From Paraprevotella xylaniphila YIT 11841 (GTDB taxonomy: Bacteria; Bacteroidota; Bacteroidia; Bacteroidales; Bacteroidaceae): DNA of 64,000 nucleotides. The notes under the pieces are model-generated. The model had not been told where the DNA came from. It ran no database searches and saw only the letters and a program-made list of their open reading frames with translations. The translations under genes were made by a program, and so were the position numbers. Positions 1 through 64,000 of this stretch are shown piece by piece (the first letter of the stretch is position 1; every line of letters begins with the position of its first letter). The DNA lies in the NCBI RefSeq assembly GCF_000205165.1, contig NZ_GL883812.1:62001-126000 (forward strand), given 5' to 3'.

Positions 1-2
1 TC

Positions 3-2651
3 AAGACGGACAATCCCACGATACCTATCGTCGTGCTGACTCCGTTCAGCCATGGTATCCGGAAGAGTATGGAGAACATGGACTTTTCTATTTTCGATTA
101 CGTGTTTTGTTGGTTGGGTAATACGGACTTGTTGCTCTCTATCATCAAGTTGATAGAAGACAAAATGAACTTGGAGAACGACGTGGCGGCCGGAGTACAG
201 ATGATATTGTTGGTAGAAGACTCCATCCGTTTTTATTCCTCCATCTTGCCCAACCTCTACCGGTTCGTGCTCCAACAAAGCCTGGAATTTGCCACAGAGG
301 CACTGAACGCCCAACTCGAGACGTTGCGCATGCGTGGGCGGCCTAAGATCGTGTTGGCACGTACGTATGAAGAAGCTTGGGGCTTGTACACTCGTCATAA
401 AGAGAATACATTAGGGGTCATCAGCGACTGCCGCTTTCCCCGTAACGGGAAGACGGACGAGATGGCCGGTTACGAGTTATTGTCGGCCATCCGTGCCGAA
501 GACGAGTTCGTGCCGCTGATTATGGAGTCTACGGAAGCTGATAAGAGTGCTTGGGCCGAGAAGTGCGGGGCGCATTTCATCGACAAGAATTCCAAGAAGA
601 TAGGGGTCGACTTGCGACGTTTGGTACGTCGGCATTTCGGTTTCGGAGATTTTGTCTTCCTCGACCCGAACACGATGGAAGAGGTGGCGCGCATCAAGAA
701 CCTGAAAGACCTTCAGAACAATATCTTCACTTTGCCCAAGGAATCGCTCCTTTATCATATTACGCGCAACAACGTGTCGCGTTGGTTGTGCTCGCGGGCA
801 TTGTTCCCCATATCCGAGTTCCTGAAACATATCACATGGCGTTCGCTCCAAGACGTGGATGCCCATCGTCAAATCATATATGACGCGATTGTGAGCTACC
901 GCCGGATGAAGAACCAGGGCGTGGTAGCCGTGTTCCACCGCGACCGTTTCGACCGTTTCAGCAATTTCGCACGTATCGGTGAAGGGTCGTTGGGCGGAAA
1001 AGGGCGTGGCTTGGCCTTTCTGGACCACATCATCAAGCAGCATCCGGAATTGAACGCGTTCGACAACGCGGATGTCATGATACCTAAAACGGTGGTGCTC
1101 TGTACGGACATCTTCGACGAGTTCATGGATACGAACGAACTTTACCAGATTGCGCTTTCGGACATTCCGGACGAAGAGATTCTCCGTGCATTCTTGCAAG
1201 CCCGGCTGCCCGAACGCCTGATTGGTGACTTGGAGGCCTATCTCGATGTCGTGCGCCAACCCATAGCCATCCGTTCCTCTTCCTTGCTCGAAGATGCCCA
1301 TTACCAACCTTTTGCCGGGATATACTCCACCTATATGATACCTTACGTGGAGAGTCGTGACGTGCGGCTGAAGATGTTGCGCGATGCCATCAAGGGGGTA
1401 TACGCTTCGGTGTTCTACCGCGACAGCAAGGCGTATATGACGGCCACGAGTAACGTCATCGACCAGGAAAAAATGGCGGTGATTCTTCAGGAAGTGGCCG
1501 GAAACCGTTACGGTGACCGTTTCTACCCGAACATCTCCGGTGTGGCCCGTTCGGTGAACTACTACCCCATCGGGGACGAAAAGGCCGAAGACGGCACGGT
1601 AAACCTTGCGCTCGGGTTGGGGAAATACATCGTGGACGGCGGCATGAACCTGCGCGTCTGTCCGGCCCATCCCGACAAGGTGTTGCAGACGAGCGAGATG
1701 GAAATAGCCTTGCGCGAGACGCAGACGCGGTTTTATGCCCTCGAAATGAAAGCCGTGGAGGAGGATTTCAGGGTGGACGACGGTTTCAACCTGTTGAAAC
1801 TTCCGGTGAAGGAGGCCGAACAGGACGGTTCGCTGCAATTCATTGCTTCCACGTACGACCCCTACGACATGGTGATTCGCGACGGTATTTACGACGGAGG
1901 ACGTAAACTTGTCACCTTCTGCGGCGTGTTGCAGCAGGGCGTGTTCCCCCTTCCGGAGCTTTTGCGGCTGATTCTGAAACTTGGGCGTGAGAGCATGCGC
2001 CGCGAGGTGGAGATAGAATTTGCCGTGAAGCTGAATCCCGACCGTACGGGGGTGTTCTATTTGTTGCAGATACGTCCGATGGTGGACAATAAGATGATGC
2101 TCGACGAAGACTTGACGGAGATTCCCGACGAGAAGACGCTGATACGTTCGCATAACGCCATCGGCCAAGGGGTGAGCAACGAGGTGTACGATGTGGTCTA
2201 TGTGAAGACCGGCGATTATTCCGCTTACAACAATCCGGCCATAGCCGACGAGATAGACCGTATCAACCGCCGCTTCCTGGAGGAGGGGCGCAACTATGTG
2301 CTAGTCGGCCCGGGACGGTGGGGCAGTAGCGACCCATGGTTAGGCGTTCCGGTGAAATGGCCCAACATTTCAGCCGCCCGTGTCATTGTGGAGTCCGGGT
2401 TGACGAATTACCGTGTAGACCCTAGCCAAGGCACGCACTTCTTCCAGAACCTGACCAGTTTCGGCGTGGGATATTTCACGGTGAATGACTTTTTGGGCGA
2501 CGGGGTATACAACCAGGCTTTCCTGAACAGCCAACCGGCTGTGGAAGAAACGGCCCACGTGCGCCATGTGCGCTTTTCTTCGCCCGTGGTCATCAAGGTG
2601 GACGGGATGAAAAAGGAAGGGGTGGTCATGCTTCCCGGAGTGGAACAGTAA
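3..2651 (+). CDS. Receiver-domain / PEP-pyruvate-binding (PPDK N-terminal-like) fusion protein, 5' end missing
   Basis: The reading frame is open from base 3, so the gene starts left of the window; the first ATG at 33 is internal (the preceding codons read like the end of a receiver domain beta-strand). A second receiver-like domain follows (nt about 200-640; ILLVEDS near its start and an SDCRF phospho-site-like motif). A pyruvate,phosphate dikinase N-terminal ATP-grasp-like region comes next, with GGKGRGLAFLD near nt 995, AIRSSSLLED near 1266 and SGVARSV near 1538. The C-terminus (GPGRWGSSDPWLG, THFFQNL) is not the histidine swivel domain of PEP synthase or PPDK, so the protein probably cannot perform the full phosphotransfer. 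It resembles Bacteroidales proteins annotated as PEP/pyruvate-binding or PEP synthase. The true function is unknown; a nucleotide-dependent signalling or regulatory role is inference from the receiver fusion. Confidence 0.8.
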   Translation, partial: KTDNPTIPIVVLTPFSHGIRKSMENMDFSIFDYVFCWLGNTDLLLSIIKLIEDKMNLENDVAAGVQMILLVEDSIRFYSSILPNLYRFVLQQSLEFATEALNAQLETLRMRGRPKIVLARTYEEAWGLYTRHKENTLGVISDCRFPRNGKTDEMAGYELLSAIRAEDEFVPLIMESTEADKSAWAEKCGAHFIDKNSKKIGVDLRRLVRRHFGFGDFVFLDPNTMEEVARIKNLKDLQNNIFTLPKESLLYHITRNNVSRWLCSRALFPISEFLKHITWRSLQDVDAHRQIIYDAIVSYRRMKNQGVVAVFHRDRFDRFSNFARIGEGSLGGKGRGLAFLDHIIKQHPELNAFDNADVMIPKTVVLCTDIFDEFMDTNELYQIALSDIPDEEILRAFLQARLPERLIGDLEAYLDVVRQPIAIRSSSLLEDAHYQPFAGIYSTYMIPYVESRDVRLKMLRDAIKGVYASVFYRDSKAYMTATSNVIDQEKMAVILQEVAGNRYGDRFYPNISGVARSVNYYPIGDEKAEDGTVNLALGLGKYIVDGGMNLRVCPAHPDKVLQTSEMEIALRETQTRFYALEMKAVEEDFRVDDGFNLLKLPVKEAEQDGSLQFIASTYDPYDMVIRDGIYDGGRKLVTFCGVLQQGVFPLPELLRLILKLGRESMRREVEIEFAVKLNPDRTGVFYLLQIRPMVDNKMMLDEDLTEIPDEKTLIRSHNAIGQGVSNEVYDVVYVKTGDYSAYNNPAIADEIDRINRRFLEEGRNYVLVGPGRWGSSDPWLGVPVKWPNISAARVIVESGLTNYRVDPSQGTHFFQNLTSFGVGYFTVNDFLGDGVYNQAFLNSQPAVEETAHVRHVRFSSPVVIKVDGMKKEGVVMLPGVEQ

Positions 2652-2751
2652 AGATTTATGGCCTATTGGCAGAATAAGAAGACGAATTTTGTAAATGATT
2701 GGTTGATAGATGTTTGAGGCAATGCTGAGAGCCTCTTGTTTTTCTCCGCAG

Positions 2752-2830
2752 AATGAAAAATCGTTTGCAGGAGAATGAGAAATCGTTTGCCTGAGATTGA
2801 TTTTCATTTCTCAGGCAAACGATTTTTCGT
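2752..2830. repeat. Intergenic repeat/hairpin element, copy A
   Basis: Two direct copies of a 22-bp unit (beginning at about 2752 and 2774, both containing AAATCGTTTGC) are followed by an inverted copy. The second unit and the inverted copy form a perfect 17-bp inverted repeat: AAATCGTTTGCCTGAGA at 2780-2796 and its complement at 2809-2825, with a 12-nt loop. It lies between two convergent genes, so a bidirectional terminator role is plausible. Related sequence occurs at about 17575-17640 and 54885-54935. Confidence 0.7.
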
Positions 2831-2850
2831 GTCCGGATTGTCGGGATATA

Positions 2851-3623
2851 TTATAATAAATCATAATATTCTGCGGAAGCTACGGCTTCTTGGATGTTGC
2901 TCACGTTCATTTTGAGGAACAGCCTTCTTTTGGCTGATTTTATCGTATCGAGGCTCTTGCAAAGTTTGTTTGCGATGTCTTCCATCTTGTAACCTTGGGA
3001 GGATAACTGGAGGATTCCGCGTTCCGTTTCGTTCAATATAATCCCCCCATCCTTGATCCATTCGCCTTGTCCATGTCATATTTATAAAACGCACGGTGGC
3101 CTTTTCTCTTTACGGTAATGTTTCCTATTTCATGCATTACGGAATGTTTCATGATGCATAGGGAAAACAACGGCATGCCATCCCGTCCTATAAGGATGGG
3201 GGTTGCGGTTTGGTGGACTAACAGCTTTTTCCTGCCGTTCAGGAGATGTATGTCGCATGAGATGTTGTATTCCGTGCGTTCTGACGAAAGTTGGTTGCAA
3301 AAAAAATGCAGTCCTTCTTTGAATGCCGTATAAAGTATGCGGTGTTCCTCTTCGGGTACGAAGTCCAAATAAAACCGGAACCCCATTTCCTTGACTTTTT
3401 CTGCCGTCAGGCCTGACAAACGCTCGAATTTCCCTGATGCATAGAAGAACTTCTGAGTTTGTGCATTCGAGATGTACATGCACAAGTGCGTATTCCTTGC
3501 AAAGGCATCGGCGGTTCTTTCGATTAAGCTTGTTTGCAGGTTGTCACGTTCGTATGGTCTGTGTGGCTCGCTGATGGTTTTGAAAAACTCAAAAAGGTGT
3601 TTGTCCATGATTTTTTGCGTCAT
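2851..3623 (-). pseudogene. PAS-domain LuxR-type transcriptional regulator, frameshifted in a G6 tract
   Basis: The first part (3623 to 3033, 196 codons) has a PAS-like sensor region; the second (3036 to 2851, 61 codons from a TTG) is a LuxR-type helix-turn-helix (LSSQGYKMEDIANKL, then IKSAKRRLFLKM). They are in different frames. The break is at a run of six G on the coding strand (about 3041-3046): one more G would fuse both parts into one protein of about 257 residues, the usual sensor-plus-HTH layout. The upstream stop and the downstream TTG overlap as TTGA, so translational coupling of two polypeptides is a less likely alternative. It is divergent from the radical SAM gene and is its likely regulator. 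A -7 box (TAAATTTG on the minus strand, 3671-3678) lies upstream. A sequencing error in the homopolymer cannot be excluded. Confidence 0.7.
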
Positions 3624-3738
3624 TAATATGTGAAATTAGGTCTTTAACCTCCCCGTCTCATTTTGAGGTACAAATTTACTTTGTTTGGTTAAAAAAAATA
3701 AGGAATGTTTCCCGTTTTTGATGAATTTCGTAATTCGT

Positions 3739-3775
3739 TGCACACTTTTGTGTGCATTTAGTGTGTCTGTGCACA
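3739..3775. promoter_or_regulatory. Paired palindromes between divergent regulator and maturase genes
   Basis: A perfect 7-bp inverted repeat TGCACAC-TTTT-GTGTGCA spans 3739-3756, and a second palindrome TGTGCACA lies at 3768-3775. Both share the GTGCAC core and sit just upstream of the maturase promoter, as expected for an operator. Binding by the LuxR-type protein is inference. Confidence 0.5.
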
Positions 3776-3791
3776 AAGATAAGCTTGTTTG

Positions 3792-3824
3792 TTTGGTGGT
3801 GTTCACGCAAACAATTTATATTTG
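3792..3824 (+). promoter_or_regulatory. Bacteroidota-type promoter of the radical SAM gene
   Basis: TTTG at 3792-3795 and TATATTTG at 3817-3824 with a 21-nt spacer match the phylum's -33/-7 consensus. The start codon follows 20 nt later. Confidence 0.65.
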
Positions 3825-3844
3825 TACCGTAAAAAAGAAGAAAT

Positions 3845-5007
3845 ATGAAGTCAAGTGATTATAATTATTTCATCCCTTATAAAGATGGGCATATCTTTTT
3901 CAATGGCATCACCAAGCGGTTTTTCCTCGCTTCGGAAAAGAACCATGCCAAACTGATGGACATCATCTCCCGTCCGGATGACTACCGGGAAAAGTACGCT
4001 CCTTTTTTGGAAAGGATGTCGGCCGAGGGCTTCGTCGTGGAAGACGATGTGCAGGAAATGGACATCATACGGGAGGAGTTTGACAGGAAGCGTAACTCCG
4101 GTCAATATACGCTTATGGTACTTCCTACTTACGATTGCAATCTGCGTTGTTGGTATTGCATCCAGGAACACCAAAATATGACGTTGTCAGACGAAACTGT
4201 CGCCCGTATCAAGAAGCACATTGAAAAATACCTTTTGGAAAATGAGATAAAAGAATTTCGCCTGTCTTGGTTTGGGGGAGAACCCCTCTTGGCTTACCGA
4301 AAACTCATCGAAATCACGCGGTTTTCTAAAGATTTTTGCGAATGCCATCATATAGGATTTTTTAGCGACATGACGACCAACAGCCTGTTGCTCACTTCGG
4401 AACGGATAAAAGAGTTGGGTGGTCTTGGCGTGCGCAGTTTCCAAATCACGATTGACGGTTGCCGCGAGAAGCACAACCAAGTGAAACGCGACAAGGATAA
4501 TGCGGCTTTCGACAAGGCGGTCAATAATGTATTGGAGATAGTCCGGACAATTCCGGATGCTTACTGCATACTGCGCATCAATTATTCCGACCAAACGTTG
4601 GAGCCGGGCAAAATCATGCATGATGTCAACCTGATGATTCCGCACGAATACAGAAAACAAATTTTTGTTATGTCGACCATGCACATTTCAATTGCATATT
4701 CCCGAATGGAAATGTCGGAAAGTGCGACAATGAGAAACCCGAAGATGCCAAAGGCGTGCTGACGGAGTCTGGTGATATTTTATGGAAAACGGAGTACCGG
4801 TTTATCCAGTACCACCAACTTTCATCAGGTAGTGAATGTGTGGAATGCAAATATTTGCCGTTTTGCATGGGGCCGTGCCCGAGACGGAGAGAAGAAATGT
4901 ATGTCCAACACAAGCACATCGTATGCCAACATAAAGATAAGGAAGAGGCTATGGAAAAGGTGATTGTGGACTATTGTGAGAAGAACTCCGATTTTTATAA
5001 TATTTGA
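3845..5007 (+). pseudogene. Radical SAM/SPASM peptide maturase, broken by an internal frame-disrupting deletion
   Basis: The N-terminal part (3845-4762) carries a short recognition-like domain and the radical SAM cluster motif CNLRCWYC (Cys98, Cys102, Cys105), followed by SWFGGEPLL. After about nt 4670 the frame goes wrong. From about 4675 another frame encodes a SPASM auxiliary-cluster domain (HFNCIFPNGNVGKC, then CVECKYLPFCMGPCP and a final VCQHK), ending at 5007. Joined, the pieces give only about 387 residues, and the segment that normally separates the barrel from the SPASM domain is short, so a deletion plus frameshift is more likely than a single-base error. Family members install thioether or similar links in ribosomal peptides; no precursor peptide gene was recognised nearby. 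The barrel gene starts 11 nt after this stop. Confidence 0.75.
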
Positions 5008-5018
5008 ACCTTTCGGCC

Positions 5019-7173
5019 ATGAAAAACGTGAAGGTAAGCTTGGTTGTGTCATTTCTTGTTTTTTGTCTGTTTCCGCAAGGAGTGGAGGCGGTCTCCCCTT
5101 TTACGGCCATAGATAGTATAATGCAAGGCTTGAAGGCGGACAGTTCGGCTGTATCCAAGAAACTGCCCACCGTTACGGTAGAAGCCAGCAATATCACCCA
5201 CTATGCCGACCGGGACGTGGTGCATATCACCCGTTCCATGCGGAAGGGCGCACGCAATACGGCACAAATGTTGGGAAACATTCCCGGAATCGATTGCAAC
5301 TACGCCAACAATGCACTCACTTATTACGGTTCCTCCAATATTCTAATTTTAGTGGACAGTTTGGAGAAATCGGCAGACTACGTCAAGGAATTGCATCACC
5401 TTCGCTTCAGCAAGGTGGACGTGGTGCCCAATCCCACAGGGAAATATGCAAATTACGATGTGTTGATTAACTTGCATACCAAACCGGATTATACAGGGTA
5501 TGAGGGAAACGTGTTCCAACAAATGTCTGTCCGGCCCAATGAAGACAATGGGAATGACAAAAAATTCTCGGGAGACTATTCTTCCGCTTCATTCACTTAT
5601 ACCAAAAACAAATGGAATTTCATCGGAAGGTACAATTTCCGGTTTCTACAATCGGAAAAAGATAATGCGGAAAGTACATATACGAACCATGTGAACCGCT
5701 TGCAGGAAAGTACAACTTCACCGATGTCGTTTACCAATTTTTTTCGTATACATAACACTTATTGGGCAATAGACCATCAAATAAACAAGAACCATTCCGT
5801 GTCGGCCTCATATTACTATTCTGCCGATGCCAAGGATGATTACACGTATGCTGAAGCGGAGCGTTTGTGGCTTGACAGTGGAAAGAAAGAAACCATAGGG
5901 AAAAGTGGGGTTTCTCGTATCAATAGCGACCGTCATACGTTGGGCCTGTATTATCGTGGCCGGAGCGGAGTATGGAACTATACTTATGATTTTAATTACA
6001 TCAATGATGGGTGGACCAGCGACAAGAATTACCGGCAGAATACCGGTTACGCATCCGATAACTATTTCCGTAACCACATGGACTACGTTTGGACTAAAAG
6101 CGAAGTGAACCGTCGTTTTTTCAACAATCGTTTTTATTTTAGCGCGGGATATAATTTTACATGGAAAGATTATGAACAGGAAGACCGTCTTACGAGAAAC
6201 CTGCTGAGCGAAAAATGCCTACCACCGTAATGAAATTTGGACATGGCTGTCTTACCGCATCAAGGACGGCACGGATTTGAATTTCAGTGCTTCGGCCGAA
6301 CATGTAAAGACCCATACGGCAAGCTACGAAGACAAGAACATGGTTTATAAGTTCAGTGGGATGTTCTACCACCGTTGGAACAAAAAGATATGGATGCGCC
6401 TTAATTATTGGTGCAACACATCTTATCCTCAACTCGACCAAGTGACGGAATACGGCTATTTTACCGATTCATTGACATGGAGTGGCGGAAACCCAGCATT
6501 GCGCACACAAGTGTACCATTCGGGACGGTTGTGGGTGGACTTCTTTAACCTTTTCAATATACAGACGGGTTATAACTATTCACCCAACCAGTTTTCTAAC
6601 ATCATCGGACGTGGGGAAGGTACATTGCCGTCAGGTGGAAACGGTGTTTACATTACATACACACCGGAGAATACGCTGTATAAGGAGTTTTGGGCAACGA
6701 TTTACTTTAATCAAAAAATCAAGGATTTTAGAATAAGCGGTATCTTGAAATACCAAAACATGGAAGCGAAATTCAAGAGAAACAAGAATACGAACCAAGG
6801 CTTTACAGGCTTTCTTACCTCAAATTATTACAATGACAAGCATTTCCTGTCTATACAGGCAACCTATCAGGTTTTCAATGGATATCAAGTTAGAGCGCAA
6901 GGGAAAAACACGCAAAAAATGGGTTGTTTGGCATTCATTTTGGGTAAAGACTTTTTCCATCAACGTGTGAACCTATCAGTGCAATACGTGACTCCTCGCC
7001 TTTTCCTTGATGGCAATAGTAAAAGTAAAACTGAATCCGAGGTCGTCAGTTCTTATGATTTTTATGATATAAATGAAACGATACGCCACAGCCTGATGTT
7101 CACATTCTCTTATCGTTTTCATGGAGGAAAGAGCGTCCGGCAGTACAACCGTAGCATGCAAGAAGAGAAATAA
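5019..7173 (+). pseudogene. TonB-receptor-like outer-membrane beta-barrel protein, frameshifted in an A5 tract
   Basis: ATG at 5019 is preferred over an upstream TTG (5004) because it begins a clean signal peptide (KVSLVVSFLVFCLF, cleavage near VEA). A plug-like domain follows (LPTVTVEASNI, NTAQMLGNIPGID, KVDVVPNPTGKY), then many aromatic-rich beta strands. At 6211-6215 the frame shifts: with four A instead of five the text reads on (SENAYHRNE) into the second part (to 7173), giving about 718 residues that end in an aromatic barrel strand (FTFSYRF). No N-terminal carboxypeptidase-regulatory domain is present. It is similar to the OMP_b-brl_3 group of TonB-dependent receptors. As the third broken gene in a row it suggests locus decay; being a homopolymer, an assembly error remains possible. 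Confidence 0.75.
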
Positions 7174-7436
7174 GCGCGCTTGATATATTTAGTATTTTGG
7201 ATGAGGCGTTCTTCCATGAAATCTCTTCGTCTGGTGCTTTCTTCGCGTGTAAATATGGATAACCGGAATGCGCGAAACTACAAGAATGGACAGACAAATA
7301 CTTGGTGTGACCGGAAAAACGGGTTTGCACAAGGACGGGAGCTTGGCTTACTCGGACTTTCACCGGCTGTTCCTTTGACTCTGGACTAAGCAAGGGCATA
7401 GCCAAACTGTGCAAGGGATGAATCCCAAAAGAGAAA
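7174..7436. other. Gene-free stretch after the broken barrel gene
   Basis: No supported gene. A short open frame at 7180-7389 has no recognisable domain and no promoter. The gdhA terminator follows. Confidence 0.5.
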
Positions 7437-7467
7437 AAGAGCCGGGAATACGTAAATCCCGGCTCTT
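7437..7467 (-). terminator. Intrinsic terminator of gdhA
   Basis: AAGAGCCGGGA (7437-7447) pairs perfectly with TCCCGGCTCTT (7457-7467). On the minus strand the stem is followed by a T-rich tract, 25 nt after the gdhA stop codon. Confidence 0.85.
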
Positions 7468-7491
7468 GATGCTTCTGTATTGCAATTAACC

Positions 7492-8826
7492 TTATACGAT
7501 GCCTTGAGCCATCATGGCCTTGGCTACTTTCATGAAACCGGCGACGTTGGCACCTTTCACGTAGTTGACGTAACCATCGGCTTCCGTTCCGTACTTCACG
7601 CAATTCTGGTGAATGTTCTCCATGATGGCGTGCAGACGGGCATCTACCTCTTCCGATGTCCAAGACAGACGTTCTGAGTTCTGGCTCATTTCAAGACCTG
7701 AAACCGATACACCACCGGCGTTGGCTGCCTTGCCCGGTGCATACAGAATCTTGGCTTCCTGGAATACGCGGATGGCTTCCGGAGTAGAAGGCATGTTGGC
7801 ACCTTCGCTTACGGCCATTACGCCGTTGGCTACCAACTGGCGAGCCTGGTCGCCGTTGATTTCGTTCTGAGTGGCCGACGGCAGTGCGATGTCTGCCTTT
7901 TCGCCCCAAGGACGTGCGCCTGCCACGTATTTGCAACCGTATTTCTCTGCATATTCACGGATACGTCCGCGATACAGGTTCTTAAGCTCCATGATGTAGT
8001 CGAGCTTTTCGCGGTCGATTCCGTCCGGATCGTAGATGTAACCGTCTGAGTCGGACATCGTGAGTACCTTTCCACCGAGTTGAAGTACCTTTTCGGCCGT
8101 GTACTGGGCCACGTTGCCGGAACCAGAGATGAGGACAGTCTTGCCTTTAAGGTCGGTGCCTTTGGTCTTCAGCATTTCCATGAGGAAGTACACGTTACCG
8201 TAACCCGTGGCTTCAGGACGGATGAGCGAACCGCCGAACTCAAGTCCCTTGCCGGTGAATACGCCGCTGAATTCATGGGTCAGTTTCTTATACATACCGA
8301 ACATGTAACCGACTTCGCGTCCGCCTACTCCGATGTCACCGGCCGGCACATCGGTATCGGGACCGATATGGCGATTGAGCTCGAGCATGAAAGCCTGGCA
8401 GAAACGCATCACCTCGGCGTTGCTCTTACCGCGCGGGGAGAAATCGGAACCGCCTTTTGCTCCACCCATGGGAAGAGTCGTCAGGGAGTTTTTGAAAGTC
8501 TGCTCGAAAGCCAAGAATTTCAAAATGCTGAGGTTTACGGAACTGTGGAAACGGATACCGCCTTTATAGGGGCCGATTACGTTGTTATGCTGTACACGGT
8601 AACCCATGTTGGTTTGAATCTGGCCTTTGTCGTCCATCCAAGTGACGCGGAATTGATAAACGCGATCAGGAATACAGAGACGTTCAATCAGATTGGCTTT
8701 TTCGAACTCAGGGTGTTTGTTGTACTCTTCTTCGATCGTACTGAGAACTTCTTCTACAGCCTGATGATACTCAGGTTCGTTAGGGAAACGACGTTTCAAG
8801 TCTTCCAGAACTTTTTTTGCATCCAT
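7492..8826 (-). CDS. gdhA: NADP-type glutamate dehydrogenase
   Basis: A 444-residue hexameric-type glutamate dehydrogenase, the usual length for bacterial NADP enzymes; it reversibly aminates 2-oxoglutarate with ammonium. The sequence shows the substrate-binding segment YKGGIRFH, the catalytic-lysine segment LPMGGAKGGSDF, PAGDIGVGGREVGYM, and the dinucleotide-binding glycine motif ISGSGNVAQ at about residue 240, with a serine/aspartate stretch after the following strand. The start MDAKKVLEDL fits the family. A -7 box TAACTTTG (minus strand, 8922-8929) lies about 95 nt upstream, and a strong terminator follows, so it is probably monocistronic. In Bacteroidales it is a main ammonia-assimilation enzyme. 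Confidence 0.97.
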   Translation of the reverse strand: MDAKKVLEDLKRRFPNEPEYHQAVEEVLSTIEEEYNKHPEFEKANLIERLCIPDRVYQFRVTWMDDKGQIQTNMGYRVQHNNVIGPYKGGIRFHSSVNLSILKFLAFEQTFKNSLTTLPMGGAKGGSDFSPRGKSNAEVMRFCQAFMLELNRHIGPDTDVPAGDIGVGGREVGYMFGMYKKLTHEFSGVFTGKGLEFGGSLIRPEATGYGNVYFLMEMLKTKGTDLKGKTVLISGSGNVAQYTAEKVLQLGGKVLTMSDSDGYIYDPDGIDREKLDYIMELKNLYRGRIREYAEKYGCKYVAGARPWGEKADIALPSATQNEINGDQARQLVANGVMAVSEGANMPSTPEAIRVFQEAKILYAPGKAANAGGVSVSGLEMSQNSERLSWTSEEVDARLHAIMENIHQNCVKYGTEADGYVNYVKGANVAGFMKVAKAMMAQGIV

Positions 8827-8921
8827 GTGATAAATCCTTTTTAAATTAATATTATTCGTTGACTTTATCTTTTCTACCTTATTTCTCCTTAAGAAAAATC
8901 TCTCTCTTGGTTTTCAGTCGC

Positions 8922-8929
8922 CAAAGTTA
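8922..8929 (-). promoter_or_regulatory. -7 promoter box of gdhA
   Basis: TAACTTTG on the minus strand; no clear TTTG -33 element is at the right distance. Confidence 0.5.
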
Positions 8930-9049
8930 ATCATTTAATAGCAAACTGCCAATAAAAACGAGAAAAAAAATCTTTTTGCTATTGTTTTTAGCAAAAGACA
9001 AACATTTCTTCGTATTTGTAGCGCTTTATATAAAAATAAGGTTTGGGAT

Positions 9050-9080
9050 TTTGTATTTCTTCCGGTTTGCACTATCTTTG
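9050..9080 (+). promoter_or_regulatory. Promoter of lepA
   Basis: TTTG at 9050-9053 and TATCTTTG at 9073-9080, 19-nt spacer, with the start codon 22 nt downstream. This places the upstream in-frame ATG (9043) outside the transcript. Confidence 0.65.
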
Positions 9081-9102
9081 CATAGCATTTTTTGAATTGA
9101 AG

Positions 9103-10884
9103 ATGAAGAACATCAGGAATTTCTGTATTATTGCGCATATAGATCACGGTAAGTCTACTTTGGCAGACCGTTTGCTTGAATATACGAATACGATAAAGGT
9201 TACCGAAGGGCAAATGCTCGACGATATGGATCTGGAGCGGGAGCGTGGTATTACCATTAAAAGCCATGCCATCCAGATGGAATATATATATAAAGGAGAG
9301 AAGTACACGTTGAATCTGATTGATACGCCGGGGCATGTGGATTTCTCATACGAGGTTTCGCGTTCCATCGCGGCTTGCGAGGGGGCGTTGTTGATTGTGG
9401 ATGCCACGCAAGGCGTGCAGGCCCAGACCATCTCCAATTTGTATATGGCCATAGAGCATGACTTGGAAATCATCCCGGTCATTAACAAATGTGACATGGT
9501 GAACGCCATGCCGGAGGAAGTGGAGGATGAAATCATAGACCTGTTGGGATGTAAACGTGAGGAGATTATCCGTGCGTCGGGACGTACGGGAATGGGAGTG
9601 GATGAAATTTTACAGGCCGTGGTGGAACGTATCCCCCATCCGGAAGGGGATGAGGATGCTCCTTTGCAGGCATTGATATTCGATTCCGTGTTCAACTCGT
9701 TCCGTGGGATTATCGCTTATTTCAAAATAGTGAACGGCAGTATCAAGTCGGGCGATGAAGTGGCTTTTATCAATACAGGCAAGGAATACACGGCGGATGA
9801 AATCGGGGTATTGAAGATGGAAATGTCCCCCCGTAAGGAACTGCATTGCGGGGATGTGGGGTATATTGTTTCCGGTATTAAAACGGCAACGGAAGTAAAA
9901 GTCGGCGATACGATTACTCACGTGGAGCGTCCGTGTGATAAAGCCATTTCCGGTTTCGAGGAAGTTAAGCCTATGGTTTTTGCCGGACTTTATCCCATAG
10001 AAACTGAGGACTTTGAAAATCTTCGGGCCTCTTTGGAAAAATTGCAGTTGAACGATGCATCGTTGACCTTCCAACCGGAATCGTCCGTGGCGTTAGGCTT
10101 CGGTTTCCGTTGCGGTTTCCTGGGCTTGCTCCACATGGAAATCGTACAAGAACGTCTGGACCGCGAGTTCAATATGGATGTGATTACGACCGTACCCAAC
10201 GTGTCTTATCTCGTATATGACAAGCAGGGTGGAGTGAAAGAAGTACATAACCCGGCCGGTATGCCCGAAGTGACGCTGATCGACCATATAGAGGAGCCAT
10301 ATATCAAGGCTTCCATCATTACGACAACCAACTTCATCGGCCCCATCATGACCTTGTGTCTGGGGAAAAGGGGGGAGTTGTTGAAACAGGAGTATATCAG
10401 CGGAAACCGTGTGGAACTCCATTATAGCTTGCCTTTGGGTGAGATTGTGATTGATTTTTATGACAAACTCAAAAGCATATCAAAGGGCTATGCCTCTTTC
10501 GACTACCATCAGGACGGTTTCCGTCCGTCTAAACTGGTGAAGTTGGATATCTTGTTGAACGGGGAACCGGTGGATGCGTTATCCACTTTGACGCATATTG
10601 ACAATGCGGTGGACTTCGGGCGGAGGATGTGTGAGAAACTGAAGGAGTTGTTGCCCCGCCAACAGTTCGATATTGCCATACAGGCCGCCATCGGTGCCAA
10701 GATTATCGCCCGTGAGACAGTGAAGCAGTTGCGTAAGGACGTGACGGCGAAATGTTACGGAGGAGATGTCAGCCGGAAAAGAAAATTGCTTGAGAAACAG
10801 AAGAAAGGAAAGAAACGGATGAAACAGATCGGTAATGTGGAAGTGCCGCAAAAAGCTTTCTTGGCTGTCCTGAAGTTGGATTAA
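9103..10884 (+). CDS. lepA: Elongation factor 4 (LepA), ribosome back-translocating GTPase
   Basis: Translational GTPase of 593 residues. ATG at 9103 is chosen because the family starts [19 protein letters not shown] and because the promoter lies between 9050 and 9080; an earlier in-frame ATG is non-homologous. G-motifs: AHIDHGKST (11-19), [17 protein letters not shown] and NKCD. Domains II, III and V-like follow, then the LepA-specific C-terminal domain ([18 protein letters not shown], then [19 protein letters not shown]). It acts on stalled or mistranslocated ribosomes. A Crp-type regulator starts 16 nt after the stop and may be co-transcribed. Confidence 0.97.
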
Positions 10885-10900
10885 CCTAATAAAAAACCTT

Positions 10901-11530
10901 ATGACTATGGATTTAAGACGCGACGTGGCTCGTGAAATAGCCCGGATATATTGCCGCTTGTCTCCATCGGGTATCGAGGCATTGTCCGAGATACTTGTAC
11001 CTTTCAAATATTCGAAAGGCGATGTGGTATTGCCCGAAGGGGAAACGTGCCGTCACATGTATTTCGTGGAACGCGGAATGGTGAGGCAGTATTATTATAA
11101 AGGTGGACGCGACGTGACGGAACACTTTTCTTATGAAGGGCGAATCGTGATTTGCATTGAAAGTTTCTTGAAACAGGAACCTTCACGGCTGATTGTCGAG
11201 GCGTTGGAAAACAGCAGGCTTTACGGCATTCCGTATGATGACTTGCAGGAATTGGCAGACGAAAATAAAGAGATTGAGTTGTTGTTCCGTAAGATTATGG
11301 AACATGCTCTAATCAGTTCTCAGGTCTACGCTGACAGCCAACGTTTTGAGAACGCTACGGAGCGTTACCTTCGTCTCTTGAATACAAAACCCGAGATATT
11401 GCTACGTGCGCCGATGCTCCATGTGGCTTCTTACTTGCAAATGTCGCCTGAAACATTAAGCCGTGTGCGTGCGGCTCATTTGGAAGAAATGAAGTCTGAA
11501 AAAGGCAGCGTGTCCAAGACTGAGACTTAG
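10901..11530 (+). CDS. Crp/Fnr-family transcriptional regulator
   Basis: A 209-residue protein with an N-terminal cyclic-nucleotide-binding-like beta barrel (FKYSKGDVVLPEGETCRHMYFVERGMVR is its jelly-roll core, given here only in part as GDVVLPEGETCRHMYFVERG) and a C-terminal winged-helix region (APMLHVASYLQMSPETLSRV). The classical cAMP-contacting arginine motif is not obvious, so the ligand is unknown. ATG at 10907 (MDLRRD) is an equally possible start. It lies 16 nt downstream of lepA; a hairpin follows at 11573-11608. Confidence 0.85.
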   Translation: MTMDLRRDVAREIARIYCRLSPSGIEALSEILVPFKYSKGDVVLPEGETCRHMYFVERGMVRQYYYKGGRDVTEHFSYEGRIVICIESFLKQEPSRLIVEALENSRLYGIPYDDLQELADENKEIELLFRKIMEHALISSQVYADSQRFENATERYLRLLNTKPEILLRAPMLHVASYLQMSPETLSRVRAAHLEEMKSEKGSVSKTET

Positions 11531-11572
11531 GCTGAGGTGCCGGGGAGTGATACGCCCATGACGGGATTACGG

Positions 11573-11617
11573 AGGATATGTTTCTTTTGGAAAGAAGGAG
11601 CATATCCTTTGTTTTTT
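11573..11617 (+). terminator. Intrinsic terminator after the Crp-type gene
   Basis: AGGATATG (11573-11580) and CATATCCT (11601-11608) enclose an inner TTTCTTT/AAAGAA helix and are followed by TTTGTTTTTT. Confidence 0.75.
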
Positions 11618-11688
11618 CCCCTTTTCAGAAGTGGTGTGATTTTTTTACGGATTTGGCGCGTTGTTCTTTTTTTATTATTACCTTTGTG

Positions 11689-11696
11689 TAGTGGAT
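11689..11696 (+). promoter_or_regulatory. -7 promoter box of the TonB-domain lipoprotein
   Basis: TACCTTTG, 93 nt before the start codon; no TTTG at the expected -33 distance. Confidence 0.45.
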
Positions 11697-11789
11697 CTTA
11701 AATTAACGGTATCATGAAACTGCTGCCCGGACATCCAGCCTGTGGAGTTGTGTAATGCCTACCTATGTTGAATTTTTAAATCAATTCTT

Positions 11790-13019
11790 ATGAAGAGAGT
11801 AATTAACCTAATGAAGATGGTGGCCCTTAGTGGTGTCGTGGTGTTGGGTTCATGCCGGGCCGTGAAAGATGGAACTGGGGTGGAGCGTGCGGAATACGGG
11901 CACGAGATGTCAAGCCCGTTAGAAGGTTTTTGGAAGAAGACTTGGATTCGGAAGAAAGGAGATTCCCATAAGGGCTCCCAACCGTTCGTGCATTACAAGT
12001 ATTACGGGGACAAGCACATGGTGTCGCTTTCCGTGTGGTATGTAGGTACCAACGATGTGGACGTGGATTTCGAAGGGCGATACTTCCCTTTTGAGTACAT
12101 GTCGAAGAAAGTCATTCGTGAAGGTGGTGAGAATTTGAAAATCAAGACACGGGCAGAAGACATGTTCGAACTTTCATGGACGGGTCGTTCCACGGCGGGG
12201 GAGACGGATTATGAAGAGGGTTGGGAACGGTATCCCATGCCTTCAGGATTGGCCGCTATACATCAGGGGATGCGCGATGCCCACGAGGCGGACGGACGTT
12301 ACGCAGGCATGTGGGAAGTGCAAGGCTTGCGGCAACCGTTGACGGGCGAACTGATACCACCCAAGTTGAAGAGCTACAAATGGTATGGTGACGGCTACTT
12401 CTTGGGCTTTACACCGGATCGGACCGGAGAAGACCGTGTGCACTTCAAGGGGCATGCCGGAACTTTCACGTCGGAGGGTGACAGCGTCATCAAGGAGCGC
12501 GGTGGGCGTAACAAGGTGAAATGGTTATCGGATGACATGTTTGAGATGTCGTGGTTCAACGGACGGGGTGTGGCTACCGAGGTGTGGAAGCGTGTGGAAA
12601 ACGACGATTTGGAACAGCAGGTGCTTCGCGTGCTGAAGCCGATGTTCCTGCGTGTGGAAGGTTTGTCTGTGGCAGATATGTATGCTGCAGACAAGGTGTA
12701 TGAGAAAGCCGATGTCCCTCCGCAATATCCCGGGGGAATAAACGCCCTGATGGAATATATGTCATCTAATATCCACTATCCTGCGGCTTGTGTCAAGGAA
12801 AAAGTCGAAGGCAGGGTGATGGTTTCTTTCGTGGTGGACAAGGATGGCAACGTGACGCGCCCGAAAGTGGTGAAAAGTCCAGATGTGCGCCTGAGTGCGG
12901 AAGCTGTGCGGGTCATCATGGCCATGACGAAGTGGAAACCTGCACGGTTGGACGGCAAGCCGGTATCCATGAAAGTTACCGCTCCCATCATGTTTGCATT
13001 AAAAGGAAAGAAGAAATGA
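11790..13019 (+). CDS. Lipoprotein with two lipocalin-like repeats and a C-terminal TonB domain
   Basis: A 409-residue protein. It begins with a type II signal peptide (VVVLGSC; lipid Cys22). Two related beta-rich segments follow, roughly residues 45-140 (FWKKTW, HYKYYGDKHMVSL, DMFELSW) and 165-275 (GMWEVQG, SYKWYGDGYFLGF, DMFEMSW), resembling small lipocalin-type DUF4488 domains. The last 100 residues are a TonB C-terminal domain (PPQYPGGINALMEYMSSNIH, GRVMVSFVVDKDGNV, WKPARLDGKPV). Energy-transducing TonB normally has an uncleaved membrane helix; a lipidated protein with this domain is more likely a periplasmic-face partner than a proton-motive-force transducer. The function is inferred only. 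The gene stands alone between two terminators. Confidence 0.8.
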   Translation: MKRVINLMKMVALSGVVVLGSCRAVKDGTGVERAEYGHEMSSPLEGFWKKTWIRKKGDSHKGSQPFVHYKYYGDKHMVSLSVWYVGTNDVDVDFEGRYFPFEYMSKKVIREGGENLKIKTRAEDMFELSWTGRSTAGETDYEEGWERYPMPSGLAAIHQGMRDAHEADGRYAGMWEVQGLRQPLTGELIPPKLKSYKWYGDGYFLGFTPDRTGEDRVHFKGHAGTFTSEGDSVIKERGGRNKVKWLSDDMFEMSWFNGRGVATEVWKRVENDDLEQQVLRVLKPMFLRVEGLSVADMYAADKVYEKADVPPQYPGGINALMEYMSSNIHYPAACVKEKVEGRVMVSFVVDKDGNVTRPKVVKSPDVRLSAEAVRVIMAMTKWKPARLDGKPVSMKVTAPIMFALKGKKK

Positions 13020-13082
13020 GGGTTGGAGGAGTCGGTACAGGAATCTGAAAGTCCTGGTTTGCAGCGGGGTTGCAACCTAAGA

Positions 13083-13116
13083 AAAAGGGAAAGGCGTGTC
13101 GCTCTTTCCCTTTTTT
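13083..13116. terminator. Bidirectional intrinsic terminator
   Basis: AAAAGGGAAAG (13083-13093) pairs with CTTTCCCTTTT (13104-13114), with T-runs on both strands. It serves the convergent TonB-domain lipoprotein and alcohol dehydrogenase genes. Confidence 0.85.
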
Positions 13117-13161
13117 GTGTCTTGTTTCCATGAGGGTTTCCCTGTATAGATACCCGTAGGT

Positions 13162-14343
13162 TTAGCGTGCCGCACGGTAGATGTGCTCCATGTCCTCGCG
13201 GTTCAATACTTTGAAGCCGCCGATGGTATGGGTACCATCATAACTGCATTTACGGGACATCTCGTGAATTTCCTCGTCTGTGATTTCGCGTCCGATGAGT
13301 TCGTGTATGCTAGTAGGCATGCCGATGGCCCGGAAGAAGCGTTCCAATGCTTCGATGCCGGCCAAGGCTGTTTCTTCTGCTGACTTGAAGTTGTTTTGTA
13401 TTCCCATGGCATTGACGGCGAATTGTGCGAAACGGGTGGGATTTTCAAGGTAGACGTAACGCGCCCAACTGCCCCATACGGCAGCCAGGCCTGCGCCGTG
13501 GGTTACGTCGAACATGCCGCTGAGTTCGTGTTCCAGAAAGTGCGTGGCCCAGTCAGAAGTGGTACCGCAACCGGTCAAACCGTTGTGAGAAAGGCTGCTT
13601 GCCCACATGATTTGGGCGCGATGCAGGTAGTTGTCCGGTTGTTGCAGTACTTTGAACGCGCTATCTTGTACGGTGCGGATGAGGCTTTCGGCAATGGAGT
13701 CGGTTACGGTCATGTCATCATCGTGGGAGAAGTAGCGTTCCAACGTGTGCATGATGATATCTACTACGCCGGCTGCCGTTTGATAGGGAGGCAATGTAAA
13801 GGTGCGCTCTGGGTTCATTACGGCAAACTTGCAACGGAGCTTATCGCTGCCGTAGTCTTTTTTCAGGTCGCCGTCTTCGTTGGTAATGACTGTGGCGTCG
13901 CTCATTTCGCTACCTGCTGCCGGGAGGGTGAGCACGGCTCCCAAGGGGAGGCAGGTATCCGCCTCGGCTTTATGGGTGAAAAAATCCCAAACGTCTCCTT
14001 CGTAGGTTACTCCCATGGAGATGGCTTTGGCGGAATCGATTACGCTGCCGCCGCCGATAGCCAAGATGAAATCTACACCCTCGGCACGGCATAAATTGAT
14101 GCCCTCGTGTACTTTTGAGAGACGTGGGTTGGGCACGACTCCTCCCAACTTCACATAAGGGAGATGTTCGGCTTCAAGTGCATGGCATACTGCGTCTAAC
14201 AGTCCGGAACGTTCTGCGCTTTTGCCTCCGTAATGTACCAATACTTTTGTTCCGCCGTATTGTTTTACCAATCGGCCTGCCGCCTGTTCCGCTTTTCTTC
14301 CGAAAGCGACCTGCGTAGGGGCGTAGTAATTGAAATCTTTCAT
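13162..14343 (-). CDS. Iron-containing alcohol dehydrogenase (butanol dehydrogenase-like)
   Basis: A 393-residue group III alcohol dehydrogenase. An N-terminal nucleotide-binding half carries GGGSVIDSAKAIS. A helical metal-binding half supplies the Asp and His ligands: D and H in VVDIIMHTLERYF, H in WATHFLEHEL, and H in FDVTHGAGLAAVWG. It is most like the NADPH-dependent BDH/YqhD group that reduces short-chain aldehydes; the substrate is not deducible. It ends at a shared bidirectional terminator, and the acyl-CoA synthetase gene lies 67 nt upstream on the same strand, so the two may be co-transcribed. Confidence 0.9.
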   Translation of the reverse strand: MKDFNYYAPTQVAFGRKAEQAAGRLVKQYGGTKVLVHYGGKSAERSGLLDAVCHALEAEHLPYVKLGGVVPNPRLSKVHEGINLCRAEGVDFILAIGGGSVIDSAKAISMGVTYEGDVWDFFTHKAEADTCLPLGAVLTLPAAGSEMSDATVITNEDGDLKKDYGSDKLRCKFAVMNPERTFTLPPYQTAAGVVDIIMHTLERYFSHDDDMTVTDSIAESLIRTVQDSAFKVLQQPDNYLHRAQIMWASSLSHNGLTGCGTTSDWATHFLEHELSGMFDVTHGAGLAAVWGSWARYVYLENPTRFAQFAVNAMGIQNNFKSAEETALAGIEALERFFRAIGMPTSIHELIGREITDEEIHEMSRKCSYDGTHTIGGFKVLNREDMEHIYRAAR

Positions 14344-14410
14344 TGTCTTTTGCTTTTATGTTTTTTCTTGGGCAGATTTGTAATTTTCGTTTTTATCAGG
14401 GATGCCTTGA

Positions 14411-16075
14411 CTATACCTGGCAATCCGTGTACAAATAGCGTTTGATGCTTTTCTTAGGGGTTTTCTCGAATTCCTCTTGGAAGATTTTGATACCGGAAAG
14501 TTGGGCATATCCGGGCAGCATACTATTCAGTTCTGTCCGGTTTTGTTCCATGACGTTGGCCAAATCCGAGTCTTGTAAACCTAAATTGTGCGCTTCTTCA
14601 AAGTCCGGATACACCAACCCATAAAGTTTTTCTCCTTTTTGGATGACGATGCTTTCGTTGACCAAAGTCAGGTTGTTCAGCAAATCTTCAATTTCTTCAG
14701 GATAGATATTTTGTCCACTCGCACCTAAAAGCATGTTTTTGCTTCTGCCTTTGATGAAAAGGTTGCCATTTTCGTCCATGATACCGAGGTCGCCTGTACG
14801 ATACCAACCGTCTCGAAATGCTTCCTGGGTTGCTTCTTCGTTTTTATAGTATCCCAACATGACATTGGCGCCTCGGGTGAGGATTTCTCCTACGGTGTGT
14901 TGCGGGTCATTGCTGTCAATCTTGATTTCCATACGTGGAGCCGCCTTGCCGCAAGAACCGGGTGCGAAAATATTCCAGTCTGCGTATGAGATAATCGGGG
15001 CGCACTCCGTGGTGCCGTAGCCCACAGTGTAATTGAAACCAATGTCGTGAAGCAGCATTTCTATTTCATGATTGAAAGCTGCCCCGCCTATGATGATTTC
15101 ATAGAAATTTCCTCCAAACGCCGCTTTGAGCTGTTCGCAGATTTTGTCTTTGATCTTTTGACGGACTAATGGGACTTTCAATAGCATCTTTACGGTTGTA
15201 CCCTGAATTTTAGGAAGAACCGCCTTGCGGATAATCTTTTCTATGATTAAGGGGACGGCGATAATGATACGCGGCTTCAACTCGGCAAATGCCGCAAAAA
15301 GAACATTGGGGGACGGGTTCTTGGTCAGGAAGTAAATGTGGCATCCCGTGCAAAACTCAAAGATAAATTCAAAAGCCATCCCGTACATGTGAGCCATGGG
15401 CAACATGGAAATCACGTTATCCCCGGTTTTCATGTGCGGACTTAATACTTCCTTGGCAAATTCCAGATTGGACCAAAGGGCACGATAGGGAATCATTACA
15501 CCTTTCGAACGGCTTGTCGTGCCTGAAGTATAGTTGATGACAGCCAGTTCTTCCGGTGCTCCTTTATAATATGATATATGGTGTTTGCGGAAGTTCATGG
15601 GGTAGCGTTCGCCGAACAACTGGTTCAGATGTTCCCGTGCATACGCGACTTTTTGCGTGCGACCTACAAGGAGTGAATAATCTGCAATGTTGATGATCCC
15701 TTCCAGATTCGGCATTTCATTGGCGTCGAGATTCTTCCATACCAGATCACCTACGAAAAGTAGTTTGGCTTCACTGTGGTTCACAATGTTATGAACCTGG
15801 TCGGCTTTGAATTCGTGCAAGATAGGCACGGCCACAGCCCCGTATGTCAGCGTCGCAAAAAATACGGCTCCCCAATGGGCACTGTTCCGTCCGCAAAGGG
15901 CTATCTTGTCTCCCGGTTTTACGTTGCTGTATTCAAAGATAATGTGAAGTTTCTCTATGATTCGGGCTATATCTTTATATTGAAAGGTTTCTCCTTTATA
16001 ATCAGACAAAGCATCAAGATCCCAGTTGTCCTTGATGCTTTGTTCTATTTGTTCGTTAAAACTAAGTTTTTCCAT
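14411..16075 (-). CDS. AMP-forming long-chain acyl-CoA synthetase
   Basis: A 554-residue adenylate-forming enzyme. Visible motifs are the AMP-binding P-loop YTSGTTSRSKGVMI, the A5 motif GYGTTECAPI, A7 YRTGDLGIMDENGNL, A8 IKGRSKNMLLGASGQNIYPE, and the C-terminal catalytic lysine context TPKKSIKRYLY. It activates fatty acids to acyl-AMP and then acyl-CoA. It has its own -7 box (TAGTTTTG, minus strand, 16099-16106) with a CTTG-like -33 element 21 nt further. It is followed in the same direction by an alcohol dehydrogenase. Substrate chain length cannot be read from the sequence. Confidence 0.9.
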   Translation of the reverse strand: MEKLSFNEQIEQSIKDNWDLDALSDYKGETFQYKDIARIIEKLHIIFEYSNVKPGDKIALCGRNSAHWGAVFFATLTYGAVAVPILHEFKADQVHNIVNHSEAKLLFVGDLVWKNLDANEMPNLEGIINIADYSLLVGRTQKVAYAREHLNQLFGERYPMNFRKHHISYYKGAPEELAVINYTSGTTSRSKGVMIPYRALWSNLEFAKEVLSPHMKTGDNVISMLPMAHMYGMAFEFIFEFCTGCHIYFLTKNPSPNVLFAAFAELKPRIIIAVPLIIEKIIRKAVLPKIQGTTVKMLLKVPLVRQKIKDKICEQLKAAFGGNFYEIIIGGAAFNHEIEMLLHDIGFNYTVGYGTTECAPIISYADWNIFAPGSCGKAAPRMEIKIDSNDPQHTVGEILTRGANVMLGYYKNEEATQEAFRDGWYRTGDLGIMDENGNLFIKGRSKNMLLGASGQNIYPEEIEDLLNNLTLVNESIVIQKGEKLYGLVYPDFEEAHNLGLQDSDLANVMEQNRTELNSMLPGYAQLSGIKIFQEEFEKTPKKSIKRYLYTDCQV

Positions 16076-16098
16076 TGCACAATTCTTTTTATTTTGTG

Positions 16099-16131
16099 CA
16101 AAACTAAGGAGAAAAAACGATTAAAGCAAGA
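16099..16131 (-). promoter_or_regulatory. Promoter of the acyl-CoA synthetase gene
   Basis: Minus-strand TAGTTTTG at 16099-16106 with CTTG at 16128-16131 (21-nt spacer). Confidence 0.5.
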
Positions 16132-16142
16132 ATAATATGCTT

Positions 16143-16814
16143 TTAATACACTCTTTCACCAAATATTTTACTTCCCACGCGGATAAGCGTACTACCTTCC
16201 TCTATTGCAATGGGATAATCATGGCTCATGCCCCATGAACATTCTTTGAAATAGGGAGCATTTGCAAAAGCTCCGGTTTTCAGTTCCTTGAACAGTTCGT
16301 ATGCCAGATGGAATTCAGATCGTACTTGTTCCATATCGTCCGTATTGGAAGCCATGCACATCAAGCCGCAAATTTGGACATGTGCCAGCTTTTTCCATTC
16401 TTCATCCGCTATCAACGTGCGGCATTCGTCCGGTGTGAAACCGAATTTGGTTTCTTCCTTGGCCACGTGAAGTTGAAGTAAACAGGGTATCACCCGTCCG
16501 GACTTTTCTCCTTGTTTATCTACCTCAAGAAGTAGTTTCATGGAATCTACCGCATGTATCATGGCTACGTATGGAGCGATATACTTCACTTTATTGGTTT
16601 GCAAGTGTCCGATAAAGTGCCACTCGATGTCTTTGGGGAGGTTATCGTATTTACGGCGAAGCTCTTGTACATGGCTTTCGCCGAAGACGCGTTGCCCGGC
16701 AGCGTATGCCTCCTCAATGCAGCTTTCGGGATGGTATTTGGACACGGCCACTAACTGGACACCGAAGGGAAGCGAGGCCGTGATACGTTTTATTTCGTCC
16801 TGAATCTGTGACAT
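16143..16814 (-). CDS. yggS: YggS-family pyridoxal-phosphate homeostasis protein
   Basis: A 223-residue single-domain TIM-barrel PLP carrier (YggS/PROSC/YBL036C). The PLP lysine is in LVAVSKYHP near residue 26; other family signatures are GESHVQELRRKY, WHFIGHLQTNK, HAVDS, GLMCMAS, SWGMSHDYPIAIEEGST and IRVGSKIFG. The usual role is buffering free PLP and keeping the amino-acid pools balanced; no catalytic activity is expected. It lies 26 nt downstream of the DUF4494 gene on the same strand, so both are probably one transcript. Confidence 0.95.
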   Translation of the reverse strand: MSQIQDEIKRITASLPFGVQLVAVSKYHPESCIEEAYAAGQRVFGESHVQELRRKYDNLPKDIEWHFIGHLQTNKVKYIAPYVAMIHAVDSMKLLLEVDKQGEKSGRVIPCLLQLHVAKEETKFGFTPDECRTLIADEEWKKLAHVQICGLMCMASNTDDMEQVRSEFHLAYELFKELKTGAFANAPYFKECSWGMSHDYPIAIEEGSTLIRVGSKIFGERVY

Positions 16815-16840
16815 GGCGTTATAGTTTCAATGAAACGGGA

Positions 16841-17311
16841 TTATGCTTCGGGGAATTCCGGTTTCTCGTCCACTTCGGTTTTGTAATGGAACACGTCCAT
16901 AATAGGCGTTTCTGCAATAGAGGCGATTTCGTAGTCGGCCATGGTGCTTTCCATTCCTTTGTCAAGGCGTTTTACGGCATCGCGCAGATCCGAAGCTTGT
17001 ATCAGCATGTTTTGGTTGCTTTTCTTTTCCGCCCCGCTTTTTTCATCAAGGGTGATGAAAGCCACTTTGGCTTTGAACCAACGGTCGGCTGCATCTTCGT
17101 CCGTTTCGAACAATTCGGCATATTTGGCCCGTTTGATGTCTGTCACTTGAAATTCGCCGGACATGAACGGTTCTATTTCTTCTATAAAACGTCTTTCGGC
17201 TTCAGTGAAGCTCAGGGCATCTACCAGATAGGGCTCCGTGACTTTCTTGACCAAGCCATTTTCTAATGTTTTTTCGTATCTTACCTTGCATTCAAACCAT
17301 TCGTTCATCAT
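16841..17311 (-). CDS. DUF4494 domain protein
   Basis: A 156-residue acidic protein recognised as DUF4494, a small Bacteroidota family of unknown function (NEWFECKVRYEKTLENG near the start, EPYLVDALSFTEAERRFIEE, MSGEFQVTDIKRAKYAELF). It has no signal peptide or membrane segment. The annotated start gives MM; the second ATG (17308) is equally likely. It is 26 nt upstream of yggS; a -7 box TAACTTTG lies on the minus strand at 17348-17355. Its conserved place beside yggS suggests a link to amino-acid or PLP metabolism, but that is inference. Confidence 0.85.
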   Translation of the reverse strand: MMNEWFECKVRYEKTLENGLVKKVTEPYLVDALSFTEAERRFIEEIEPFMSGEFQVTDIKRAKYAELFETDEDAADRWFKAKVAFITLDEKSGAEKKSNQNMLIQASDLRDAVKRLDKGMESTMADYEIASIAETPIMDVFHYKTEVDEKPEFPEA

Positions 17312-17818
17312 AATTGTAATCTTTGTTTGTAGAGTTTAAAAACAACGCAAAGTTACACGATAATTCTTAATTCCATGCAGTTCCTTCCGGAAAAATTTTA
17401 TTCCTCTCACGGTCCTCCCAATCGTTTTCAGAAAAATGGCTTCATCTTTCAGGTTGTATGGTAAGTTTTTGTCATACAGTATATTATGGAATGAAAGACA
17501 AGAATGGTATCTTTCAGCTTCCTTTCATGGCGGAAAGCTGCAAAAAGTTCTCAGCCGAATGAATTTTTGATCTGCGCCAAACGGTTTTTCAATCTCAGTC
17601 GAACGATTTTTCGTTCTCAGCAGATTGAAATGAAGCATGGCTGAAAGATGGCTGAAGTATCTTTCAGCCTGTAATCTTAACATAATGAATGCTTTAGTGC
17701 TCGAACTGAAAGATGAAGGGGCTTTTTACAAAATCCCAGTGTAGGAGGTGGGTCATACCTGTACTGGCAATAGTGTTTTTTACCGGCTATTTTATGAAAC
17801 GGCTTTTTGGGCAAACGG
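17312..17818. repeat. 507-nt gene-free stretch with intergenic repeat copy B
   Basis: No credible gene. It holds the DUF4494 promoter (17348-17355). At about 17575-17640 it has a degenerate copy of the repeat seen at 2752-2830, with the shared words AACGATTTTTC and TCTCAG in both orientations. GGCTGAAAGAT-type words recur at 17640-17670. Confidence 0.5.
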
Positions 17819-18088
17819 TTATCTCCGTTTTCCAAAAATCCGGCGTATGTTACGTGCTACTCTCATTCCCATCATCACGCCGTCATATACGGCTAACCCT
17901 TGGTCTACCATATTCATGAATGAGCCTAATTTGGATGTGGCTTGCGGGGGAGGAGTGAATAGTTTATGGGTAGTTGTTTTAATGTAGTCCGCACTTTCTT
18001 TTATTTGGCTTTTTACTTCAGCCTTACGAGTACGGATTTCTTGTAAAACATCTTCGGTATGGTGGGAAGGAATCTTATTTGCTGCCAT
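17819..18088 (-). CDS. Small basic protein of the YtxH/holin-like operon
   Basis: An 89-residue protein of unknown function. The N-terminal half is charged and helical (EIRTRKAEVKSQIKESADYI); the C-terminal end is very basic (MRVARNIRRIFGKRR). A weakly hydrophobic stretch (MVDQGLAVYDGVMMGM) could contact the membrane. It overlaps the upstream holin-like gene by 14 nt, so it is translated from the same mRNA. Position after YtxH and a PF07332-like membrane protein suggests an envelope-stress role; this is inference. Confidence 0.7.
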   Translation of the reverse strand: MAANKIPSHHTEDVLQEIRTRKAEVKSQIKESADYIKTTTHKLFTPPPQATSKLGSFMNMVDQGLAVYDGVMMGMRVARNIRRIFGKRR

Positions 18089-18443
18089 CTTCTTTAGTAA
18101 GGATTAGTTTGGTCATGAAACGTGCCATGGGCTGAATGACCATGCGGTTTCGGTTTAAATAGAATATGACGGTCAGTAACAGGATGAAAGCGGAAATGAG
18201 GCCGAATCCGAGTGAAAGGCTTCCTAATACATCTCCTAAGTAATAGGCTAATGCGAAGGTGAGAAAAAGCAAAACGATAGAACCTAATAATAACAAGACG
18301 GTTACAATCAGAATGGCCGAAAGAATGACCGTCATTTTCTCTGTGGCATCCAATTTGACAAACTCTTTCTGGAACTCAAGATATTTCTTAAACTCCAGTA
18401 AGAGTTTGCCTATACTTTCTATGTTTTTACTGTTTGAAAACAT
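18075..18443 (-). CDS. Phage-holin-superfamily-like (PF07332-type) membrane protein
   Basis: A 122-residue protein with a charged N-terminal helix (residues 1-35) and two adjacent transmembrane helices (about 40-65 TVILSAILIVTVLLLLGSIV and 70-100), then a basic tail. This two-helix hairpin is typical of the chromosomal 'phage holin family' proteins that commonly sit next to YtxH genes in Bacteroidota. There is no phage context here. It is ten nucleotides downstream of the YtxH gene. Confidence 0.75.
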   Translation of the reverse strand: MFSNSKNIESIGKLLLEFKKYLEFQKEFVKLDATEKMTVILSAILIVTVLLLLGSIVLLFLTFALAYYLGDVLGSLSLGFGLISAFILLLTVIFYLNRNRMVIQPMARFMTKLILTKEDGSK

Positions 18444-18453
18444 AAAATGTCAT

Positions 18454-18663
18454 TTACACTTCTTCGGCGGATTTGATTTCATCTGCAATTTCGTCTACGA
18501 GAGAATCCATCTCTTTGCGGTTGAGTTTGATGCCGCGTTTACGCAATGCTTCTGCTATTTTATCACGAGTTTCAGTTCCTTTTTCCGGAGCAAACAAAAT
18601 TCCTACTGCTGCACCTACGGCTGCGCCGCCAATGAATGCTGCTAAAAAACTTAATGCTTTCAT
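18454..18663 (-). CDS. YtxH domain protein
   Basis: A 69-residue protein with the YtxH signature: an N-terminal glycine/alanine-rich membrane helix (AAFIGGAAVGAAVGILFAPE) followed by GTETRDKI and a charged helix ending in SAEEV. YtxH proteins are often stress-induced and membrane-associated; the biochemical role is unknown. First gene of a three-gene operon; a -7 box TAACTTTG lies on the minus strand at 18698-18705, 35 nt upstream. Confidence 0.85.
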   Translation of the reverse strand: MKALSFLAAFIGGAAVGAAVGILFAPEKGTETRDKIAEALRKRGIKLNRKEMDSLVDEIADEIKSAEEV

Positions 18664-18697
18664 ATTATTTCTATTTTATTTGAGTTGATTACATTCA

Positions 18698-18705
18698 CAA
18701 AGTTA
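18698..18705 (-). promoter_or_regulatory. -7 promoter box of the YtxH operon
   Basis: Minus-strand TAACTTTG, 35 nt upstream of the YtxH start codon. Confidence 0.45.
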
Positions 18706-18818
18706 TAAATTCTCTTGATATAATCCTCATGTTTATCACTTTTTTTTGATTATTTTTTTTGCCTTGTTGATTTAACCTTTTTTTTGTGCCAGTCCTTTTA
18801 CCATATATAAATAATGTG

Positions 18819-18826
18819 TACCTTTG
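18819..18826 (+). promoter_or_regulatory. -7 promoter box of the SPOR lipoprotein gene
   Basis: TACCTTTG at 18819-18826 with only a TTTT at the -33 position. It overlaps an upstream in-frame ATG (18824), showing that the longer reading frame is not the gene start. Confidence 0.5.
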
Positions 18827-18922
18827 TCTTTTGATGTGGATGTTATATGCCGTGAAAATACCAGTGACATCGACAGTATGGTTTTAGAGAATCATTTAAC
18901 TAAAAAAATAAGTAGAAGAAGT

Positions 18923-19423
18923 ATGAAAAAGTTTTTTGTGATGGGACTTGGGTTGAGTGCGGCTTTTGCAATGACCTCTTGCAAGTCTTCCGAGAGCGCA
19001 TACAAAAAGGCGTATGAAAAGGCAAAGCAGCAGCAGGTTGTTGCTACAGAGCAGGAGCCGACCCAGACGCAGACGACCACCCAAGTGGAAGTGACACCTG
19101 TCACTCCCTCGACAACAACCTCCACGGCCACTAATGCAGATGTAAATACGGTTCGTGTGCAGAGTGAGAATGTGACGGTGGTTTCCGGAAACGGTTTGAA
19201 AGCTTATAGCGTAGTTTGCGGAAGTTTCAGTCTGAAAGCCAATGCCGAAGGTTTGCAGAAGACATTGTCGAATGCGGGTTATAATGCGCAGATAGCCTAC
19301 AACGAAGCAAAGAACATGTATCGGGTGGTGGCTTCTACTTACGATGAAAAGGCTGCTGCCGTGCAGTCGCGTAATACTTTGCGCGGCACTTATCCTGACG
19401 CATGGTTGCTTTTGTCTAAATGA
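18923..19423 (+). CDS. SPOR-domain lipoprotein
   Basis: A 166-residue protein starting at ATG 18923 (MKKFFVMGLG), chosen because it begins a type II signal peptide ending in MTSC; an in-frame ATG 99 nt upstream would bury it. After the lipid cysteine comes a Lys-rich helix, a Gln/Thr-rich low-complexity linker (TQTQTTTQVEVTPVTPST), then a C-terminal SPOR domain (AYSVVCGSFSLKANAEGLQK, NAQIAYNEAKNMYRVVASTY). SPOR domains bind denuded glycan strands at the division septum, so the protein probably localises to the septal envelope. Transcribed alone; a hairpin follows. Confidence 0.88.
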   Translation: MKKFFVMGLGLSAAFAMTSCKSSESAYKKAYEKAKQQQVVATEQEPTQTQTTTQVEVTPVTPSTTTSTATNADVNTVRVQSENVTVVSGNGLKAYSVVCGSFSLKANAEGLQKTLSNAGYNAQIAYNEAKNMYRVVASTYDEKAAAVQSRNTLRGTYPDAWLLLSK

Positions 19424-19455
19424 TAGATTTAGAATAATATATAGTTTATACAACA

Positions 19456-19485
19456 CACGGGAGCGAGTTTTCATTTGCTCCCGTG
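19456..19485 (+). terminator. Hairpin after the SPOR lipoprotein gene
   Basis: CACGGGAGC (19456-19464) pairs with GCTCCCGTG (19477-19485). There is no T-run after the stem, so termination strength is uncertain. Confidence 0.55.
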
Positions 19486-19561
19486 CATCGTATAGGGAAG
19501 TCTGTTTTGGTTATTAAGAATTATTTGTTTTTATACCGGCGTTTTTTTCGTCTGTTTTCAT

Positions 19562-19569
19562 TAATTTTG
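19562..19569 (+). promoter_or_regulatory. -7 promoter box very close to the ruvX start
   Basis: TAATTTTG ends only 8 nt before the ruvX ATG, so the transcript would be leaderless or nearly so. Confidence 0.5.
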
Positions 19570-19577
19570 CAACTTAT

Positions 19578-20003
19578 ATGGGAAGGGTTTTAGCTATTGA
19601 TTACGGGAAAAAACGTACTGGAGTTGCTGTGACGGATCCGTTGCAGTTGATTGCAAACGGGTTGACAACGGTTTCTACCTCGTCTGTCATGGATTTTATT
19701 GTGTCTTATGTCCAGCAGGAACATGTGGAACGGATTGTGGTAGGTCAACCAAAACAAGCCAATGGGGAAGATTCTGAAAATATGGGCAGGATAAATTCTT
19801 TTGTGCGGCGTTTGCATGAACGCCTGCCGGAGATTCCGGTTGAATTTTTCGATGAACGTTATACTTCCGTGTTGGCCCATCAGGCTATGTTGCAAGGAGG
19901 TTTAAGGAAGAAAGCCCGGCAAAACAAAGCTTTGGTGGATGAAATCAGTGCGACGATTATCCTGCAAGGTTGGATGGAATCCCGTATGATGCTGAAAAAA
20001 TAA
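19578..20003 (+). CDS. ruvX: RuvX/YqgF putative pre-16S rRNA nuclease / Holliday junction resolvase-like protein
   Basis: A 141-residue YqgF/RuvX protein with an RNase H-like fold. Catalytic acidic positions are visible in VLAIDYGKKRTGVAVTD (Asp8), FFDERYTSVLA and DEISATIILQ. Homologues process the 16S rRNA 5' end and/or act as junction nucleases. First gene of a tight cluster ruvX-def-TPR (16-nt gap, then 1-nt overlap). The start MGRVLAIDYG fits the family exactly, so the closeness of the promoter box is real. Confidence 0.93.
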   Translation: MGRVLAIDYGKKRTGVAVTDPLQLIANGLTTVSTSSVMDFIVSYVQQEHVERIVVGQPKQANGEDSENMGRINSFVRRLHERLPEIPVEFFDERYTSVLAHQAMLQGGLRKKARQNKALVDEISATIILQGWMESRMMLKK

Positions 20004-20019
20004 TAATATACAAAATAAT

Positions 20020-20577
20020 ATGGTATTACCAATTTATACTTTTGGCCAACCCGTTCTGAGAAAGGTGGCCGAAGATATTACACCGGACTATCCGGAGTTG
20101 AAAACTTTGATAGACAATATGTACGAAACTTTGGAGCGGTCTGAGGGAATTGGGTTGGCAGCTCCCCAAATCGGCTTGTCCATTCGCCTGGTGGTGATTA
20201 ATTTGGACTTGATTTCCGATGACCTGCCCGAATATAAGGGGTTCGTTCATGCATTTATCAATCCTCACATCTTGGAGTATGATGATGCGGAAACGGATTC
20301 GATGGAAGAGGGCTGTTTGAGTTTGCCGGGCATCCATGAACCAGTGCGTCGTCCCACACGCATTCGTGTGAGTTACTTAGACGAGGTTTTCCAACCCCAT
20401 GACGAATGGGTGGAAGGGTATTTGGCCCGTGTCATGCAGCATGAGTTCGACCATCTTGACGGGAAAATGTTTGTGGACCATTTATCTATGTTGCGTAAAC
20501 AAATGGTGAAAGGAAAACTGGGAAATTTGCTGAAAGGAAATTTCCGTTGTGCTTATAAGGTCAAGACGAAAAAGTAA
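20020..20577 (+). CDS. def: Peptide deformylase
   Basis: A 185-residue zinc/iron metalloprotease that removes the N-formyl group from new proteins. All three motifs are present: GLAAPQIG, EGCLSLPG (Cys ligand) and QHEFDHLDG (two His ligands and catalytic Glu). Its stop codon overlaps the start of the TPR gene by one base (TAATG), indicating translational coupling. It lies downstream of ruvX, a common Bacteroidales order. Confidence 0.97.
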   Translation: MVLPIYTFGQPVLRKVAEDITPDYPELKTLIDNMYETLERSEGIGLAAPQIGLSIRLVVINLDLISDDLPEYKGFVHAFINPHILEYDDAETDSMEEGCLSLPGIHEPVRRPTRIRVSYLDEVFQPHDEWVEGYLARVMQHEFDHLDGKMFVDHLSMLRKQMVKGKLGNLLKGNFRCAYKVKTKK

Positions 20578-22589
20578 TGAAGAGGAGCAGGAAAGTATAT
20601 CTTCTTTTCCTTTGGTTTTTTTCCGTGTCGGCGATGGCACAGATTAATACCGACCGGATGATGCTGATGGGGCGTAATGCGCTCTACTATGAGGATTATG
20701 TACTTTCCATACGCCGCTTCAATATGGTAATTTCGGCCAAGCCTTATTTGTCGGAGCCATATTTTTACCGTGGATTGGCCAAATTTTATTTGGAAGATTA
20801 TACCGGGGCTGAGGAGGATTGCGGGACTGCTATAGACCGCAATCCTTTTTTGCCCGATAATTATCGTTTGCGAGGTTTATGCCGGATCAATCTGAAGCGT
20901 TATGACGAAGCCGTTTCGGATTATATGAAGTTGCTTGAAATCGAACCCAAAGACGAGAGCGGATGGCATAATATGACCTTATGTTATTTACAACTCAAGG
21001 AGTACGATAAGGCTGTGGAATGTATAGACCGAATGTTAGGTTACTGGCCGCAAAAGGCCTCCTTGTACACTTTAAAGGCACAGACTTATTTCGCCCAAAA
21101 GGATACGGTTGCAGCCATGGCAAACATAGACCGGGCATTGGAAATCAATCCATACGAGGGGCAGGCTTGGAGCATGCGTGCGGCGGTCCATGCCGGGCGG
21201 GGAGAATATAAGTTGGCCGAAGAGGCTTTGGATAAGACCATACAGCAGATGCCCCGCGAGGCCGGACATTATATCAACCGTGCGTTGGCGCGTTATCATC
21301 AGCGTAATTTACGTGGGGCGATGACGGACTATGATACGGCATTGGAAATGGACTCCACTAATTACATCGGGCATTTCAACCGTGGTTTGCTCCGGGCCCA
21401 AGTGGGAGATGATAACCGGGCCATAGAGGATTTCAATTTCGTGTTGAAGTTGGAACCGGATAATATGATTGCGTTGTTTAACCGTGCGTTGATGTTGAAC
21501 AATACAGGAGATTATCGGGGAGCTATCCGGGATATAAATGCCGTCATCAAAGAGTTTCCTAATTTCTTGGCCGGCTATCAGTTGCGGGCAGAGGTGCGCC
21601 GGAAGATGGGCGATACCAGAGGTGCCGAACTGGATGAATTCAAGGTATTGAAAGCCCAGATGGACCAACGTTACGGTGGAAAGAAACCGCAGAATACGAA
21701 GCAGACTCGAAAAGTGAGCGACCGCACGATGGAAGATTATAACAAACTGGTGGAGGCTGATACTTCGGAAGATGAATCGCCGACGTATGAAAGCGAATAT
21801 CGTGGCAAAGTGCAGAACCGCAGGACGGAATTGGCTCCGGAACCGGCTTTGGTCCTGACCTATTATACTGGGCAGAGTGATTTTCAACGCAAGATGTACA
21901 ATAAGGAACTCGAACGTCTGAATCGTTTGGGCGTTTTGCCGGCACGTCTGGTGTTGACTCACGACGAAGTGTCGTTGGATGAAGCCCGTATACAAAAGCA
22001 TTTTTCTTCCATTCAGGCTCTTTCCGACAAGATTGCCCGGCAGCCGGACAATACATTATTATATTTGGCCCGTTCCATAGACGAATATCTTGTACAAGAC
22101 TTCGAGAAAGCATTGGCAGATATTGACCATGCTGTTAAATTGGATAGTTCTTATCTGCTTGCTTATTATATGAGAGTGCAGATTAGAATGAAAAATCAGG
22201 AAGTCCGGATGGCAGAAAAATCTGAAACTCCTTCTAAGGGAGAGGCGAAATGGACGTTCGACACTTCCCGTTCCGAATATCAGGCAGCATTGGATGATTG
22301 TGACCGGATATTAGCTTGGGAACCAGATTTTGCCGGTTGCTATTATAATAAAGGTAATATCTACATGCAGCTGAAGTTATGGCCGGAAGCCATTAAGGCC
22401 TACACGCAGGCCATTAAGCTTCATGCGGATTATGCCGAAGCTTACTACAACCGGGGGGTGGCTTATATCCTTTCGGGCGACTACGCTTCCGGCATTCCCG
22501 ATTTGAGCCGGGCCGGAGAGATGGGCTTATATAAGGCTTATAATTTGATTAAAAGGTATAGGGATAAGGCTGCTACTAAGGTGGAATAA
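20577..22589 (+). CDS. Secreted tetratricopeptide-repeat protein
   Basis: A 670-residue protein with a signal peptide (VYLLFLWFFSVSAMAQ) and many TPR units: an N-terminal array of about ten repeats (to about residue 360; e.g. YRLRGLCRINLKRYDEAVSD, FNRGLLRAQVGDDNRAIEDF), a charged linker (about 365-430), and a second array of three to four repeats (about 480-660; AEAYYNRGVAYILSGDYASG). Probably a periplasmic or outer-membrane-associated scaffold. Translationally coupled to def. Function not known; its constant place between def and thrS in Bacteroidales is a general observation, not proof of a shared pathway. Confidence 0.85.
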   Translation: MKRSRKVYLLFLWFFSVSAMAQINTDRMMLMGRNALYYEDYVLSIRRFNMVISAKPYLSEPYFYRGLAKFYLEDYTGAEEDCGTAIDRNPFLPDNYRLRGLCRINLKRYDEAVSDYMKLLEIEPKDESGWHNMTLCYLQLKEYDKAVECIDRMLGYWPQKASLYTLKAQTYFAQKDTVAAMANIDRALEINPYEGQAWSMRAAVHAGRGEYKLAEEALDKTIQQMPREAGHYINRALARYHQRNLRGAMTDYDTALEMDSTNYIGHFNRGLLRAQVGDDNRAIEDFNFVLKLEPDNMIALFNRALMLNNTGDYRGAIRDINAVIKEFPNFLAGYQLRAEVRRKMGDTRGAELDEFKVLKAQMDQRYGGKKPQNTKQTRKVSDRTMEDYNKLVEADTSEDESPTYESEYRGKVQNRRTELAPEPALVLTYYTGQSDFQRKMYNKELERLNRLGVLPARLVLTHDEVSLDEARIQKHFSSIQALSDKIARQPDNTLLYLARSIDEYLVQDFEKALADIDHAVKLDSSYLLAYYMRVQIRMKNQEVRMAEKSETPSKGEAKWTFDTSRSEYQAALDDCDRILAWEPDFAGCYYNKGNIYMQLKLWPEAIKAYTQAIKLHADYAEAYYNRGVAYILSGDYASGIPDLSRAGEMGLYKAYNLIKRYRDKAATKVE

Positions 22590-22644
22590 GCTAAAAAACA
22601 GCCACTTTTTTGATAGATTGTGCCACTGTCTCATGAAAAATAGC

Positions 22645-22652
22645 TAATTTTG
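22645..22652 (+). promoter_or_regulatory. -7 promoter box of thrS
   Basis: TAATTTTG, 30 nt upstream of the thrS ATG; no TTTG at 19-21 nt. Confidence 0.45.
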
Positions 22653-22682
22653 CAACTTTGAAAACGGACAATACGTATAATT

Positions 22683-24626
22683 ATGATAAAGATAACTTTT
22701 CCTGACGGCTCTGTGCGTGAATACGAGGCCGGTGTGACAGGTTTACAAATTGCTGAGAGTATTTCTTCCAGACTGGCACAGGACGTGCTGGCTTGCGGAG
22801 TGAATGGTGAGACGGTCGAGCTGAACCGTCCGATTAACGAAGATGCTTCCGTGATGCTTTACAAGTGGGAGGACGCAGAGGGAAAGCATGCTTTCTGGCA
22901 TACTTCCGCTCACCTGATGGCTGAGGCTATGCAGGAACTTTATCCGGGTATGCAGTTCGGTATCGGTCCGGCCATAGAAAACGGTTTTTATTACGATGTG
23001 ATGCCTCCTGCAGGTACGGTTATCCGTGAAAGCGACTTTGCCGGTATTGAAAAGAAGATGTTGGAGTTGGCACAACGTAAAGAACCGGTCGTGCGGGCTG
23101 AAATATCCAAAGCCGGAGCCTTGAAGTTTTTCGGTGAGCGCGGCCAGACGTACAAGAACGAATTGATAGAAGACTTGGAAGACGGGCATATCTCCACTTA
23201 CACCCAAGGAGCTTTCACGGACTTGTGCCGAGGTCCGCACTTGATGAATACGGGTGTTATCAAAGCCGTGAAAGTGACGGCTGTATCATCTGCGTATTGG
23301 CGCGGAGACGAGAAGCGTCCGCAGATGACCCGCGTGTATGCCATCTCTTTCCCCAAAAAGAAGATGTTGGACGAGTATTTGACGTTGTTGGAAGAAGCCA
23401 AGAAACGCGACCATCGTAAGATAGGAAAGGAAATGGAGCTTTTCATGTTCTCCGAACGTGTCGGCAAAGGTCTTCCGATGTGGTTGCCGAAAGGTACGGC
23501 TTTGCGCTTGCGTCTGGAAGATTTCCTGAAAAAAATTCAAAAGCGTTACGGTTACCAACAGGTGATGACTCCCCATATCGGTGGTAAGAACCTTTATGTG
23601 ACATCCGGGCATTATGCCCATTACGGGAAAGATTCTTTCCAACCGATTCATACGCCGGAGGCTGACGAGGAGTATATGCTGAAGCCGATGAACTGTCCGC
23701 ACCATTGTGAAATTTACGCTTGGAAGCCGCGTTCATATAAAGACTTGCCTTTGCGAATCGCCGAATTCGGAACGGTGTACCGTTATGAGCAGAGTGGAGA
23801 GTTGCACGGACTGACACGTGTGCGTTCGTTTACGCAAGACGATGCCCATATCTTCTGCCGCCCGGATCAGGTGAAAGATGAATTCATCCGCGTGATGGAG
23901 ATTATTCAGATTATTTTTGGTGCATTGAATTTCGATACATTCGAGGCTCAGATTTCTTTGCGCGACCCGAACAACCGTGAGAAGTATATCGGTTCGGACG
24001 AGGTTTGGGAAGAAGCAGAAAATGCCATCATCGAAGCTTGCAAGGAGAAAGGCCTGAATGCCAAGGTAGAATATGGCGAGGCTGCATTCTATGGTCCTAA
24101 ACTCGACTTCATGGTGAAAGATGCCCTTGGACGCCGTTGGCAGTTGGGTACGATACAAGTAGACTATAATTTGCCCGAACGTTTCAAACTGGAATACACG
24201 GGCGAGGACAACCAGAAACATCGTCCGGTGATGATACATCGTGCACCGTTCGGTTCCATGGAGCGTTTCTGTGCCGTACTTATCGAGCATACGGCCGGTC
24301 ATTTCCCCTTGTGGTTGACACCCGATCAGGTGGCTATCCTTCCGATTTCCGAGAAATTCAACGATTACGCCCATAAACTTTGTGCATATTTTGATGAACG
24401 AGACGTGCGTGCCATAGTGGATGACCGCAATGAGAAAATCGGGCGCAAGATACGTGACAACGAAATGAAGCGCATTCCTTATATGCTGATTGTGGGAGAA
24501 AAAGAAGCTGCCGACGGTACTGTTTCCGTACGTAAACAAGGCGAAGGCGACCAAGGAAGCATGAAATTCGAAGATTTTGCAAAGAAAATCAACGAAGAGG
24601 TTCGTAATATGACAAATAAATATTAA
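22683..24626 (+). CDS. thrS: Threonyl-tRNA synthetase
   Basis: A 647-residue class II synthetase of normal length. Domains in order: TGS (1-62), the editing/second additional domain (about 65-240, with [12 protein letters not shown] and the Cys/His set in TDLCRGPHL), the catalytic core (about 265-535; [10 protein letters not shown] contains a zinc ligand, [20 protein letters not shown] is motif 2, [11 protein letters not shown] is motif 3) and the anticodon-binding domain (540-647). Charges tRNA-Thr and edits Ser. Leads the thrS-infC-rpmI-rplT cluster, an arrangement seen widely in bacteria. Confidence 0.98.
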
Positions 24627-24697
24627 ATTTGCATCCGATTTTTAAAACTCGACAGTCATAATCGGAAAATAAAAACAGAAGAGAACAACATTTTTGA

Positions 24698-25342
24698 ATG
24701 AAGAAAGACAATTTAAAACAGCAATACCGTATCAACGAACAGATACGTGTGCGTGAAGTCCGGATAGTGGGCGATGATGTGGAATCTACGGTTATGCCGA
24801 CGGCCAAGGCCCTGCAAATGGCGGAAGCACAAGGCGTAGACCTCGTGGAAATCTCCCCGAATGCAGTTCCTCCTGTTTGTCGTTTGATAGACTACAGCAA
24901 GTTCCTCTACCAACAAAAGAAGCGCCAGAAAGAAATGAAGGCCAAACAGGTGAAGGTAGACGTAAAGGAAATCCGCTTCGGTCCCCAGACGGACGATCAT
25001 GACTATAACTTCAAGCTAAAGCATGCGCAAGGGTTCCTTTCAGACGGGGATAAGGTGAAAGCCTATGTGTTTTTTAAGGGACGCAGCATTCTTTTCAAGG
25101 AACAAGGCGAAGTCTTGTTGCTTCGTTTCGCCAACGATTTGGAAGAATACGGCAAGGTAGAGCAGATGCCGGTGCTTGAAGGGAAACGCATGACAATCTT
25201 CATCGCTCCGAAAAAGCAGGTGCAAGCCAAGAAACAAGCTGAGCCTATGGCTGAGGTGCCGGTACAGAAAGCAGAACGGAGCCAACCGAAAGCCAATGCT
25301 CCCAAAGAGTATAAGGGGCCGCGTGTGGAAGGAGAAGATTGA
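24698..25342 (+). CDS. infC: Translation initiation factor IF-3
   Basis: A 214-residue IF-3 with N-domain ([18 protein letters not shown]), lysine-rich linker ([16 protein letters not shown]) and C-domain ([31 protein letters not shown]). It is longer than the E. coli protein because of an unstructured C-terminal tail (residues 175-214, rich in K, A, E, P), which is common in Bacteroidota. The start is ATG, not the rare AUU used for autoregulation in enterobacteria. 71 nt after thrS. Confidence 0.97.
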
Positions 25343-25421
25343 TGAAAAGGGAAGAGTATGTGCGTAACGCCTTGGTATATGCGTTGCCACACATTGAATA
25401 ATAATTTAAATATTAAACAAA

Positions 25422-25619
25422 ATGCCAAAAGTAAAGACTAATTCCGGTGCCAAAAAGAGATTCCGTCTTACCGGAACAGGTAAAATCAAGAGACACCACG
25501 CTTTTCACCGTCACATCTTGACGAAGAAGACGACGAAGCAGAAAAGAAATCTGGTTCACGATGACATCGTAGTGACAGATAACATGAAGCAGGTTCGTGA
25601 CCTCCTTTGTCTGCGTTAA
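25422..25619 (+). CDS. rpmI: Ribosomal protein L35
   Basis: A 65-residue highly basic protein ([40 protein letters not shown]) matching bL35. Between infC and rplT. Confidence 0.97.
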
Positions 25620-25737
25620 TTAAAAGTGTAGGTCGTATTAACAAAGTTATTAACCGAATGCTTTAGCCTGAAGTTCATCCATAAACAGACTCATAGGAGA
25701 GGGGGATGGCGCTAACATTCAAAAAGATTAAAAAATT
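25620..25737. other. rpmI-rplT intergenic leader
   Basis: A 118-nt gap inside the operon, longer than typical. No clear -7 box was found. Room exists for an L20-type autoregulatory leader, but no pseudoknot was resolved by eye. Confidence 0.3.
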
Positions 25738-26082
25738 ATGCCAAGATCAGTAAATCATGTTGCTTCAAGAGCAAGAAGAAAGAAAATTTTAGGTTTGACC
25801 AGAGGTTACTTCGGTGCACGTAAGAACGTGTGGACCGTAGCCAAGAACACTTGGGAAAAAGGTTTGACTTATGCATATCGTGACCGTAAAAATAAGAAGC
25901 GTAACTTCCGTGCCTTGTGGATTCAGCGTATCAACGCTGCTGCCCGTCTGGAAGGCATGTCTTATTCCCAGTTGATGGGTGCATTGCACAAGGCCGGTAT
26001 CGAAATCAACCGCAAGGTGCTTGCCGATCTGGCCATGAATCATCCCGAGGCATTCAAGGCTGTGGTAGCGAAAGTAAAATAA
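25738..26082 (+). CDS. rplT: Ribosomal protein L20
   Basis: A 114-residue bL20 with the usual start [20 protein letters not shown] and the conserved [15 protein letters not shown]-type and [20 protein letters not shown] segments. Last gene of the thrS-infC-rpmI-rplT operon, closed by a strong terminator. Confidence 0.98.
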
Positions 26083-26110
26083 AAAAGGAAATCTGAGCAG
26101 ATTTCAAGAT

Positions 26111-26147
26111 AAAAAGGTGTATTGTTTGTCAATACACCTTTTTTTGT
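26111..26147 (+). terminator. Intrinsic terminator of the thrS-infC-rpmI-rplT operon
   Basis: AAAAAGGTGTATTG (26111-26124) pairs perfectly with CAATACACCTTTTT (26130-26143), followed by further T. Confidence 0.93.
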
Positions 26148-26206
26148 TTTACTTTGTATCAATAAATATTATGCTTATTCATCAGTTGGATTAAATTACG
26201 ATTTCA

Positions 26207-27103
26207 ATGGAAAGAAGAATTAAAGATTATGCTGTTTTGACCTTAAAAGGAATGGCTATGGGAGCGGCCGATGTAGTGCCCGGAGTTTCCGGAGGGACGA
26301 TTGCTTTCATTGCCGGTATTTATGACGAGCTTATCAATTCCATCAAGAGTATCAACATGCATTCCCTGAAACTGCTGTTTACTGGGAATTTGGCCGGGTT
26401 CTGGAAGGCCGTCAATGGAAACTTCCTGTTTGCTTTGCTGTTGGGTATCGCCATCAGCGTGTTTTCTTTGGCCAAGCTGATTACTTATTTGTTAGTCAAC
26501 GAGCCAGTGTTGGTGTGGTCTTTCTTTTTCGGTTTGGTATTGGCTTCTACATGGTTCGTTTCCAAAGATATTAAGGGATGGAACTGGAAAACCGTGGCAG
26601 GGTTTGTGGTTGGGGCAGCTGTGGCCTATTACATTACGGTGGCTACTCCTGCCGAGACGTCCACCAATCTGATGTTCATCTTCCTTTGCGGTGCCATAGC
26701 GATATGTGCGATGATACTTCCTGGCATATCCGGCAGCTTCATATTGGTGCTATTGGGGAAATATTTCTATGTCATGGAGGCGGTGAAGACTTTGGACTTG
26801 GTCGTTTTGGGGGTCTTTGCCTTCGGCGCAGCCTTGGGTATCACCAGTTTTTCCCGTGTTTTGTCGTATGCTTTGAGGAATTTCCGTAATATTACCTTGT
26901 CTGTCCTTTCCGGCTTTATGCTAGGGTCGTTGAATAAAGTGTGGCCTTGGAAAGAAGTAGAGAAATTAGTTTCAGACGGTCATGAGGTGATGATAGAGCA
27001 TAACGTCGCACCAAATACGGAGGTGGCCGAGGCGGTCGTTCTGATGCTTATCGGGTTTATATTGGTGTATGTGTTGGAAAAGATTTCAGCTAAAAAAGCA
27101 TAA
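26207..27103 (+). CDS. popT: DUF368 undecaprenyl-phosphate translocase
   Basis: A 298-residue polytopic membrane protein of the DUF368 family. The two inverted family repeats are visible: MGAADVVPGVSGGTIAF near residue 20 and CAMILPGISGSFILVLLGKY near residue 168. DUF368 proteins were shown to return undecaprenyl phosphate across the cytoplasmic membrane for reuse (the PopT group). The gene is 14 nt upstream of an ArnT-like transferase and leads a four-gene operon with gtrA and a GT2, all of which use the same lipid carrier, which supports the assignment. Confidence 0.88.
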   Translation: MERRIKDYAVLTLKGMAMGAADVVPGVSGGTIAFIAGIYDELINSIKSINMHSLKLLFTGNLAGFWKAVNGNFLFALLLGIAISVFSLAKLITYLLVNEPVLVWSFFFGLVLASTWFVSKDIKGWNWKTVAGFVVGAAVAYYITVATPAETSTNLMFIFLCGAIAICAMILPGISGSFILVLLGKYFYVMEAVKTLDLVVLGVFAFGAALGITSFSRVLSYALRNFRNITLSVLSGFMLGSLNKVWPWKEVEKLVSDGHEVMIEHNVAPNTEVAEAVVLMLIGFILVYVLEKISAKKA

Positions 27104-27117
27104 CGGATTGTACGGAG

Positions 27118-28845
27118 ATGTATAAGAAGGATTACTTTTGGCCGTTGGTTGCGTTGTGTGTCGTCTCCCTCTTTTTGTTTTTGGGACAAACGTTTTTCAA
27201 TACGCGTGGCGAGCCGCGAGAAGCTGTGGTGGCCCTTTCCATGTTGCAGCAGGGAAACTGGGTGCTGCCAGTGAACAATGGGGTTGAGTTGGCTTTCAAG
27301 CCTCCTTTCTTCCATTGGTGTATCGCTGCAATTTCTACGGTAGCCGGCACGGTGAATGAATACACCTCTCGTATGCCTTCGGCTTTGGCCTTGTCGGCCA
27401 TGGTGTTGGTCGGGTATGTGTTCTATGCCAAAAGGCGCGGTGCAGAGGTGGCCTTTATGGCCGCTTTGCTCACATTGACCAATTTCGAGGTGCACCGTGC
27501 CGGAGTGGCCTGCCGTGTGGACATGGTGCTGACGGCAATGATGGTCATCGCATTGTACCAACTTTATAAATGGGGAGAGAAAGACCTGAGAGGCGTACCC
27601 TGGGTGGCTGTACTCTGCTTGAGTGCGGCTGCCTTGACGAAAGGGCCAGTGGGCATCGTCCTGCCTTGTCTGGTTCCCGCCGTATTCCTGTGGATTAGGG
27701 GGAGGAAGCTCCTGCGCATTTTCTTTTCTTTCCTGATGGTGGCCGTGTTGGCCTGCCTGTTGCCGGTCGTATGGTATTGGGCGGCTTACCAACAGGGCGG
27801 TGACCATTTCCTTGACCTTGTGTTGGAAGAGAACGTCTATCGTTTTTTGGGAAAGATGACTTACGCCGCACATGAGAATCCGGCTTGGTACAATGTGATG
27901 ACGGTCGTGGCCGGTTATGTGCCTTATACCTTATTGGGGCTTGTCTCCTTGTTCTTTTTGAGGTACCGGAGACCGCAGGGACAGGTACGTACGTGGTGGT
28001 CGCGTTTCGTGGCCTATATCCGTAATATGGACGATACTCGTCTGTATTCGTTGTTGTGCATCGTCATTATTTTCACGTTCTACTGCATTCCGAAGAGCAA
28101 ACGGAGTGTCTATTTGTTGCCGATATATCCGTTTATAGCTTATTTTCTAGCAGAATATATCATTTATCTGCGCCATCGCCATTTGAATGCCTTACGCGTT
28201 TTCGGCAGTATCATGGCCTCATTGGCTGTGCTGTTGCTGTTGGTTTTCGGCGCAGTCCGTATGGGATGGGTGCCCGACTCCCTGTTTGCCGGGCGGCATG
28301 CGGCAGAGAATATAGCCTATATGCACGCGTTGGAAGATTTTCCCTTGACGGTATTTGCGGTCTTCGGTGTACTGGTTCCAGTGGCGGCAGCTTGTTGGTA
28401 TTTCCGTGTCCAACGCCGTAATGCGGCCGACAACGGCATTGTTTACGCTTTTATTGCCGTGGTATTTTCCATTTTCTTTGCGCTCGACGGAGTGTACCAG
28501 CCCGTCATCCTGAATGTGAAGTCAGACCGTGCCGTGGCCGAGGAATTACGTCGCATCGTGCCCGAAGGCAGGTTGTATTCTTTCCGTACCGATGTAGTGG
28601 AAGGCAATCGCATGCATCCGTTCACGGTAAATTTTTATTTGGGCGACAGGATGGTGCCGTTCGATTGTTTTACGCCGCCATCCGAGGGGTATGTGTTCAT
28701 GGGAGGTGAGATGGCAGCTCCGTTTCTGGAACGTTATGGTGCGGAGTTCTCGTTGGAAGAAGTGTATGCCTCTAACCATCGTAGTTGTGATGACAAGCGG
28801 TATAATATCCTTTACCGTTTCTGCAGGAAACAGGCAGAACCTTAA
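27118..28845 (+). CDS. ArnT-like GT-C glycosyltransferase (GT39/GT83 type)
   Basis: A 575-residue protein with about 11-12 membrane helices and the GT-C first-loop catalytic motif (FFNTRGEPREAVVALSMLQQ; E at the loop), like ArnT and protein mannosyltransferases. It would move a sugar from an undecaprenyl-phosphate donor to lipid A or another periplasmic acceptor. The soluble C-terminal domain (about 480-575) is shorter than in ArnT. Co-transcribed with the DUF368 gene (14 nt) and gtrA (9 nt). The sugar cannot be read; a 4-amino-arabinose pathway is not present in the window. Confidence 0.85.
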   Translation: MYKKDYFWPLVALCVVSLFLFLGQTFFNTRGEPREAVVALSMLQQGNWVLPVNNGVELAFKPPFFHWCIAAISTVAGTVNEYTSRMPSALALSAMVLVGYVFYAKRRGAEVAFMAALLTLTNFEVHRAGVACRVDMVLTAMMVIALYQLYKWGEKDLRGVPWVAVLCLSAAALTKGPVGIVLPCLVPAVFLWIRGRKLLRIFFSFLMVAVLACLLPVVWYWAAYQQGGDHFLDLVLEENVYRFLGKMTYAAHENPAWYNVMTVVAGYVPYTLLGLVSLFFLRYRRPQGQVRTWWSRFVAYIRNMDDTRLYSLLCIVIIFTFYCIPKSKRSVYLLPIYPFIAYFLAEYIIYLRHRHLNALRVFGSIMASLAVLLLLVFGAVRMGWVPDSLFAGRHAAENIAYMHALEDFPLTVFAVFGVLVPVAAACWYFRVQRRNAADNGIVYAFIAVVFSIFFALDGVYQPVILNVKSDRAVAEELRRIVPEGRLYSFRTDVVEGNRMHPFTVNFYLGDRMVPFDCFTPPSEGYVFMGGEMAAPFLERYGAEFSLEEVYASNHRSCDDKRYNILYRFCRKQAEP

Positions 28846-28854
28846 GAGAGTACC

Positions 28855-29238
28855 ATGATGCAGAGGAAGAAGCTTTTTGTTACGTTCGTCCGTTTTGGCA
28901 TAGTTGGAGTGTTGGCTACAGCACTCCACTACGGCTTTTATTATCTCCTGCATTTCGTCATGGGAGCCAATGCGGCCTTTACGGTCGGTTACCTGTTGGG
29001 CTTTGTGTTCAATTTTTATATGACTTCTTATTTTACGTTTGGTACGTCGCCTTCTTGGCGGAAACTGTTCGGTATGAGTGGGGCACATGCGTTCAACTAC
29101 TTGCTGCAAATCGGGTTGTTGAATTTCTTCCTTTGCATGGGGGTAGACAAGGTATGGGCACCTTTTCCCGTATATGCCATTGCGGTTCCCGTGAATTTCA
29201 TATTGGTACGTTTTGTATTTACATCTAAAAATGAGTGA
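28855..29238 (+). CDS. GtrA-family membrane protein
   Basis: A 127-residue protein with four transmembrane helices, typical of GtrA: FVRFGIVGVLATALHYGFYY in helix 1 and VGYLLGFVFNFYMTSYFTF in the middle. GtrA proteins are associated with flipping undecaprenyl-phosphate-linked sugars. The stop codon is overlapped by the next gene's start, so the two are coupled. Confidence 0.88.
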   Translation: MMQRKKLFVTFVRFGIVGVLATALHYGFYYLLHFVMGANAAFTVGYLLGFVFNFYMTSYFTFGTSPSWRKLFGMSGAHAFNYLLQIGLLNFFLCMGVDKVWAPFPVYAIAVPVNFILVRFVFTSKNE

Positions 29239-30196
29239 GATAATGAAACTGGTAATCGTGGTGCCTTGTTATAATGAAGAAGAGGTGTTGGTCGAGACGA
29301 CCCGCCAACTTTCTTCGGTGGTGGATGAATTGCTTTCGGACGGGAAAATAGGTGAAGGTAAGATACTCTACGTGGATGACGGTTCGCACGACCGCACTTG
29401 GGAACTTATCCGGGGATTTTCCGAAACACATCCGAGTGTGTCTGGGCTGAAGTTGGCGCACAATGTCGGCCATCAACAGGCACTGTGGGCCGGTTTGGAG
29501 TGGGCGGCCTCGTATGCGGATGCAGCTGTGTCCATTGATGCCGACCTGCAGGATGACGTGCGTTCCATCGTCAGTATGGTGGATGCCTGGCGCGGGGGGT
29601 CCGACATCGTATACGGCGTGCGTCGGGAGCGTGCGACGGATACTTTTTTTAAGAAAAATACGGCCTTGGCTTTCTATAAGTTGATGAATGCCCTAGGAGG
29701 GGATGTCGTCTACAATCATGCCGATTTCCGTCTGATGAGCCGCCGCACGTTGCAGGCTTTGATGGCTTATCCCGAAAGGAATCTCTTTTTGCGCGGGATG
29801 GTGTCGGCCTTGGGATATCCTTCGGCACGGGTGTATTACGACCGTAAGGAACGTATGGCCGGCGAGTCGAAATACCCCTTGAGCAAGATGCTCAGTTTTG
29901 CGTTGGACGGCATCACGTCTTTTTCCGTCCGTCCGTTGCGCTATATCTCCATGCTCGGCTTGTTGTTCATTCTCATTTCTTTGGTAGCGATAGTCTATGG
30001 CATCGTGGTGTATGTCGAGGGCAATACCATTCCGGGATGGACCTCCCTTTTGGTTTCCGTATGGTTCATCGGAGGAACCATACTGATGGCCTTGGGCATC
30101 ATCGGGGAGTATGTGGGCAAGGTATACAAAGAGGTGAAGCGGCGGCCGCGTTATTTCGTGGAACAGACTGCAGGAATGCAGGAGCCGCAGGCTTGA
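29231..30196 (+). CDS. GtrB/ArnC-like GT2 glycosyltransferase
   Basis: A 321-residue polyprenyl-phosphate glycosyltransferase. GT2 domain 1-230: VVPCYNEEEVL, YVDDGSHDRTW, the SIDADLQDD metal site, FRLMSRRTLQAL, GESKYPLSKM. Two C-terminal membrane helices (about 240-265 and 275-300). The start at 29231 overlaps the gtrA stop by 8 nt; ATG 29243 (MKLVIVV) is an equally good start. It loads a sugar from a nucleotide donor onto undecaprenyl phosphate, which GtrA is expected to flip and the GT-C protein to use. Confidence 0.88.
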   Translation: MSEIMKLVIVVPCYNEEEVLVETTRQLSSVVDELLSDGKIGEGKILYVDDGSHDRTWELIRGFSETHPSVSGLKLAHNVGHQQALWAGLEWAASYADAAVSIDADLQDDVRSIVSMVDAWRGGSDIVYGVRRERATDTFFKKNTALAFYKLMNALGGDVVYNHADFRLMSRRTLQALMAYPERNLFLRGMVSALGYPSARVYYDRKERMAGESKYPLSKMLSFALDGITSFSVRPLRYISMLGLLFILISLVAIVYGIVVYVEGNTIPGWTSLLVSVWFIGGTILMALGIIGEYVGKVYKEVKRRPRYFVEQTAGMQEPQA

Positions 30197-30208
30197 AGTT
30201 GCGGCTCC
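30181..30208 (+). terminator. Hairpin at the end of the undecaprenyl-phosphate operon
   Basis: GGAGCCGCA (30181-30189) and TGCGGCTCC (30200-30208) form a 9-bp stem overlapping the stop codon. There is no T-run, so it is only a candidate terminator. Confidence 0.45.
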
Positions 30209-30281
30209 ATCCGATGTCATGGCTTCCTCAAGGACCTTTGCAACGATTCGTCAACTCCTTAAAATATTGCTTCATATACCT

Positions 30282-31115
30282 TTATTGATACAAGGCTTTG
30301 CCTAAATCTTCCAACCCCGTTTCTCCGGGCAGACCGGGATAGGCTTGTTTCATGGCATCTACGAAAGCCTGTGCCGTCTTGTTTTCCTCAAGCTGCTTTT
30401 TCGTCTTTTTCAGGTAAGCAATCTTGAACTCTACCGCATCGCGTGTGGCTGCACCGCCATGTCCGCCGATGAACAGCGTCGCACCTGAAGCCAACGAGTT
30501 TTCGGCCTCTGTGATTTCAGCGTCAATGGCAGCCGGGGAAGACACTTGTAAATGGCTGATATGTGCTTTTGCCGGAGTCCAATGAGTGTAATACGCTTTG
30601 TTTCCTATCAGAATGCTTGCACCTGGGAAATCCGATGCGGCACCGTGACGGAACTCGAAAGTTACTCCTGCCCAAGTCTTTGTTGCGCCGAAAGCCACTT
30701 CCGTAACCTTGCCTGTGGGCATGTCTGTCAGGGCATCCCCGAACGCCTGTGCAAAACCTTTCATCATGTCTCCGTACACTGCGCCTTTCGTGAATTCGGG
30801 CATACCTTGGGCCATTACCACGTCATGCTTTCCTGTTCCTCCCACATGATAGTCCGTGATGCGTTTCTCCACGGGCTTTTCCAACTTGGAAAGATAAGTG
30901 CCAAATTCAGCCACATTGTCCTTGAACAGTGGTTGTTCCATGGTCACGAGGGCATCTTTGCCCTCAACGATGTAACTTGCATCACCCAACGTGTCGTTGG
31001 TGTAATATACATGCAGTTTGTAATTGCCGAGGTCATGTACCTCGAAACGTCCTTTGCTCTGTGCCATAGCTATAATTGTTAAAAAATTGAATAAAATGAA
31101 TAGTACTTTTTTCAT
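30282..31115 (-). CDS. Secreted metallo-beta-lactamase-fold protein
   Basis: A 277-residue protein with a signal peptide (VLFILFNFLTIIAMAQ). The fold resembles MBL hydrolases (VYYTNDTLGDASYIVEGKDA, then LEKPVEKRITDYHVGGTG), but the canonical HxHxDH metal motif is replaced by DYHVGGTGKHD; later His residues (FRHGAASDF, THWTPAKAHISHL, GGHGGA) could still bind metal. The substrate is unknown and catalysis is uncertain. Divergent from an HxlR regulator with palindromes between them, so it is probably a target of that regulator. The -7 box on the minus strand is at 31187-31194. Confidence 0.75.
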   Translation of the reverse strand: MKKVLFILFNFLTIIAMAQSKGRFEVHDLGNYKLHVYYTNDTLGDASYIVEGKDALVTMEQPLFKDNVAEFGTYLSKLEKPVEKRITDYHVGGTGKHDVVMAQGMPEFTKGAVYGDMMKGFAQAFGDALTDMPTGKVTEVAFGATKTWAGVTFEFRHGAASDFPGASILIGNKAYYTHWTPAKAHISHLQVSSPAAIDAEITEAENSLASGATLFIGGHGGAATRDAVEFKIAYLKKTKKQLEENKTAQAFVDAMKQAYPGLPGETGLEDLGKALYQ

Positions 31116-31154
31116 TGCTTTTGATTTTTAATGCGTGTCTGATTGTTTATTACT

Positions 31155-31256
31155 TACTTATAAGTATTCTCATTCCTTTTATGCTGCAAAATTAGAAAGA
31201 GATTATGGGCTATGCAAGTAGGTTCTTGTCCATCAGTTACTTACGTGAAAGTAACT
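31155..31256. promoter_or_regulatory. Divergent control region with two palindromes
   Basis: TACTTATAAGTA (31155-31166) is a perfect 12-bp palindrome. A perfect inverted repeat AGTTACTT/AAGTAACT with a 6-nt spacer spans 31235-31256. Both share ACTTA-type half sites. The MBL promoter lies between them (minus-strand TAATTTTG 31187-31194, CTTG 31215-31218, 20-nt spacer). Likely HxlR operators. Confidence 0.55.
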
Positions 31257-31306
31257 ATTGTTGGATATGAGACACTTGCCGATAAAGAATATTTCTAAAA
31301 AAGTTT

Positions 31307-31338
31307 CTTGCCGCTTGAAGGGAATTTGATTACTTTTG
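31307..31338 (+). promoter_or_regulatory. Promoter of the HxlR gene
   Basis: CTTG at 31307-31310 and TACTTTTG at 31331-31338, 20-nt spacer; the start codon follows 26 nt later. Confidence 0.55.
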
Positions 31339-31364
31339 TAGAGTAAACAGAAATACATTATATT

Positions 31365-31739
31365 ATGTATAGGACAACGATAGAAGATGCCGTGTTTCCG
31401 AACTGTCCAATACGGAATATTTTGGCCAGACTCTGCGACAAATGGTCTCTTTTGGTCATATATACGTTAGACAAGGCAGGTAAGGAAGCCGTACGTTTCA
31501 AAGAGTTGCAGCGTGAAATCCCCGACATATCACAAAAGATGCTAACGGTTACCTTGAGGACATTGGAAGATGACGGCTATGTCACCCGTACAGTGTATCC
31601 CGAAGTTCCTCCAAGGGTAGAGTATGCGCTGACTGCACGGGCATACACTTTGCTTCCGCATGTCAATGCGCTGATAGCATGGGCTTTGGAAAATAGGGAT
31701 GCGATTATGGAAGACCGGAGAAAAGCCTGTAAAAAATGA
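31365..31739 (+). CDS. HxlR-family transcriptional regulator
   Basis: A 124-residue winged-helix protein with the family core: a cysteine before the first helix (FPNCPIRNILARLCDKWSLL), the recognition region (FKELQREIPDISQKMLTVTL) and wing (DDGYVTRTVYPEVPPRVEYAL). HxlR proteins often sense redox or electrophile stress through the conserved cysteine (Cys14 here). Divergent from the MBL-fold gene; probably regulates it and itself through the palindromes at 31155-31256. Confidence 0.92.
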   Translation: MYRTTIEDAVFPNCPIRNILARLCDKWSLLVIYTLDKAGKEAVRFKELQREIPDISQKMLTVTLRTLEDDGYVTRTVYPEVPPRVEYALTARAYTLLPHVNALIAWALENRDAIMEDRRKACKK

Positions 31740-32108
31740 GGCATGCCTATATGCGGAAATAGGGTAGGACGCACTTGCGGTGTCCGGTCCTTTCGACGGA
31801 TTAGGTAGAAACGGCAATGGGTGGAACTGTCGATTTTTTCTTAAAAATTCTGTTAGAATTTGCCGAATAGCTAAAATGAGTGAATTATGAGTTTCTCACC
31901 TCAATAGAGGTAATGTTTTGGCAATAGTTCTAAATTCTGTATTATGTATAAGTTTGCTTGTCAAACAACTCTTTGTTTTTCACTGCAACAAAAATGCTGC
32001 TGATAATTTTTTGCAAGTGTACAATTTAATCTTGAATTACCCCAGAATGATATGCTAAATAATAATAAAAGTGTAGCAAAAACAATGTGATTTTAAAAAA
32101 ATATTTCA
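31740..32108. other. AT-rich gene-free stretch at the left edge of the restriction island
   Basis: No gene is supported. AT content rises sharply here and stays high to about 38.1 kb, unlike both flanks. No tRNA, integrase or obvious attachment repeat was seen. Confidence 0.4.
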
Positions 32109-32128
32109 TTATTTTGCGTTAAACGCAA
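32109..32128 (+). promoter_or_regulatory. Controller operator overlapping a promoter
   Basis: TTGCGTT-A-AACGCAA at 32114-32128 is a perfect palindrome. It overlaps a near-consensus -7 box (TTATTTTG, 32109-32116), 12 nt before the controller gene. This layout fits autorepression by the small XRE protein. Confidence 0.55.
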
Positions 32129-32140
32129 TAATAAAGATAA

Positions 32141-32362
32141 ATGATGAAAGATATAAATCGTATAAAAGTCGTGTTAGTGGAGAAGAAACGGACAAGCAAA
32201 TGGTTGTCCGAGCAATTAGGAAAAGATCCTGCAACAATCTCAAAATGGTGCACTAATACGTCACAACCAGATTTAGTAACATTGACCAAGGTAGCTGTTC
32301 TATTGGATGTTGATGTTCGTCAGCTTATCAATAAAACGAAAGGTACTAACACTGATGATTAA
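32141..32362 (+). CDS. XRE-type controller protein of the restriction-modification system
   Basis: A 73-residue helix-turn-helix protein (KRTSKWLSEQLGKDPATISK, then LDVDVRQLINK) that begins MMKDIN; the second ATG (32144) is possible. Small XRE proteins ahead of methylase genes act as controllers delaying endonuclease expression. 28 nt upstream of the methylase gene in the same direction. Confidence 0.85.
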   Translation: MMKDINRIKVVLVEKKRTSKWLSEQLGKDPATISKWCTNTSQPDLVTLTKVAVLLDVDVRQLINKTKGTNTDD

Positions 32363-32390
32363 AAATCATTAGTTCAAAAAATGATTAATA

Positions 32391-33362
32391 ATGAATACAA
32401 AAGCAAAACCATTCATCAAATGGGTTGGTGGTAAAGGGCAACTCATTGAACAACTAGAGGCAAAACTTCCAGCTGACTTTGATAATTGGGATAATGCGAC
32501 ATACATAGAGCCATTCGTTGGCGGTGGTGCTATGTTGTTTTACATGCTGCAACAGCATCCAAATATCAAACGTGCCGTAATCAATGACATCAATAGTGAC
32601 TTGATTACTTGTTACAAAACGGTGCGTGACAATGTGGAAGAGTTGATTCCTGCGTTGCAGAAAATTCAAGCGCAATATTATGCTTTGCAAGACATGGAAG
32701 CGAAACGTGAGATGTTTATGGTTGTACGCCAACGCTACAATGAGAAGAATCTTGACCCGATAGAGAATACGGCAAAATTCTTTTTTCTAAACCGTACTTG
32801 CTTCAATGGATTGTATCGTGTAAACAAAAAGGGCTTATTCAATGTTCCTTGTGGAAAGTATATGCAACCACAGATTTGTGACGAAGATACGCTTAGAGCA
32901 GACAGCGAGTTATTAAAAAGAGTGGAAATCTTAGAAGGTGATTTTGAGAATACTTTGCTTTGTGCGCAAGGTAAGGTATTATTTTATTTTGATCCTCCTT
33001 ACCGTCCACTTAGTGGCACTTCAAGTTTTAATGATTATACAAAAGAAGCGTTCAATGATGATTCACAAGTCAGGTTGAAGGAGTTCTGTGACAAAGTGGT
33101 AGCCGAGGGGCATAGCTTTATGCTGAGCAATTCAGATTGCAAAGGAAAGAATGAAGCAGATAATTTCTTCGATGTCTTATATGCAGATTATTATATAGAC
33201 AGAGTTATGGCTTCTCGTAATGTGAATGCAAACGGAGCTAAGCGAGGAAAGATATCTGAACTGTTGGTTCATAGTTACCGCAACACAAAAGATTGGCAAA
33301 TGAACGATATAAGCAACCACAAGCCACAACGTGTGGCTATAAAACAGAAAGCTTATGCTTAA
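32391..33362 (+). CDS. DpnM/Dam-like N6-adenine DNA methyltransferase (D12 class)
   Basis: A 323-residue alpha-class adenine methylase. The SAM motif is FIKWVGGKGQ at the N-terminus with IEPFVGGGAM, and the catalytic motif is FYFDPPYRPL. Other family segments: NRTCFNGLYRVNKKGLFNVP and SNSDC. Close to M1.DpnII/Dam, so the target is expected to be GATC (inference from family and from the neighbouring DpnII-type endonucleases). Overlaps the first endonuclease gene by 8 nt. Confidence 0.93.
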   Translation: MNTKAKPFIKWVGGKGQLIEQLEAKLPADFDNWDNATYIEPFVGGGAMLFYMLQQHPNIKRAVINDINSDLITCYKTVRDNVEELIPALQKIQAQYYALQDMEAKREMFMVVRQRYNEKNLDPIENTAKFFFLNRTCFNGLYRVNKKGLFNVPCGKYMQPQICDEDTLRADSELLKRVEILEGDFENTLLCAQGKVLFYFDPPYRPLSGTSSFNDYTKEAFNDDSQVRLKEFCDKVVAEGHSFMLSNSDCKGKNEADNFFDVLYADYYIDRVMASRNVNANGAKRGKISELLVHSYRNTKDWQMNDISNHKPQRVAIKQKAYA

Positions 33363-34176
33363 AGATTTCGATAAATTCATGTCTCAACTCAAAGAGACAA
33401 ACCAAACGTTGGACTTCTTCTGTGACTTTGAAAAAATCTCACAGAATGTGGAGGATATAAAGTTGAGCCTGTGTATGCTCAACAGTCTCATTGGGGCATC
33501 CGACTTACGTAAAAGTATTGAAACAATATGGAACAGGGATAAGAATGCCTTTTCCGTTATGGATATATTGGTGGCAGTTCGTACTCGTGACAAGAAAAAG
33601 ATACTTGATTCTGTTGGGAACTGCGTACCATTGGAAGGTATGTTCAACTCTGTAGATTCTGTTATGGCATTCTTGACAGAAACAGGACTTGGTGATGTCC
33701 TTCAAAGTCAGAAAATTAAGAATCTTGTAGATTATGTTTTTGGCATTGAAACAGGATTGGATACAAACGCAAGAAAGAACAGAAGCGGACACGTTATGGA
33801 GAATATGGTAGCCAACATTCTCACGAATGCTGGTGTTCCTTTCAGACAAGAAGTATATTCGAGAGAATGGTCTGCAATTACAGATGTGTTGGGAGATGAT
33901 GAAAAGCGTTTTGACTTCGTTGTTGAAACTCCATCAAAAGTTTATCTGATTGAAGTCAACTTTTATAGTGGAGGTGGCTCAAAGCTAAATGAGGTTGCAC
34001 GTTCATATTCTGATATTGCACCGAAAATAAACTCCGTTGAGGGTTTTGAATTTGTTTGGATTACAGATGGTATAGGTTGGAAATCTGCAAAGAACAAATT
34101 GCAAGAGGCATACGGAATTATCCCAAGTGTGTATAATCTAACATCTGTTCAAGATTTCATAAATAATATAAGATAG
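33355..34176 (+). CDS. DpnII-family restriction endonuclease, copy 1
   Basis: A 273-residue DpnII/MboI-type endonuclease. The nuclease core is near residues 180-225: KRFDFVVETPSKVYLIEVNF followed by GGGSKLNEVARSY, giving the acidic residues D and E with an E-V-N in place of the usual E-x-K. Other family blocks: IKNLVDYVFGIETGLDTNAR, FEFVWITDGIGWKSAKNKL. Expected to cut unmethylated GATC. It overlaps the methylase gene by 8 nt and is followed 3 nt later by a paralogue, with which it shares roughly half of aligned residues by eye. Confidence 0.92.
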   Translation: MLKDFDKFMSQLKETNQTLDFFCDFEKISQNVEDIKLSLCMLNSLIGASDLRKSIETIWNRDKNAFSVMDILVAVRTRDKKKILDSVGNCVPLEGMFNSVDSVMAFLTETGLGDVLQSQKIKNLVDYVFGIETGLDTNARKNRSGHVMENMVANILTNAGVPFRQEVYSREWSAITDVLGDDEKRFDFVVETPSKVYLIEVNFYSGGGSKLNEVARSYSDIAPKINSVEGFEFVWITDGIGWKSAKNKLQEAYGIIPSVYNLTSVQDFINNIR

Positions 34177-34178
34177 TT

Positions 34179-35021
34179 ATGACACAAAAGGAAAATTTCT
34201 CTGTATTCTTTGATAATATAACAGAAATAAAAATAGGTCTTAATTATTATACGGACTTCAAAAAGGTCATGAACAATATCAAGACCATATCCTTGCGACT
34301 TACCCAATTGAACTATTTGGTAGGGCAAAAAGATATGCGTAAGGCGGTAGAAGAGCTTTGGGAAGAGAACCCTAAAGCTTTCTCTGTTATGGGAATACTT
34401 GTTGCTGTCAGAAAAAAGCAAAATAAAAAAGCATGGGGGCGTGACGGAAGTGAGCGTCTCGTATATAACTACTTTGATAGTGTTGACCATATAATGGAGT
34501 TTATCGAAGACTCAGGATTGCTCACAATTTTACAAGATGAACACATTAAAAATCTTGTTGACTATGTTTTTGGCGTAGAAACAGGTCTTGATACTCATGG
34601 ACGAAAAAATCGTATAGGAGAAATCATGGCTTCCAGAATTGCCCAACAATTTGATGAGGCAAATATATCTTATGAACGTGAAGTTCAATCAAAGATTTTT
34701 CCTGCCATAAAATCAGTATTAGGAAAGGATTCTAAAAGATTTGATTTTGTTATTTCATGTCCAGGCAAAAAATATTTGGTCGAAGTAAACTATTATGGAA
34801 CGCAAGGCTCAAAAGTTACAGAAATTCCACGTTCGTATATGGATGTTGCCAAGAAAATAAATATAGTAGAAGGTTTTGAGTTCGTTTGGATTACAGATGG
34901 AATTGGTTGGAAAAAAGCCAAAGAACAACTGAATGAGGCTTATGATGAAATTCCAAATGTATATAATCTAAGCACATTGCAAGGTTTTATAAATAAGATT
35001 CTTCAAAACGCCAAGAACTAA
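34179..35021 (+). CDS. DpnII-family restriction endonuclease, copy 2
   Basis: A 280-residue paralogue of the preceding gene. The same blocks are conserved: KAFSVMGILVAVRKKQNKKA, IKNLVDYVFGVETGLDTHGR, KRFDFVISCPGKKYLVEVNY and GSKVTEIPRSY, FEFVWITDGIGWKKAKEQL. The D...E-V-N catalytic set is intact, so it is probably active or recently so. A second complete endonuclease in one DpnII operon is unusual: described systems have one endonuclease and two methylases. The pair is too divergent at the N-terminus and in the loop regions to be a recent duplication. Confidence 0.9.
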   Translation: MTQKENFSVFFDNITEIKIGLNYYTDFKKVMNNIKTISLRLTQLNYLVGQKDMRKAVEELWEENPKAFSVMGILVAVRKKQNKKAWGRDGSERLVYNYFDSVDHIMEFIEDSGLLTILQDEHIKNLVDYVFGVETGLDTHGRKNRIGEIMASRIAQQFDEANISYEREVQSKIFPAIKSVLGKDSKRFDFVISCPGKKYLVEVNYYGTQGSKVTEIPRSYMDVAKKINIVEGFEFVWITDGIGWKKAKEQLNEAYDEIPNVYNLSTLQGFINKILQNAKN

Positions 35022-35040
35022 GGCTATACGAAACTTTCAA

Positions 35041-35910
35041 ATGGTACAATCATACTATAAATCATCCAACAATGATTTCGCTCTTGCTCATGGCGACTGT
35101 TTCAAACTTCTCAAAGATTTTGACTTCAAGTTTGACATGATATTTGCCGACCCTCCTTACTTTCTATCCAATGGTGGAATATCGTTGCAGAGAGGTAAGG
35201 TCGTGTGCGTAGATAAAGGTGATTGGGACAAAGGCAAGTCGCAAGAGGATATGTTGGCATTCAACATGGAATGGCTACGTCTGTGTCGTGACAAGTTGAA
35301 AGACAATGGTACTATATGGATTAGTGGAACTTATCACAACATCTTTTCTGTGGCTAATTGTCTGACGGAACTTGGCTATAAAATTCTGAATGTGGTTACT
35401 TGGCAGAAGACCAATCCTCCTGCCAACATCTCATGTCGTTTCTTCACCTATTCCACGGAGTTTGTAATTTGGGCAAGAAAGATGCAGAAAATTCCGCACA
35501 AGTTTAACTATGACTTGATGAAAGAACTGAATGATGGTAAGCAAATGACAGATGTATGGCGAATGCCTGCTATCGGTCGTTGGGAAAAGACTTGTGGCAA
35601 GCATCCGACACAAAAGCCTTTGCGCTTGCTCGTCCGGATGATTCTTGCATCAACCAATCAAGGCGATTGGATTCTTGACCCATTTAGCGGAAGTTCCACG
35701 ACAGGTATTGCCGCCAACTTATGTGGACGACGATTTGCAGGACTTGAACAAGAGGAAGATTTTTGTAAGTTGAGCAAAGCAAGACGTGAAGAAATAGAAA
35801 GTCTTGAAAACTATGCCAATCTACTAAATCACATAGAAGACTTGCACAGGTTGAAAGATTATTCTATGGCAAATGAAGATATTAGTGATTACAACCAAAT
35901 GCCATTTTAG
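35041..35910 (+). CDS. DpnA-like beta-class DNA adenine methyltransferase
   Basis: A 289-residue methylase with catalytic motif IV first (FADPPYFLSNGGISLQRGKV, DPPY) and SAM motif I near the C-terminus (DPFSGSSTTGIAANLCGRRF), the beta-class order. Strongly like DpnA (M2.DpnII), which can methylate GATC in single-stranded DNA. Also WISGTYHNIFSVANCL, TWQKTNPPANISCRFFTYST, KHPTQKP. 19 nt after endonuclease copy 2. The last intact gene of the operon. Confidence 0.93.
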   Translation: MVQSYYKSSNNDFALAHGDCFKLLKDFDFKFDMIFADPPYFLSNGGISLQRGKVVCVDKGDWDKGKSQEDMLAFNMEWLRLCRDKLKDNGTIWISGTYHNIFSVANCLTELGYKILNVVTWQKTNPPANISCRFFTYSTEFVIWARKMQKIPHKFNYDLMKELNDGKQMTDVWRMPAIGRWEKTCGKHPTQKPLRLLVRMILASTNQGDWILDPFSGSSTTGIAANLCGRRFAGLEQEEDFCKLSKARREEIESLENYANLLNHIEDLHRLKDYSMANEDISDYNQMPF

Positions 35911-35950
35911 TTTGCTAATACATTTTATGAATTAATTTTTAGATAGGTTT

Positions 35951-37683
35951 ATGACAAAACTTAATATTGACCAGAAGACAGTAACTCGGACTTCTTGATA
36001 CCAGACTATCAGCGTCCTTATGCTTGGGGTGATGATGAGTGCAAGACACTTTGGGAAGACCTGTTTAGCTTTTCTTTCCCTAGTGACAACACAGATCAAT
36101 TCAATGACAACGATGAGTACTTTCTCGGTCCAATGGTCACATTTAAGAATGATGACAGAAAAAAAGGAAATTATAGATGGACAGCAGCGTCTTACAACAT
36201 TGATGTTGCTACTTCGTGCTTTCTATAATAAACTGGGGCATATACAAGATACTCGTTCAGTAAAAATGAAAGAGGGTATAGAAAAGTGCATTTGGCGTGC
36301 CAACGGATTCGGTGAATACAATAAGGATGACTTGAAAATAGACTCAGAGGTTGCCACAGACAATGACAAAGATGAGTTTCTTGATATTCTTAAAAATGGT
36401 GATGCAGCAGGAAAGCATAGCAAATATGCCTTGAATTTTCGGTACTTTGAAAAAGGAATTGACATATTTCTTTCTCACTACCCAAGTTATTTTGCGTATT
36501 TTCCACTTCGTATTCTGAACAACTGCGTACTTCTTCCAATCGAAGCAGAATCGCAAGATACTGCATTGCGTATTTTCTCTACACTCAATGATAGAGGTAA
36601 GCCACTTTCTGATGCAGACATCTTTAAGGCTCAGTTCTACAAATACTATTCTTCACTTGGCAAGAAAGATGATTTCATAGCCATTTGGAAAAACTTGGAA
36701 GTGATTGCGTCTGAAGTATTTCATCCAATCAGTGGGACACCCTTGGACGAACTCTTTACACGCTACATGTACTATGAGCGTGCATTGCAGGGAAATAAGT
36801 CATCAACGACAGAATCGTTGCGTAAGTTCTACGAGAAAAACAATTATGAACTGTTCAAGAAAGAGTCAACACTTGAAAACCTTGTCCGTTTGGCTCATTT
36901 TTGGCAAGATGTAAACAATCAAGATGAGGAACGGTTCTCCATCCGCATCCTCAAATGTTTGTTTGTGCTAAACTATGCGCCAAATGGTATGTGGACTTAC
37001 TTTGTTTCGGTTTTCTTCATGCATTTCCATGATGATAACGATGAACTCGAAGAGGAAAATTTCTTCCACTTCTTGAATCGCATTATAGGATTCATTTGGG
37101 CATATGCAATCACGAATCCTGGTGTTAACTCCTTGCGTACTCCAGTGTTTGCGGAGATGGTGAATATTGTAAACGGTACAGACGTAACATTCAACAATTT
37201 CCTGTTTGACGAGACAAGGTTCAGAGCGCAATTCTCCAATTATGTGTTCTCCAACAATCGAGCTATCACTAAATCAATGATAACTTGGTGGGCATACACC
37301 TTTGCCAACCAACCATTGCTTTCTTTGGAGAATACTTTTGATATAGAGCATATATTCCCACGTAATCGCCAACAGAAGGAAAACAGCTTAAAGAATCCAT
37401 ATTCATTAGAAATGCTTGGAAACAAATCTTTGTTGGAACGCCGTATAAATATACGTGCATCTGATTATTGTTTTGTTGATAAAACAAAATACTACATGGG
37501 GGCCAAACTGCCAAAGGACAGAAAGAAGGCACAAACATTGCCGAACTAAAAATGTAAGCCAATGAACTTACAGATTATACAGAACAAAACATAACAGAAC
37601 GTTCAAAATACATACTTGATGGCTTTGTTGAATATCTAAAAACAAATGCCTTAATAAAGGGTTGCCAAGCTACAAACGCTTAA
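35951..37683 (+). pseudogene. DUF262/DUF1524 (GmrSD-like) protein, broken in at least three places
   Basis: A start (MTKLNIDQKTV, from 35951) runs into a stop within 16 codons. A second frame from about 35987 carries the DUF262 motif IPDYQRPYAWGDDE. At an A7 run (about 36159-36165) the frame changes again; with six A it would continue as KKEIIDGQQRLTTLMLLLRA. The main part runs to 37549 with a DUF1524 HNH-type motif FDIEHIFPRNRQ. The true tail (NELTDYTEQNITERSKYILD and onward) is in another frame to 37683, with a stop between. DUF262-DUF1524 proteins are type IV modification-dependent nucleases. Decayed beyond a single error, so a genuine pseudogene. It follows the DpnII operon by 40 nt. Confidence 0.85.
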
Positions 37684-37822
37684 AAAAGTGTTTGCTTGGA
37701 TGATATTCATCGCTTATGTTTATGCTACAAAGCAAGACATGGGCGATGAATGTTGCACATATGTTTCTACTTCTCCATGACTTTTTCTTTTTTGTCAAAG
37801 TGTCAAAGCCGAATATGGTATG
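37684..37822. other. Gene-free spacer with short inverted repeats
   Basis: ATTCATCGC (37705-37713) and GCGATGAAT (37743-37751) form an inverted repeat, with TTTGCTT/AAGCAA words around it. No gene is supported. Confidence 0.35.
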
Positions 37823-37860
37823 GGCAAAAAATAGGGGACGCCTTTTGAAAAGTGTCCCCT
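37823..37860 (-). terminator. Intrinsic terminator of the candidate RNA
   Basis: On the minus strand AGGGGAC (37860-37854) pairs with GTCCCCT (37839-37833), with an inner TTTT/AAAA helix, followed by TATTTTTTG. Confidence 0.8.
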
Positions 37861-38053
37861 TTATGGTAAAAGCCGCACCGATGATGTGATGAAAACTCCG
37901 AGCTAACAAGATTTGAGCGCCCGTCACCTTTGTAATCCACCGGCAATTAAGCTACCCGAAGGCGTGGCCCGCCATTAGTGAGCGAAGCATTCTCGGTTTT
38001 CTGAAATAAATTGATGAGTATCCCAATCTAACCGATGCGGCTCCTTTTTCTAC
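37823..38053 (-). ncRNA. Candidate structured non-coding RNA, about 225 nt
   Basis: On the minus strand a strong phylum-type promoter (38058-38089) is followed by a 12-bp closing stem: AGCCGCATCGGT (38031-38042) pairs, with two G-U, to ATCGGTGCGGCT (37871-37882). Inside, AAAACCGAG (37992-38000) pairs with CTCGGAGTTTT (37892-37902) around a 2-nt bulge, and a GC-rich hairpin GGCG/CGCC lies near 37962-37974. An intrinsic terminator closes the unit (37833-37860, then T6). Any open frame here is short and would cross the hairpins and the terminator. The elongated, end-paired shape recalls 6S-like RNAs or an element-borne regulator, but no known family was recognised. Confidence 0.6.
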
Positions 38054-38057
38054 ATGA

Positions 38058-38089
38058 CAAAGGTAAGTCATTGTACCCAAAAAAGCAAA
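38058..38089 (-). promoter_or_regulatory. Promoter of the candidate RNA
   Basis: Minus-strand TTTG (38089-38086) and TACCTTTG (38065-38058) with a 20-nt spacer: a full match to the Bacteroidota consensus, with no coding gene directly downstream. Confidence 0.75.
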
Positions 38090-38125
38090 TAAAATGCCTG
38101 TTTTTTTAGATTGGAAATGAAAAGC

Positions 38126-38152
38126 CCCGCTTCTTTTCCGTAAAGGAGCGGG
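38126..38152 (-). terminator. Intrinsic terminator of the GH2-GH43 gene
   Basis: CCCGCTTCTTT (38126-38136) pairs with AAAGGAGCGGG (38142-38152), one G-T; T-rich on the minus strand after the stem. Confidence 0.8.
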
Positions 38153-38167
38153 ACTGTCAGGGGGGGC

Positions 38168-41100
38168 TTATTTGAAATGTTCCAGAAGTTTTTCCAGTTC
38201 GGTGGTAGAAATGATTTCCACACTGCCGTGTTTCACTTCCGTGGGGTTCCGGATTTCGTCATCGGATATAGGATACCATTTGTGTTGGGACGGGTCGGTA
38301 CAGCCCGTATAGCTTACTCCCCGGTCGCCATTGAACTTGTCGAAATAGAGGAACCACCCTTTCCCGCCTATCACCGGAAAGACTTCCGGACCTTCGACTT
38401 CTATGTAGCGTGATGGCAGTAGCGGAGTGGAACCTTCGAAGCGCTGCACGCACGGGTCGAGGCTTTTCGATGTGGCACAACGGATGGTCTTCTCTCCGTT
38501 CCGTTCGTCCTTATAGTAGGCATAGTATGTGCCCCCTTCTTTCAGGATGGTCATGTCGATGGCTGTGAAGCCCGGGTCGAAGTAGACAGCCGGAGTGGAG
38601 AAGGTGAGCCAGTCTTTCGTGGTACAGTAATGATGTACCTGCCGGTCGCCGATGCGGGAGGACCAATAGAGGTAGAACGTGCCGGTCTGTTCGTCGTAAG
38701 TGAATTCCGGTGCCCAGGCGTTGGGCGATACGGGGCCGCCGTCGTGCCCGTCCATCAGCATGATTTTCCCGTCGTCGGTACGTGTACCGCCGTTGGCGGC
38801 TGTCCAGTGGATGAGGTCGTCGGACTCCCAGTGGAACAGGGCGGGATGGTCCCATCCCCAGGTATGTACGAGATGGAATTTGGTTTTACCATTGTGCGTG
38901 ACACGGTGCAAATAAGGGTCGCGCAGCCAGACGCCGTCGTCGTAAGCATTGAAAACGGGGCGGCTGCCGTTGATGTCCGTCCATGTCTTTCCGTCGCAGC
39001 TGTAGGCATAGAACAAATGTTGTGCGCTGGCTTTGAAATAAGACATGAGGTACACGCTGTCGGTGGCCTTGACCTCCGGCATGGCTTTCCGTCCGGGCAT
39101 GGGGGCGACGGTATATTCCTCTACAGGGATGTATTCTGTGTAGCGCAGGCCCGCGTCGATGTATTGTCCTCCGTGGCCTTGGTGGGCATGGATGGCCATG
39201 ACATTGTCGCTGTTCGGTTTCAGTGTGGCCAACGCTTCCGGGGCGATGGGTTGCGCCACGTAGCGTGTGGTATATCCTTTGACTTCGTATGCTTTGACTC
39301 CGTTGAGATAGACTTCGCAGTCGTCATCTTGGTAGAGCCATAGTTGCAAGGCATTGATTTGTTCCTGCGAAAGGTTGCCGATGGAGAAGTGGCGGCGTAT
39401 GTAGATGTCGGATGTGTTCCATGCGCTCCGCACGAAAGTGTTGGGCGGGCTACCGGCACCGAAACCGGCTTCTCCTTTGTCCCACTGGCTGTCGTCGAAC
39501 GATGGGGCGTACCAATCGCCGGACGGCGTAACGGTGGTATAACTCCACGCCTCGTCGGACGATGTATCCGCAGCGCCGACCACTACTGTCTGGCGTGAGC
39601 GGTTGTGTATGGTGCGCAGGATCTCTTCGCGTACGGAAGCCCGTTCCTCCGGGGCTATCTTGAACACCTTGCGGTCGTAAGTAAGCAGTCCGTTCAGTTC
39701 TTGTTCCACGTCGCTCGTCTGCGTATATACGGATGCCCAAAGGCCTTGTTCCTGTAAACCTTGCAAGGCGACGGTATAGGCGTTGAACCTTTCGGCCAAA
39801 GCTTTGCTGTCCGGCACGGAAGTGTATTCCATGTCGTTGCCTTTCCACAGCTGCCCGTCCACTTTGAGGGTGATGCCCCCGTATTCTCCGCATACGGCTA
39901 CCCGTTCGTTGAGCGGATTGCTTTGGAGCGAAGGCACGGGATAGCTGTGTTGGTCGATGATGTCGCCCACCTCGAAGTCCACCCATCCGCTTGCTGCGTC
40001 GATTAGTCGTGTGCTATCGGCGTTGCGGATGGCTTCCACACCCTGGCGTGTGTGGACGTCGTTGCCTGAAGCGTATTGTCCCCATCCCTCGTTGTAGGCT
40101 ACCCATACGACGATGCAAGGATGGTTTTTCAGCGTGTTGACGACGCGTGTACACTCATCGTAGAAGTTCTGCCGGATGAAGTCCTGGCTGCCGATGCTGC
40201 CGTTTTCGTCGAAGTTCTTGCTAGGCATGTCCTGCCATACGAGCATACCCATTTTGTCACAGTAATAATACCAGCGTGCAGGTTCTACCTTGATATGCTT
40301 GCGTATCATGTTCATGCCCAACGATTGTACGGCTTCTATGTCGTAGCGCATCCCTTCGTCTGAAGGAGGAGTAAGCAGGCCGTCCGGCCACCATCCTTGG
40401 TCGAGCACACCGAATTGGTACAACGGTTTGTTGTTCAATAGCATGCAGGGATGTCCGTCCACCATACCCCGGCTGATTTTACGCATGCCGAAGTATCCTT
40501 TCACCCTGTCGGTCTGCATGCCGTCATGATGCAGGCTGATGTCCAGGTCGTAAAGATGGGGGGAGCCGGGCGACCACAGTTTGGCTTCCGGTATGCTGAG
40601 CGTGTGGGGCGCGTTGACGGACATTCCGGTGAGTTTGGCTACCGTTTTTTGACCATCTTTGACGATGATGTCGGCCGTGGCGGACGTGCAGTCCGACGTG
40701 ATTGTGAGCGAAACGGTGCCTGCATCGATGTCTGACGTCACATCGTAGCGGCTGATATGCGCAGGGGAGACCGGTTCAATCCATACAGTCTGCCAGATGC
40801 CCGTTACCGGGGTGTAGAAGCATCCGCCCGGTTTGAGGGTTTGCTTGCCCAACGGTTGCCCGCCGTGGGTCGTGGGGTCTGTGACGGTTACTTGTATTTC
40901 CTGTTCCTCCCCGTCGCGGAGCAACTTTGTGATGTCCATGGAGAACGGGTCGTTGCCGCCGCTGTGGCTCCCGGCTTTTTGTCCGTTGACGTACACGGCA
41001 CATTTCCAGTCCACCGCCCCGAAATGGAGCAGGATGTGCCGGCCTTTATAGGCTTTGGGAAGTTTGAACGTACGTTGGTATACGAAAGTAGACCGGGCGT

Positions 41101-41431
41101 TTTCTTCGAAATTCGTATCCATGATGCCGGACAGGGCCGATTCTATGGGAAAGGGAACCAATATCTTTTGGTTTAACTCCGTAGGCGGCAGGTTGTAACT
41201 GAGGTCTGCCGACTTCTTCTTGCAGTAATCCCAAGGGCCGTTGAGCGACATCCACTCGCTGCGTTCCATTTGTGGACGCGGATATTCGGTCCATACTTTG
41301 TCGGGGTTGATTTTTTCACCCCACTCGCTCATGATGGGAGCTTTTTTCCGAACCCAATCCGCAGCCGTCAGGTTGGCAGCCGCCGTCAAGGCAAGGACGG
41401 TGAATAGGTCTTTCAATAGGTTGTGTTTCAT
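38168..41431 (-). CDS. Secreted GH2 glycosidase fused to a GH43-type module
   Basis: A 1087-residue protein with a signal peptide (FTVLALTAAANLTAA). The GH2 part (about 45-600) has a sugar-binding jelly roll, an Ig-like domain and a TIM barrel with acid/base Glu448 (VAYNEGWGQ) and nucleophile Glu516 (CGEYGGI). A second jelly-roll domain follows (about 625-780; SFDDSQWDKGEAGFG, LQLWLYQDDDCEVYLNG). A GH43-like five-bladed propeller fills 791-1060, and its triad appears intact: Asp838 (WLRDPYLH), Asp959 (TAIDMTILKE), Glu1013 (EVEGPEVFPV). Two different activities on one chain suggest attack on a branched hemicellulose or pectin side chain; the exact linkage is unknown. A -7 box is at 41459-41466. 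Confidence 0.88.
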   Translation of the reverse strand: MKHNLLKDLFTVLALTAAANLTAADWVRKKAPIMSEWGEKINPDKVWTEYPRPQMERSEWMSLNGPWDYCKKKSADLSYNLPPTELNQKILVPFPIESALSGIMDTNFEENARSTFVYQRTFKLPKAYKGRHILLHFGAVDWKCAVYVNGQKAGSHSGGNDPFSMDITKLLRDGEEQEIQVTVTDPTTHGGQPLGKQTLKPGGCFYTPVTGIWQTVWIEPVSPAHISRYDVTSDIDAGTVSLTITSDCTSATADIIVKDGQKTVAKLTGMSVNAPHTLSIPEAKLWSPGSPHLYDLDISLHHDGMQTDRVKGYFGMRKISRGMVDGHPCMLLNNKPLYQFGVLDQGWWPDGLLTPPSDEGMRYDIEAVQSLGMNMIRKHIKVEPARWYYYCDKMGMLVWQDMPSKNFDENGSIGSQDFIRQNFYDECTRVVNTLKNHPCIVVWVAYNEGWGQYASGNDVHTRQGVEAIRNADSTRLIDAASGWVDFEVGDIIDQHSYPVPSLQSNPLNERVAVCGEYGGITLKVDGQLWKGNDMEYTSVPDSKALAERFNAYTVALQGLQEQGLWASVYTQTSDVEQELNGLLTYDRKVFKIAPEERASVREEILRTIHNRSRQTVVVGAADTSSDEAWSYTTVTPSGDWYAPSFDDSQWDKGEAGFGAGSPPNTFVRSAWNTSDIYIRRHFSIGNLSQEQINALQLWLYQDDDCEVYLNGVKAYEVKGYTTRYVAQPIAPEALATLKPNSDNVMAIHAHQGHGGQYIDAGLRYTEYIPVEEYTVAPMPGRKAMPEVKATDSVYLMSYFKASAQHLFYAYSCDGKTWTDINGSRPVFNAYDDGVWLRDPYLHRVTHNGKTKFHLVHTWGWDHPALFHWESDDLIHWTAANGGTRTDDGKIMLMDGHDGGPVSPNAWAPEFTYDEQTGTFYLYWSSRIGDRQVHHYCTTKDWLTFSTPAVYFDPGFTAIDMTILKEGGTYYAYYKDERNGEKTIRCATSKSLDPCVQRFEGSTPLLPSRYIEVEGPEVFPVIGGKGWFLYFDKFNGDRGVSYTGCTDPSQHKWYPISDDEIRNPTEVKHGSVEIISTTELEKLLEHFK

Positions 41432-41458
41432 AAAATCAAAATATGTTTAAATGACGCA

Positions 41459-41466
41459 CAAATTTA
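41459..41466 (-). promoter_or_regulatory. -7 promoter box of the GH2-GH43 gene
   Basis: Minus-strand TAAATTTG, 28 nt upstream of the start codon; no clear -33 element. Confidence 0.45.
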
Positions 41467-41571
41467 ATGGTTCGTGTTACGGTTCATTGTATGTATTTGG
41501 GAAAAAGGCCGTTGGAAGTGTTTTTTTGATGCAAAATCACCAATTCGTGACGTAAAAAGGGTCGGTTTTAT

Positions 41572-41602
41572 TTTGTTCTACGCCCTTCATCCCTTATCTT
41601 TG
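41572..41602 (+). promoter_or_regulatory. Promoter of the 4-alpha-glucanotransferase gene
   Basis: TTTG 41572-41575 and TATCTTTG 41595-41602, 19-nt spacer, 35 nt before the start codon. Confidence 0.65.
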
Positions 41603-41636
41603 TACGAATACTTTTAAAGAGCAAACCCACAAGTTT

Positions 41637-44324
41637 ATGAAACTGCATTTCTCGATAGAATATCTGACGCATTGGGGGGAAGACGTCAGGGTGTCCTTGA
41701 CGTTGGTCGATGCAAAGGGACGTACCCAGACACAGACTTATCCGTTGGAAACCCGTGATGGCCACAGATGGACGGGAGAAGTGCTCATTACTGACGGACG
41801 CATCCGGTCTTTTTATTATCATTATAGTATATATAAGGAAGGCCGTAAGTTCCGGACGGAATGGGGCTTCATACCTCGCCATTTCAGGGTCGACGTTACC
41901 CAAACTTATTTGTTCCGGGACAACTGGCAGGATGTCCCCCTCTTGTCCCACCTTTATACATCCGCTTTTACGCAGTGTGTCCGTCCGCATATGGCCGAGA
42001 CGGAAGAATTGCCGTATTTCAACAGTACATTGATGTTGAAGGTGAGTGCTCCTCAGCTTGAGGAAGGGCAGGCGTTGGCTCTCCTTGGGAACCAACCGGC
42101 ACTGGGGGAGTGGAATCCGAATTTTGCGTTCCGCATGAAAGAGACGGGGCTGTACGAGTGGAGTGTGACCTTGAGTGCGGCCGGTGTCACTTTTCCCTTG
42201 GAATATAAATATGTCGTCATTGATGCGAAGACGGGCGATTTCGTGGCGTGGGAAGGCGGAGAAAACCGTGTGCTGCCGATAAGCGGGGTGGCAAAAGACG
42301 AAGTGGCCGTTATCTCGGATCCTCCGTTGCGGATTCGGGGAAACCGTTGGAAAGCGGCCGGTGTGGTCATACCCGTTTTTTCATTGCGCAGCGAAGGCAG
42401 TTGCGGGGTGGGGGATTTCGGCGACCTGAAAACCATGGTCGATTGGACGGTGCTTACCGGGATGCGCGTCATCCAGCTGTTGCCCGTGTACGATACGACT
42501 ATCCATAAGAATTGGATGGACTCTTATCCATATAATAGTATTTCCATTTATGCGCTCCATCCCCAGTATGTCGACTTGCGCCAGTTGCCGAAGCTTGCGG
42601 ACGAAAAGGAAATGGCGGAATACGAAGAGCGTCGGGCTGCTTTGAATGCTTTACCCCAAGTGGACTACGAGGCGGTAAGTGCCTTGAAGCAAGAGTACCT
42701 GCATGCCGTGTTCCGTCGTGAGGGTAAAGAAATGCTGTCCTCCGGACGCTATACGGCTTTTTTCAAGCGTAACGAAGATTGGTTGGTGCCCTATGCGGCG
42801 TTTTGCGTGTTGCGCGACCGTTTCGGGACGGCCGATTTCCACGCATGGCCGGAGTATGCGGAATACAGGAGGGAAGACATACGTGCCTTTTGCCGTCCGT
42901 CCGCTCCGGCCTATGAGGAAGTTTCTTACTACTATTATGTACAGTTCTGCTTGCATGAACAGCTGTTGGCGGCTTCCGATTATGCTCGTGCGAAGGGAAT
43001 TATCCTGAAGGGGGACATCCCCATCGGCATCAGTCGCAACAGTGTGGAGGCTTGGGTGGAGCCGTACTACTTTAACTTGGACGGTCAGGCCGGTGCGCCG
43101 CCCGATGATTTTTCGGTCAACGGCCAGAACTGGGGCTTTCCTACTTATAATTGGGAAGTCATGCTCGAGGACGGTTGCAGTTGGTGGGTGCGTCGTTTCC
43201 GTAAGATGGCCGAGTATTTCAATGCCTATCGTATCGACCACGTGTTGGGATTCTTCCGGATATGGGAGATTCCGTCCGATTCGGTACATGGTTTATTGGG
43301 GCATTTCTCTCCTTCGCTTCCGATGAGTGTGGAAGAGATTGAGAGCTATGGGCTTCGGTTCCGGAAAAATTATTTTACCCATCCCAATATCAGTGATTGG
43401 GTATTGGATAAACTGTTCGGTGAACGTGCCGAGGAAGTGAAGGCCGTTTATCTGGATGCTTTGGGCATGGACTGGTATGCGATGAAGCCCGAGTATGACA
43501 CTCAACGCAAGGTGGAAGCGGCTTTTGCCGGGAAGACTTCGCCCGAAGATGTGGCTTTGCGCGAGGGGTTATACGCGCTCATCAGCAATGTGCTTTTCAT
43601 TCCCGACCCGAAGCAGCCGGACAAATATCATCCGCGTATTTCGGCTCGGTGCGATTATCTGTACCAGACATTGAGCGAGGAAGAGAAACGGGCTTTCGAT
43701 GCCTTATACGAAGATTATTACTACCATCGGCACAACGAGTTCTGGTACGGGCAGGCCATGCGTAAACTGCCCGTTTTGGTGGAAGCGACTCAAATGTTGG
43801 TGTGTGCCGAAGATTTGGGCATGGTGCCGGCATGTGTCCCATGGGTGATGGATGACTTGCGCATCCTGACGCTTGAGATTCAAACCATGCCCAAGAAGTT
43901 CGGGCTGAAGTTCGGACGGTTGGAGGAAAATCCTTACCGGAGTGTGGCCACTATATTTACCCATGATATGCCCACCCTTCGCGGATGGTGGGAAGAGGAT
44001 GCCGTGCGCACGCAACAATATTTCAACGAGGTGTTGCAGAAAGACGGGGAGGCTCCGGCTTCCATACCCGGTTGGTTGTGCGAAGAAGTGGTGGCACGTC
44101 ATCTTTATTCTCCTTCGATGCTCTGTCTGATTTCGTGGCAGGACTGGATGTCGATAGACGAACGGTTGCGTTATCCCGATGCGGATTTTGAACGTATTAA
44201 TGTACCTTCCAATCCGCGAAACTACTGGCATTACCGTATGCACCTGACGATAGAGGAGTTGATGGGGTGCGACGACTTGAACCGGAAAATCCGTATGCTG
44301 ATTACGCATAGCGGAAGAGATTGA
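41637..44324 (+). CDS. malQ: 4-alpha-glucanotransferase with N-terminal starch-binding domains (GH77)
   Basis: An 895-residue DPE2-type disproportionating enzyme. Two CBM20-like domains come first (about 1-115 and 130-245; LALLGNQPALGEWNP is a CBM20 signature in the second), then a GH77 barrel (from about 265; PVFSLRSEGSCGVGDFGDLK, the nucleophile region YRIDHVLGFFRIWE, the acid/base region CAEDLGMVPACV and late FTHDMPTLRGWW). It transfers maltosyl or glucosyl units between alpha-1,4-glucans; no signal peptide, so cytoplasmic. Monocistronic or followed by the ABC-F gene 29 nt later. Confidence 0.95.
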   Translation: MKLHFSIEYLTHWGEDVRVSLTLVDAKGRTQTQTYPLETRDGHRWTGEVLITDGRIRSFYYHYSIYKEGRKFRTEWGFIPRHFRVDVTQTYLFRDNWQDVPLLSHLYTSAFTQCVRPHMAETEELPYFNSTLMLKVSAPQLEEGQALALLGNQPALGEWNPNFAFRMKETGLYEWSVTLSAAGVTFPLEYKYVVIDAKTGDFVAWEGGENRVLPISGVAKDEVAVISDPPLRIRGNRWKAAGVVIPVFSLRSEGSCGVGDFGDLKTMVDWTVLTGMRVIQLLPVYDTTIHKNWMDSYPYNSISIYALHPQYVDLRQLPKLADEKEMAEYEERRAALNALPQVDYEAVSALKQEYLHAVFRREGKEMLSSGRYTAFFKRNEDWLVPYAAFCVLRDRFGTADFHAWPEYAEYRREDIRAFCRPSAPAYEEVSYYYYVQFCLHEQLLAASDYARAKGIILKGDIPIGISRNSVEAWVEPYYFNLDGQAGAPPDDFSVNGQNWGFPTYNWEVMLEDGCSWWVRRFRKMAEYFNAYRIDHVLGFFRIWEIPSDSVHGLLGHFSPSLPMSVEEIESYGLRFRKNYFTHPNISDWVLDKLFGERAEEVKAVYLDALGMDWYAMKPEYDTQRKVEAAFAGKTSPEDVALREGLYALISNVLFIPDPKQPDKYHPRISARCDYLYQTLSEEEKRAFDALYEDYYYHRHNEFWYGQAMRKLPVLVEATQMLVCAEDLGMVPACVPWVMDDLRILTLEIQTMPKKFGLKFGRLEENPYRSVATIFTHDMPTLRGWWEEDAVRTQQYFNEVLQKDGEAPASIPGWLCEEVVARHLYSPSMLCLISWQDWMSIDERLRYPDADFERINVPSNPRNYWHYRMHLTIEELMGCDDLNRKIRMLITHSGRD

Positions 44325-44353
44325 AAGCTTTTATTCATATTCAAAAATAATTT

Positions 44354-45991
44354 ATGGTATCTGTAGACGGACTGGCCGTGGAATTCGGCGGAACGACTTT
44401 GTTTAGCGATATTTCTTTTCAGATTAACGAGAAGGACCGTATTGCCCTGATGGGAAAAAACGGGGCCGGAAAGAGTACTTTATTGAAAATATTGGCCGGG
44501 GTGAGGCAACCGACGAGAGGACGTGTCACGGCTCCTAAGGATTGTGTGATAGCCTATTTGCCGCAGCATCTGATGACGGAAGACGGGCGTACGGTGTTTG
44601 AAGAGGCTTCGATGGCCTTTTCCCATTTGAAGGAGATGGAAAAGGAAATAGAAGCCATGAACCAAGAGCTGGCTGCCCGTACGGACTATGAGAGCGAGGA
44701 TTATATGGCTTTGATAGAGAAGGTGGCCACGATGAGCGAGAAGTTCTATGCCATCGACCTGACCCATTTTGAAGAAGATGTGGAAAAGGCCTTGTTGGGA
44801 TTAGGATTCGAGCGTTCGGACTTTACGCGTCCCACGAGTGATTTCAGCGGAGGTTGGCGCATGCGCATCGAGTTGGCCAAATTGTTGTTGCAGGATCCTG
44901 ACGTGCTGCTGTTGGACGAGCCGACCAACCATTTGGACATCGAGAGCATACAGTGGTTGGAGCAGTTCCTGACGGAGAGTGCCCGTGCCGTAGTGGTTAT
45001 CAGCCACGACCGCAAGTTTGTGGACAATATCACGACGCGTACGATAGAAGTCACGATGGGGCGTATCTACGATTACAAAGTCAATTACAGCAAATACCTG
45101 GAACTTCGTAAGGAACGGCGCGAACAGCAAATGAAACAGTATGAAGAGCAACAGAAGATGATTCAGGAAACCAAAGACTATATCGAGCGTTTCAAGGGCA
45201 CGTACAGTAAGACGTTGCAGGTGCAGAGCCGTGTGAAGATGTTGGAAAAGTTGCAGATTATCGAGGTGGACGAGGAAGATACGTCGGCTTTGAGGCTGAA
45301 GTTTCCGCCTTCGCCCCGTAGCGGGAACTACCCGGTGACGATGGAGGATGTGGGTAAGTGTTACGGTGACCACCGTGTGTTCGGTGGTGTCAACCTGACA
45401 GTAGAGCGGGGCAACAAGATTGCTTTTGTAGGACGTAACGGTGAGGGTAAGTCCACTCTGGTGAAATGCATCATGGGTGAGATAGAGCACGAAGGCACGC
45501 TGACGTTGGGACATAATGTCCAAATCGGTTATTTTGCCCAGAATCAGGCTTCGTTGTTAGACGGAGAACTGACGGTGTTCCAGACGATAGACGATGTGGC
45601 CCAAGGGGAAATCCGCACGAAGATACGCGATTTGTTGGGGGCTTTCATGTTCGGAGGAGAGGAAAGCACCAAGAAGGTGAAGGTGCTCTCGGGGGGAGAA
45701 CGTACACGTCTGGCGTTGCTCAAACTCCTGCTCAACCCGGTCAACCTGTTGATATTGGACGAACCTACCAACCATTTGGACCTGAAGACGAAAGACATTT
45801 TGAAGCAAGCCTTGGTGGCGTTTGACGGCACGCTGATTGTGGTGAGCCACGACCGGGACTTCTTGGACGGATTGGTTAGTAAAGTGTATGAATTTGGTCA
45901 TGGAAAGGTGCGTGAGCACCTGTGTGGCATTTATGAGTTTTTGGAACAGAGAAAATTGGAGAACTTGCAAGAGTTGGAGCGGAAACGTTGA
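44354..45991 (+). CDS. ABC-F family ATPase (translation factor type)
   Basis: A 545-residue soluble protein with two ABC cassettes and no membrane segment. Cassette 1: GKNGAGKST, signature DFSGGWRMRIELAK, Walker B VLLLDEPTNHLD. Cassette 2: GRNGEGKST, signature LSGGERTRLALLK, Walker B LLILDEPTNHLD. The charged P-site-tRNA-interaction linker lies at about 240-305 (RKERREQQMKQYEEQQKMIQ). YbiT/EttA-like; such proteins bind the ribosomal E site and rescue or regulate stalled translation. No antibiotic-resistance phenotype can be inferred. Confidence 0.93.
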   Translation: MVSVDGLAVEFGGTTLFSDISFQINEKDRIALMGKNGAGKSTLLKILAGVRQPTRGRVTAPKDCVIAYLPQHLMTEDGRTVFEEASMAFSHLKEMEKEIEAMNQELAARTDYESEDYMALIEKVATMSEKFYAIDLTHFEEDVEKALLGLGFERSDFTRPTSDFSGGWRMRIELAKLLLQDPDVLLLDEPTNHLDIESIQWLEQFLTESARAVVVISHDRKFVDNITTRTIEVTMGRIYDYKVNYSKYLELRKERREQQMKQYEEQQKMIQETKDYIERFKGTYSKTLQVQSRVKMLEKLQIIEVDEEDTSALRLKFPPSPRSGNYPVTMEDVGKCYGDHRVFGGVNLTVERGNKIAFVGRNGEGKSTLVKCIMGEIEHEGTLTLGHNVQIGYFAQNQASLLDGELTVFQTIDDVAQGEIRTKIRDLLGAFMFGGEESTKKVKVLSGGERTRLALLKLLLNPVNLLILDEPTNHLDLKTKDILKQALVAFDGTLIVVSHDRDFLDGLVSKVYEFGHGKVREHLCGIYEFLEQRKLENLQELERKR

Positions 45992-46051
45992 TTTTTGCCC
46001 CCTTTGCCGATATTTTCCCGTGAATTTCTGGGAGAAAAAAAATAGAATGCT

Positions 46052-46059
46052 TAATTTTG
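46052..46059 (+). promoter_or_regulatory. -7 promoter box of carB
   Basis: TAATTTTG, 78 nt before the start codon, implying a leader of about 70 nt. Confidence 0.45.
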
Positions 46060-46137
46060 CCCCAATTTTGGGATTCTGTGTAAAGCAGGGCTTCTGAAAG
46101 CGTGTGATTGTAAAACAACTATAATTCTGAAAAGAGG

Positions 46138-49100
46138 ATGAAGAAACAATTCAAAAAGGTCTTGGTTTTGGGTTCCGGAGCGTTGAAAATCGGTCAGGCC
46201 GGTGAATTCGATTATTCCGGTTCGCAGGCACTGAAAGCATTGCGCGAAGAAGGTGTCCGTTCTGTGTTGGTTAACCCTAACATCGCTACCATTCAAACTT
46301 CCGAAGGAATTGCCGATGAGGTCTATTTCTTGCCGGTCACTCCTTATTTTGTGACGGAAATCATTAAAAAAGAACGTCCCGACGGCATTTTGCTGGCATT
46401 CGGAGGCCAGACGGCGTTGAACTGTGGAACGGAACTGTACCGTAACGGAGTGCTGGAGGAATACGGCGTAGAAGTGTTGGGGACTTCGGTGGAAGCCATC
46501 ATGTACACGGAAGACCGTGACCTTTTCGTGAAGAAACTCGACGAAATCCCGATGAAGACTCCTGTCAGCAAGGCTGTAGAGAATATGGAAGACGCCTTGG
46601 CCGCAGCACGTGAGATCGGTTACCCGGTCATGATTCGTTCGGCTTACGCATTAGGCGGTTTGGGTAGCGGCATCTGTCCGGACGAGGAACGTTTCATCGA
46701 ATTGGCCGGTAGTGCCTTTACTTTCGCACCGCAGGTCTTGGTGGAAGAATCCTTGAAAGGTTGGAAAGAAATCGAGTTCGAGGTCATCCGCGATGCGAAT
46801 GACCATTGTTTCACCGTAGCTAGTATGGAAAACTTCGACCCGTTGGGCATCCATACGGGCGAGTCCATCGTAGTGGCACCGACTTGTTCGCTGACGGAAG
46901 AACAAGTGACGATGTTGCAGGAATTGTCTAAGAAATGTATCCGCCATTTAGGCATCGTAGGCGAATGCAATATCCAATATGCTTTCAATGCCGAGACGAA
47001 CGATTACCGTGTCATCGAAGTAAATGCCCGCTTGAGCCGTTCTTCGGCGTTGGCTTCCAAGGCCACCGGTTATCCGTTGGCCTTTGTGGCGGCCAAGATT
47101 GCCTTGGGATATACGTTGGATCAGATAGGCGAGATGGGCACGCCCAACTCAGCATACGTGGCTCCTTCGTTGGACTACCTGATTTGCAAGATACCACGTT
47201 GGGACTTGACGAAATTCGAGGGCGTGTCGCGTCACATCGGTTCGAGCATGAAATCGGTAGGCGAAATCATGTCCATCGGCCGTTCGTTCGAAGAGATTAT
47301 CCAGAAAGGTTTGCGTATGATAGGCCAGGGGATGCACGGTTTTGTGGGCAATGACCACGTGCATTTCGACCAACTGGACGAAGAACTCTCCAACCCGACG
47401 GATTTGCGTATTTTCGCCATGGCACAAGCTTTGGAAGAAGGGTATACCATACAGCGTATTTATGAGTTGACGAAGATAGACCCGTGGTTCATCGGCAAGT
47501 TGAAGAACATTGTCGATATGAAGAAAGAACTGGAGGGGCATGATACGTTGGAGTCCGTTGCTCCTGAATTATTGCGTGAGGCCAAGCGGTTGGGCTTCTC
47601 CGATTTCCAGATTGCACGTTTCGTACTTAAATCGAAAGGTACCAACATGGAGAAGGAGAACCTGCAGGTGCGCCAGTACCGTAAGCAACTGGGTATCTTA
47701 CCGGCTGTGAAGCGCATCAACACGGTGGCATCCGAACATCCGGAACTGACGAACTACCTCTACATGACATACGGCACGGACGGCTACGATGTCAATTATT
47801 ACAAGAATGACAAGTCAGTCATCGTGTTGGGTTCCGGCGCTTACCGTATCGGTTCTTCCGTGGAATTCGACTGGTGTTCCGTCAATGCGGTACAGACCGC
47901 ACGCAAGTTGGGCTACAAGTCCATCATGATCAATTATAATCCCGAGACGGTTTCGACGGACTACGACATGTGCGACCGTCTCTACTTCGACGAGTTGTCT
48001 TTCGAGCGTGTGCTCGACGTGATCGACTTGGAGCAACCGGGCGGTGTCATCGTGTCCGTGGGCGGACAGATACCGAACAACTTGGCCATGAAACTCCATC
48101 GCCAGTCGGTACACATCCTGGGCACGTCCCCTGTGTCTATCGACCGTGCGGAGAACCGCAACAAGTTCTCGGCCATGCTCGACCGCCTCGGCATCGACCA
48201 ACCGGCTTGGCAGGAGCTGACTAGCTTGGACGACATGAAGGCTTTCATCGACAAGGTGGGTTATCCCGTATTGGTTCGTCCGTCGTACGTGCTTTCCGGT
48301 GCGGCCATGAACGTATGCCACAATGAGGAACAGTTGACCCGTTTCTTGGAAATGGCCCGTGAAGTGTCGAAAGAATACCCGGTAGTGGTGTCCCAATTCA
48401 TGCAGGAGACGAAAGAAGTGGAGTTCGATGCCGTGGCACAGAACGGGGAAGTGGTGGAATACGCCATCTCGGAACATATCGAATATGCCGGTGTGCATTC
48501 GGGCGACGCCACATTGGTGTTCCCGGCCCAGCACTTGTATTTTTCGACCATGCGTGCCATCAAGAAAATCAGTAGCCGCATTGCCCGTGAGCTGAACATT
48601 TCCGGTCCTTTCAATATCCAGTATTTGGCTAAGGGGAACCAAATCAAGGTCATCGAATGCAACCTCCGTGCGTCCCGCAGTTTCCCCTTCGTGTCGAAGG
48701 TGTTGAAGCGCAACTTCATCGAGACCGCCACACGTATCATGTTGGATGCACCGTACGACCGTCCCGACAAGTCGGTGTTCGACATCGACCGTATCGGCGT
48801 GAAAGCTTCGCAGTTCTCGTTTGCCCGTTTGCAGAATGCCGACCCCGTGTTGGGCGTGGACATGTCTTCCACCGGAGAAGTCGGTTGTTTGGGGGACGAT
48901 TTCAATGAGGCTTTGCTGAATGCCTTGATTGCTACGGGCTACAGTGTGCCGAAGAAGGCGGTGATGCTTTCGTCCGGCGCGGTACAGTCCAAGGTAGACC
49001 TTTTGGAACCTAGCCGCATGTTGGCCGCCAAGGGATATGATATCTATGCCACGGAGGGCACGGCCCGTTTCTTGAATGACAACGGCGTGAAAGCGATAGC

Positions 49101-49362
49101 CGTGCACTGGCCCGACGAGCATACGGCTGCCGAGAACAACGTGTTGACGATGATAGCCCAACATAAGTTCGATTTGATTGTCAATATCCCTAAGGACCAG
49201 ACCAAGCGTGAACTGACGAACGGTTACCGTATCCGTCGCGACGCCATCGACCACAACATACCGTTGATGACGAATGCCCGTTTGGCCAAGGCGTTCATCG
49301 AGGCGTTCTGCCAGATGGATATGGAACAGATCCAGATAAAGAGTTGGCAGGAGTATAAATAA
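46138..49362 (+). CDS. carB: Carbamoyl-phosphate synthase large subunit
   Basis: A 1074-residue enzyme of normal length. N-terminal carboxyphosphate domain (LVLGSGALKIGQAGEFDYSG, GGQTALNCG, MIRSAYALGGLGSG), oligomerisation domain, second ATP-grasp for carbamate phosphorylation (VIVLGSGAYRIGSSVEFDWC, LVRPSYVLSGAAMNV, IECNLRASRSFPFVSKV) and a C-terminal MGS-like allosteric domain (YDIYATEGTARFLNDNG). With a glutaminase subunit it makes carbamoyl phosphate for pyrimidines and arginine; carA is not adjacent. The leader (46060-46137) shows no obvious attenuator. A bidirectional terminator follows. Confidence 0.98.
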   Translation: MKKQFKKVLVLGSGALKIGQAGEFDYSGSQALKALREEGVRSVLVNPNIATIQTSEGIADEVYFLPVTPYFVTEIIKKERPDGILLAFGGQTALNCGTELYRNGVLEEYGVEVLGTSVEAIMYTEDRDLFVKKLDEIPMKTPVSKAVENMEDALAAAREIGYPVMIRSAYALGGLGSGICPDEERFIELAGSAFTFAPQVLVEESLKGWKEIEFEVIRDANDHCFTVASMENFDPLGIHTGESIVVAPTCSLTEEQVTMLQELSKKCIRHLGIVGECNIQYAFNAETNDYRVIEVNARLSRSSALASKATGYPLAFVAAKIALGYTLDQIGEMGTPNSAYVAPSLDYLICKIPRWDLTKFEGVSRHIGSSMKSVGEIMSIGRSFEEIIQKGLRMIGQGMHGFVGNDHVHFDQLDEELSNPTDLRIFAMAQALEEGYTIQRIYELTKIDPWFIGKLKNIVDMKKELEGHDTLESVAPELLREAKRLGFSDFQIARFVLKSKGTNMEKENLQVRQYRKQLGILPAVKRINTVASEHPELTNYLYMTYGTDGYDVNYYKNDKSVIVLGSGAYRIGSSVEFDWCSVNAVQTARKLGYKSIMINYNPETVSTDYDMCDRLYFDELSFERVLDVIDLEQPGGVIVSVGGQIPNNLAMKLHRQSVHILGTSPVSIDRAENRNKFSAMLDRLGIDQPAWQELTSLDDMKAFIDKVGYPVLVRPSYVLSGAAMNVCHNEEQLTRFLEMAREVSKEYPVVVSQFMQETKEVEFDAVAQNGEVVEYAISEHIEYAGVHSGDATLVFPAQHLYFSTMRAIKKISSRIARELNISGPFNIQYLAKGNQIKVIECNLRASRSFPFVSKVLKRNFIETATRIMLDAPYDRPDKSVFDIDRIGVKASQFSFARLQNADPVLGVDMSSTGEVGCLGDDFNEALLNALIATGYSVPKKAVMLSSGAVQSKVDLLEPSRMLAAKGYDIYATEGTARFLNDNGVKAIAVHWPDEHTAAENNVLTMIAQHKFDLIVNIPKDQTKRELTNGYRIRRDAIDHNIPLMTNARLAKAFIEAFCQMDMEQIQIKSWQEYK

Positions 49363-49377
49363 GATATAAGATAGAAG

Positions 49378-49421
49378 AAGCCGCGCTTTTGTCCGTCGGA
49401 GGCAGAAGCGCGGCTTTTGTT
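49378..49421. terminator. Bidirectional intrinsic terminator after carB
   Basis: AAGCCGCGCTT (49378-49388) pairs with AAGCGCGGCTT (49406-49416), followed by TTGTTTTT on the plus strand. It separates carB from the convergent HTH-like gene. Confidence 0.85.
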
Positions 49422-49423
49422 TT

Positions 49424-50305
49424 TCAGAGTTCCAGCATCTTTTTTTCCCGTTCCAAGTCTTGGGTATCCAATGACGGGGACGGGACGGTACAGGTCTTGA
49501 TGAAATCTCCCGGTTGACACGTATAATTATAATAAGGTAGGAGGTCGTCCGGTATTTGTCCTTTGGGAATGATTTCGCCTTTCAGCGCCAAGAAATCGTC
49601 CATGTCCGTGCTGTCGGAATGCTTGACGAAGAGAATCCGGCGTGCAATCGGGTTACGGTTGTAGTCGAGACAGAGGTAAAGCCCCTTCAGCATTTTGGGA
49701 AAGTCATACATGGGGAGTTGCAGGTAGATGGTAAAAAGAGCCAGTTCCGGGCTCTCACGTTCGTTGAACAGGATGTAGGAACTCGTGTGATTGTTGAATA
49801 GCCCCACGCCGGAATGGGTGGTATTGTAGGCACTCATGTGCACCACCCGTACGTATTCGTTGTTTTCGGAAGCCGTGATGAGGTAAGGCTCCACTTTCAG
49901 GGCATCGGCAGCCGACGAGAGACTGTAGCTGATATAAATGCCGCTGTAATTATAGGCTTCCTGCGCGGAAACCTGCGATTCTCTGGCCATCATGTCCCAA
50001 AAAGGGCTTTTTCTCTTTTCTCCGCCTTGTGGCGGTTCCAGTTCAAAAAGCCTTTCTTTCATGTCTTCCAGATTCCCGAGCAGCCGTTTCTTGGATACGT
50101 TGTTCACTTGCGAGAGGGCATAGTCCAAAGCTTCTTCCTCGGCAATGCCTTTCTTTACTTCGCCGATAAAGGTCGGCAGTACGCTGGAGTAGAGCGAAGA
50201 GAGCACACTGGCCGCCATTTGCGTATGGTCGGCGATTTCTTTCATCTTCACTCCGTTGTTTCTTAAGTATTCTATGCGTTTGTAAATTTCAAAAAGTTCG
50301 TTCAT
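49424..50305 (-). CDS. Uncharacterised protein with N-terminal HTH-like region, divergent from phosphonate genes
   Basis: A 293-residue protein with no confident family assignment. The first 70 residues look like a helix-turn-helix module (YKRIEYLRNNGVKMKEIADH, TQMAASVLSSLYSSVLP); the rest is a mixed alpha/beta domain (SGIYISYSLSSAADALKVEP, LFTIYLQLPMYDFPKMLKGL). No signal peptide or membrane helix. It is divergent from the DUF5690-phnX-phnW operon with an inverted repeat between, so it may be the regulator of 2-aminoethylphosphonate use; this is inference. Confidence 0.7.
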   Translation of the reverse strand: MNELFEIYKRIEYLRNNGVKMKEIADHTQMAASVLSSLYSSVLPTFIGEVKKGIAEEEALDYALSQVNNVSKKRLLGNLEDMKERLFELEPPQGGEKRKSPFWDMMARESQVSAQEAYNYSGIYISYSLSSAADALKVEPYLITASENNEYVRVVHMSAYNTTHSGVGLFNNHTSSYILFNERESPELALFTIYLQLPMYDFPKMLKGLYLCLDYNRNPIARRILFVKHSDSTDMDDFLALKGEIIPKGQIPDDLLPYYNYTCQPGDFIKTCTVPSPSLDTQDLEREKKMLEL

Positions 50306-50343
50306 TATACCTTTTATATTGTATTACCGACTGCAAAGTAAAT

Positions 50344-50375
50344 ACATTCATGTTATAGTTCCGTTGCATGAATGT
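50344..50375. promoter_or_regulatory. Inverted repeat between HTH-like gene and phosphonate operon
   Basis: ACATTCATG (50344-50352) and CATGAATGT (50367-50375) form a perfect 9-bp inverted repeat with a 14-nt spacer. Further ATG-AAT words continue to about 50415. Candidate operator. Confidence 0.5.
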
Positions 50376-50458
50376 TTCATTAATGTTACATAACAATTCG
50401 TTGATTTCATGAAAGTTATTAATAATAGAATTTCATTTTTCCGTTTAGGAATACATGA

Positions 50459-50466
50459 TAACTTTG
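50459..50466 (+). promoter_or_regulatory. -7 promoter box of the phosphonate operon
   Basis: TAACTTTG, 28 nt before the DUF5690 start codon. Confidence 0.5.
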
Positions 50467-50494
50467 CCGTCGAAAACCAAGAAACGATAGAAAA

Positions 50495-51871
50495 ATGGAG
50501 ATTATGGAATTGAAGGCAAATCAGAAAAAGACTCTCTCGGATGTGTTGTTCATCTTGTGGGCCGGCGGTGCGGCTTTGTTGTCTTATTCATTGGTATATG
50601 CACTTCGCAAGCCTTTCACGGCAGCCACGTTCGACGGGATTGACTTTTTCGGAATGGACTATAAGACGGCCACGAGCATCGTGCAGATTGCGGGTTATTT
50701 CCTCTCCAAACTCATCGGAATCAAGGTGATTTCGGAGATGAAAAAAGAGAACAGGCTGAAGTTCATTATCGTCTCTGTGGCTGTGGCCGAATTGTCTTTG
50801 GTGTTGTTCGGAGCGTTGCCCCGTCCTTATAATGTCTTTGCCCTGTTCTTCAACGGGTTGTCGTTGGGTTGCATGTGGGGAGTGATATTCAGCTTCTTGG
50901 AAGGCCGGAGGGTGACGGACTTATTGGCTAGCCTGATGGGTTTGAGTATCGCCATCAGTTCCGGTACGGCCAAGTCGTTGGGGCTTTTCGTGATGGACGG
51001 GCTTCATGTCAGCGAATTCTGGATGCCCGCGTTCATCGGTGCGTTCGCTTTCCCGTTGCTTTCCTTGTTGGGATGGGCGATGACCCGGCTTCCGCATCCT
51101 ACGAAGGCCGACATGGAATTGCGTACGGAGCGTGTGGCTCTCGACCGCAAGGGACGTTCGGCCGTATTTAAGAGCTTCATGCCCGTGTTGTTGATGCTCT
51201 TCTTTGCCAACCTGTTCATTACCGTGTTGCAAGACCTTAAAGAAGACTTCCTCGTGAAAATCATCGATGTGAAGGCGGCAGGGTTGTCTTCGTGGGCTTT
51301 TGCCCAAATCGACGCTACGGTCACTTTGGTGATTCTCGTACTGTTCGCGGCCATGTCGATGGTGAAGAGCAACGTCAAGGTTCTCTGCCTTTTGTTGGCC
51401 TTGGTTACTTGCGGCTGTGCCGTGTTGAGCAGTGTGGCCTTCCATTACGAGGCTTGGAATTTGCCCGTCACGCTTTGGCTTTTCCTGCAGAGCCTGTGCC
51501 TCTATACCGTCTATTTGAGTTTCCAGACTCTTTTCTTCGAGCGTTTCATCGCTTGTTTCAGGATAAAAGGCAACGTGGGTTTCTTCATTATTACGTTGGA
51601 TTTCATCGGTTATATGGGTACGGTGTTGGTTCTGGTGTTCAAGGAATGTTTCAATCCCGATGTCGACTGGTTGCAATTTTATAACTTTGCGTGCAGTTAT
51701 GTGGGCATCATTTGCAGTGTGTCCTTTGCCTGCTCTGCGGCTTACATCGTATGGCGTTACCGCCGGGAACGCCGCCGTGGCCCGAAGAATTTCGTCTATG
51801 CTCCCTCTGCGCCGTTCCCTTGCGAGGGCGAGGAGTATGCCCTTTCCCCGGAAGTGATTAAAAACAGATAA
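50495..51871 (+). CDS. DUF5690 / MFS-like membrane transporter of the 2-aminoethylphosphonate operon
   Basis: A 458-residue protein with about 11-12 membrane helices and an MFS-like build (YALRKPFTAATFDGIDFFGM near the first loop, MGLSIAISSGTAKSLGLFVM in the middle, C-terminal basic tail). Fits the DUF5690 family, which is found next to phnX and phnW in Bacteroidota. Uptake of 2-aminoethylphosphonate is inferred from position; no ABC uptake genes are in the window. A second ATG at 50504 is possible. It is 24 nt upstream of phnX. Confidence 0.8.
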   Translation: MEIMELKANQKKTLSDVLFILWAGGAALLSYSLVYALRKPFTAATFDGIDFFGMDYKTATSIVQIAGYFLSKLIGIKVISEMKKENRLKFIIVSVAVAELSLVLFGALPRPYNVFALFFNGLSLGCMWGVIFSFLEGRRVTDLLASLMGLSIAISSGTAKSLGLFVMDGLHVSEFWMPAFIGAFAFPLLSLLGWAMTRLPHPTKADMELRTERVALDRKGRSAVFKSFMPVLLMLFFANLFITVLQDLKEDFLVKIIDVKAAGLSSWAFAQIDATVTLVILVLFAAMSMVKSNVKVLCLLLALVTCGCAVLSSVAFHYEAWNLPVTLWLFLQSLCLYTVYLSFQTLFFERFIACFRIKGNVGFFIITLDFIGYMGTVLVLVFKECFNPDVDWLQFYNFACSYVGIICSVSFACSAAYIVWRYRRERRRGPKNFVYAPSAPFPCEGEEYALSPEVIKNR

Positions 51872-51895
51872 ACCATTTAGTTCAAACATAGAAAC

Positions 51896-52684
51896 ATGAA
51901 AAAAATTGAGTGCATCATTTTAGATTGGGCCGGTACGGCTGTGGATTACGGTTGCTTTGCCCCCGTGGCGGCTTTCATCGAGAGTTTCAACGAAATCGGC
52001 GTGCCGGTGACGGCTGCGGAGACCCGTGCTTACATGGGGCTGACCAAGATAGAGGAAATCCGTGCCCTGTTCAACATCGACCGGGTCAAGGCTGCATTCC
52101 GCGAGAAGTACGGTCGCGACTACACCGATGAGGACGTGCAGGCCCGTTACGAGGCTTTTCAGCGCGTGTTGTTTGATACCTTGGAGAATTATTCCGAACC
52201 GATACCCGGCGTGGTGGATACCGTAGAGGCATTGCGCAGGGCCGGTATCAAGATAGGTTCCACCACCGGATATACCAACAAGATGATGGACATCGTGATT
52301 CCGGCGGCGGAAAAGGCCGGTTACAAAGTGGACAACTGCGTGACTTCGGACCATCTGCCTGCCGGACGTCCTTATCCTTATATGGTCTACCGGAATATGA
52401 TAGATTTGGCCGTACCGTCGGTGGATTGCGTGTTGAAGTACGGAGATACGATAGCCGACATCAAAGAAGGAGTGAACGCCAAAGTGTGGACCGTGGGTGT
52501 GGTCATGGGAAGCAACGAACTGGCCCTCACGCAGGAGGAAGTGGATGCCATGCCGGCTGATGAATTGGACGCACGCAAGGCCGAAGTGCGCCGCCGCATG
52601 TTGGAAGCCGGTGCCCACTATGTGGTGGACGACATTACGAAACTTCCGGCAGTAATCGAGACTATAAACCAAAAAATGAATTAA
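51896..52684 (+). CDS. phnX: Phosphonoacetaldehyde hydrolase (phosphonatase)
   Basis: A 262-residue HAD-superfamily enzyme that splits phosphonoacetaldehyde into acetaldehyde and phosphate. Nucleophile Asp10 (ILDWAGTAVDYG), with Ala12 in the second position typical of phosphonatases; Schiff-base Lys51 in YMGLTKIEEIR; GSTTGYTNKMMDIV and KYGDTIADIKEGVNAKVWTV complete the core. 20 nt upstream of phnW. Confidence 0.95.
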   Translation: MKKIECIILDWAGTAVDYGCFAPVAAFIESFNEIGVPVTAAETRAYMGLTKIEEIRALFNIDRVKAAFREKYGRDYTDEDVQARYEAFQRVLFDTLENYSEPIPGVVDTVEALRRAGIKIGSTTGYTNKMMDIVIPAAEKAGYKVDNCVTSDHLPAGRPYPYMVYRNMIDLAVPSVDCVLKYGDTIADIKEGVNAKVWTVGVVMGSNELALTQEEVDAMPADELDARKAEVRRRMLEAGAHYVVDDITKLPAVIETINQKMN

Positions 52685-52704
52685 TACATTAAAAAAACAA
52701 GAAT

Positions 52705-53796
52705 ATGAGACCTTATCTTTTGTTGACGCCTGGTCCGTTGACCACTTCAGAAACCGTAAAAGAAGCCATGCTGAGTGACTGGTGCACTTGGGATGAAGAT
52801 TATAACGTGGGAATCGTGGAAGAAATCCGCAAATCGCTAGTGGAGATGGCCACGAAACATCCGGAAGAGTACACTTCCGTGCTGATGCAGGGTAGCGGTA
52901 CCTATTGTGTGGAAGCCGTGTTGGGCAGTGCCCTCAAGCCGGGTGACAAGCTGCTTATCTTCAGCAACGGTGCTTACGGCAACCGCATGGGAGTCATTGC
53001 CGACCGCCACGGCATTGCCTACGACATGGTGGCTTTCGAGGAGACCATGCAGGTAGACCCCGAAGTGGTGGAGAAGAACCTGTCGCGCCACGGCGATGTG
53101 ACCCACGTGGCTTTCGTGCACTGCGAGACGACCACGGGTATCCTGAACCCGCTGCCGGAATTGGCCCGTGTGGTCAAGGCGCATGGCAAGAAACTGATTG
53201 TGGATGCGATGAGCAGTTTCGGCGGTGTGCCTTTGGATGTGCAGGAACTCGGCATCGATTTCCTCATCAGCAGTGCGAACAAATGTATCCAGGGCGTGCC
53301 CGGTTTCGGCTTTATCATCGCCCGCCGCAGTGAACTGAAGGCTTGCAAGGGCGTGTCGCGTTCTTTGTCGCTCGACATCTACGACCAGTGGGAGACGATG
53401 GAAAAAGGTCATGGCAAGTGGCGTTTCACCTCGCCTACCCACGTGGTACGCGCCTTCAAGGAAGCCATGGAAGAGCTGAAGGTCGAAGGGGGAGTGGCAG
53501 CCCGTTACGCCCGTTACTGCAAGAACCACGAAGTATTGGTAAAGGGCATGGAGTCGCTCGGCTTCAAGGCATTGTTGCCGGCAGCCGTGCAGTCGCCGGT
53601 CATCACTTCGTTCCTTTATCCTGAGAAGGACTTCGACTTCAAGGCTTTCTATGCCGAGTTGAAAGCGAAGGGCTTCGTGATATATCCGGGCAAGATTTCC
53701 CAGGCCGACACTTTCCGTATCGGGAACATCGGCGACGTATATCCTGAAGATTTCGAGCGTCTGGTTGAGGCCGTGAAGGCTTGCCGTGAGGCTTGA
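52705..53796 (+). CDS. phnW: 2-aminoethylphosphonate:pyruvate aminotransferase
   Basis: A 363-residue class V PLP aminotransferase. The family start [34 protein letters not shown], and the PLP lysine Lys193 in [16 protein letters not shown] are all present. It converts 2-aminoethylphosphonate and pyruvate to phosphonoacetaldehyde and alanine, feeding phnX. Together with the DUF5690 carrier it forms a complete, short catabolic route for 2-AEP as phosphorus source. A hairpin follows the gene. Confidence 0.96.
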
Positions 53797-53821
53797 TCTC
53801 GATAAAATGTGTTGATAAGTG

Positions 53822-53849
53822 CGCCCGTCGGACAGGATTCCGGCGGGCG
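53822..53849 (+). terminator. Hairpin after phnW
   Basis: CGCCCGTCGGA (53822-53832) pairs with TCCGGCGGGCG (53839-53849), one G-T; followed by a short T-rich stretch. Confidence 0.7.
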
Positions 53850-53908
53850 TGTTCTTTATGGCCTCGTGAAGGGTGGAACGGGCTTTGCCGGGAGATGCGG
53901 GCACATGG

Positions 53909-54673
53909 TTATGTTCCGGGCGTGAAAACCCAATGGTCGTCGTGGCTTTCATGGGGATTGAAACGGTAGCCTTCCCATTCGAAGGTTTTCAAATCTTCGG
54001 GATTTTCAATACGGTTCTTCAGGATGAAACGGGTCATTTCGCCCCGGCACATCTTGGCATAGACCACTACGGTGGACAACCGTCCGCCTTTGTAAGTATA
54101 AAAATCCGGGGTAACCACCCGCAATTCCCGGGTGACGCGTGTCCAGTCGAACAAGTTTTTCATTTCCGCACTGGCCAGGTTCACCAATATGCCTCCTTGT
54201 TGCCGTATGGTCGAAATGAAAGTGTCCGTCAGTCGTGCGCGCCAATAGGCGAACAGTGTGTGGCCTTCTTCCGGCAGCTTTACGTGCCCTTCCAACCGGT
54301 AGTTCCGGATGCGGTCGGCCGGTCGCAACAACCCGTAGAGAAACGAGGTGATGAACAGGTGGCTTTGGGCGTATGTCCAGTCTTCCGTCGTGAAATCTTG
54401 TGGCGCGATGTGCTTGAACACCATTCCCGTGTAGGCAGATAAGGCCGGAAGTCCGGTTGTCCCTTCATCATGGAACGCACGGAATTGAAGGCCGGTGCGT
54501 GCCGCGATTTGAGGATTGACATGTAGCATGCCGGCCAGCTCCCCGGCTGTGAATTCCGTCATGGACAAAGCGATGTGGCGTGCCTCTTCGATGAACAGGG
54601 GAGAGGAGGCCGGGGGAAGAACCGTCGGCGTTTTTTCCGTCATCGTTTTGGCGCAAGAGATGAATGTGAGCAT
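53909..54673 (-). CDS. yaaA: YaaA-family peroxide stress protein
   Basis: A 254-residue DUF328/YaaA protein. Family blocks are visible: MLTFISCAKTM at the start, FHDEGTTGLPALSAYTGMVF, SHLFITSFLYGLLRPADRIR, VNLASAEMKNLF, KMCRGEMTRFILKNRIENPE and FEWEGYRFNPHESHDDHWVF. YaaA lowers free iron and DNA damage under peroxide stress in E. coli. Minus-strand -7 box TAATTTTG at 54717-54724. Confidence 0.92.
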   Translation of the reverse strand: MLTFISCAKTMTEKTPTVLPPASSPLFIEEARHIALSMTEFTAGELAGMLHVNPQIAARTGLQFRAFHDEGTTGLPALSAYTGMVFKHIAPQDFTTEDWTYAQSHLFITSFLYGLLRPADRIRNYRLEGHVKLPEEGHTLFAYWRARLTDTFISTIRQQGGILVNLASAEMKNLFDWTRVTRELRVVTPDFYTYKGGRLSTVVVYAKMCRGEMTRFILKNRIENPEDLKTFEWEGYRFNPHESHDDHWVFTPGT

Positions 54674-54884
54674 TTCCAGAGGGGATTTATGGGTTATGTT
54701 GAAATCATTTTGATGGCAAAATTAGGTAAAAATGAATCTTTTTGCTACTTAATTAGTGTTTTTTAGACTTTTAGCTCTGCATGAAAAGGAGCAAATAGGA
54801 TGGATTTCGGCAGAAAAATGCCATTCTTTCCACTTGATTGCGGTAAAATGTCCGCAGAAAATATGATTTTTATGTGCCGAAATA

Positions 54885-54935
54885 AAAATCGTTCGGCTGA
54901 AAGCGAAAAACGAATCTCAGCCGATTGAATGTGAA
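54885..54935. repeat. Intergenic repeat copy C
   Basis: Contains AAAATCGTTCGGCTGAAA and the opposed AATCTCAGCCGATT, related to copies at 2752-2830 and about 17575-17640. Confidence 0.5.
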
Positions 54936-55630
54936 AATTCGTAAAAACGATATTTTCGAGGGTTGTAGGAAGGGAAAAGCTGGCCAGAAACGGACTTTTT
55001 GTCTCTATTTGGGCGTTTCGGATGTGCAAGCATGGGTTGACAAAGTGCCGCACGGGATGCTTTATGGCTTACAGCCCGACGGGTTTCTTGCCGGAGGAGG
55101 AGGGGGATGTCTGCCGTTTTGTCGCTTTTTCCGCGAAAAGCTGTCTTTTGGGTTATGGCATGAGTCGCGAGATTCGCGTGTTTGTGTTTGCTGCGCGGTG
55201 GACACCGGAATATGGAAACCGCGAGTGGACACGGTGGACAAAATGACAAAAAGTAAGTTCCCCATTTCCCTTTTTGGAAGCTTGCAGAAAAAGTTCCGGT
55301 TTTCTACTTATAACATTCGGATAAATGATAATTTAATGATTCCCTTTGAATAAACGGTAATCCACAGTCAATTATTATATGTTTAAGTAAATGAGTTCAG
55401 ATAGAGAAAGTACCAAAAGTAGGGAGCAATGATTTGCACTCTAAATGAATTTAAGCATGAGATGGGGGCTGACGGCGAAAGACGGCAGGGCTTGCAATCA
55501 AAAAATAGTCGTACCGTAAGCGGTAGATGGAAAGGAAGGAAAGAATGGGTACCCTACTGTGGGGAAGCCATACCTTTCCATCCTTTATGTATTTTAAGGA
55601 TAGTTCTTAGGAAAACACTGTTTTTTATCG

Positions 55631-55638
55631 TACTTTTG
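55631..55638 (+). promoter_or_regulatory. -7 promoter box of the HD-domain gene
   Basis: TACTTTTG, 26 nt before the start codon. Confidence 0.45.
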
Positions 55639-55664
55639 TGGCGATCAATCCGAGCTGAAATAAA

Positions 55665-56216
55665 ATGGATGCAATAGCCTTGATAGATAAATATTATGCT
55701 GATACCCCCCGTTTGAGGGAACTTCTATGGATTCATAGCCGCCAGGTGGCCGACCGTTGCCTGAAAATTGCAGTACTCCATCCGGAGTTGGGTTTGGATA
55801 AGGCATTCTTGGAGGAGGCTGCTTTGTTACATGACATCGGCATTTTGCACACCCATGCTCCCGGTATTTTATGTACGGGAGACGCACCTTATATTTGCCA
55901 CGGTTATCTCGGGGCGGAGATGCTGCGTGCGGAAGGGTTTCCGCGTCACGCCAGGGTGTGCGAGCGTCATACCGGTGCGGGGCTTTCGCGCGAAGAAATT
56001 GCAGCGCAGGGTTTGCCTATACCTGTGCAGGATTATTATCCGGAGACTTTGGAGGAACAGCTCATCTGTTATGCGGATAAATTTTATTCCAAATCCCATC
56101 CCGACGGGGAAAAAACACCGGAACAAGCGTTGAAGAGTGTGAGCAAGTATGGCGAGGACGGAGCACGGCGTTTTAGGCATTGGATGGAACTTTTTACGGA
56201 AAATCTCGGGCATTAA
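55665..56216 (+). CDS. HD-domain phosphohydrolase
   Basis: A 183-residue cytoplasmic protein with HD-superfamily motifs: H in WIHSRQVADRCL (near residue 24), HD in ALLHDIGILHTHAP (near residue 55), H in YICHGYLGAEML, H in VCERHTGAGLS, and D in ICYADKFYSKS. Likely metal-dependent phosphohydrolase acting on a nucleotide or small phosphate ester; the substrate is unknown. 56 nt upstream of the LptD gene. Confidence 0.85.
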   Translation: MDAIALIDKYYADTPRLRELLWIHSRQVADRCLKIAVLHPELGLDKAFLEEAALLHDIGILHTHAPGILCTGDAPYICHGYLGAEMLRAEGFPRHARVCERHTGAGLSREEIAAQGLPIPVQDYYPETLEEQLICYADKFYSKSHPDGEKTPEQALKSVSKYGEDGARRFRHWMELFTENLGH

Positions 56217-56228
56217 GCGGATTTTATG

Positions 56229-56236
56229 TAATTTTG
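56229..56236 (+). promoter_or_regulatory. -7 promoter box of the LptD-like gene
   Basis: TAATTTTG, 36 nt before the TTG start. Confidence 0.45.
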
Positions 56237-56272
56237 CATCCGCTTACTGGTTTAGAACAAGACTGAATTCGG

Positions 56273-59140
56273 TTGAAAACAAAAATAGCTATATTCCTTT
56301 TGGTGGGTAGTTCATTCTGTATGTTGGCGCAAGGCGGATTGAACGAAGGGCTTTCGTCTTCTTACGTTGAGATAGGAAGAGGGATGTCCGATAGCTTGGT
56401 AAAAAATAGTGGAACTGCGGATTCTTTACTAAAAGATACGGTACTCTCCGGTTTGCGTGAGTTGGCGGCGGACAGTGCCGGGCATCTTCCTGACAGTGTC
56501 AGGGGAAAGGTTGCCATTCCGGATAGCATCGGGGCAGCGGTCACAGACAGCTTACAGGCTGATTCGGTGGCGGAAGATACCGCCAAAGTGAGCAAGTCGG
56601 TGCTCGACCAACCTGTGGAATATACGGCATCCGATTCGGTGACCTTCGAGGCCGGACTGGGAAATGCCAACCTGTATGGTAACAGTAAAGTAAATTATAC
56701 CAATCTGGAGTTGCAGGCCGATTGGATTACGATGAACATGGACAGCAGCATCGTTCATGCCGTAGGACGTCCCGACTCCACGGGAAAAGTGCAGAACCAA
56801 CCGGTATTCAAGCAAGGAAGCGACCAGTATGAGCCGGAACGTATCAGTTACAATTTCAAGACCCGCAAGGCATTTATTGATAACGTCTACACGAAGCAGG
56901 GGGATGGGTTCATGATTAGTGAAGAGTCAAAACGCGATGCTGAGGGCGTGACATACATCCGTCATGGCAAATACACGACATGCAGCGCGAAACATCCTCA
57001 TTTTTATTTGGCATTGACACGTGCCAAGATGCGTCCGGGGAAGAATGTCATATTCGGTCCTGCCTATTTGGTGGTGGAGGATGTACCTTTGCCGTTAGCC
57101 ATTCCTTACGGTTTCTTTCCCTTCAGTAAGAAGTATTCTTCCGGGTTCATCATGCCCACGTTCGGTGACGAAAGTATCCGTGGTTTCTATTTGCGTGATG
57201 GTGGGTATTATTTTGCCATCAGCGATATGATAGACCTGAAACTTATCGGAGAGATTTATACCAAGGGGTCGTGGGGATTGAGTACGCAATCCAATTACCG
57301 TAAGCGTTACCGCTTCAATGGTAATTTCTTCCTGAGCTACCAAAATACGGTGGAAGGAGAGAAAAACATGCCGGATTATTCGAAGTCCACTAGCTTCAAG
57401 ATTCAATGGACGCATCGTCAGGATGCCAAGGCTAATCCTTCACAAAGTTTTTCTGCCAGTGTGAATTTTGCAACCTCTAACTACGAGCGTAACAATCTGA
57501 CGAGCATGTACAATCCGGAGAACTACACGCAGAGTACGCGTACGTCGAGTGTGGCTTATTCCAAGACTTTCGAGCGGATAGGGTTGACGCTTTCCAGTTC
57601 TTTCAACTTGTCGCAAAGCATCCAGGACTCTTCCCTTTCGATGACTTTGCCGAGCCTTGATATTACTTTGGCGCGTTTCTATCCTTTCAAGCGCAAGAAG
57701 GCTGCGGGGAAAGAAAAGTGGTACGAAAAGATTGCTTTAAGCTATACCGGAAGCTTGAGCAACAGCATAGATACGAAAGAAGACTTGTTGTTCAAGTCCA
57801 ATCTGATTAAAGACTGGCGTAACGGTATGCGTCATAACGTGCCCATCAGTGCGACGTTCAGTTTGTTCAACTATATCAATATCACGCCGGAATTCAGGTT
57901 TACCGACCGTATGTACACGCATAAGGTCATGAAAGGATGGGATGAAGAAAACCAACGGGAAGTGAACGACACGATTTGGGGATTCCAGAACGTGTATAAT
58001 TATGATATGAGCGTATCGGCCACGACCAAACTCTACGGTTTTTACACGCCTTTGTTCGGTAAGAAGATACAGACCATCCGCCATGTCTTCACGCCGACCG
58101 TAAGCTTTAATTATGCACCGGATTTCGGTACGTCCCGTTACGGTTATTATGCGTCGTACGTGAAGACGGATAAAGACGGCAATGTATCTACGGTGAGTTA
58201 TTCTCCTTACAGCGGTAGCCTCTATGGTGTGCCGGGGCGGGGGAAGACCGGAAGCGTGTCGATGGACATATCCAATAACATAGAGATGAAGGTTCGTACG
58301 AAGAACGATTCGGTACGGAAAGTCAGCCTTATTGACGAACTGGGAGCGAACCTGAGCTACAACATGGCGGCCGAACGTCAACCGTGGAGTGATTTGTCGA
58401 TGAGGGTGCGTATCAAGACACCTTGGAACTATACGTTCAGCATGAATGCCCAGTTTGCCACTTATGCATACGAGTTCGACGAAAACGGTAATGTGCGTGT
58501 GGGTGACCGTACGGAATGGTCGTACGGGCGTTTTGGACGTTTCCAAGGCATGTCGCAGAACTTGTCTTATACGTTCAACAACGAGACGTTCAGAAAACTT
58601 TTCGGATGGGGAAAAGGCCGGGCGGAGTCCGTGGAAGGGACAGATGGCGAGACGGACGAGGAGGAAGCGGGCGACACGAACATAGATCCCGACCGTAAGA
58701 AATCGGAGCGGGCCGGAGCCAAAAAGGAGCCTCAGAAGGCCGAGGTGGACGAAGACGGATATTTGAAATTCCAGTTGCCTTGGTCCTTTACCGTATCATA
58801 CGGTGTGACGATGTCGGAGAATACAAGCGGACGCATTAAGGTAAAGAAGATGCGCTACCCTTATAAGCTGACCCATACGCTGAACTTTTCGGGTAACATC
58901 CGTATTTCGGACGGATGGAATCTGACTTATTCCTCGGGATATGACTTCAACTATCACCGTTTGTCCATGACAACGGCTTCAATATCACGTGATTTGCATT
59001 GTTTCTCCATGTCGGCTAGCGTGGTGTTGAGTCCTTATACTTCCTATAATTTCACATTCTCAGCCAATGCTTCGGAGTTGGCCGATGTGCTGAAATGGAA
59101 AAAACAAAGCAGTTACAGTTCAAATATTGAGTGGTACTGA
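56273..59140 (+). CDS. lptD: LptD-like lipopolysaccharide assembly outer-membrane protein
   Basis: A 955-residue outer-membrane protein. The start is TTG at 56273: an in-frame stop lies 9 nt upstream and the signal peptide (IAIFLLVGSSFCMLAQG) begins directly after. Residues 40-110 are a Ser/Asp-rich linker; about 125-290 are an OstA/LptA-like jelly roll (LYGNSKVNYTNLELQADWIT, YTTCSAKHPHFYL, PLPLAIPYGFFPFSKK); the rest is a long beta barrel ending in NASELADVLKWKKQSSYSSN. An acidic insert (about 785-825, GTDGETDEEEAGD) sits in one extracellular or periplasmic loop. Matches the Bacteroidota 'putative LPS assembly protein LptD' type, which lacks the usual disulfide pattern. Confidence 0.88.
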   Translation: MKTKIAIFLLVGSSFCMLAQGGLNEGLSSSYVEIGRGMSDSLVKNSGTADSLLKDTVLSGLRELAADSAGHLPDSVRGKVAIPDSIGAAVTDSLQADSVAEDTAKVSKSVLDQPVEYTASDSVTFEAGLGNANLYGNSKVNYTNLELQADWITMNMDSSIVHAVGRPDSTGKVQNQPVFKQGSDQYEPERISYNFKTRKAFIDNVYTKQGDGFMISEESKRDAEGVTYIRHGKYTTCSAKHPHFYLALTRAKMRPGKNVIFGPAYLVVEDVPLPLAIPYGFFPFSKKYSSGFIMPTFGDESIRGFYLRDGGYYFAISDMIDLKLIGEIYTKGSWGLSTQSNYRKRYRFNGNFFLSYQNTVEGEKNMPDYSKSTSFKIQWTHRQDAKANPSQSFSASVNFATSNYERNNLTSMYNPENYTQSTRTSSVAYSKTFERIGLTLSSSFNLSQSIQDSSLSMTLPSLDITLARFYPFKRKKAAGKEKWYEKIALSYTGSLSNSIDTKEDLLFKSNLIKDWRNGMRHNVPISATFSLFNYINITPEFRFTDRMYTHKVMKGWDEENQREVNDTIWGFQNVYNYDMSVSATTKLYGFYTPLFGKKIQTIRHVFTPTVSFNYAPDFGTSRYGYYASYVKTDKDGNVSTVSYSPYSGSLYGVPGRGKTGSVSMDISNNIEMKVRTKNDSVRKVSLIDELGANLSYNMAAERQPWSDLSMRVRIKTPWNYTFSMNAQFATYAYEFDENGNVRVGDRTEWSYGRFGRFQGMSQNLSYTFNNETFRKLFGWGKGRAESVEGTDGETDEEEAGDTNIDPDRKKSERAGAKKEPQKAEVDEDGYLKFQLPWSFTVSYGVTMSENTSGRIKVKKMRYPYKLTHTLNFSGNIRISDGWNLTYSSGYDFNYHRLSMTTASISRDLHCFSMSASVVLSPYTSYNFTFSANASELADVLKWKKQSSYSSNIEWY

Positions 59141-59150
59141 TGTGTGTTTG

Positions 59151-59495
59151 TTAGAACAGAGTCGGGTAATCCATGCTTCTTTCTTCTTTTTCAGGAAATT
59201 CAACGGCTTCTTCCGATGGGCTTTCGGTGAAGTCGATTCGCATCTGTCGGCAGACGTTGGGTTTCAAGGCATACCAACCGCGATTGGCCGTTCCCATGAA
59301 AGGCGACGACGGTTTGCAGGACTGTGCCCATAGAAAGAAGCGTACATTTTGATAAACCCTTTCGTATGTCAGTTCCGTATTAAACAGTCCGGCGTGACGG
59401 TTGTAGACCTGTTTGGCGATGATGCCTACGGGAAGTCCTTCGCAGCCCTTCGTCTGCAAGATTTCATAAATATCGTTATAAAAAGGGTTTTCCAT
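59151..59495 (-). CDS. Small winged-helix-like protein of unknown function
   Basis: A 114-residue protein. The N-terminal 75 residues look like a winged-helix or HARE-like fold (YNDIYEILQTKGCEGLPVGI, RVYQNVRFFLWAQSCKPSS); the C-terminus is acidic (SPSEEAVEFPEKEER). No known family assigned. A -7 box (TATCTTTG, minus strand, 59500-59507) ends just 4 nt before the ATG, implying a leaderless mRNA. Convergent with the LptD gene and divergent from the BACON-like lipoprotein. Confidence 0.7.
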   Translation of the reverse strand: MENPFYNDIYEILQTKGCEGLPVGIIAKQVYNRHAGLFNTELTYERVYQNVRFFLWAQSCKPSSPFMGTANRGWYALKPNVCRQMRIDFTESPSEEAVEFPEKEERSMDYPTLF

Positions 59496-59499
59496 CTTG

Positions 59500-59507
59500 C
59501 AAAGATA
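59500..59507 (-). promoter_or_regulatory. -7 promoter box abutting the start of the small winged-helix-like gene
   Basis: Minus-strand TATCTTTG is separated from the ATG by only CAAG, so the transcript would start at or beside the start codon. Confidence 0.5.
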
Positions 59508-59539
59508 ATGATAAATAAGGATACTTTCAATTATTTATT

Positions 59540-59547
59540 TATCTTTG
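59540..59547 (+). promoter_or_regulatory. -7 promoter box of the BACON-like lipoprotein
   Basis: TATCTTTG, 26 nt before ATG 59574; this excludes the earlier in-frame start at 59349. Confidence 0.5.
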
Positions 59548-59573
59548 CTCGTCATTTTAATGAAATAAATATC

Positions 59574-60257
59574 ATGAAGAAAGTAATTGGGTTTTCAGTA
59601 GCCTTGGCCGCTGTTTTGTTTGCGGCTTGTGATAATAAGGAGAATTCTTACAATTTTGCACAAATCATTTATCCGAGCGGATACGGCTCTGTGCTTTATG
59701 CCGACCAGACCGTTGATTCTTTGAGGTTTGCCACCACTTTCGATTGGTCTATTTCCGTGCCGGCCAACTGGATGCATGTCAATGAAGATTCCATGGCTGG
59801 AACTGTACCACAAGGATATTATATGGTGAAAAAGATTGATGTGAAGTTGGATGTAAACAACACAGATACGATTCGTACGGATTACATCTATTTCCATGCC
59901 GATGGCAAGACGTTGGTGACAGCCTACACGCAATATCACTATTTGAATATCGAGCGTCCGGTGCGCAGAAACTACCAGTTCACGTTGCAGGATACGGCTC
60001 GTCAGGTGCGTGACAGTTTGGTGTTCCAGACTTATGGTGACGACTGGACGTTGGCTTTCAAGGGAGGGGAGCCTGCGTGGGTGCGTTTGGCTGACGGGGC
60101 ACCCACTTCCGGACGTTCCGGGAAATATACCGTGCATTACCAATTAGACCAGAACACGACGACAGCCGAACGTACGGCCGTGTTGGAACTGAAGAGCCGG
60201 GGCGTTTCGACAGACATCCGGATTAAACAGTTAGGGTTGAAAGCCGAAGAAGATTAA
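59574..60257 (+). CDS. Lipoprotein with BACON-like repeats
   Basis: A 227-residue protein starting at ATG 59574 (MKKVIGFSVALAAVLFAAC, lipobox LFAAC, Cys19). Two beta-sandwich repeats are visible with the BACON-type pattern of an aromatic W-x-I/V strand: TTFDWSISVPANWMHV and TYGDDWTLAFKGGEPAWVRL, each followed by a strand ending in a T-A/D-R pattern (TTTAERTAVLELKSRG). Probably a surface or periplasmic carbohydrate- or protein-binding lipoprotein. Followed by the GH51 gene (46 nt), so it may belong to that locus. Confidence 0.8.
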   Translation: MKKVIGFSVALAAVLFAACDNKENSYNFAQIIYPSGYGSVLYADQTVDSLRFATTFDWSISVPANWMHVNEDSMAGTVPQGYYMVKKIDVKLDVNNTDTIRTDYIYFHADGKTLVTAYTQYHYLNIERPVRRNYQFTLQDTARQVRDSLVFQTYGDDWTLAFKGGEPAWVRLADGAPTSGRSGKYTVHYQLDQNTTTAERTAVLELKSRGVSTDIRIKQLGLKAEED

Positions 60258-60303
60258 ATGGTTAGGCAATATATTTTTATCTAATTATCAATATTAATTT
60301 GAC

Positions 60304-62904
60304 ATGAAAAAACATTTTGTGAACAAGGCTCTTTCTGCGGCTTTGTTAGGATGGGGATTGTGTGCATCCGTTTCGGTCGGAGCCGCAGTCCCTGATTCGG
60401 TGTACCTTATGGCCTATAATGTGCATGTGGGCAATGGGTTGAATTTTGCTTGGAGTGCGAACCGGCAGGTGTGGAAGGGGATTGGCCCTGGCCATGCTTT
60501 CGTCAAGAGCGATTTCGGAACGTGGGGGGCAGAGAAGAAAATGTACAATCCGAACCTGATGCAGATGCCGGACGGGACATGGCGTTGCGTGTTTCAGGTG
60601 AACGATTATGCCAACCAGTTTGCCGTGGCTTATAGTGAAGATTTGGTGAAATGGAGGCCGCAGGACTATCCTTATATGGAAGGGGTGAACAGCTGCATTG
60701 CACCGGTTTTGTCTTACGATGCGGCAACGGCTACTTATAAGGTGTTGTTCAAGACCAAGGATGGTGGGGTGTACGAAACCGTTTCCAAAGATTTTTATCA
60801 TTTCAGCAAGCCGCGTAAAGTCGATGCTTCCGTTTATCCTTCGGTGACGGAGCAGGCACTTGTGGACGGACAGCCGGTGAACGGACAGGTATTCAGGGTG
60901 CCGTATGCCGGAGTGGAGCGCATGGTACAGGCTGTAGAAAGCGCAGCATATTGGGCAGCACTCAACGGAGAATTGGCGCGAGACAATGAAGTGCGTTTCC
61001 AAGGCTTGAAACCTCTTGAAGCCACGATCAAGATAGATGCGGGCCGGACGAAGAAGATCAGTGACAAATTGATCGGTATCTTTTTTGAGGACATCAGTTA
61101 TGCTGCCGATGGTGGTTTGTATGCCGAGTTGGTGCAGAACCGTGATTTTGAATATTCCCAAGCCGATGTCAAGGGGGGAAACAAGGCTTGGAAAGCCGAT
61201 TTTGCCTGGACGTTGGAAGGCAACGGCGGGACGTGGGAGATACGGAAATCCGAGCCTATCCATGAAAACAACCCGAATTATGCCGTCGTGGACGTGAAAC
61301 AGCCTGGCCAAGTGGCTTTGTTGAATGGCGGTTTCGACGGTATTCCCGTCCGTGAAGGTGAGAAATACGATTTGTCGGTGTTTGCCAAACAGTTGGAGGG
61401 AAAAGGCGGAAAGATACGGGTGAGCCTCGTGCAGGACGGTCGGGTGATGGCACAGACCATCCTTAAAGCACCCAAGTCGGATTGGAAGAAAATGACTGCG
61501 GTGTTGAAAGCCGATGCCGATGCCGACCACGCGTCCATTAAAGTGGAACCTTTGGGGACGGGCAAGGTGGCTTTGGACATGATTTCGCTTTTCCCGCAAC
61601 AGACGTTCAAAGGGAGAAAGAACGGTTTGCGGGCCGATTTAGCTCAGGCGTTGGCCGATTTGAAACCGAAGTTCATGCGCTTCCCTGGCGGCTGTGTGGC
61701 TCATGGAGACGGTCTGCACAACATTTATAATTGGAAGGAGACGATTGGACCGTTGGAAGCCCGCAAACCTCAACGCAACTTGTGGGGTTACCATCAGACG
61801 AAAGGATTGGGTTATTATGAGTTTTTCCAATTCTGTGAGGATATCGGGTGCGAACCGCTTCCGGTGTTGGCAGCCGGTGTGAGTTGCCAGAACTCGAGCG
61901 ACTGCGGGCATGGACAGCAGGGAGGTATCCCGATGGACAAGATGCCGGAATACGTACAGGATGTGTTGGACTTGATTGAGTGGGCCAACGGGGATGCCAA
62001 GACTACGAAATGGGGCAAAGTCCGTGCCGAGCAGGGACACCCGGCACCGTTTAACCTGAAGTATATCGGCATCGGCAACGAAGATTTGATTTCCAAAACG
62101 TTTGAAGAACGCTATCTGATGATTGTCAAAGCCGTGAAAGAGAAGTATCCTGACATCGTCGTTTGCGGTACGTCAGGACCGTGGTCGGAAGGTAGTGATT
62201 ACGAGACCGGTTGGCGTTTGGCTAAAGACCATAAGATAGACATGATTGACGAGCATTATTATCAGACGCCCGGTTGGTTCATTTATCATCAGGACTATTA
62301 TGACCAATACGACCGTAACGGTTCCAAAGTGTATTTGGGCGAATACGCGGCTCATGCTCCCGGCCGTCCCAACAACATAGAGACGGCCTTGTGCGAAGCC
62401 TTGCACATTTGCGGCATGGAGCGCAACGGTGATGTGGTGGCCATGAGTTCGTATGCTCCTTTGTTGGCCAAGGATGGACATGTGAATTGGAATCCGGACA
62501 TGATTTATTTCAATAACAAAGAGGTGAAGCCCACAGTAGGTTACTACGTGCAGAAGCTTTGCGGCAACTATTGCGGCGACGAGTATATCGAAAGCACGCT
62601 TTCGGTGAACGAAGGCCGTAGGGGAGTACGCGATCGTCTGGCTGTCAGCACGGTACGCGATACCAAAACTGGAAAGGTGTACATTAAAATGGTGAACCTC
62701 CTGAATCATCCCGTGAAAGGGAAACTGGACTTGTCGAGCCTGAAAGACCGTTTCGGCGAGGCGCAGAGTTTGGATGCCCGCCTGCATGTGTTGACCGGCA
62801 ACTGGGACGACCGCAATGCCCGTCCGAAGGAGAGCGACATCAAGGTGAAACCTGAATTCGACTATGAACTTCCGGCTTATTCGTTCAGCCTGATTGAGAT
62901 TTAA
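60304..62904 (+). CDS. GH51 alpha-L-arabinofuranosidase with N-terminal GH43-like module
   Basis: An 866-residue secreted enzyme with a signal peptide (ALSAALLGWGLCASVSVGAA). Residues 30-190 are a GH43-like half-propeller (DSVYLMAYNVHVGNGLNFAW, MYNPNLMQMPDGTWRCVFQV, YSEDLVKWRP), without a recognisable catalytic triad. From residue 240 a full GH51 enzyme follows (IGIFFEDISYAADGGLYAEL; FMRFPGGCVAHGDGL); acid/base Glu593 in YIGIGNEDLI and nucleophile Glu680 in YLGEYAAHAPG. It removes arabinofuranosyl groups from arabinan or arabinoxylan. 150 nt before a GH43 gene. Confidence 0.9.
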   Translation: MKKHFVNKALSAALLGWGLCASVSVGAAVPDSVYLMAYNVHVGNGLNFAWSANRQVWKGIGPGHAFVKSDFGTWGAEKKMYNPNLMQMPDGTWRCVFQVNDYANQFAVAYSEDLVKWRPQDYPYMEGVNSCIAPVLSYDAATATYKVLFKTKDGGVYETVSKDFYHFSKPRKVDASVYPSVTEQALVDGQPVNGQVFRVPYAGVERMVQAVESAAYWAALNGELARDNEVRFQGLKPLEATIKIDAGRTKKISDKLIGIFFEDISYAADGGLYAELVQNRDFEYSQADVKGGNKAWKADFAWTLEGNGGTWEIRKSEPIHENNPNYAVVDVKQPGQVALLNGGFDGIPVREGEKYDLSVFAKQLEGKGGKIRVSLVQDGRVMAQTILKAPKSDWKKMTAVLKADADADHASIKVEPLGTGKVALDMISLFPQQTFKGRKNGLRADLAQALADLKPKFMRFPGGCVAHGDGLHNIYNWKETIGPLEARKPQRNLWGYHQTKGLGYYEFFQFCEDIGCEPLPVLAAGVSCQNSSDCGHGQQGGIPMDKMPEYVQDVLDLIEWANGDAKTTKWGKVRAEQGHPAPFNLKYIGIGNEDLISKTFEERYLMIVKAVKEKYPDIVVCGTSGPWSEGSDYETGWRLAKDHKIDMIDEHYYQTPGWFIYHQDYYDQYDRNGSKVYLGEYAAHAPGRPNNIETALCEALHICGMERNGDVVAMSSYAPLLAKDGHVNWNPDMIYFNNKEVKPTVGYYVQKLCGNYCGDEYIESTLSVNEGRRGVRDRLAVSTVRDTKTGKVYIKMVNLLNHPVKGKLDLSSLKDRFGEAQSLDARLHVLTGNWDDRNARPKESDIKVKPEFDYELPAYSFSLIEI

Positions 62905-62927
62905 AGGCTTGTCCGTTAGCATAAAAG

Positions 62928-62969
62928 AACCTTGCCAAGAGCTGATTTTGCTTTTTGCAAGGTTTTTTT
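62928..62969 (+). terminator. Intrinsic terminator after the GH51 gene
   Basis: AACCTTGC (62928-62935) pairs with GCAAGGTT (62957-62964), followed by T7. Confidence 0.8.
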
Positions 62970-63054
62970 GTATTCTTAAATAAGAAGAATCTGCTCTTCG
63001 TTCGTATATATAATAAAGGAAAGATTATAAATCGAATCAAACAGAAAGTATACA

Positions 63055-64000
63055 ATGGTGAAAGAAAGTTTATCAAGAGGTATGTTGCGGGTGGCGATGT
63101 GTGGTTGCCTCCTTTGCGGAGGAATCCCGCTAGCGGCACAAACTCAGGAATACCTGTCTGAAGTATGGTCGCCCGATTTGGGCAATGGCATGTACAAGAA
63201 TCCGGTGATTCATGCGGATTATTCCGACCCCGATGTCTGTGCCGTGGGGAATGATTTCTATCTGACGGCCTCCAGTTTCTCCTGTGTGCCCGGCCTACCC
63301 ATCCTCCATTCCAAGGATTTGGTGAATTGGAAAGTCGTGAACTATGCCCTGAAGGAGTTGGTCCCGACGGACTTTTACGCTACCGTGCAGCATGGCAGGG
63401 GAGTATGGGCACCGAGTATCCGTTACCACGAAGGGGAGTACTATATCTATTGGGGCGACCCGGACTTCGGCGTGTATATGGTCAAGGCGGAAGACCCTGC
63501 CGGCGAATGGTCTGAGCCGGTGTTGGTCAAGGCTGCCAAAGGCATTATCGACCCCTGTCCGTTGTGGGACGATGACGGGAAGTGTTATCTGGCTTACGCA
63601 TGGGCTGGGAGCCGTGCACAAATCAATTCCGTGTTGTGTGTGGCCGAAATGAATGCGGAGGGCACGAAAGTAGTCGGCCCTTCCCGCATCGTGTATGACG
63701 GAAATGATGATGTGAACCACACAGCCGAGGGACCTAAGTTTTATAAACGCAACGGTTACTATTACCTGATGTTTCCGGCCGGTGGCGTGCAAATGGGATG
63801 GCAGATGGCCGCCCGCAGCCGCAACGTGTACGGGCCGTACGAGGCGCGGCGCGTCATGGAGCAAGGGGATACTCCGGTCAACGGACCCCATCAGGGCGGT
63901 TGGGTGCAGACCGCATCCGGCGAAGACTGGTTCGTGCACTTCCAGGATAAAGGATGCTACGGCCGTGTGGCTTGGCTCGAACCCATGACGTGGAAAGACG
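63055..64000 (+). CDS. GH43 glycoside hydrolase, 3' end beyond the window
   Basis: At least 315 residues, open at the right edge. ATG 63055 precedes a signal peptide (GMLRVAMCGCLLCGGIPLAA). The GH43 propeller triad is intact in the visible part: Asp58 (ADYSDPDVC), Asp166 (KGIIDPCPLWDD), Glu225 (HTAEGPKFYK). WAPSIRYHEGEYYIYWG and YYYLMFPAGGVQMGWQ are typical blade strands. Most GH43 enzymes of this form are alpha-L-arabinofuranosidases or beta-xylosidases; a C-terminal concanavalin-like domain may follow outside the window. Its place after the GH51 gene fits a shared arabinan/arabinoxylan locus. Confidence 0.9.
   Translation, partial: MVKESLSRGMLRVAMCGCLLCGGIPLAAQTQEYLSEVWSPDLGNGMYKNPVIHADYSDPDVCAVGNDFYLTASSFSCVPGLPILHSKDLVNWKVVNYALKELVPTDFYATVQHGRGVWAPSIRYHEGEYYIYWGDPDFGVYMVKAEDPAGEWSEPVLVKAAKGIIDPCPLWDDDGKCYLAYAWAGSRAQINSVLCVAEMNAEGTKVVGPSRIVYDGNDDVNHTAEGPKFYKRNGYYYLMFPAGGVQMGWQMAARSRNVYGPYEARRVMEQGDTPVNGPHQGGWVQTASGEDWFVHFQDKGCYGRVAWLEPMTWKD

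Follow-up and report, generated by a model that had tools for sequence, protein, structure and literature searches.

6S RNA is widespread among bacteria and blocks RNA polymerase reversibly. In the type represented by ssrS of E. coli, the two ends of the RNA are paired into a rod, and the gene has its own promoter and is present in a single copy. The successive steps by which 6S RNAs sequester and release the polymerase are established knowledge for the class, as is the consensus of the housekeeping promoter of Bacteroidota, TTTG/TAnnTTTG. For this phylum, the motif descriptions of Weinberg et al. (2010; PMC2864571) list both Bacteroidales-1 and 6S-Flavo, and describe the latter as fulfilling the role of a validated class. 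The account of dRNA-seq results in Ryan et al. (2020; PMC7366714) includes a 6S RNA of B. thetaiotaomicron together with two classes of pRNAs; the locus that makes them is presumably the Bacteroidales-1 locus of that organism. A reannotation of P. gingivalis gives, in its RNA entries, one Bacteroidales-1 RNA per strain (PMC5771137).

The locus described here lies on the minus strand of the window, the whole 64-kb stretch of DNA that was analysed, and is an ordinary member of an already catalogued RNA family. Very probably it is a chromosomal, single-copy Bacteroidales 6S RNA gene, filed in Rfam as RF01693, "Bacteroidales-1 (6S-Bacteroidales RNA suggested)". The RF01693 covariance model matches the RNA body with 160.2 bits, compared with a curated cut-off of 60, and with an E-value of 1.7e-27 in a search space of 64 kb, which is beyond chance. 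The match covers the full length of the model (positions 1-179 of 179) with all conserved sequence blocks present, and it is the sole match in the whole window at curated Rfam thresholds. An earlier note, made from the letters alone, had described an RNA gene with its own promoter, end stem and terminator and had suggested, as one identity to be checked with Rfam covariance models, a 6S-like RNA of the Bacteroidales-1 type. All three elements are in place (Table 1), and the full-length Rfam match, far over the curated cut-off, confirms the suggestion.

Table 1 Features of the RNA locus, in window positions
Feature	Position	Strand	Basis or remark
-33 element TTTG, Bacteroidota housekeeping promoter	38086-38089	-	sequence; 20-nt spacer to -7 box
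-7 element TACCTTTG	38058-38065	-	sequence
Conserved RNA body, RF01693	37865-38042	-	178 nt; covariance-model match and own model R1
Closing stem, 5' strand	38031-38042	-	outer 7 pairs conserved and covarying
AUACUC, facing GAGUUU	38016-38021	-	alignment of 56 homologues
Inner 9-bp helix with 2-nt bulge, as proposed in the earlier note	37992-38000 with 37892-37902	-	can form in window sequence
Central arm with conserved GGCGGGCCAC and GGUGGAUUACAAAG	37919-37988	-	covarying part of Rfam structure
GAGUUU, partner of 38016-38021	37893-37898	-	alignment of 56 homologues
Closing stem, 3' strand	37871-37882	-	partner of 38031-38042
Intrinsic terminator (hairpin 37860-37833 and T6 37831-37826)	37826-37860	-	fold -14.7 kcal/mol

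The RNA is present in one copy in its own genome. Among 36 further members of the family that were examined, 34 have one copy each; the two genomes with no match are both only 70% complete. Among the named loci, the closest RNA is that of an uncultured Paraprevotella (L115; 87%), which makes Paraprevotella the probable host genus. Our own covariance model, R1, was built from 28 Bacteroidales-1 sequences only, with the closing stem added. It scores 151.3 bits on the RNA body, a value that is not independent because the window sequence is among its 28 building sequences, and it has no other match in the window at E-values up to 10. The general 6S model, RF00013, gave no match at E-values up to 10 in a search of the whole genome and is likewise absent from the matches at E ≤ 10 of the local stretch. 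Thus, sequence alone gives no tie to the 6S family of Proteobacteria and Firmicutes.

The outer 7 bp of the stem that joins the two ends of the RNA are strongly supported by covariation. Because the Rfam consensus leaves both ends unpaired, this stem is a feature absent from the library structure. As the earlier note described it, the stem has 12 bp, and it is exact in the window, including two G-U pairs (38035-37878 and 38032-37881), but among homologues it is conserved as about seven outer pairs. Our collection comprised 57 strong homologues, 56 over the cut-off in the search of the order and one from the search of the phylum. From these, 28 were hand-picked for diversity for the alignment A1 and the model R1, and 56 were kept in the covariation test and in the terminator count, L078 being left out of both because it is cut by a contig end. 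In A1, 99.0% of the cells of the outer 7 bp are paired and six of the seven pairs change on both sides, with 32 double-change cells compared with an average of 7.6 in shuffles. When the partner strand is shifted by 1 to 3 columns, only 18-48% of the cells are paired. In the number of pair types, 11 versus 10.9 in shuffles, the stem does not exceed chance. Under a tree-based null for the 56 sequences, computed from 60 simulated alignments with a script of our own that resembles R-scape but is not R-scape itself, a helix-wise E below 0.01 was obtained for pairs 1, 3, 4, 6, 7 and 12 of the 12, and pairs 8 to 11 are formed in just 44-66% of the sequences with letters there. Over all column pairs, the sole pair with E < 0.05 lies in the central arm; the significance given here for the closing stem rests on the helix-restricted E-values and the shuffle test.

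The window copy has a letter on either side for 22 of the Rfam pairs, and 10 of these reach a helix-wise E below 0.05 across the 56 homologues, which confirms the central arm except for its two small inner hairpins, for which covariation in the same set gives no support. A helix between AUACUC and GAGUUU is plausible, not proven: pairing is kept in 53-56 of the 56 homologues at five of its six positions, which are almost invariant, the sixth falls in a gap column, and there is one compensatory change, from C-G to U-A. The window copy has a U-U mismatch in this helix (38020-37894).

The inner 9-bp helix with its 2-nt bulge, which the earlier note had proposed together with the end stem, can form in the window sequence, but the covariation found in the end stem is missing from it among homologues, and we regard it as unsupported, not disproved. 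In the register originally proposed, no pair stands out over the 56 rows, and only 3 and 2 of them, respectively, retain the pairs 37994-37900 and 37995-37899. Three rows of A1, that of the window included, are shifted by one base at this helix. The remaining rows share a register in which a nearly invariant CC/GG is followed by pairs that break without compensation; in A1, 82.1% of the cells in this majority register are paired, compared with 82.9% in shuffles, and there are no double changes. A local 3' hairpin, UCC/GGA, competes with the inner helix and, as seen by eye, is lengthened to CCU/AGG or CCUGU/ACAGG in several homologues; statistical support was not found for this hairpin either. 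The presumed central bulge as a whole is made of nearly invariant nucleotides and allows several alternative local pairings, with no decisive covariation because the nucleotides there hardly vary. On the 5' side of the presumed bulge, positions 38014 and 38022 (minus strand) form a covarying pair with E = 9 over all pairs, G-U in 39 and U-A in 9 of the 56 homologues, which hints that a local 5' hairpin could form in competition with the open bulge.

The RNA is homologous to 6S-Flavo (RF01685). On the local stretch the RF01685 model itself scores 20.3 bits (cut-off 85; E = 3.2), at the position and on the strand of the RF01693 match. Across 395 genomes of the phylum, RF01693 matched 12 at E-values up to 0.001, among them six weak matches from outside the order. 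RF01685 also matches all six of these loci, with position and strand agreeing, and scores three of them above its own cut-off. At E-values up to 1, RF01693 matched 6 of 18 RF01685 loci, six that had been chosen by RF01693 beforehand, and the other 12 had no match. With R1, all 25 of the unseen RF01685-matched loci (14 above and 11 below the RF01685 cut-off) were found in place and on the right strand, over model positions 1-180; L046, which occupies the same place as L012, was excluded from this set. The E-values range from 8.5e-11 to 7e-4 and are rough, owing to a short calibration, and the 25 tests are not independent, since many of the loci come from one genus. The only other R1 match in the 78,100 bases, both strands included, was on the opposite strand of L043 (E = 0.61). 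Because R1 with its end stem finds 25 of 25 loci, Bacteroidales-1 and 6S-Flavo are probably one RNA, and there is good reason to regard RF01693 and RF01685 as one continuous, phylum-wide 6S family whose covarying end stem is missing from both Rfam structures.

Within the order, R1 matched 94 of 295 genomes, compared with 79 of 295 for RF01693 at the same nominal E-value, with 16 genomes gained and one lost. Seven of the 16 gains have E-values between 3.5e-4 and 1e-3, and since R1 combines the stem with more sequences, the gain is not creditable to the stem alone. In the 201 order genomes with no R1 match, the RNA may have diverged, may have been lost to the stricter filters that apply to searches of more than 40 genomes, or may be absent.

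The same homology bears on the alternative that survives best, in which Bacteroidales-1 is a structured, trans-acting RNA with a function other than that of 6S, for example in base-pairing regulation. Many invariant nucleotides lie outside helices, RF00013 gives no match, and the motif descriptions of Weinberg et al. (PMC2864571) leave the cis-regulatory and switch status open, all of which would suit such an RNA. However, the homology to 6S-Flavo extends over the full model length, closing stem included, and the 6S RNA with pRNAs in the account of Ryan et al. (PMC7366714) comes from the same order, so we consider a non-6S function improbable.

The surroundings of the RNA differ from genome to genome. 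In the window, the end of the terminator is about 50 bp from the edge of a downstream restriction-modification island that encodes a D12-class adenine methyltransferase, two tandem DpnII endonucleases, an N6/N4 methylase, a GmrSD-like gene and an HxlR regulator; a 277-aa ORF at its left end (30282-31115, minus strand) has no Pfam match at E = 0.001. This proximity would be expected of a regulatory RNA that the island had brought with it or left behind, an origin that the earlier note had offered as its second possibility. However, a close relative, G697, has an identical RNA (178 of 178 bases) and lacks window positions 30201-37775 (7.6 kb), with 590 bp standing there instead. The alignment with G697 runs up to window position 37776 and again from 30200, with 92-93% identity in both flanks. 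Since the identical RNA occurs there without the island, and since the RNA is found in 34 of 36 other family members, it belongs to the core genes, and the island came to lie beside it later. The RNA is flanked by varying genes across the 16 loci compared, and it gave no match in a search of a phage collection or, with one exact core pattern, in viral contigs. The chance that the RNA belongs to the island is accordingly negligible, and that suggestion is rejected.

Relatives of the RNA with 75-79% identity also occur in four plasmid-labelled records (H1-H4), all predicted to be non-mobilizable. One of them is a 1.77-Mb Prevotella replicon, so these records may be secondary chromosomes or mislabelled pieces of chromosomes.

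Upstream, on the same strand, is a gene for a glycoside hydrolase of family 2 (GH2; 38168-41431, minus strand, 1087 aa), and beyond it a GH77 gene (41637-44324) in the opposite orientation. Beyond about residue 500, in its C-terminal half, the GH2 protein gave no Pfam match at E = 0.001. Between the GH2 gene and the RNA stands the TTTG-20-TACCTTTG promoter that the earlier note had read on the minus strand, from which transcription is expected to start at about 38050-38057. Of 57 homologues, 52 have a TAnnTTTG box within the 70 nt searched upstream, lying 4 to 61 nt away, compared with 4.8% of shuffled upstream regions; this score covers the TAnnTTTG box alone and not the -33 element. The intrinsic terminator with its T6 was also read correctly in the earlier note, and a terminator-like hairpin with a T-run follows the RNA in 35 of 56 homologues versus 1 of 56 shuffles. 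A simple consensus terminator scanner found none here, where 1.2 would be expected in shuffles.

In five diverged loci that fall below the RF01693 threshold (L091, L093, L095, L096 and L097), the 3' end resembles a stem strand (for example AATGCGG or GTGCGGG) and is followed almost immediately by a T-run, and the closing stem of these loci may therefore double as the terminator.

That the RNA is instead a 3' UTR or the leader of a neighbouring gene, as might be suggested by the GH2 gene, which is encoded on the same strand and ends about 125 nt before the RNA body, can hardly be entertained given the conserved promoter box of the RNA, the hairpin and short T-run that the GH2 gene itself has between 38160 and 38117 (read from the sequence), and the presence of a GH2 gene near the RNA in just 2 of the 16 relatives examined (L243 and L246). 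Nor does the stretch encode a credible protein, in agreement with the earlier note. Two stops interrupt frame 1 of the conserved block, and the one ORF of at least 60 aa that touches the RNA stretch (37670-37927, minus strand) starts inside the block and extends past the terminator; on the plus strand there is no ORF of at least 60 aa touching the stretch. The folding-energy z-score is -2.96 for the whole transcript and only -1.77 for the conserved 178 nt, so that folding energy alone is weak evidence and the case for the gene is a comparative one.

As a 6S RNA, the transcript would be expected to fold as a rod of roughly 180-230 nt with closed ends, and its central open region would mimic a melted promoter. 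Under nutrient-poor conditions or in stationary phase, the RNA would bind the housekeeping RNA polymerase holoenzyme and transcription would be blocked. Once nucleotides were available again, the polymerase would make a short pRNA with the 5' side of the central bulge as template, and this synthesis would cause the RNA to refold and the polymerase to be freed. The predicted pRNA is antisense to about 38009-38028, i.e., (AAUU)GAUGAGUAUCCCAAUC. By analogy with the class, we infer that the window RNA binds the polymerase and directs pRNA synthesis in this way.

With this assignment, the unknown RNA of the earlier note is identified, with high confidence, as a 6S RNA gene that has no link to the adjacent island. 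The RNA class itself was already known, and the addition made here is a modest one, namely a closing stem common to RF01693 and RF01685 that is shown in neither structure. One shared closing stem could allow annotators to link or merge the two Rfam families and would help to find 6S RNA in more genomes of Bacteroidota.

Compared with the described systems, the window RNA is unlike RF00013, the E. coli ssrS type, in that the RF00013 covariance model gives no match to it, but resembles that type in its length, its rod with paired ends, its own promoter and its single copy and, presumably, in its mechanism. From 6S-Flavo it differs in that it scores below the RF01685 cut-off and in that the 108-position RF01685 model leaves the ends unpaired; the ACUCA, CUUGU and GGAGUUU blocks are common to both, as is, through model R1, the closing stem. 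RF01693 is the family to which the RNA belongs, and whereas its Rfam structure has unpaired ends, the homologues analysed here have a covarying closing stem.
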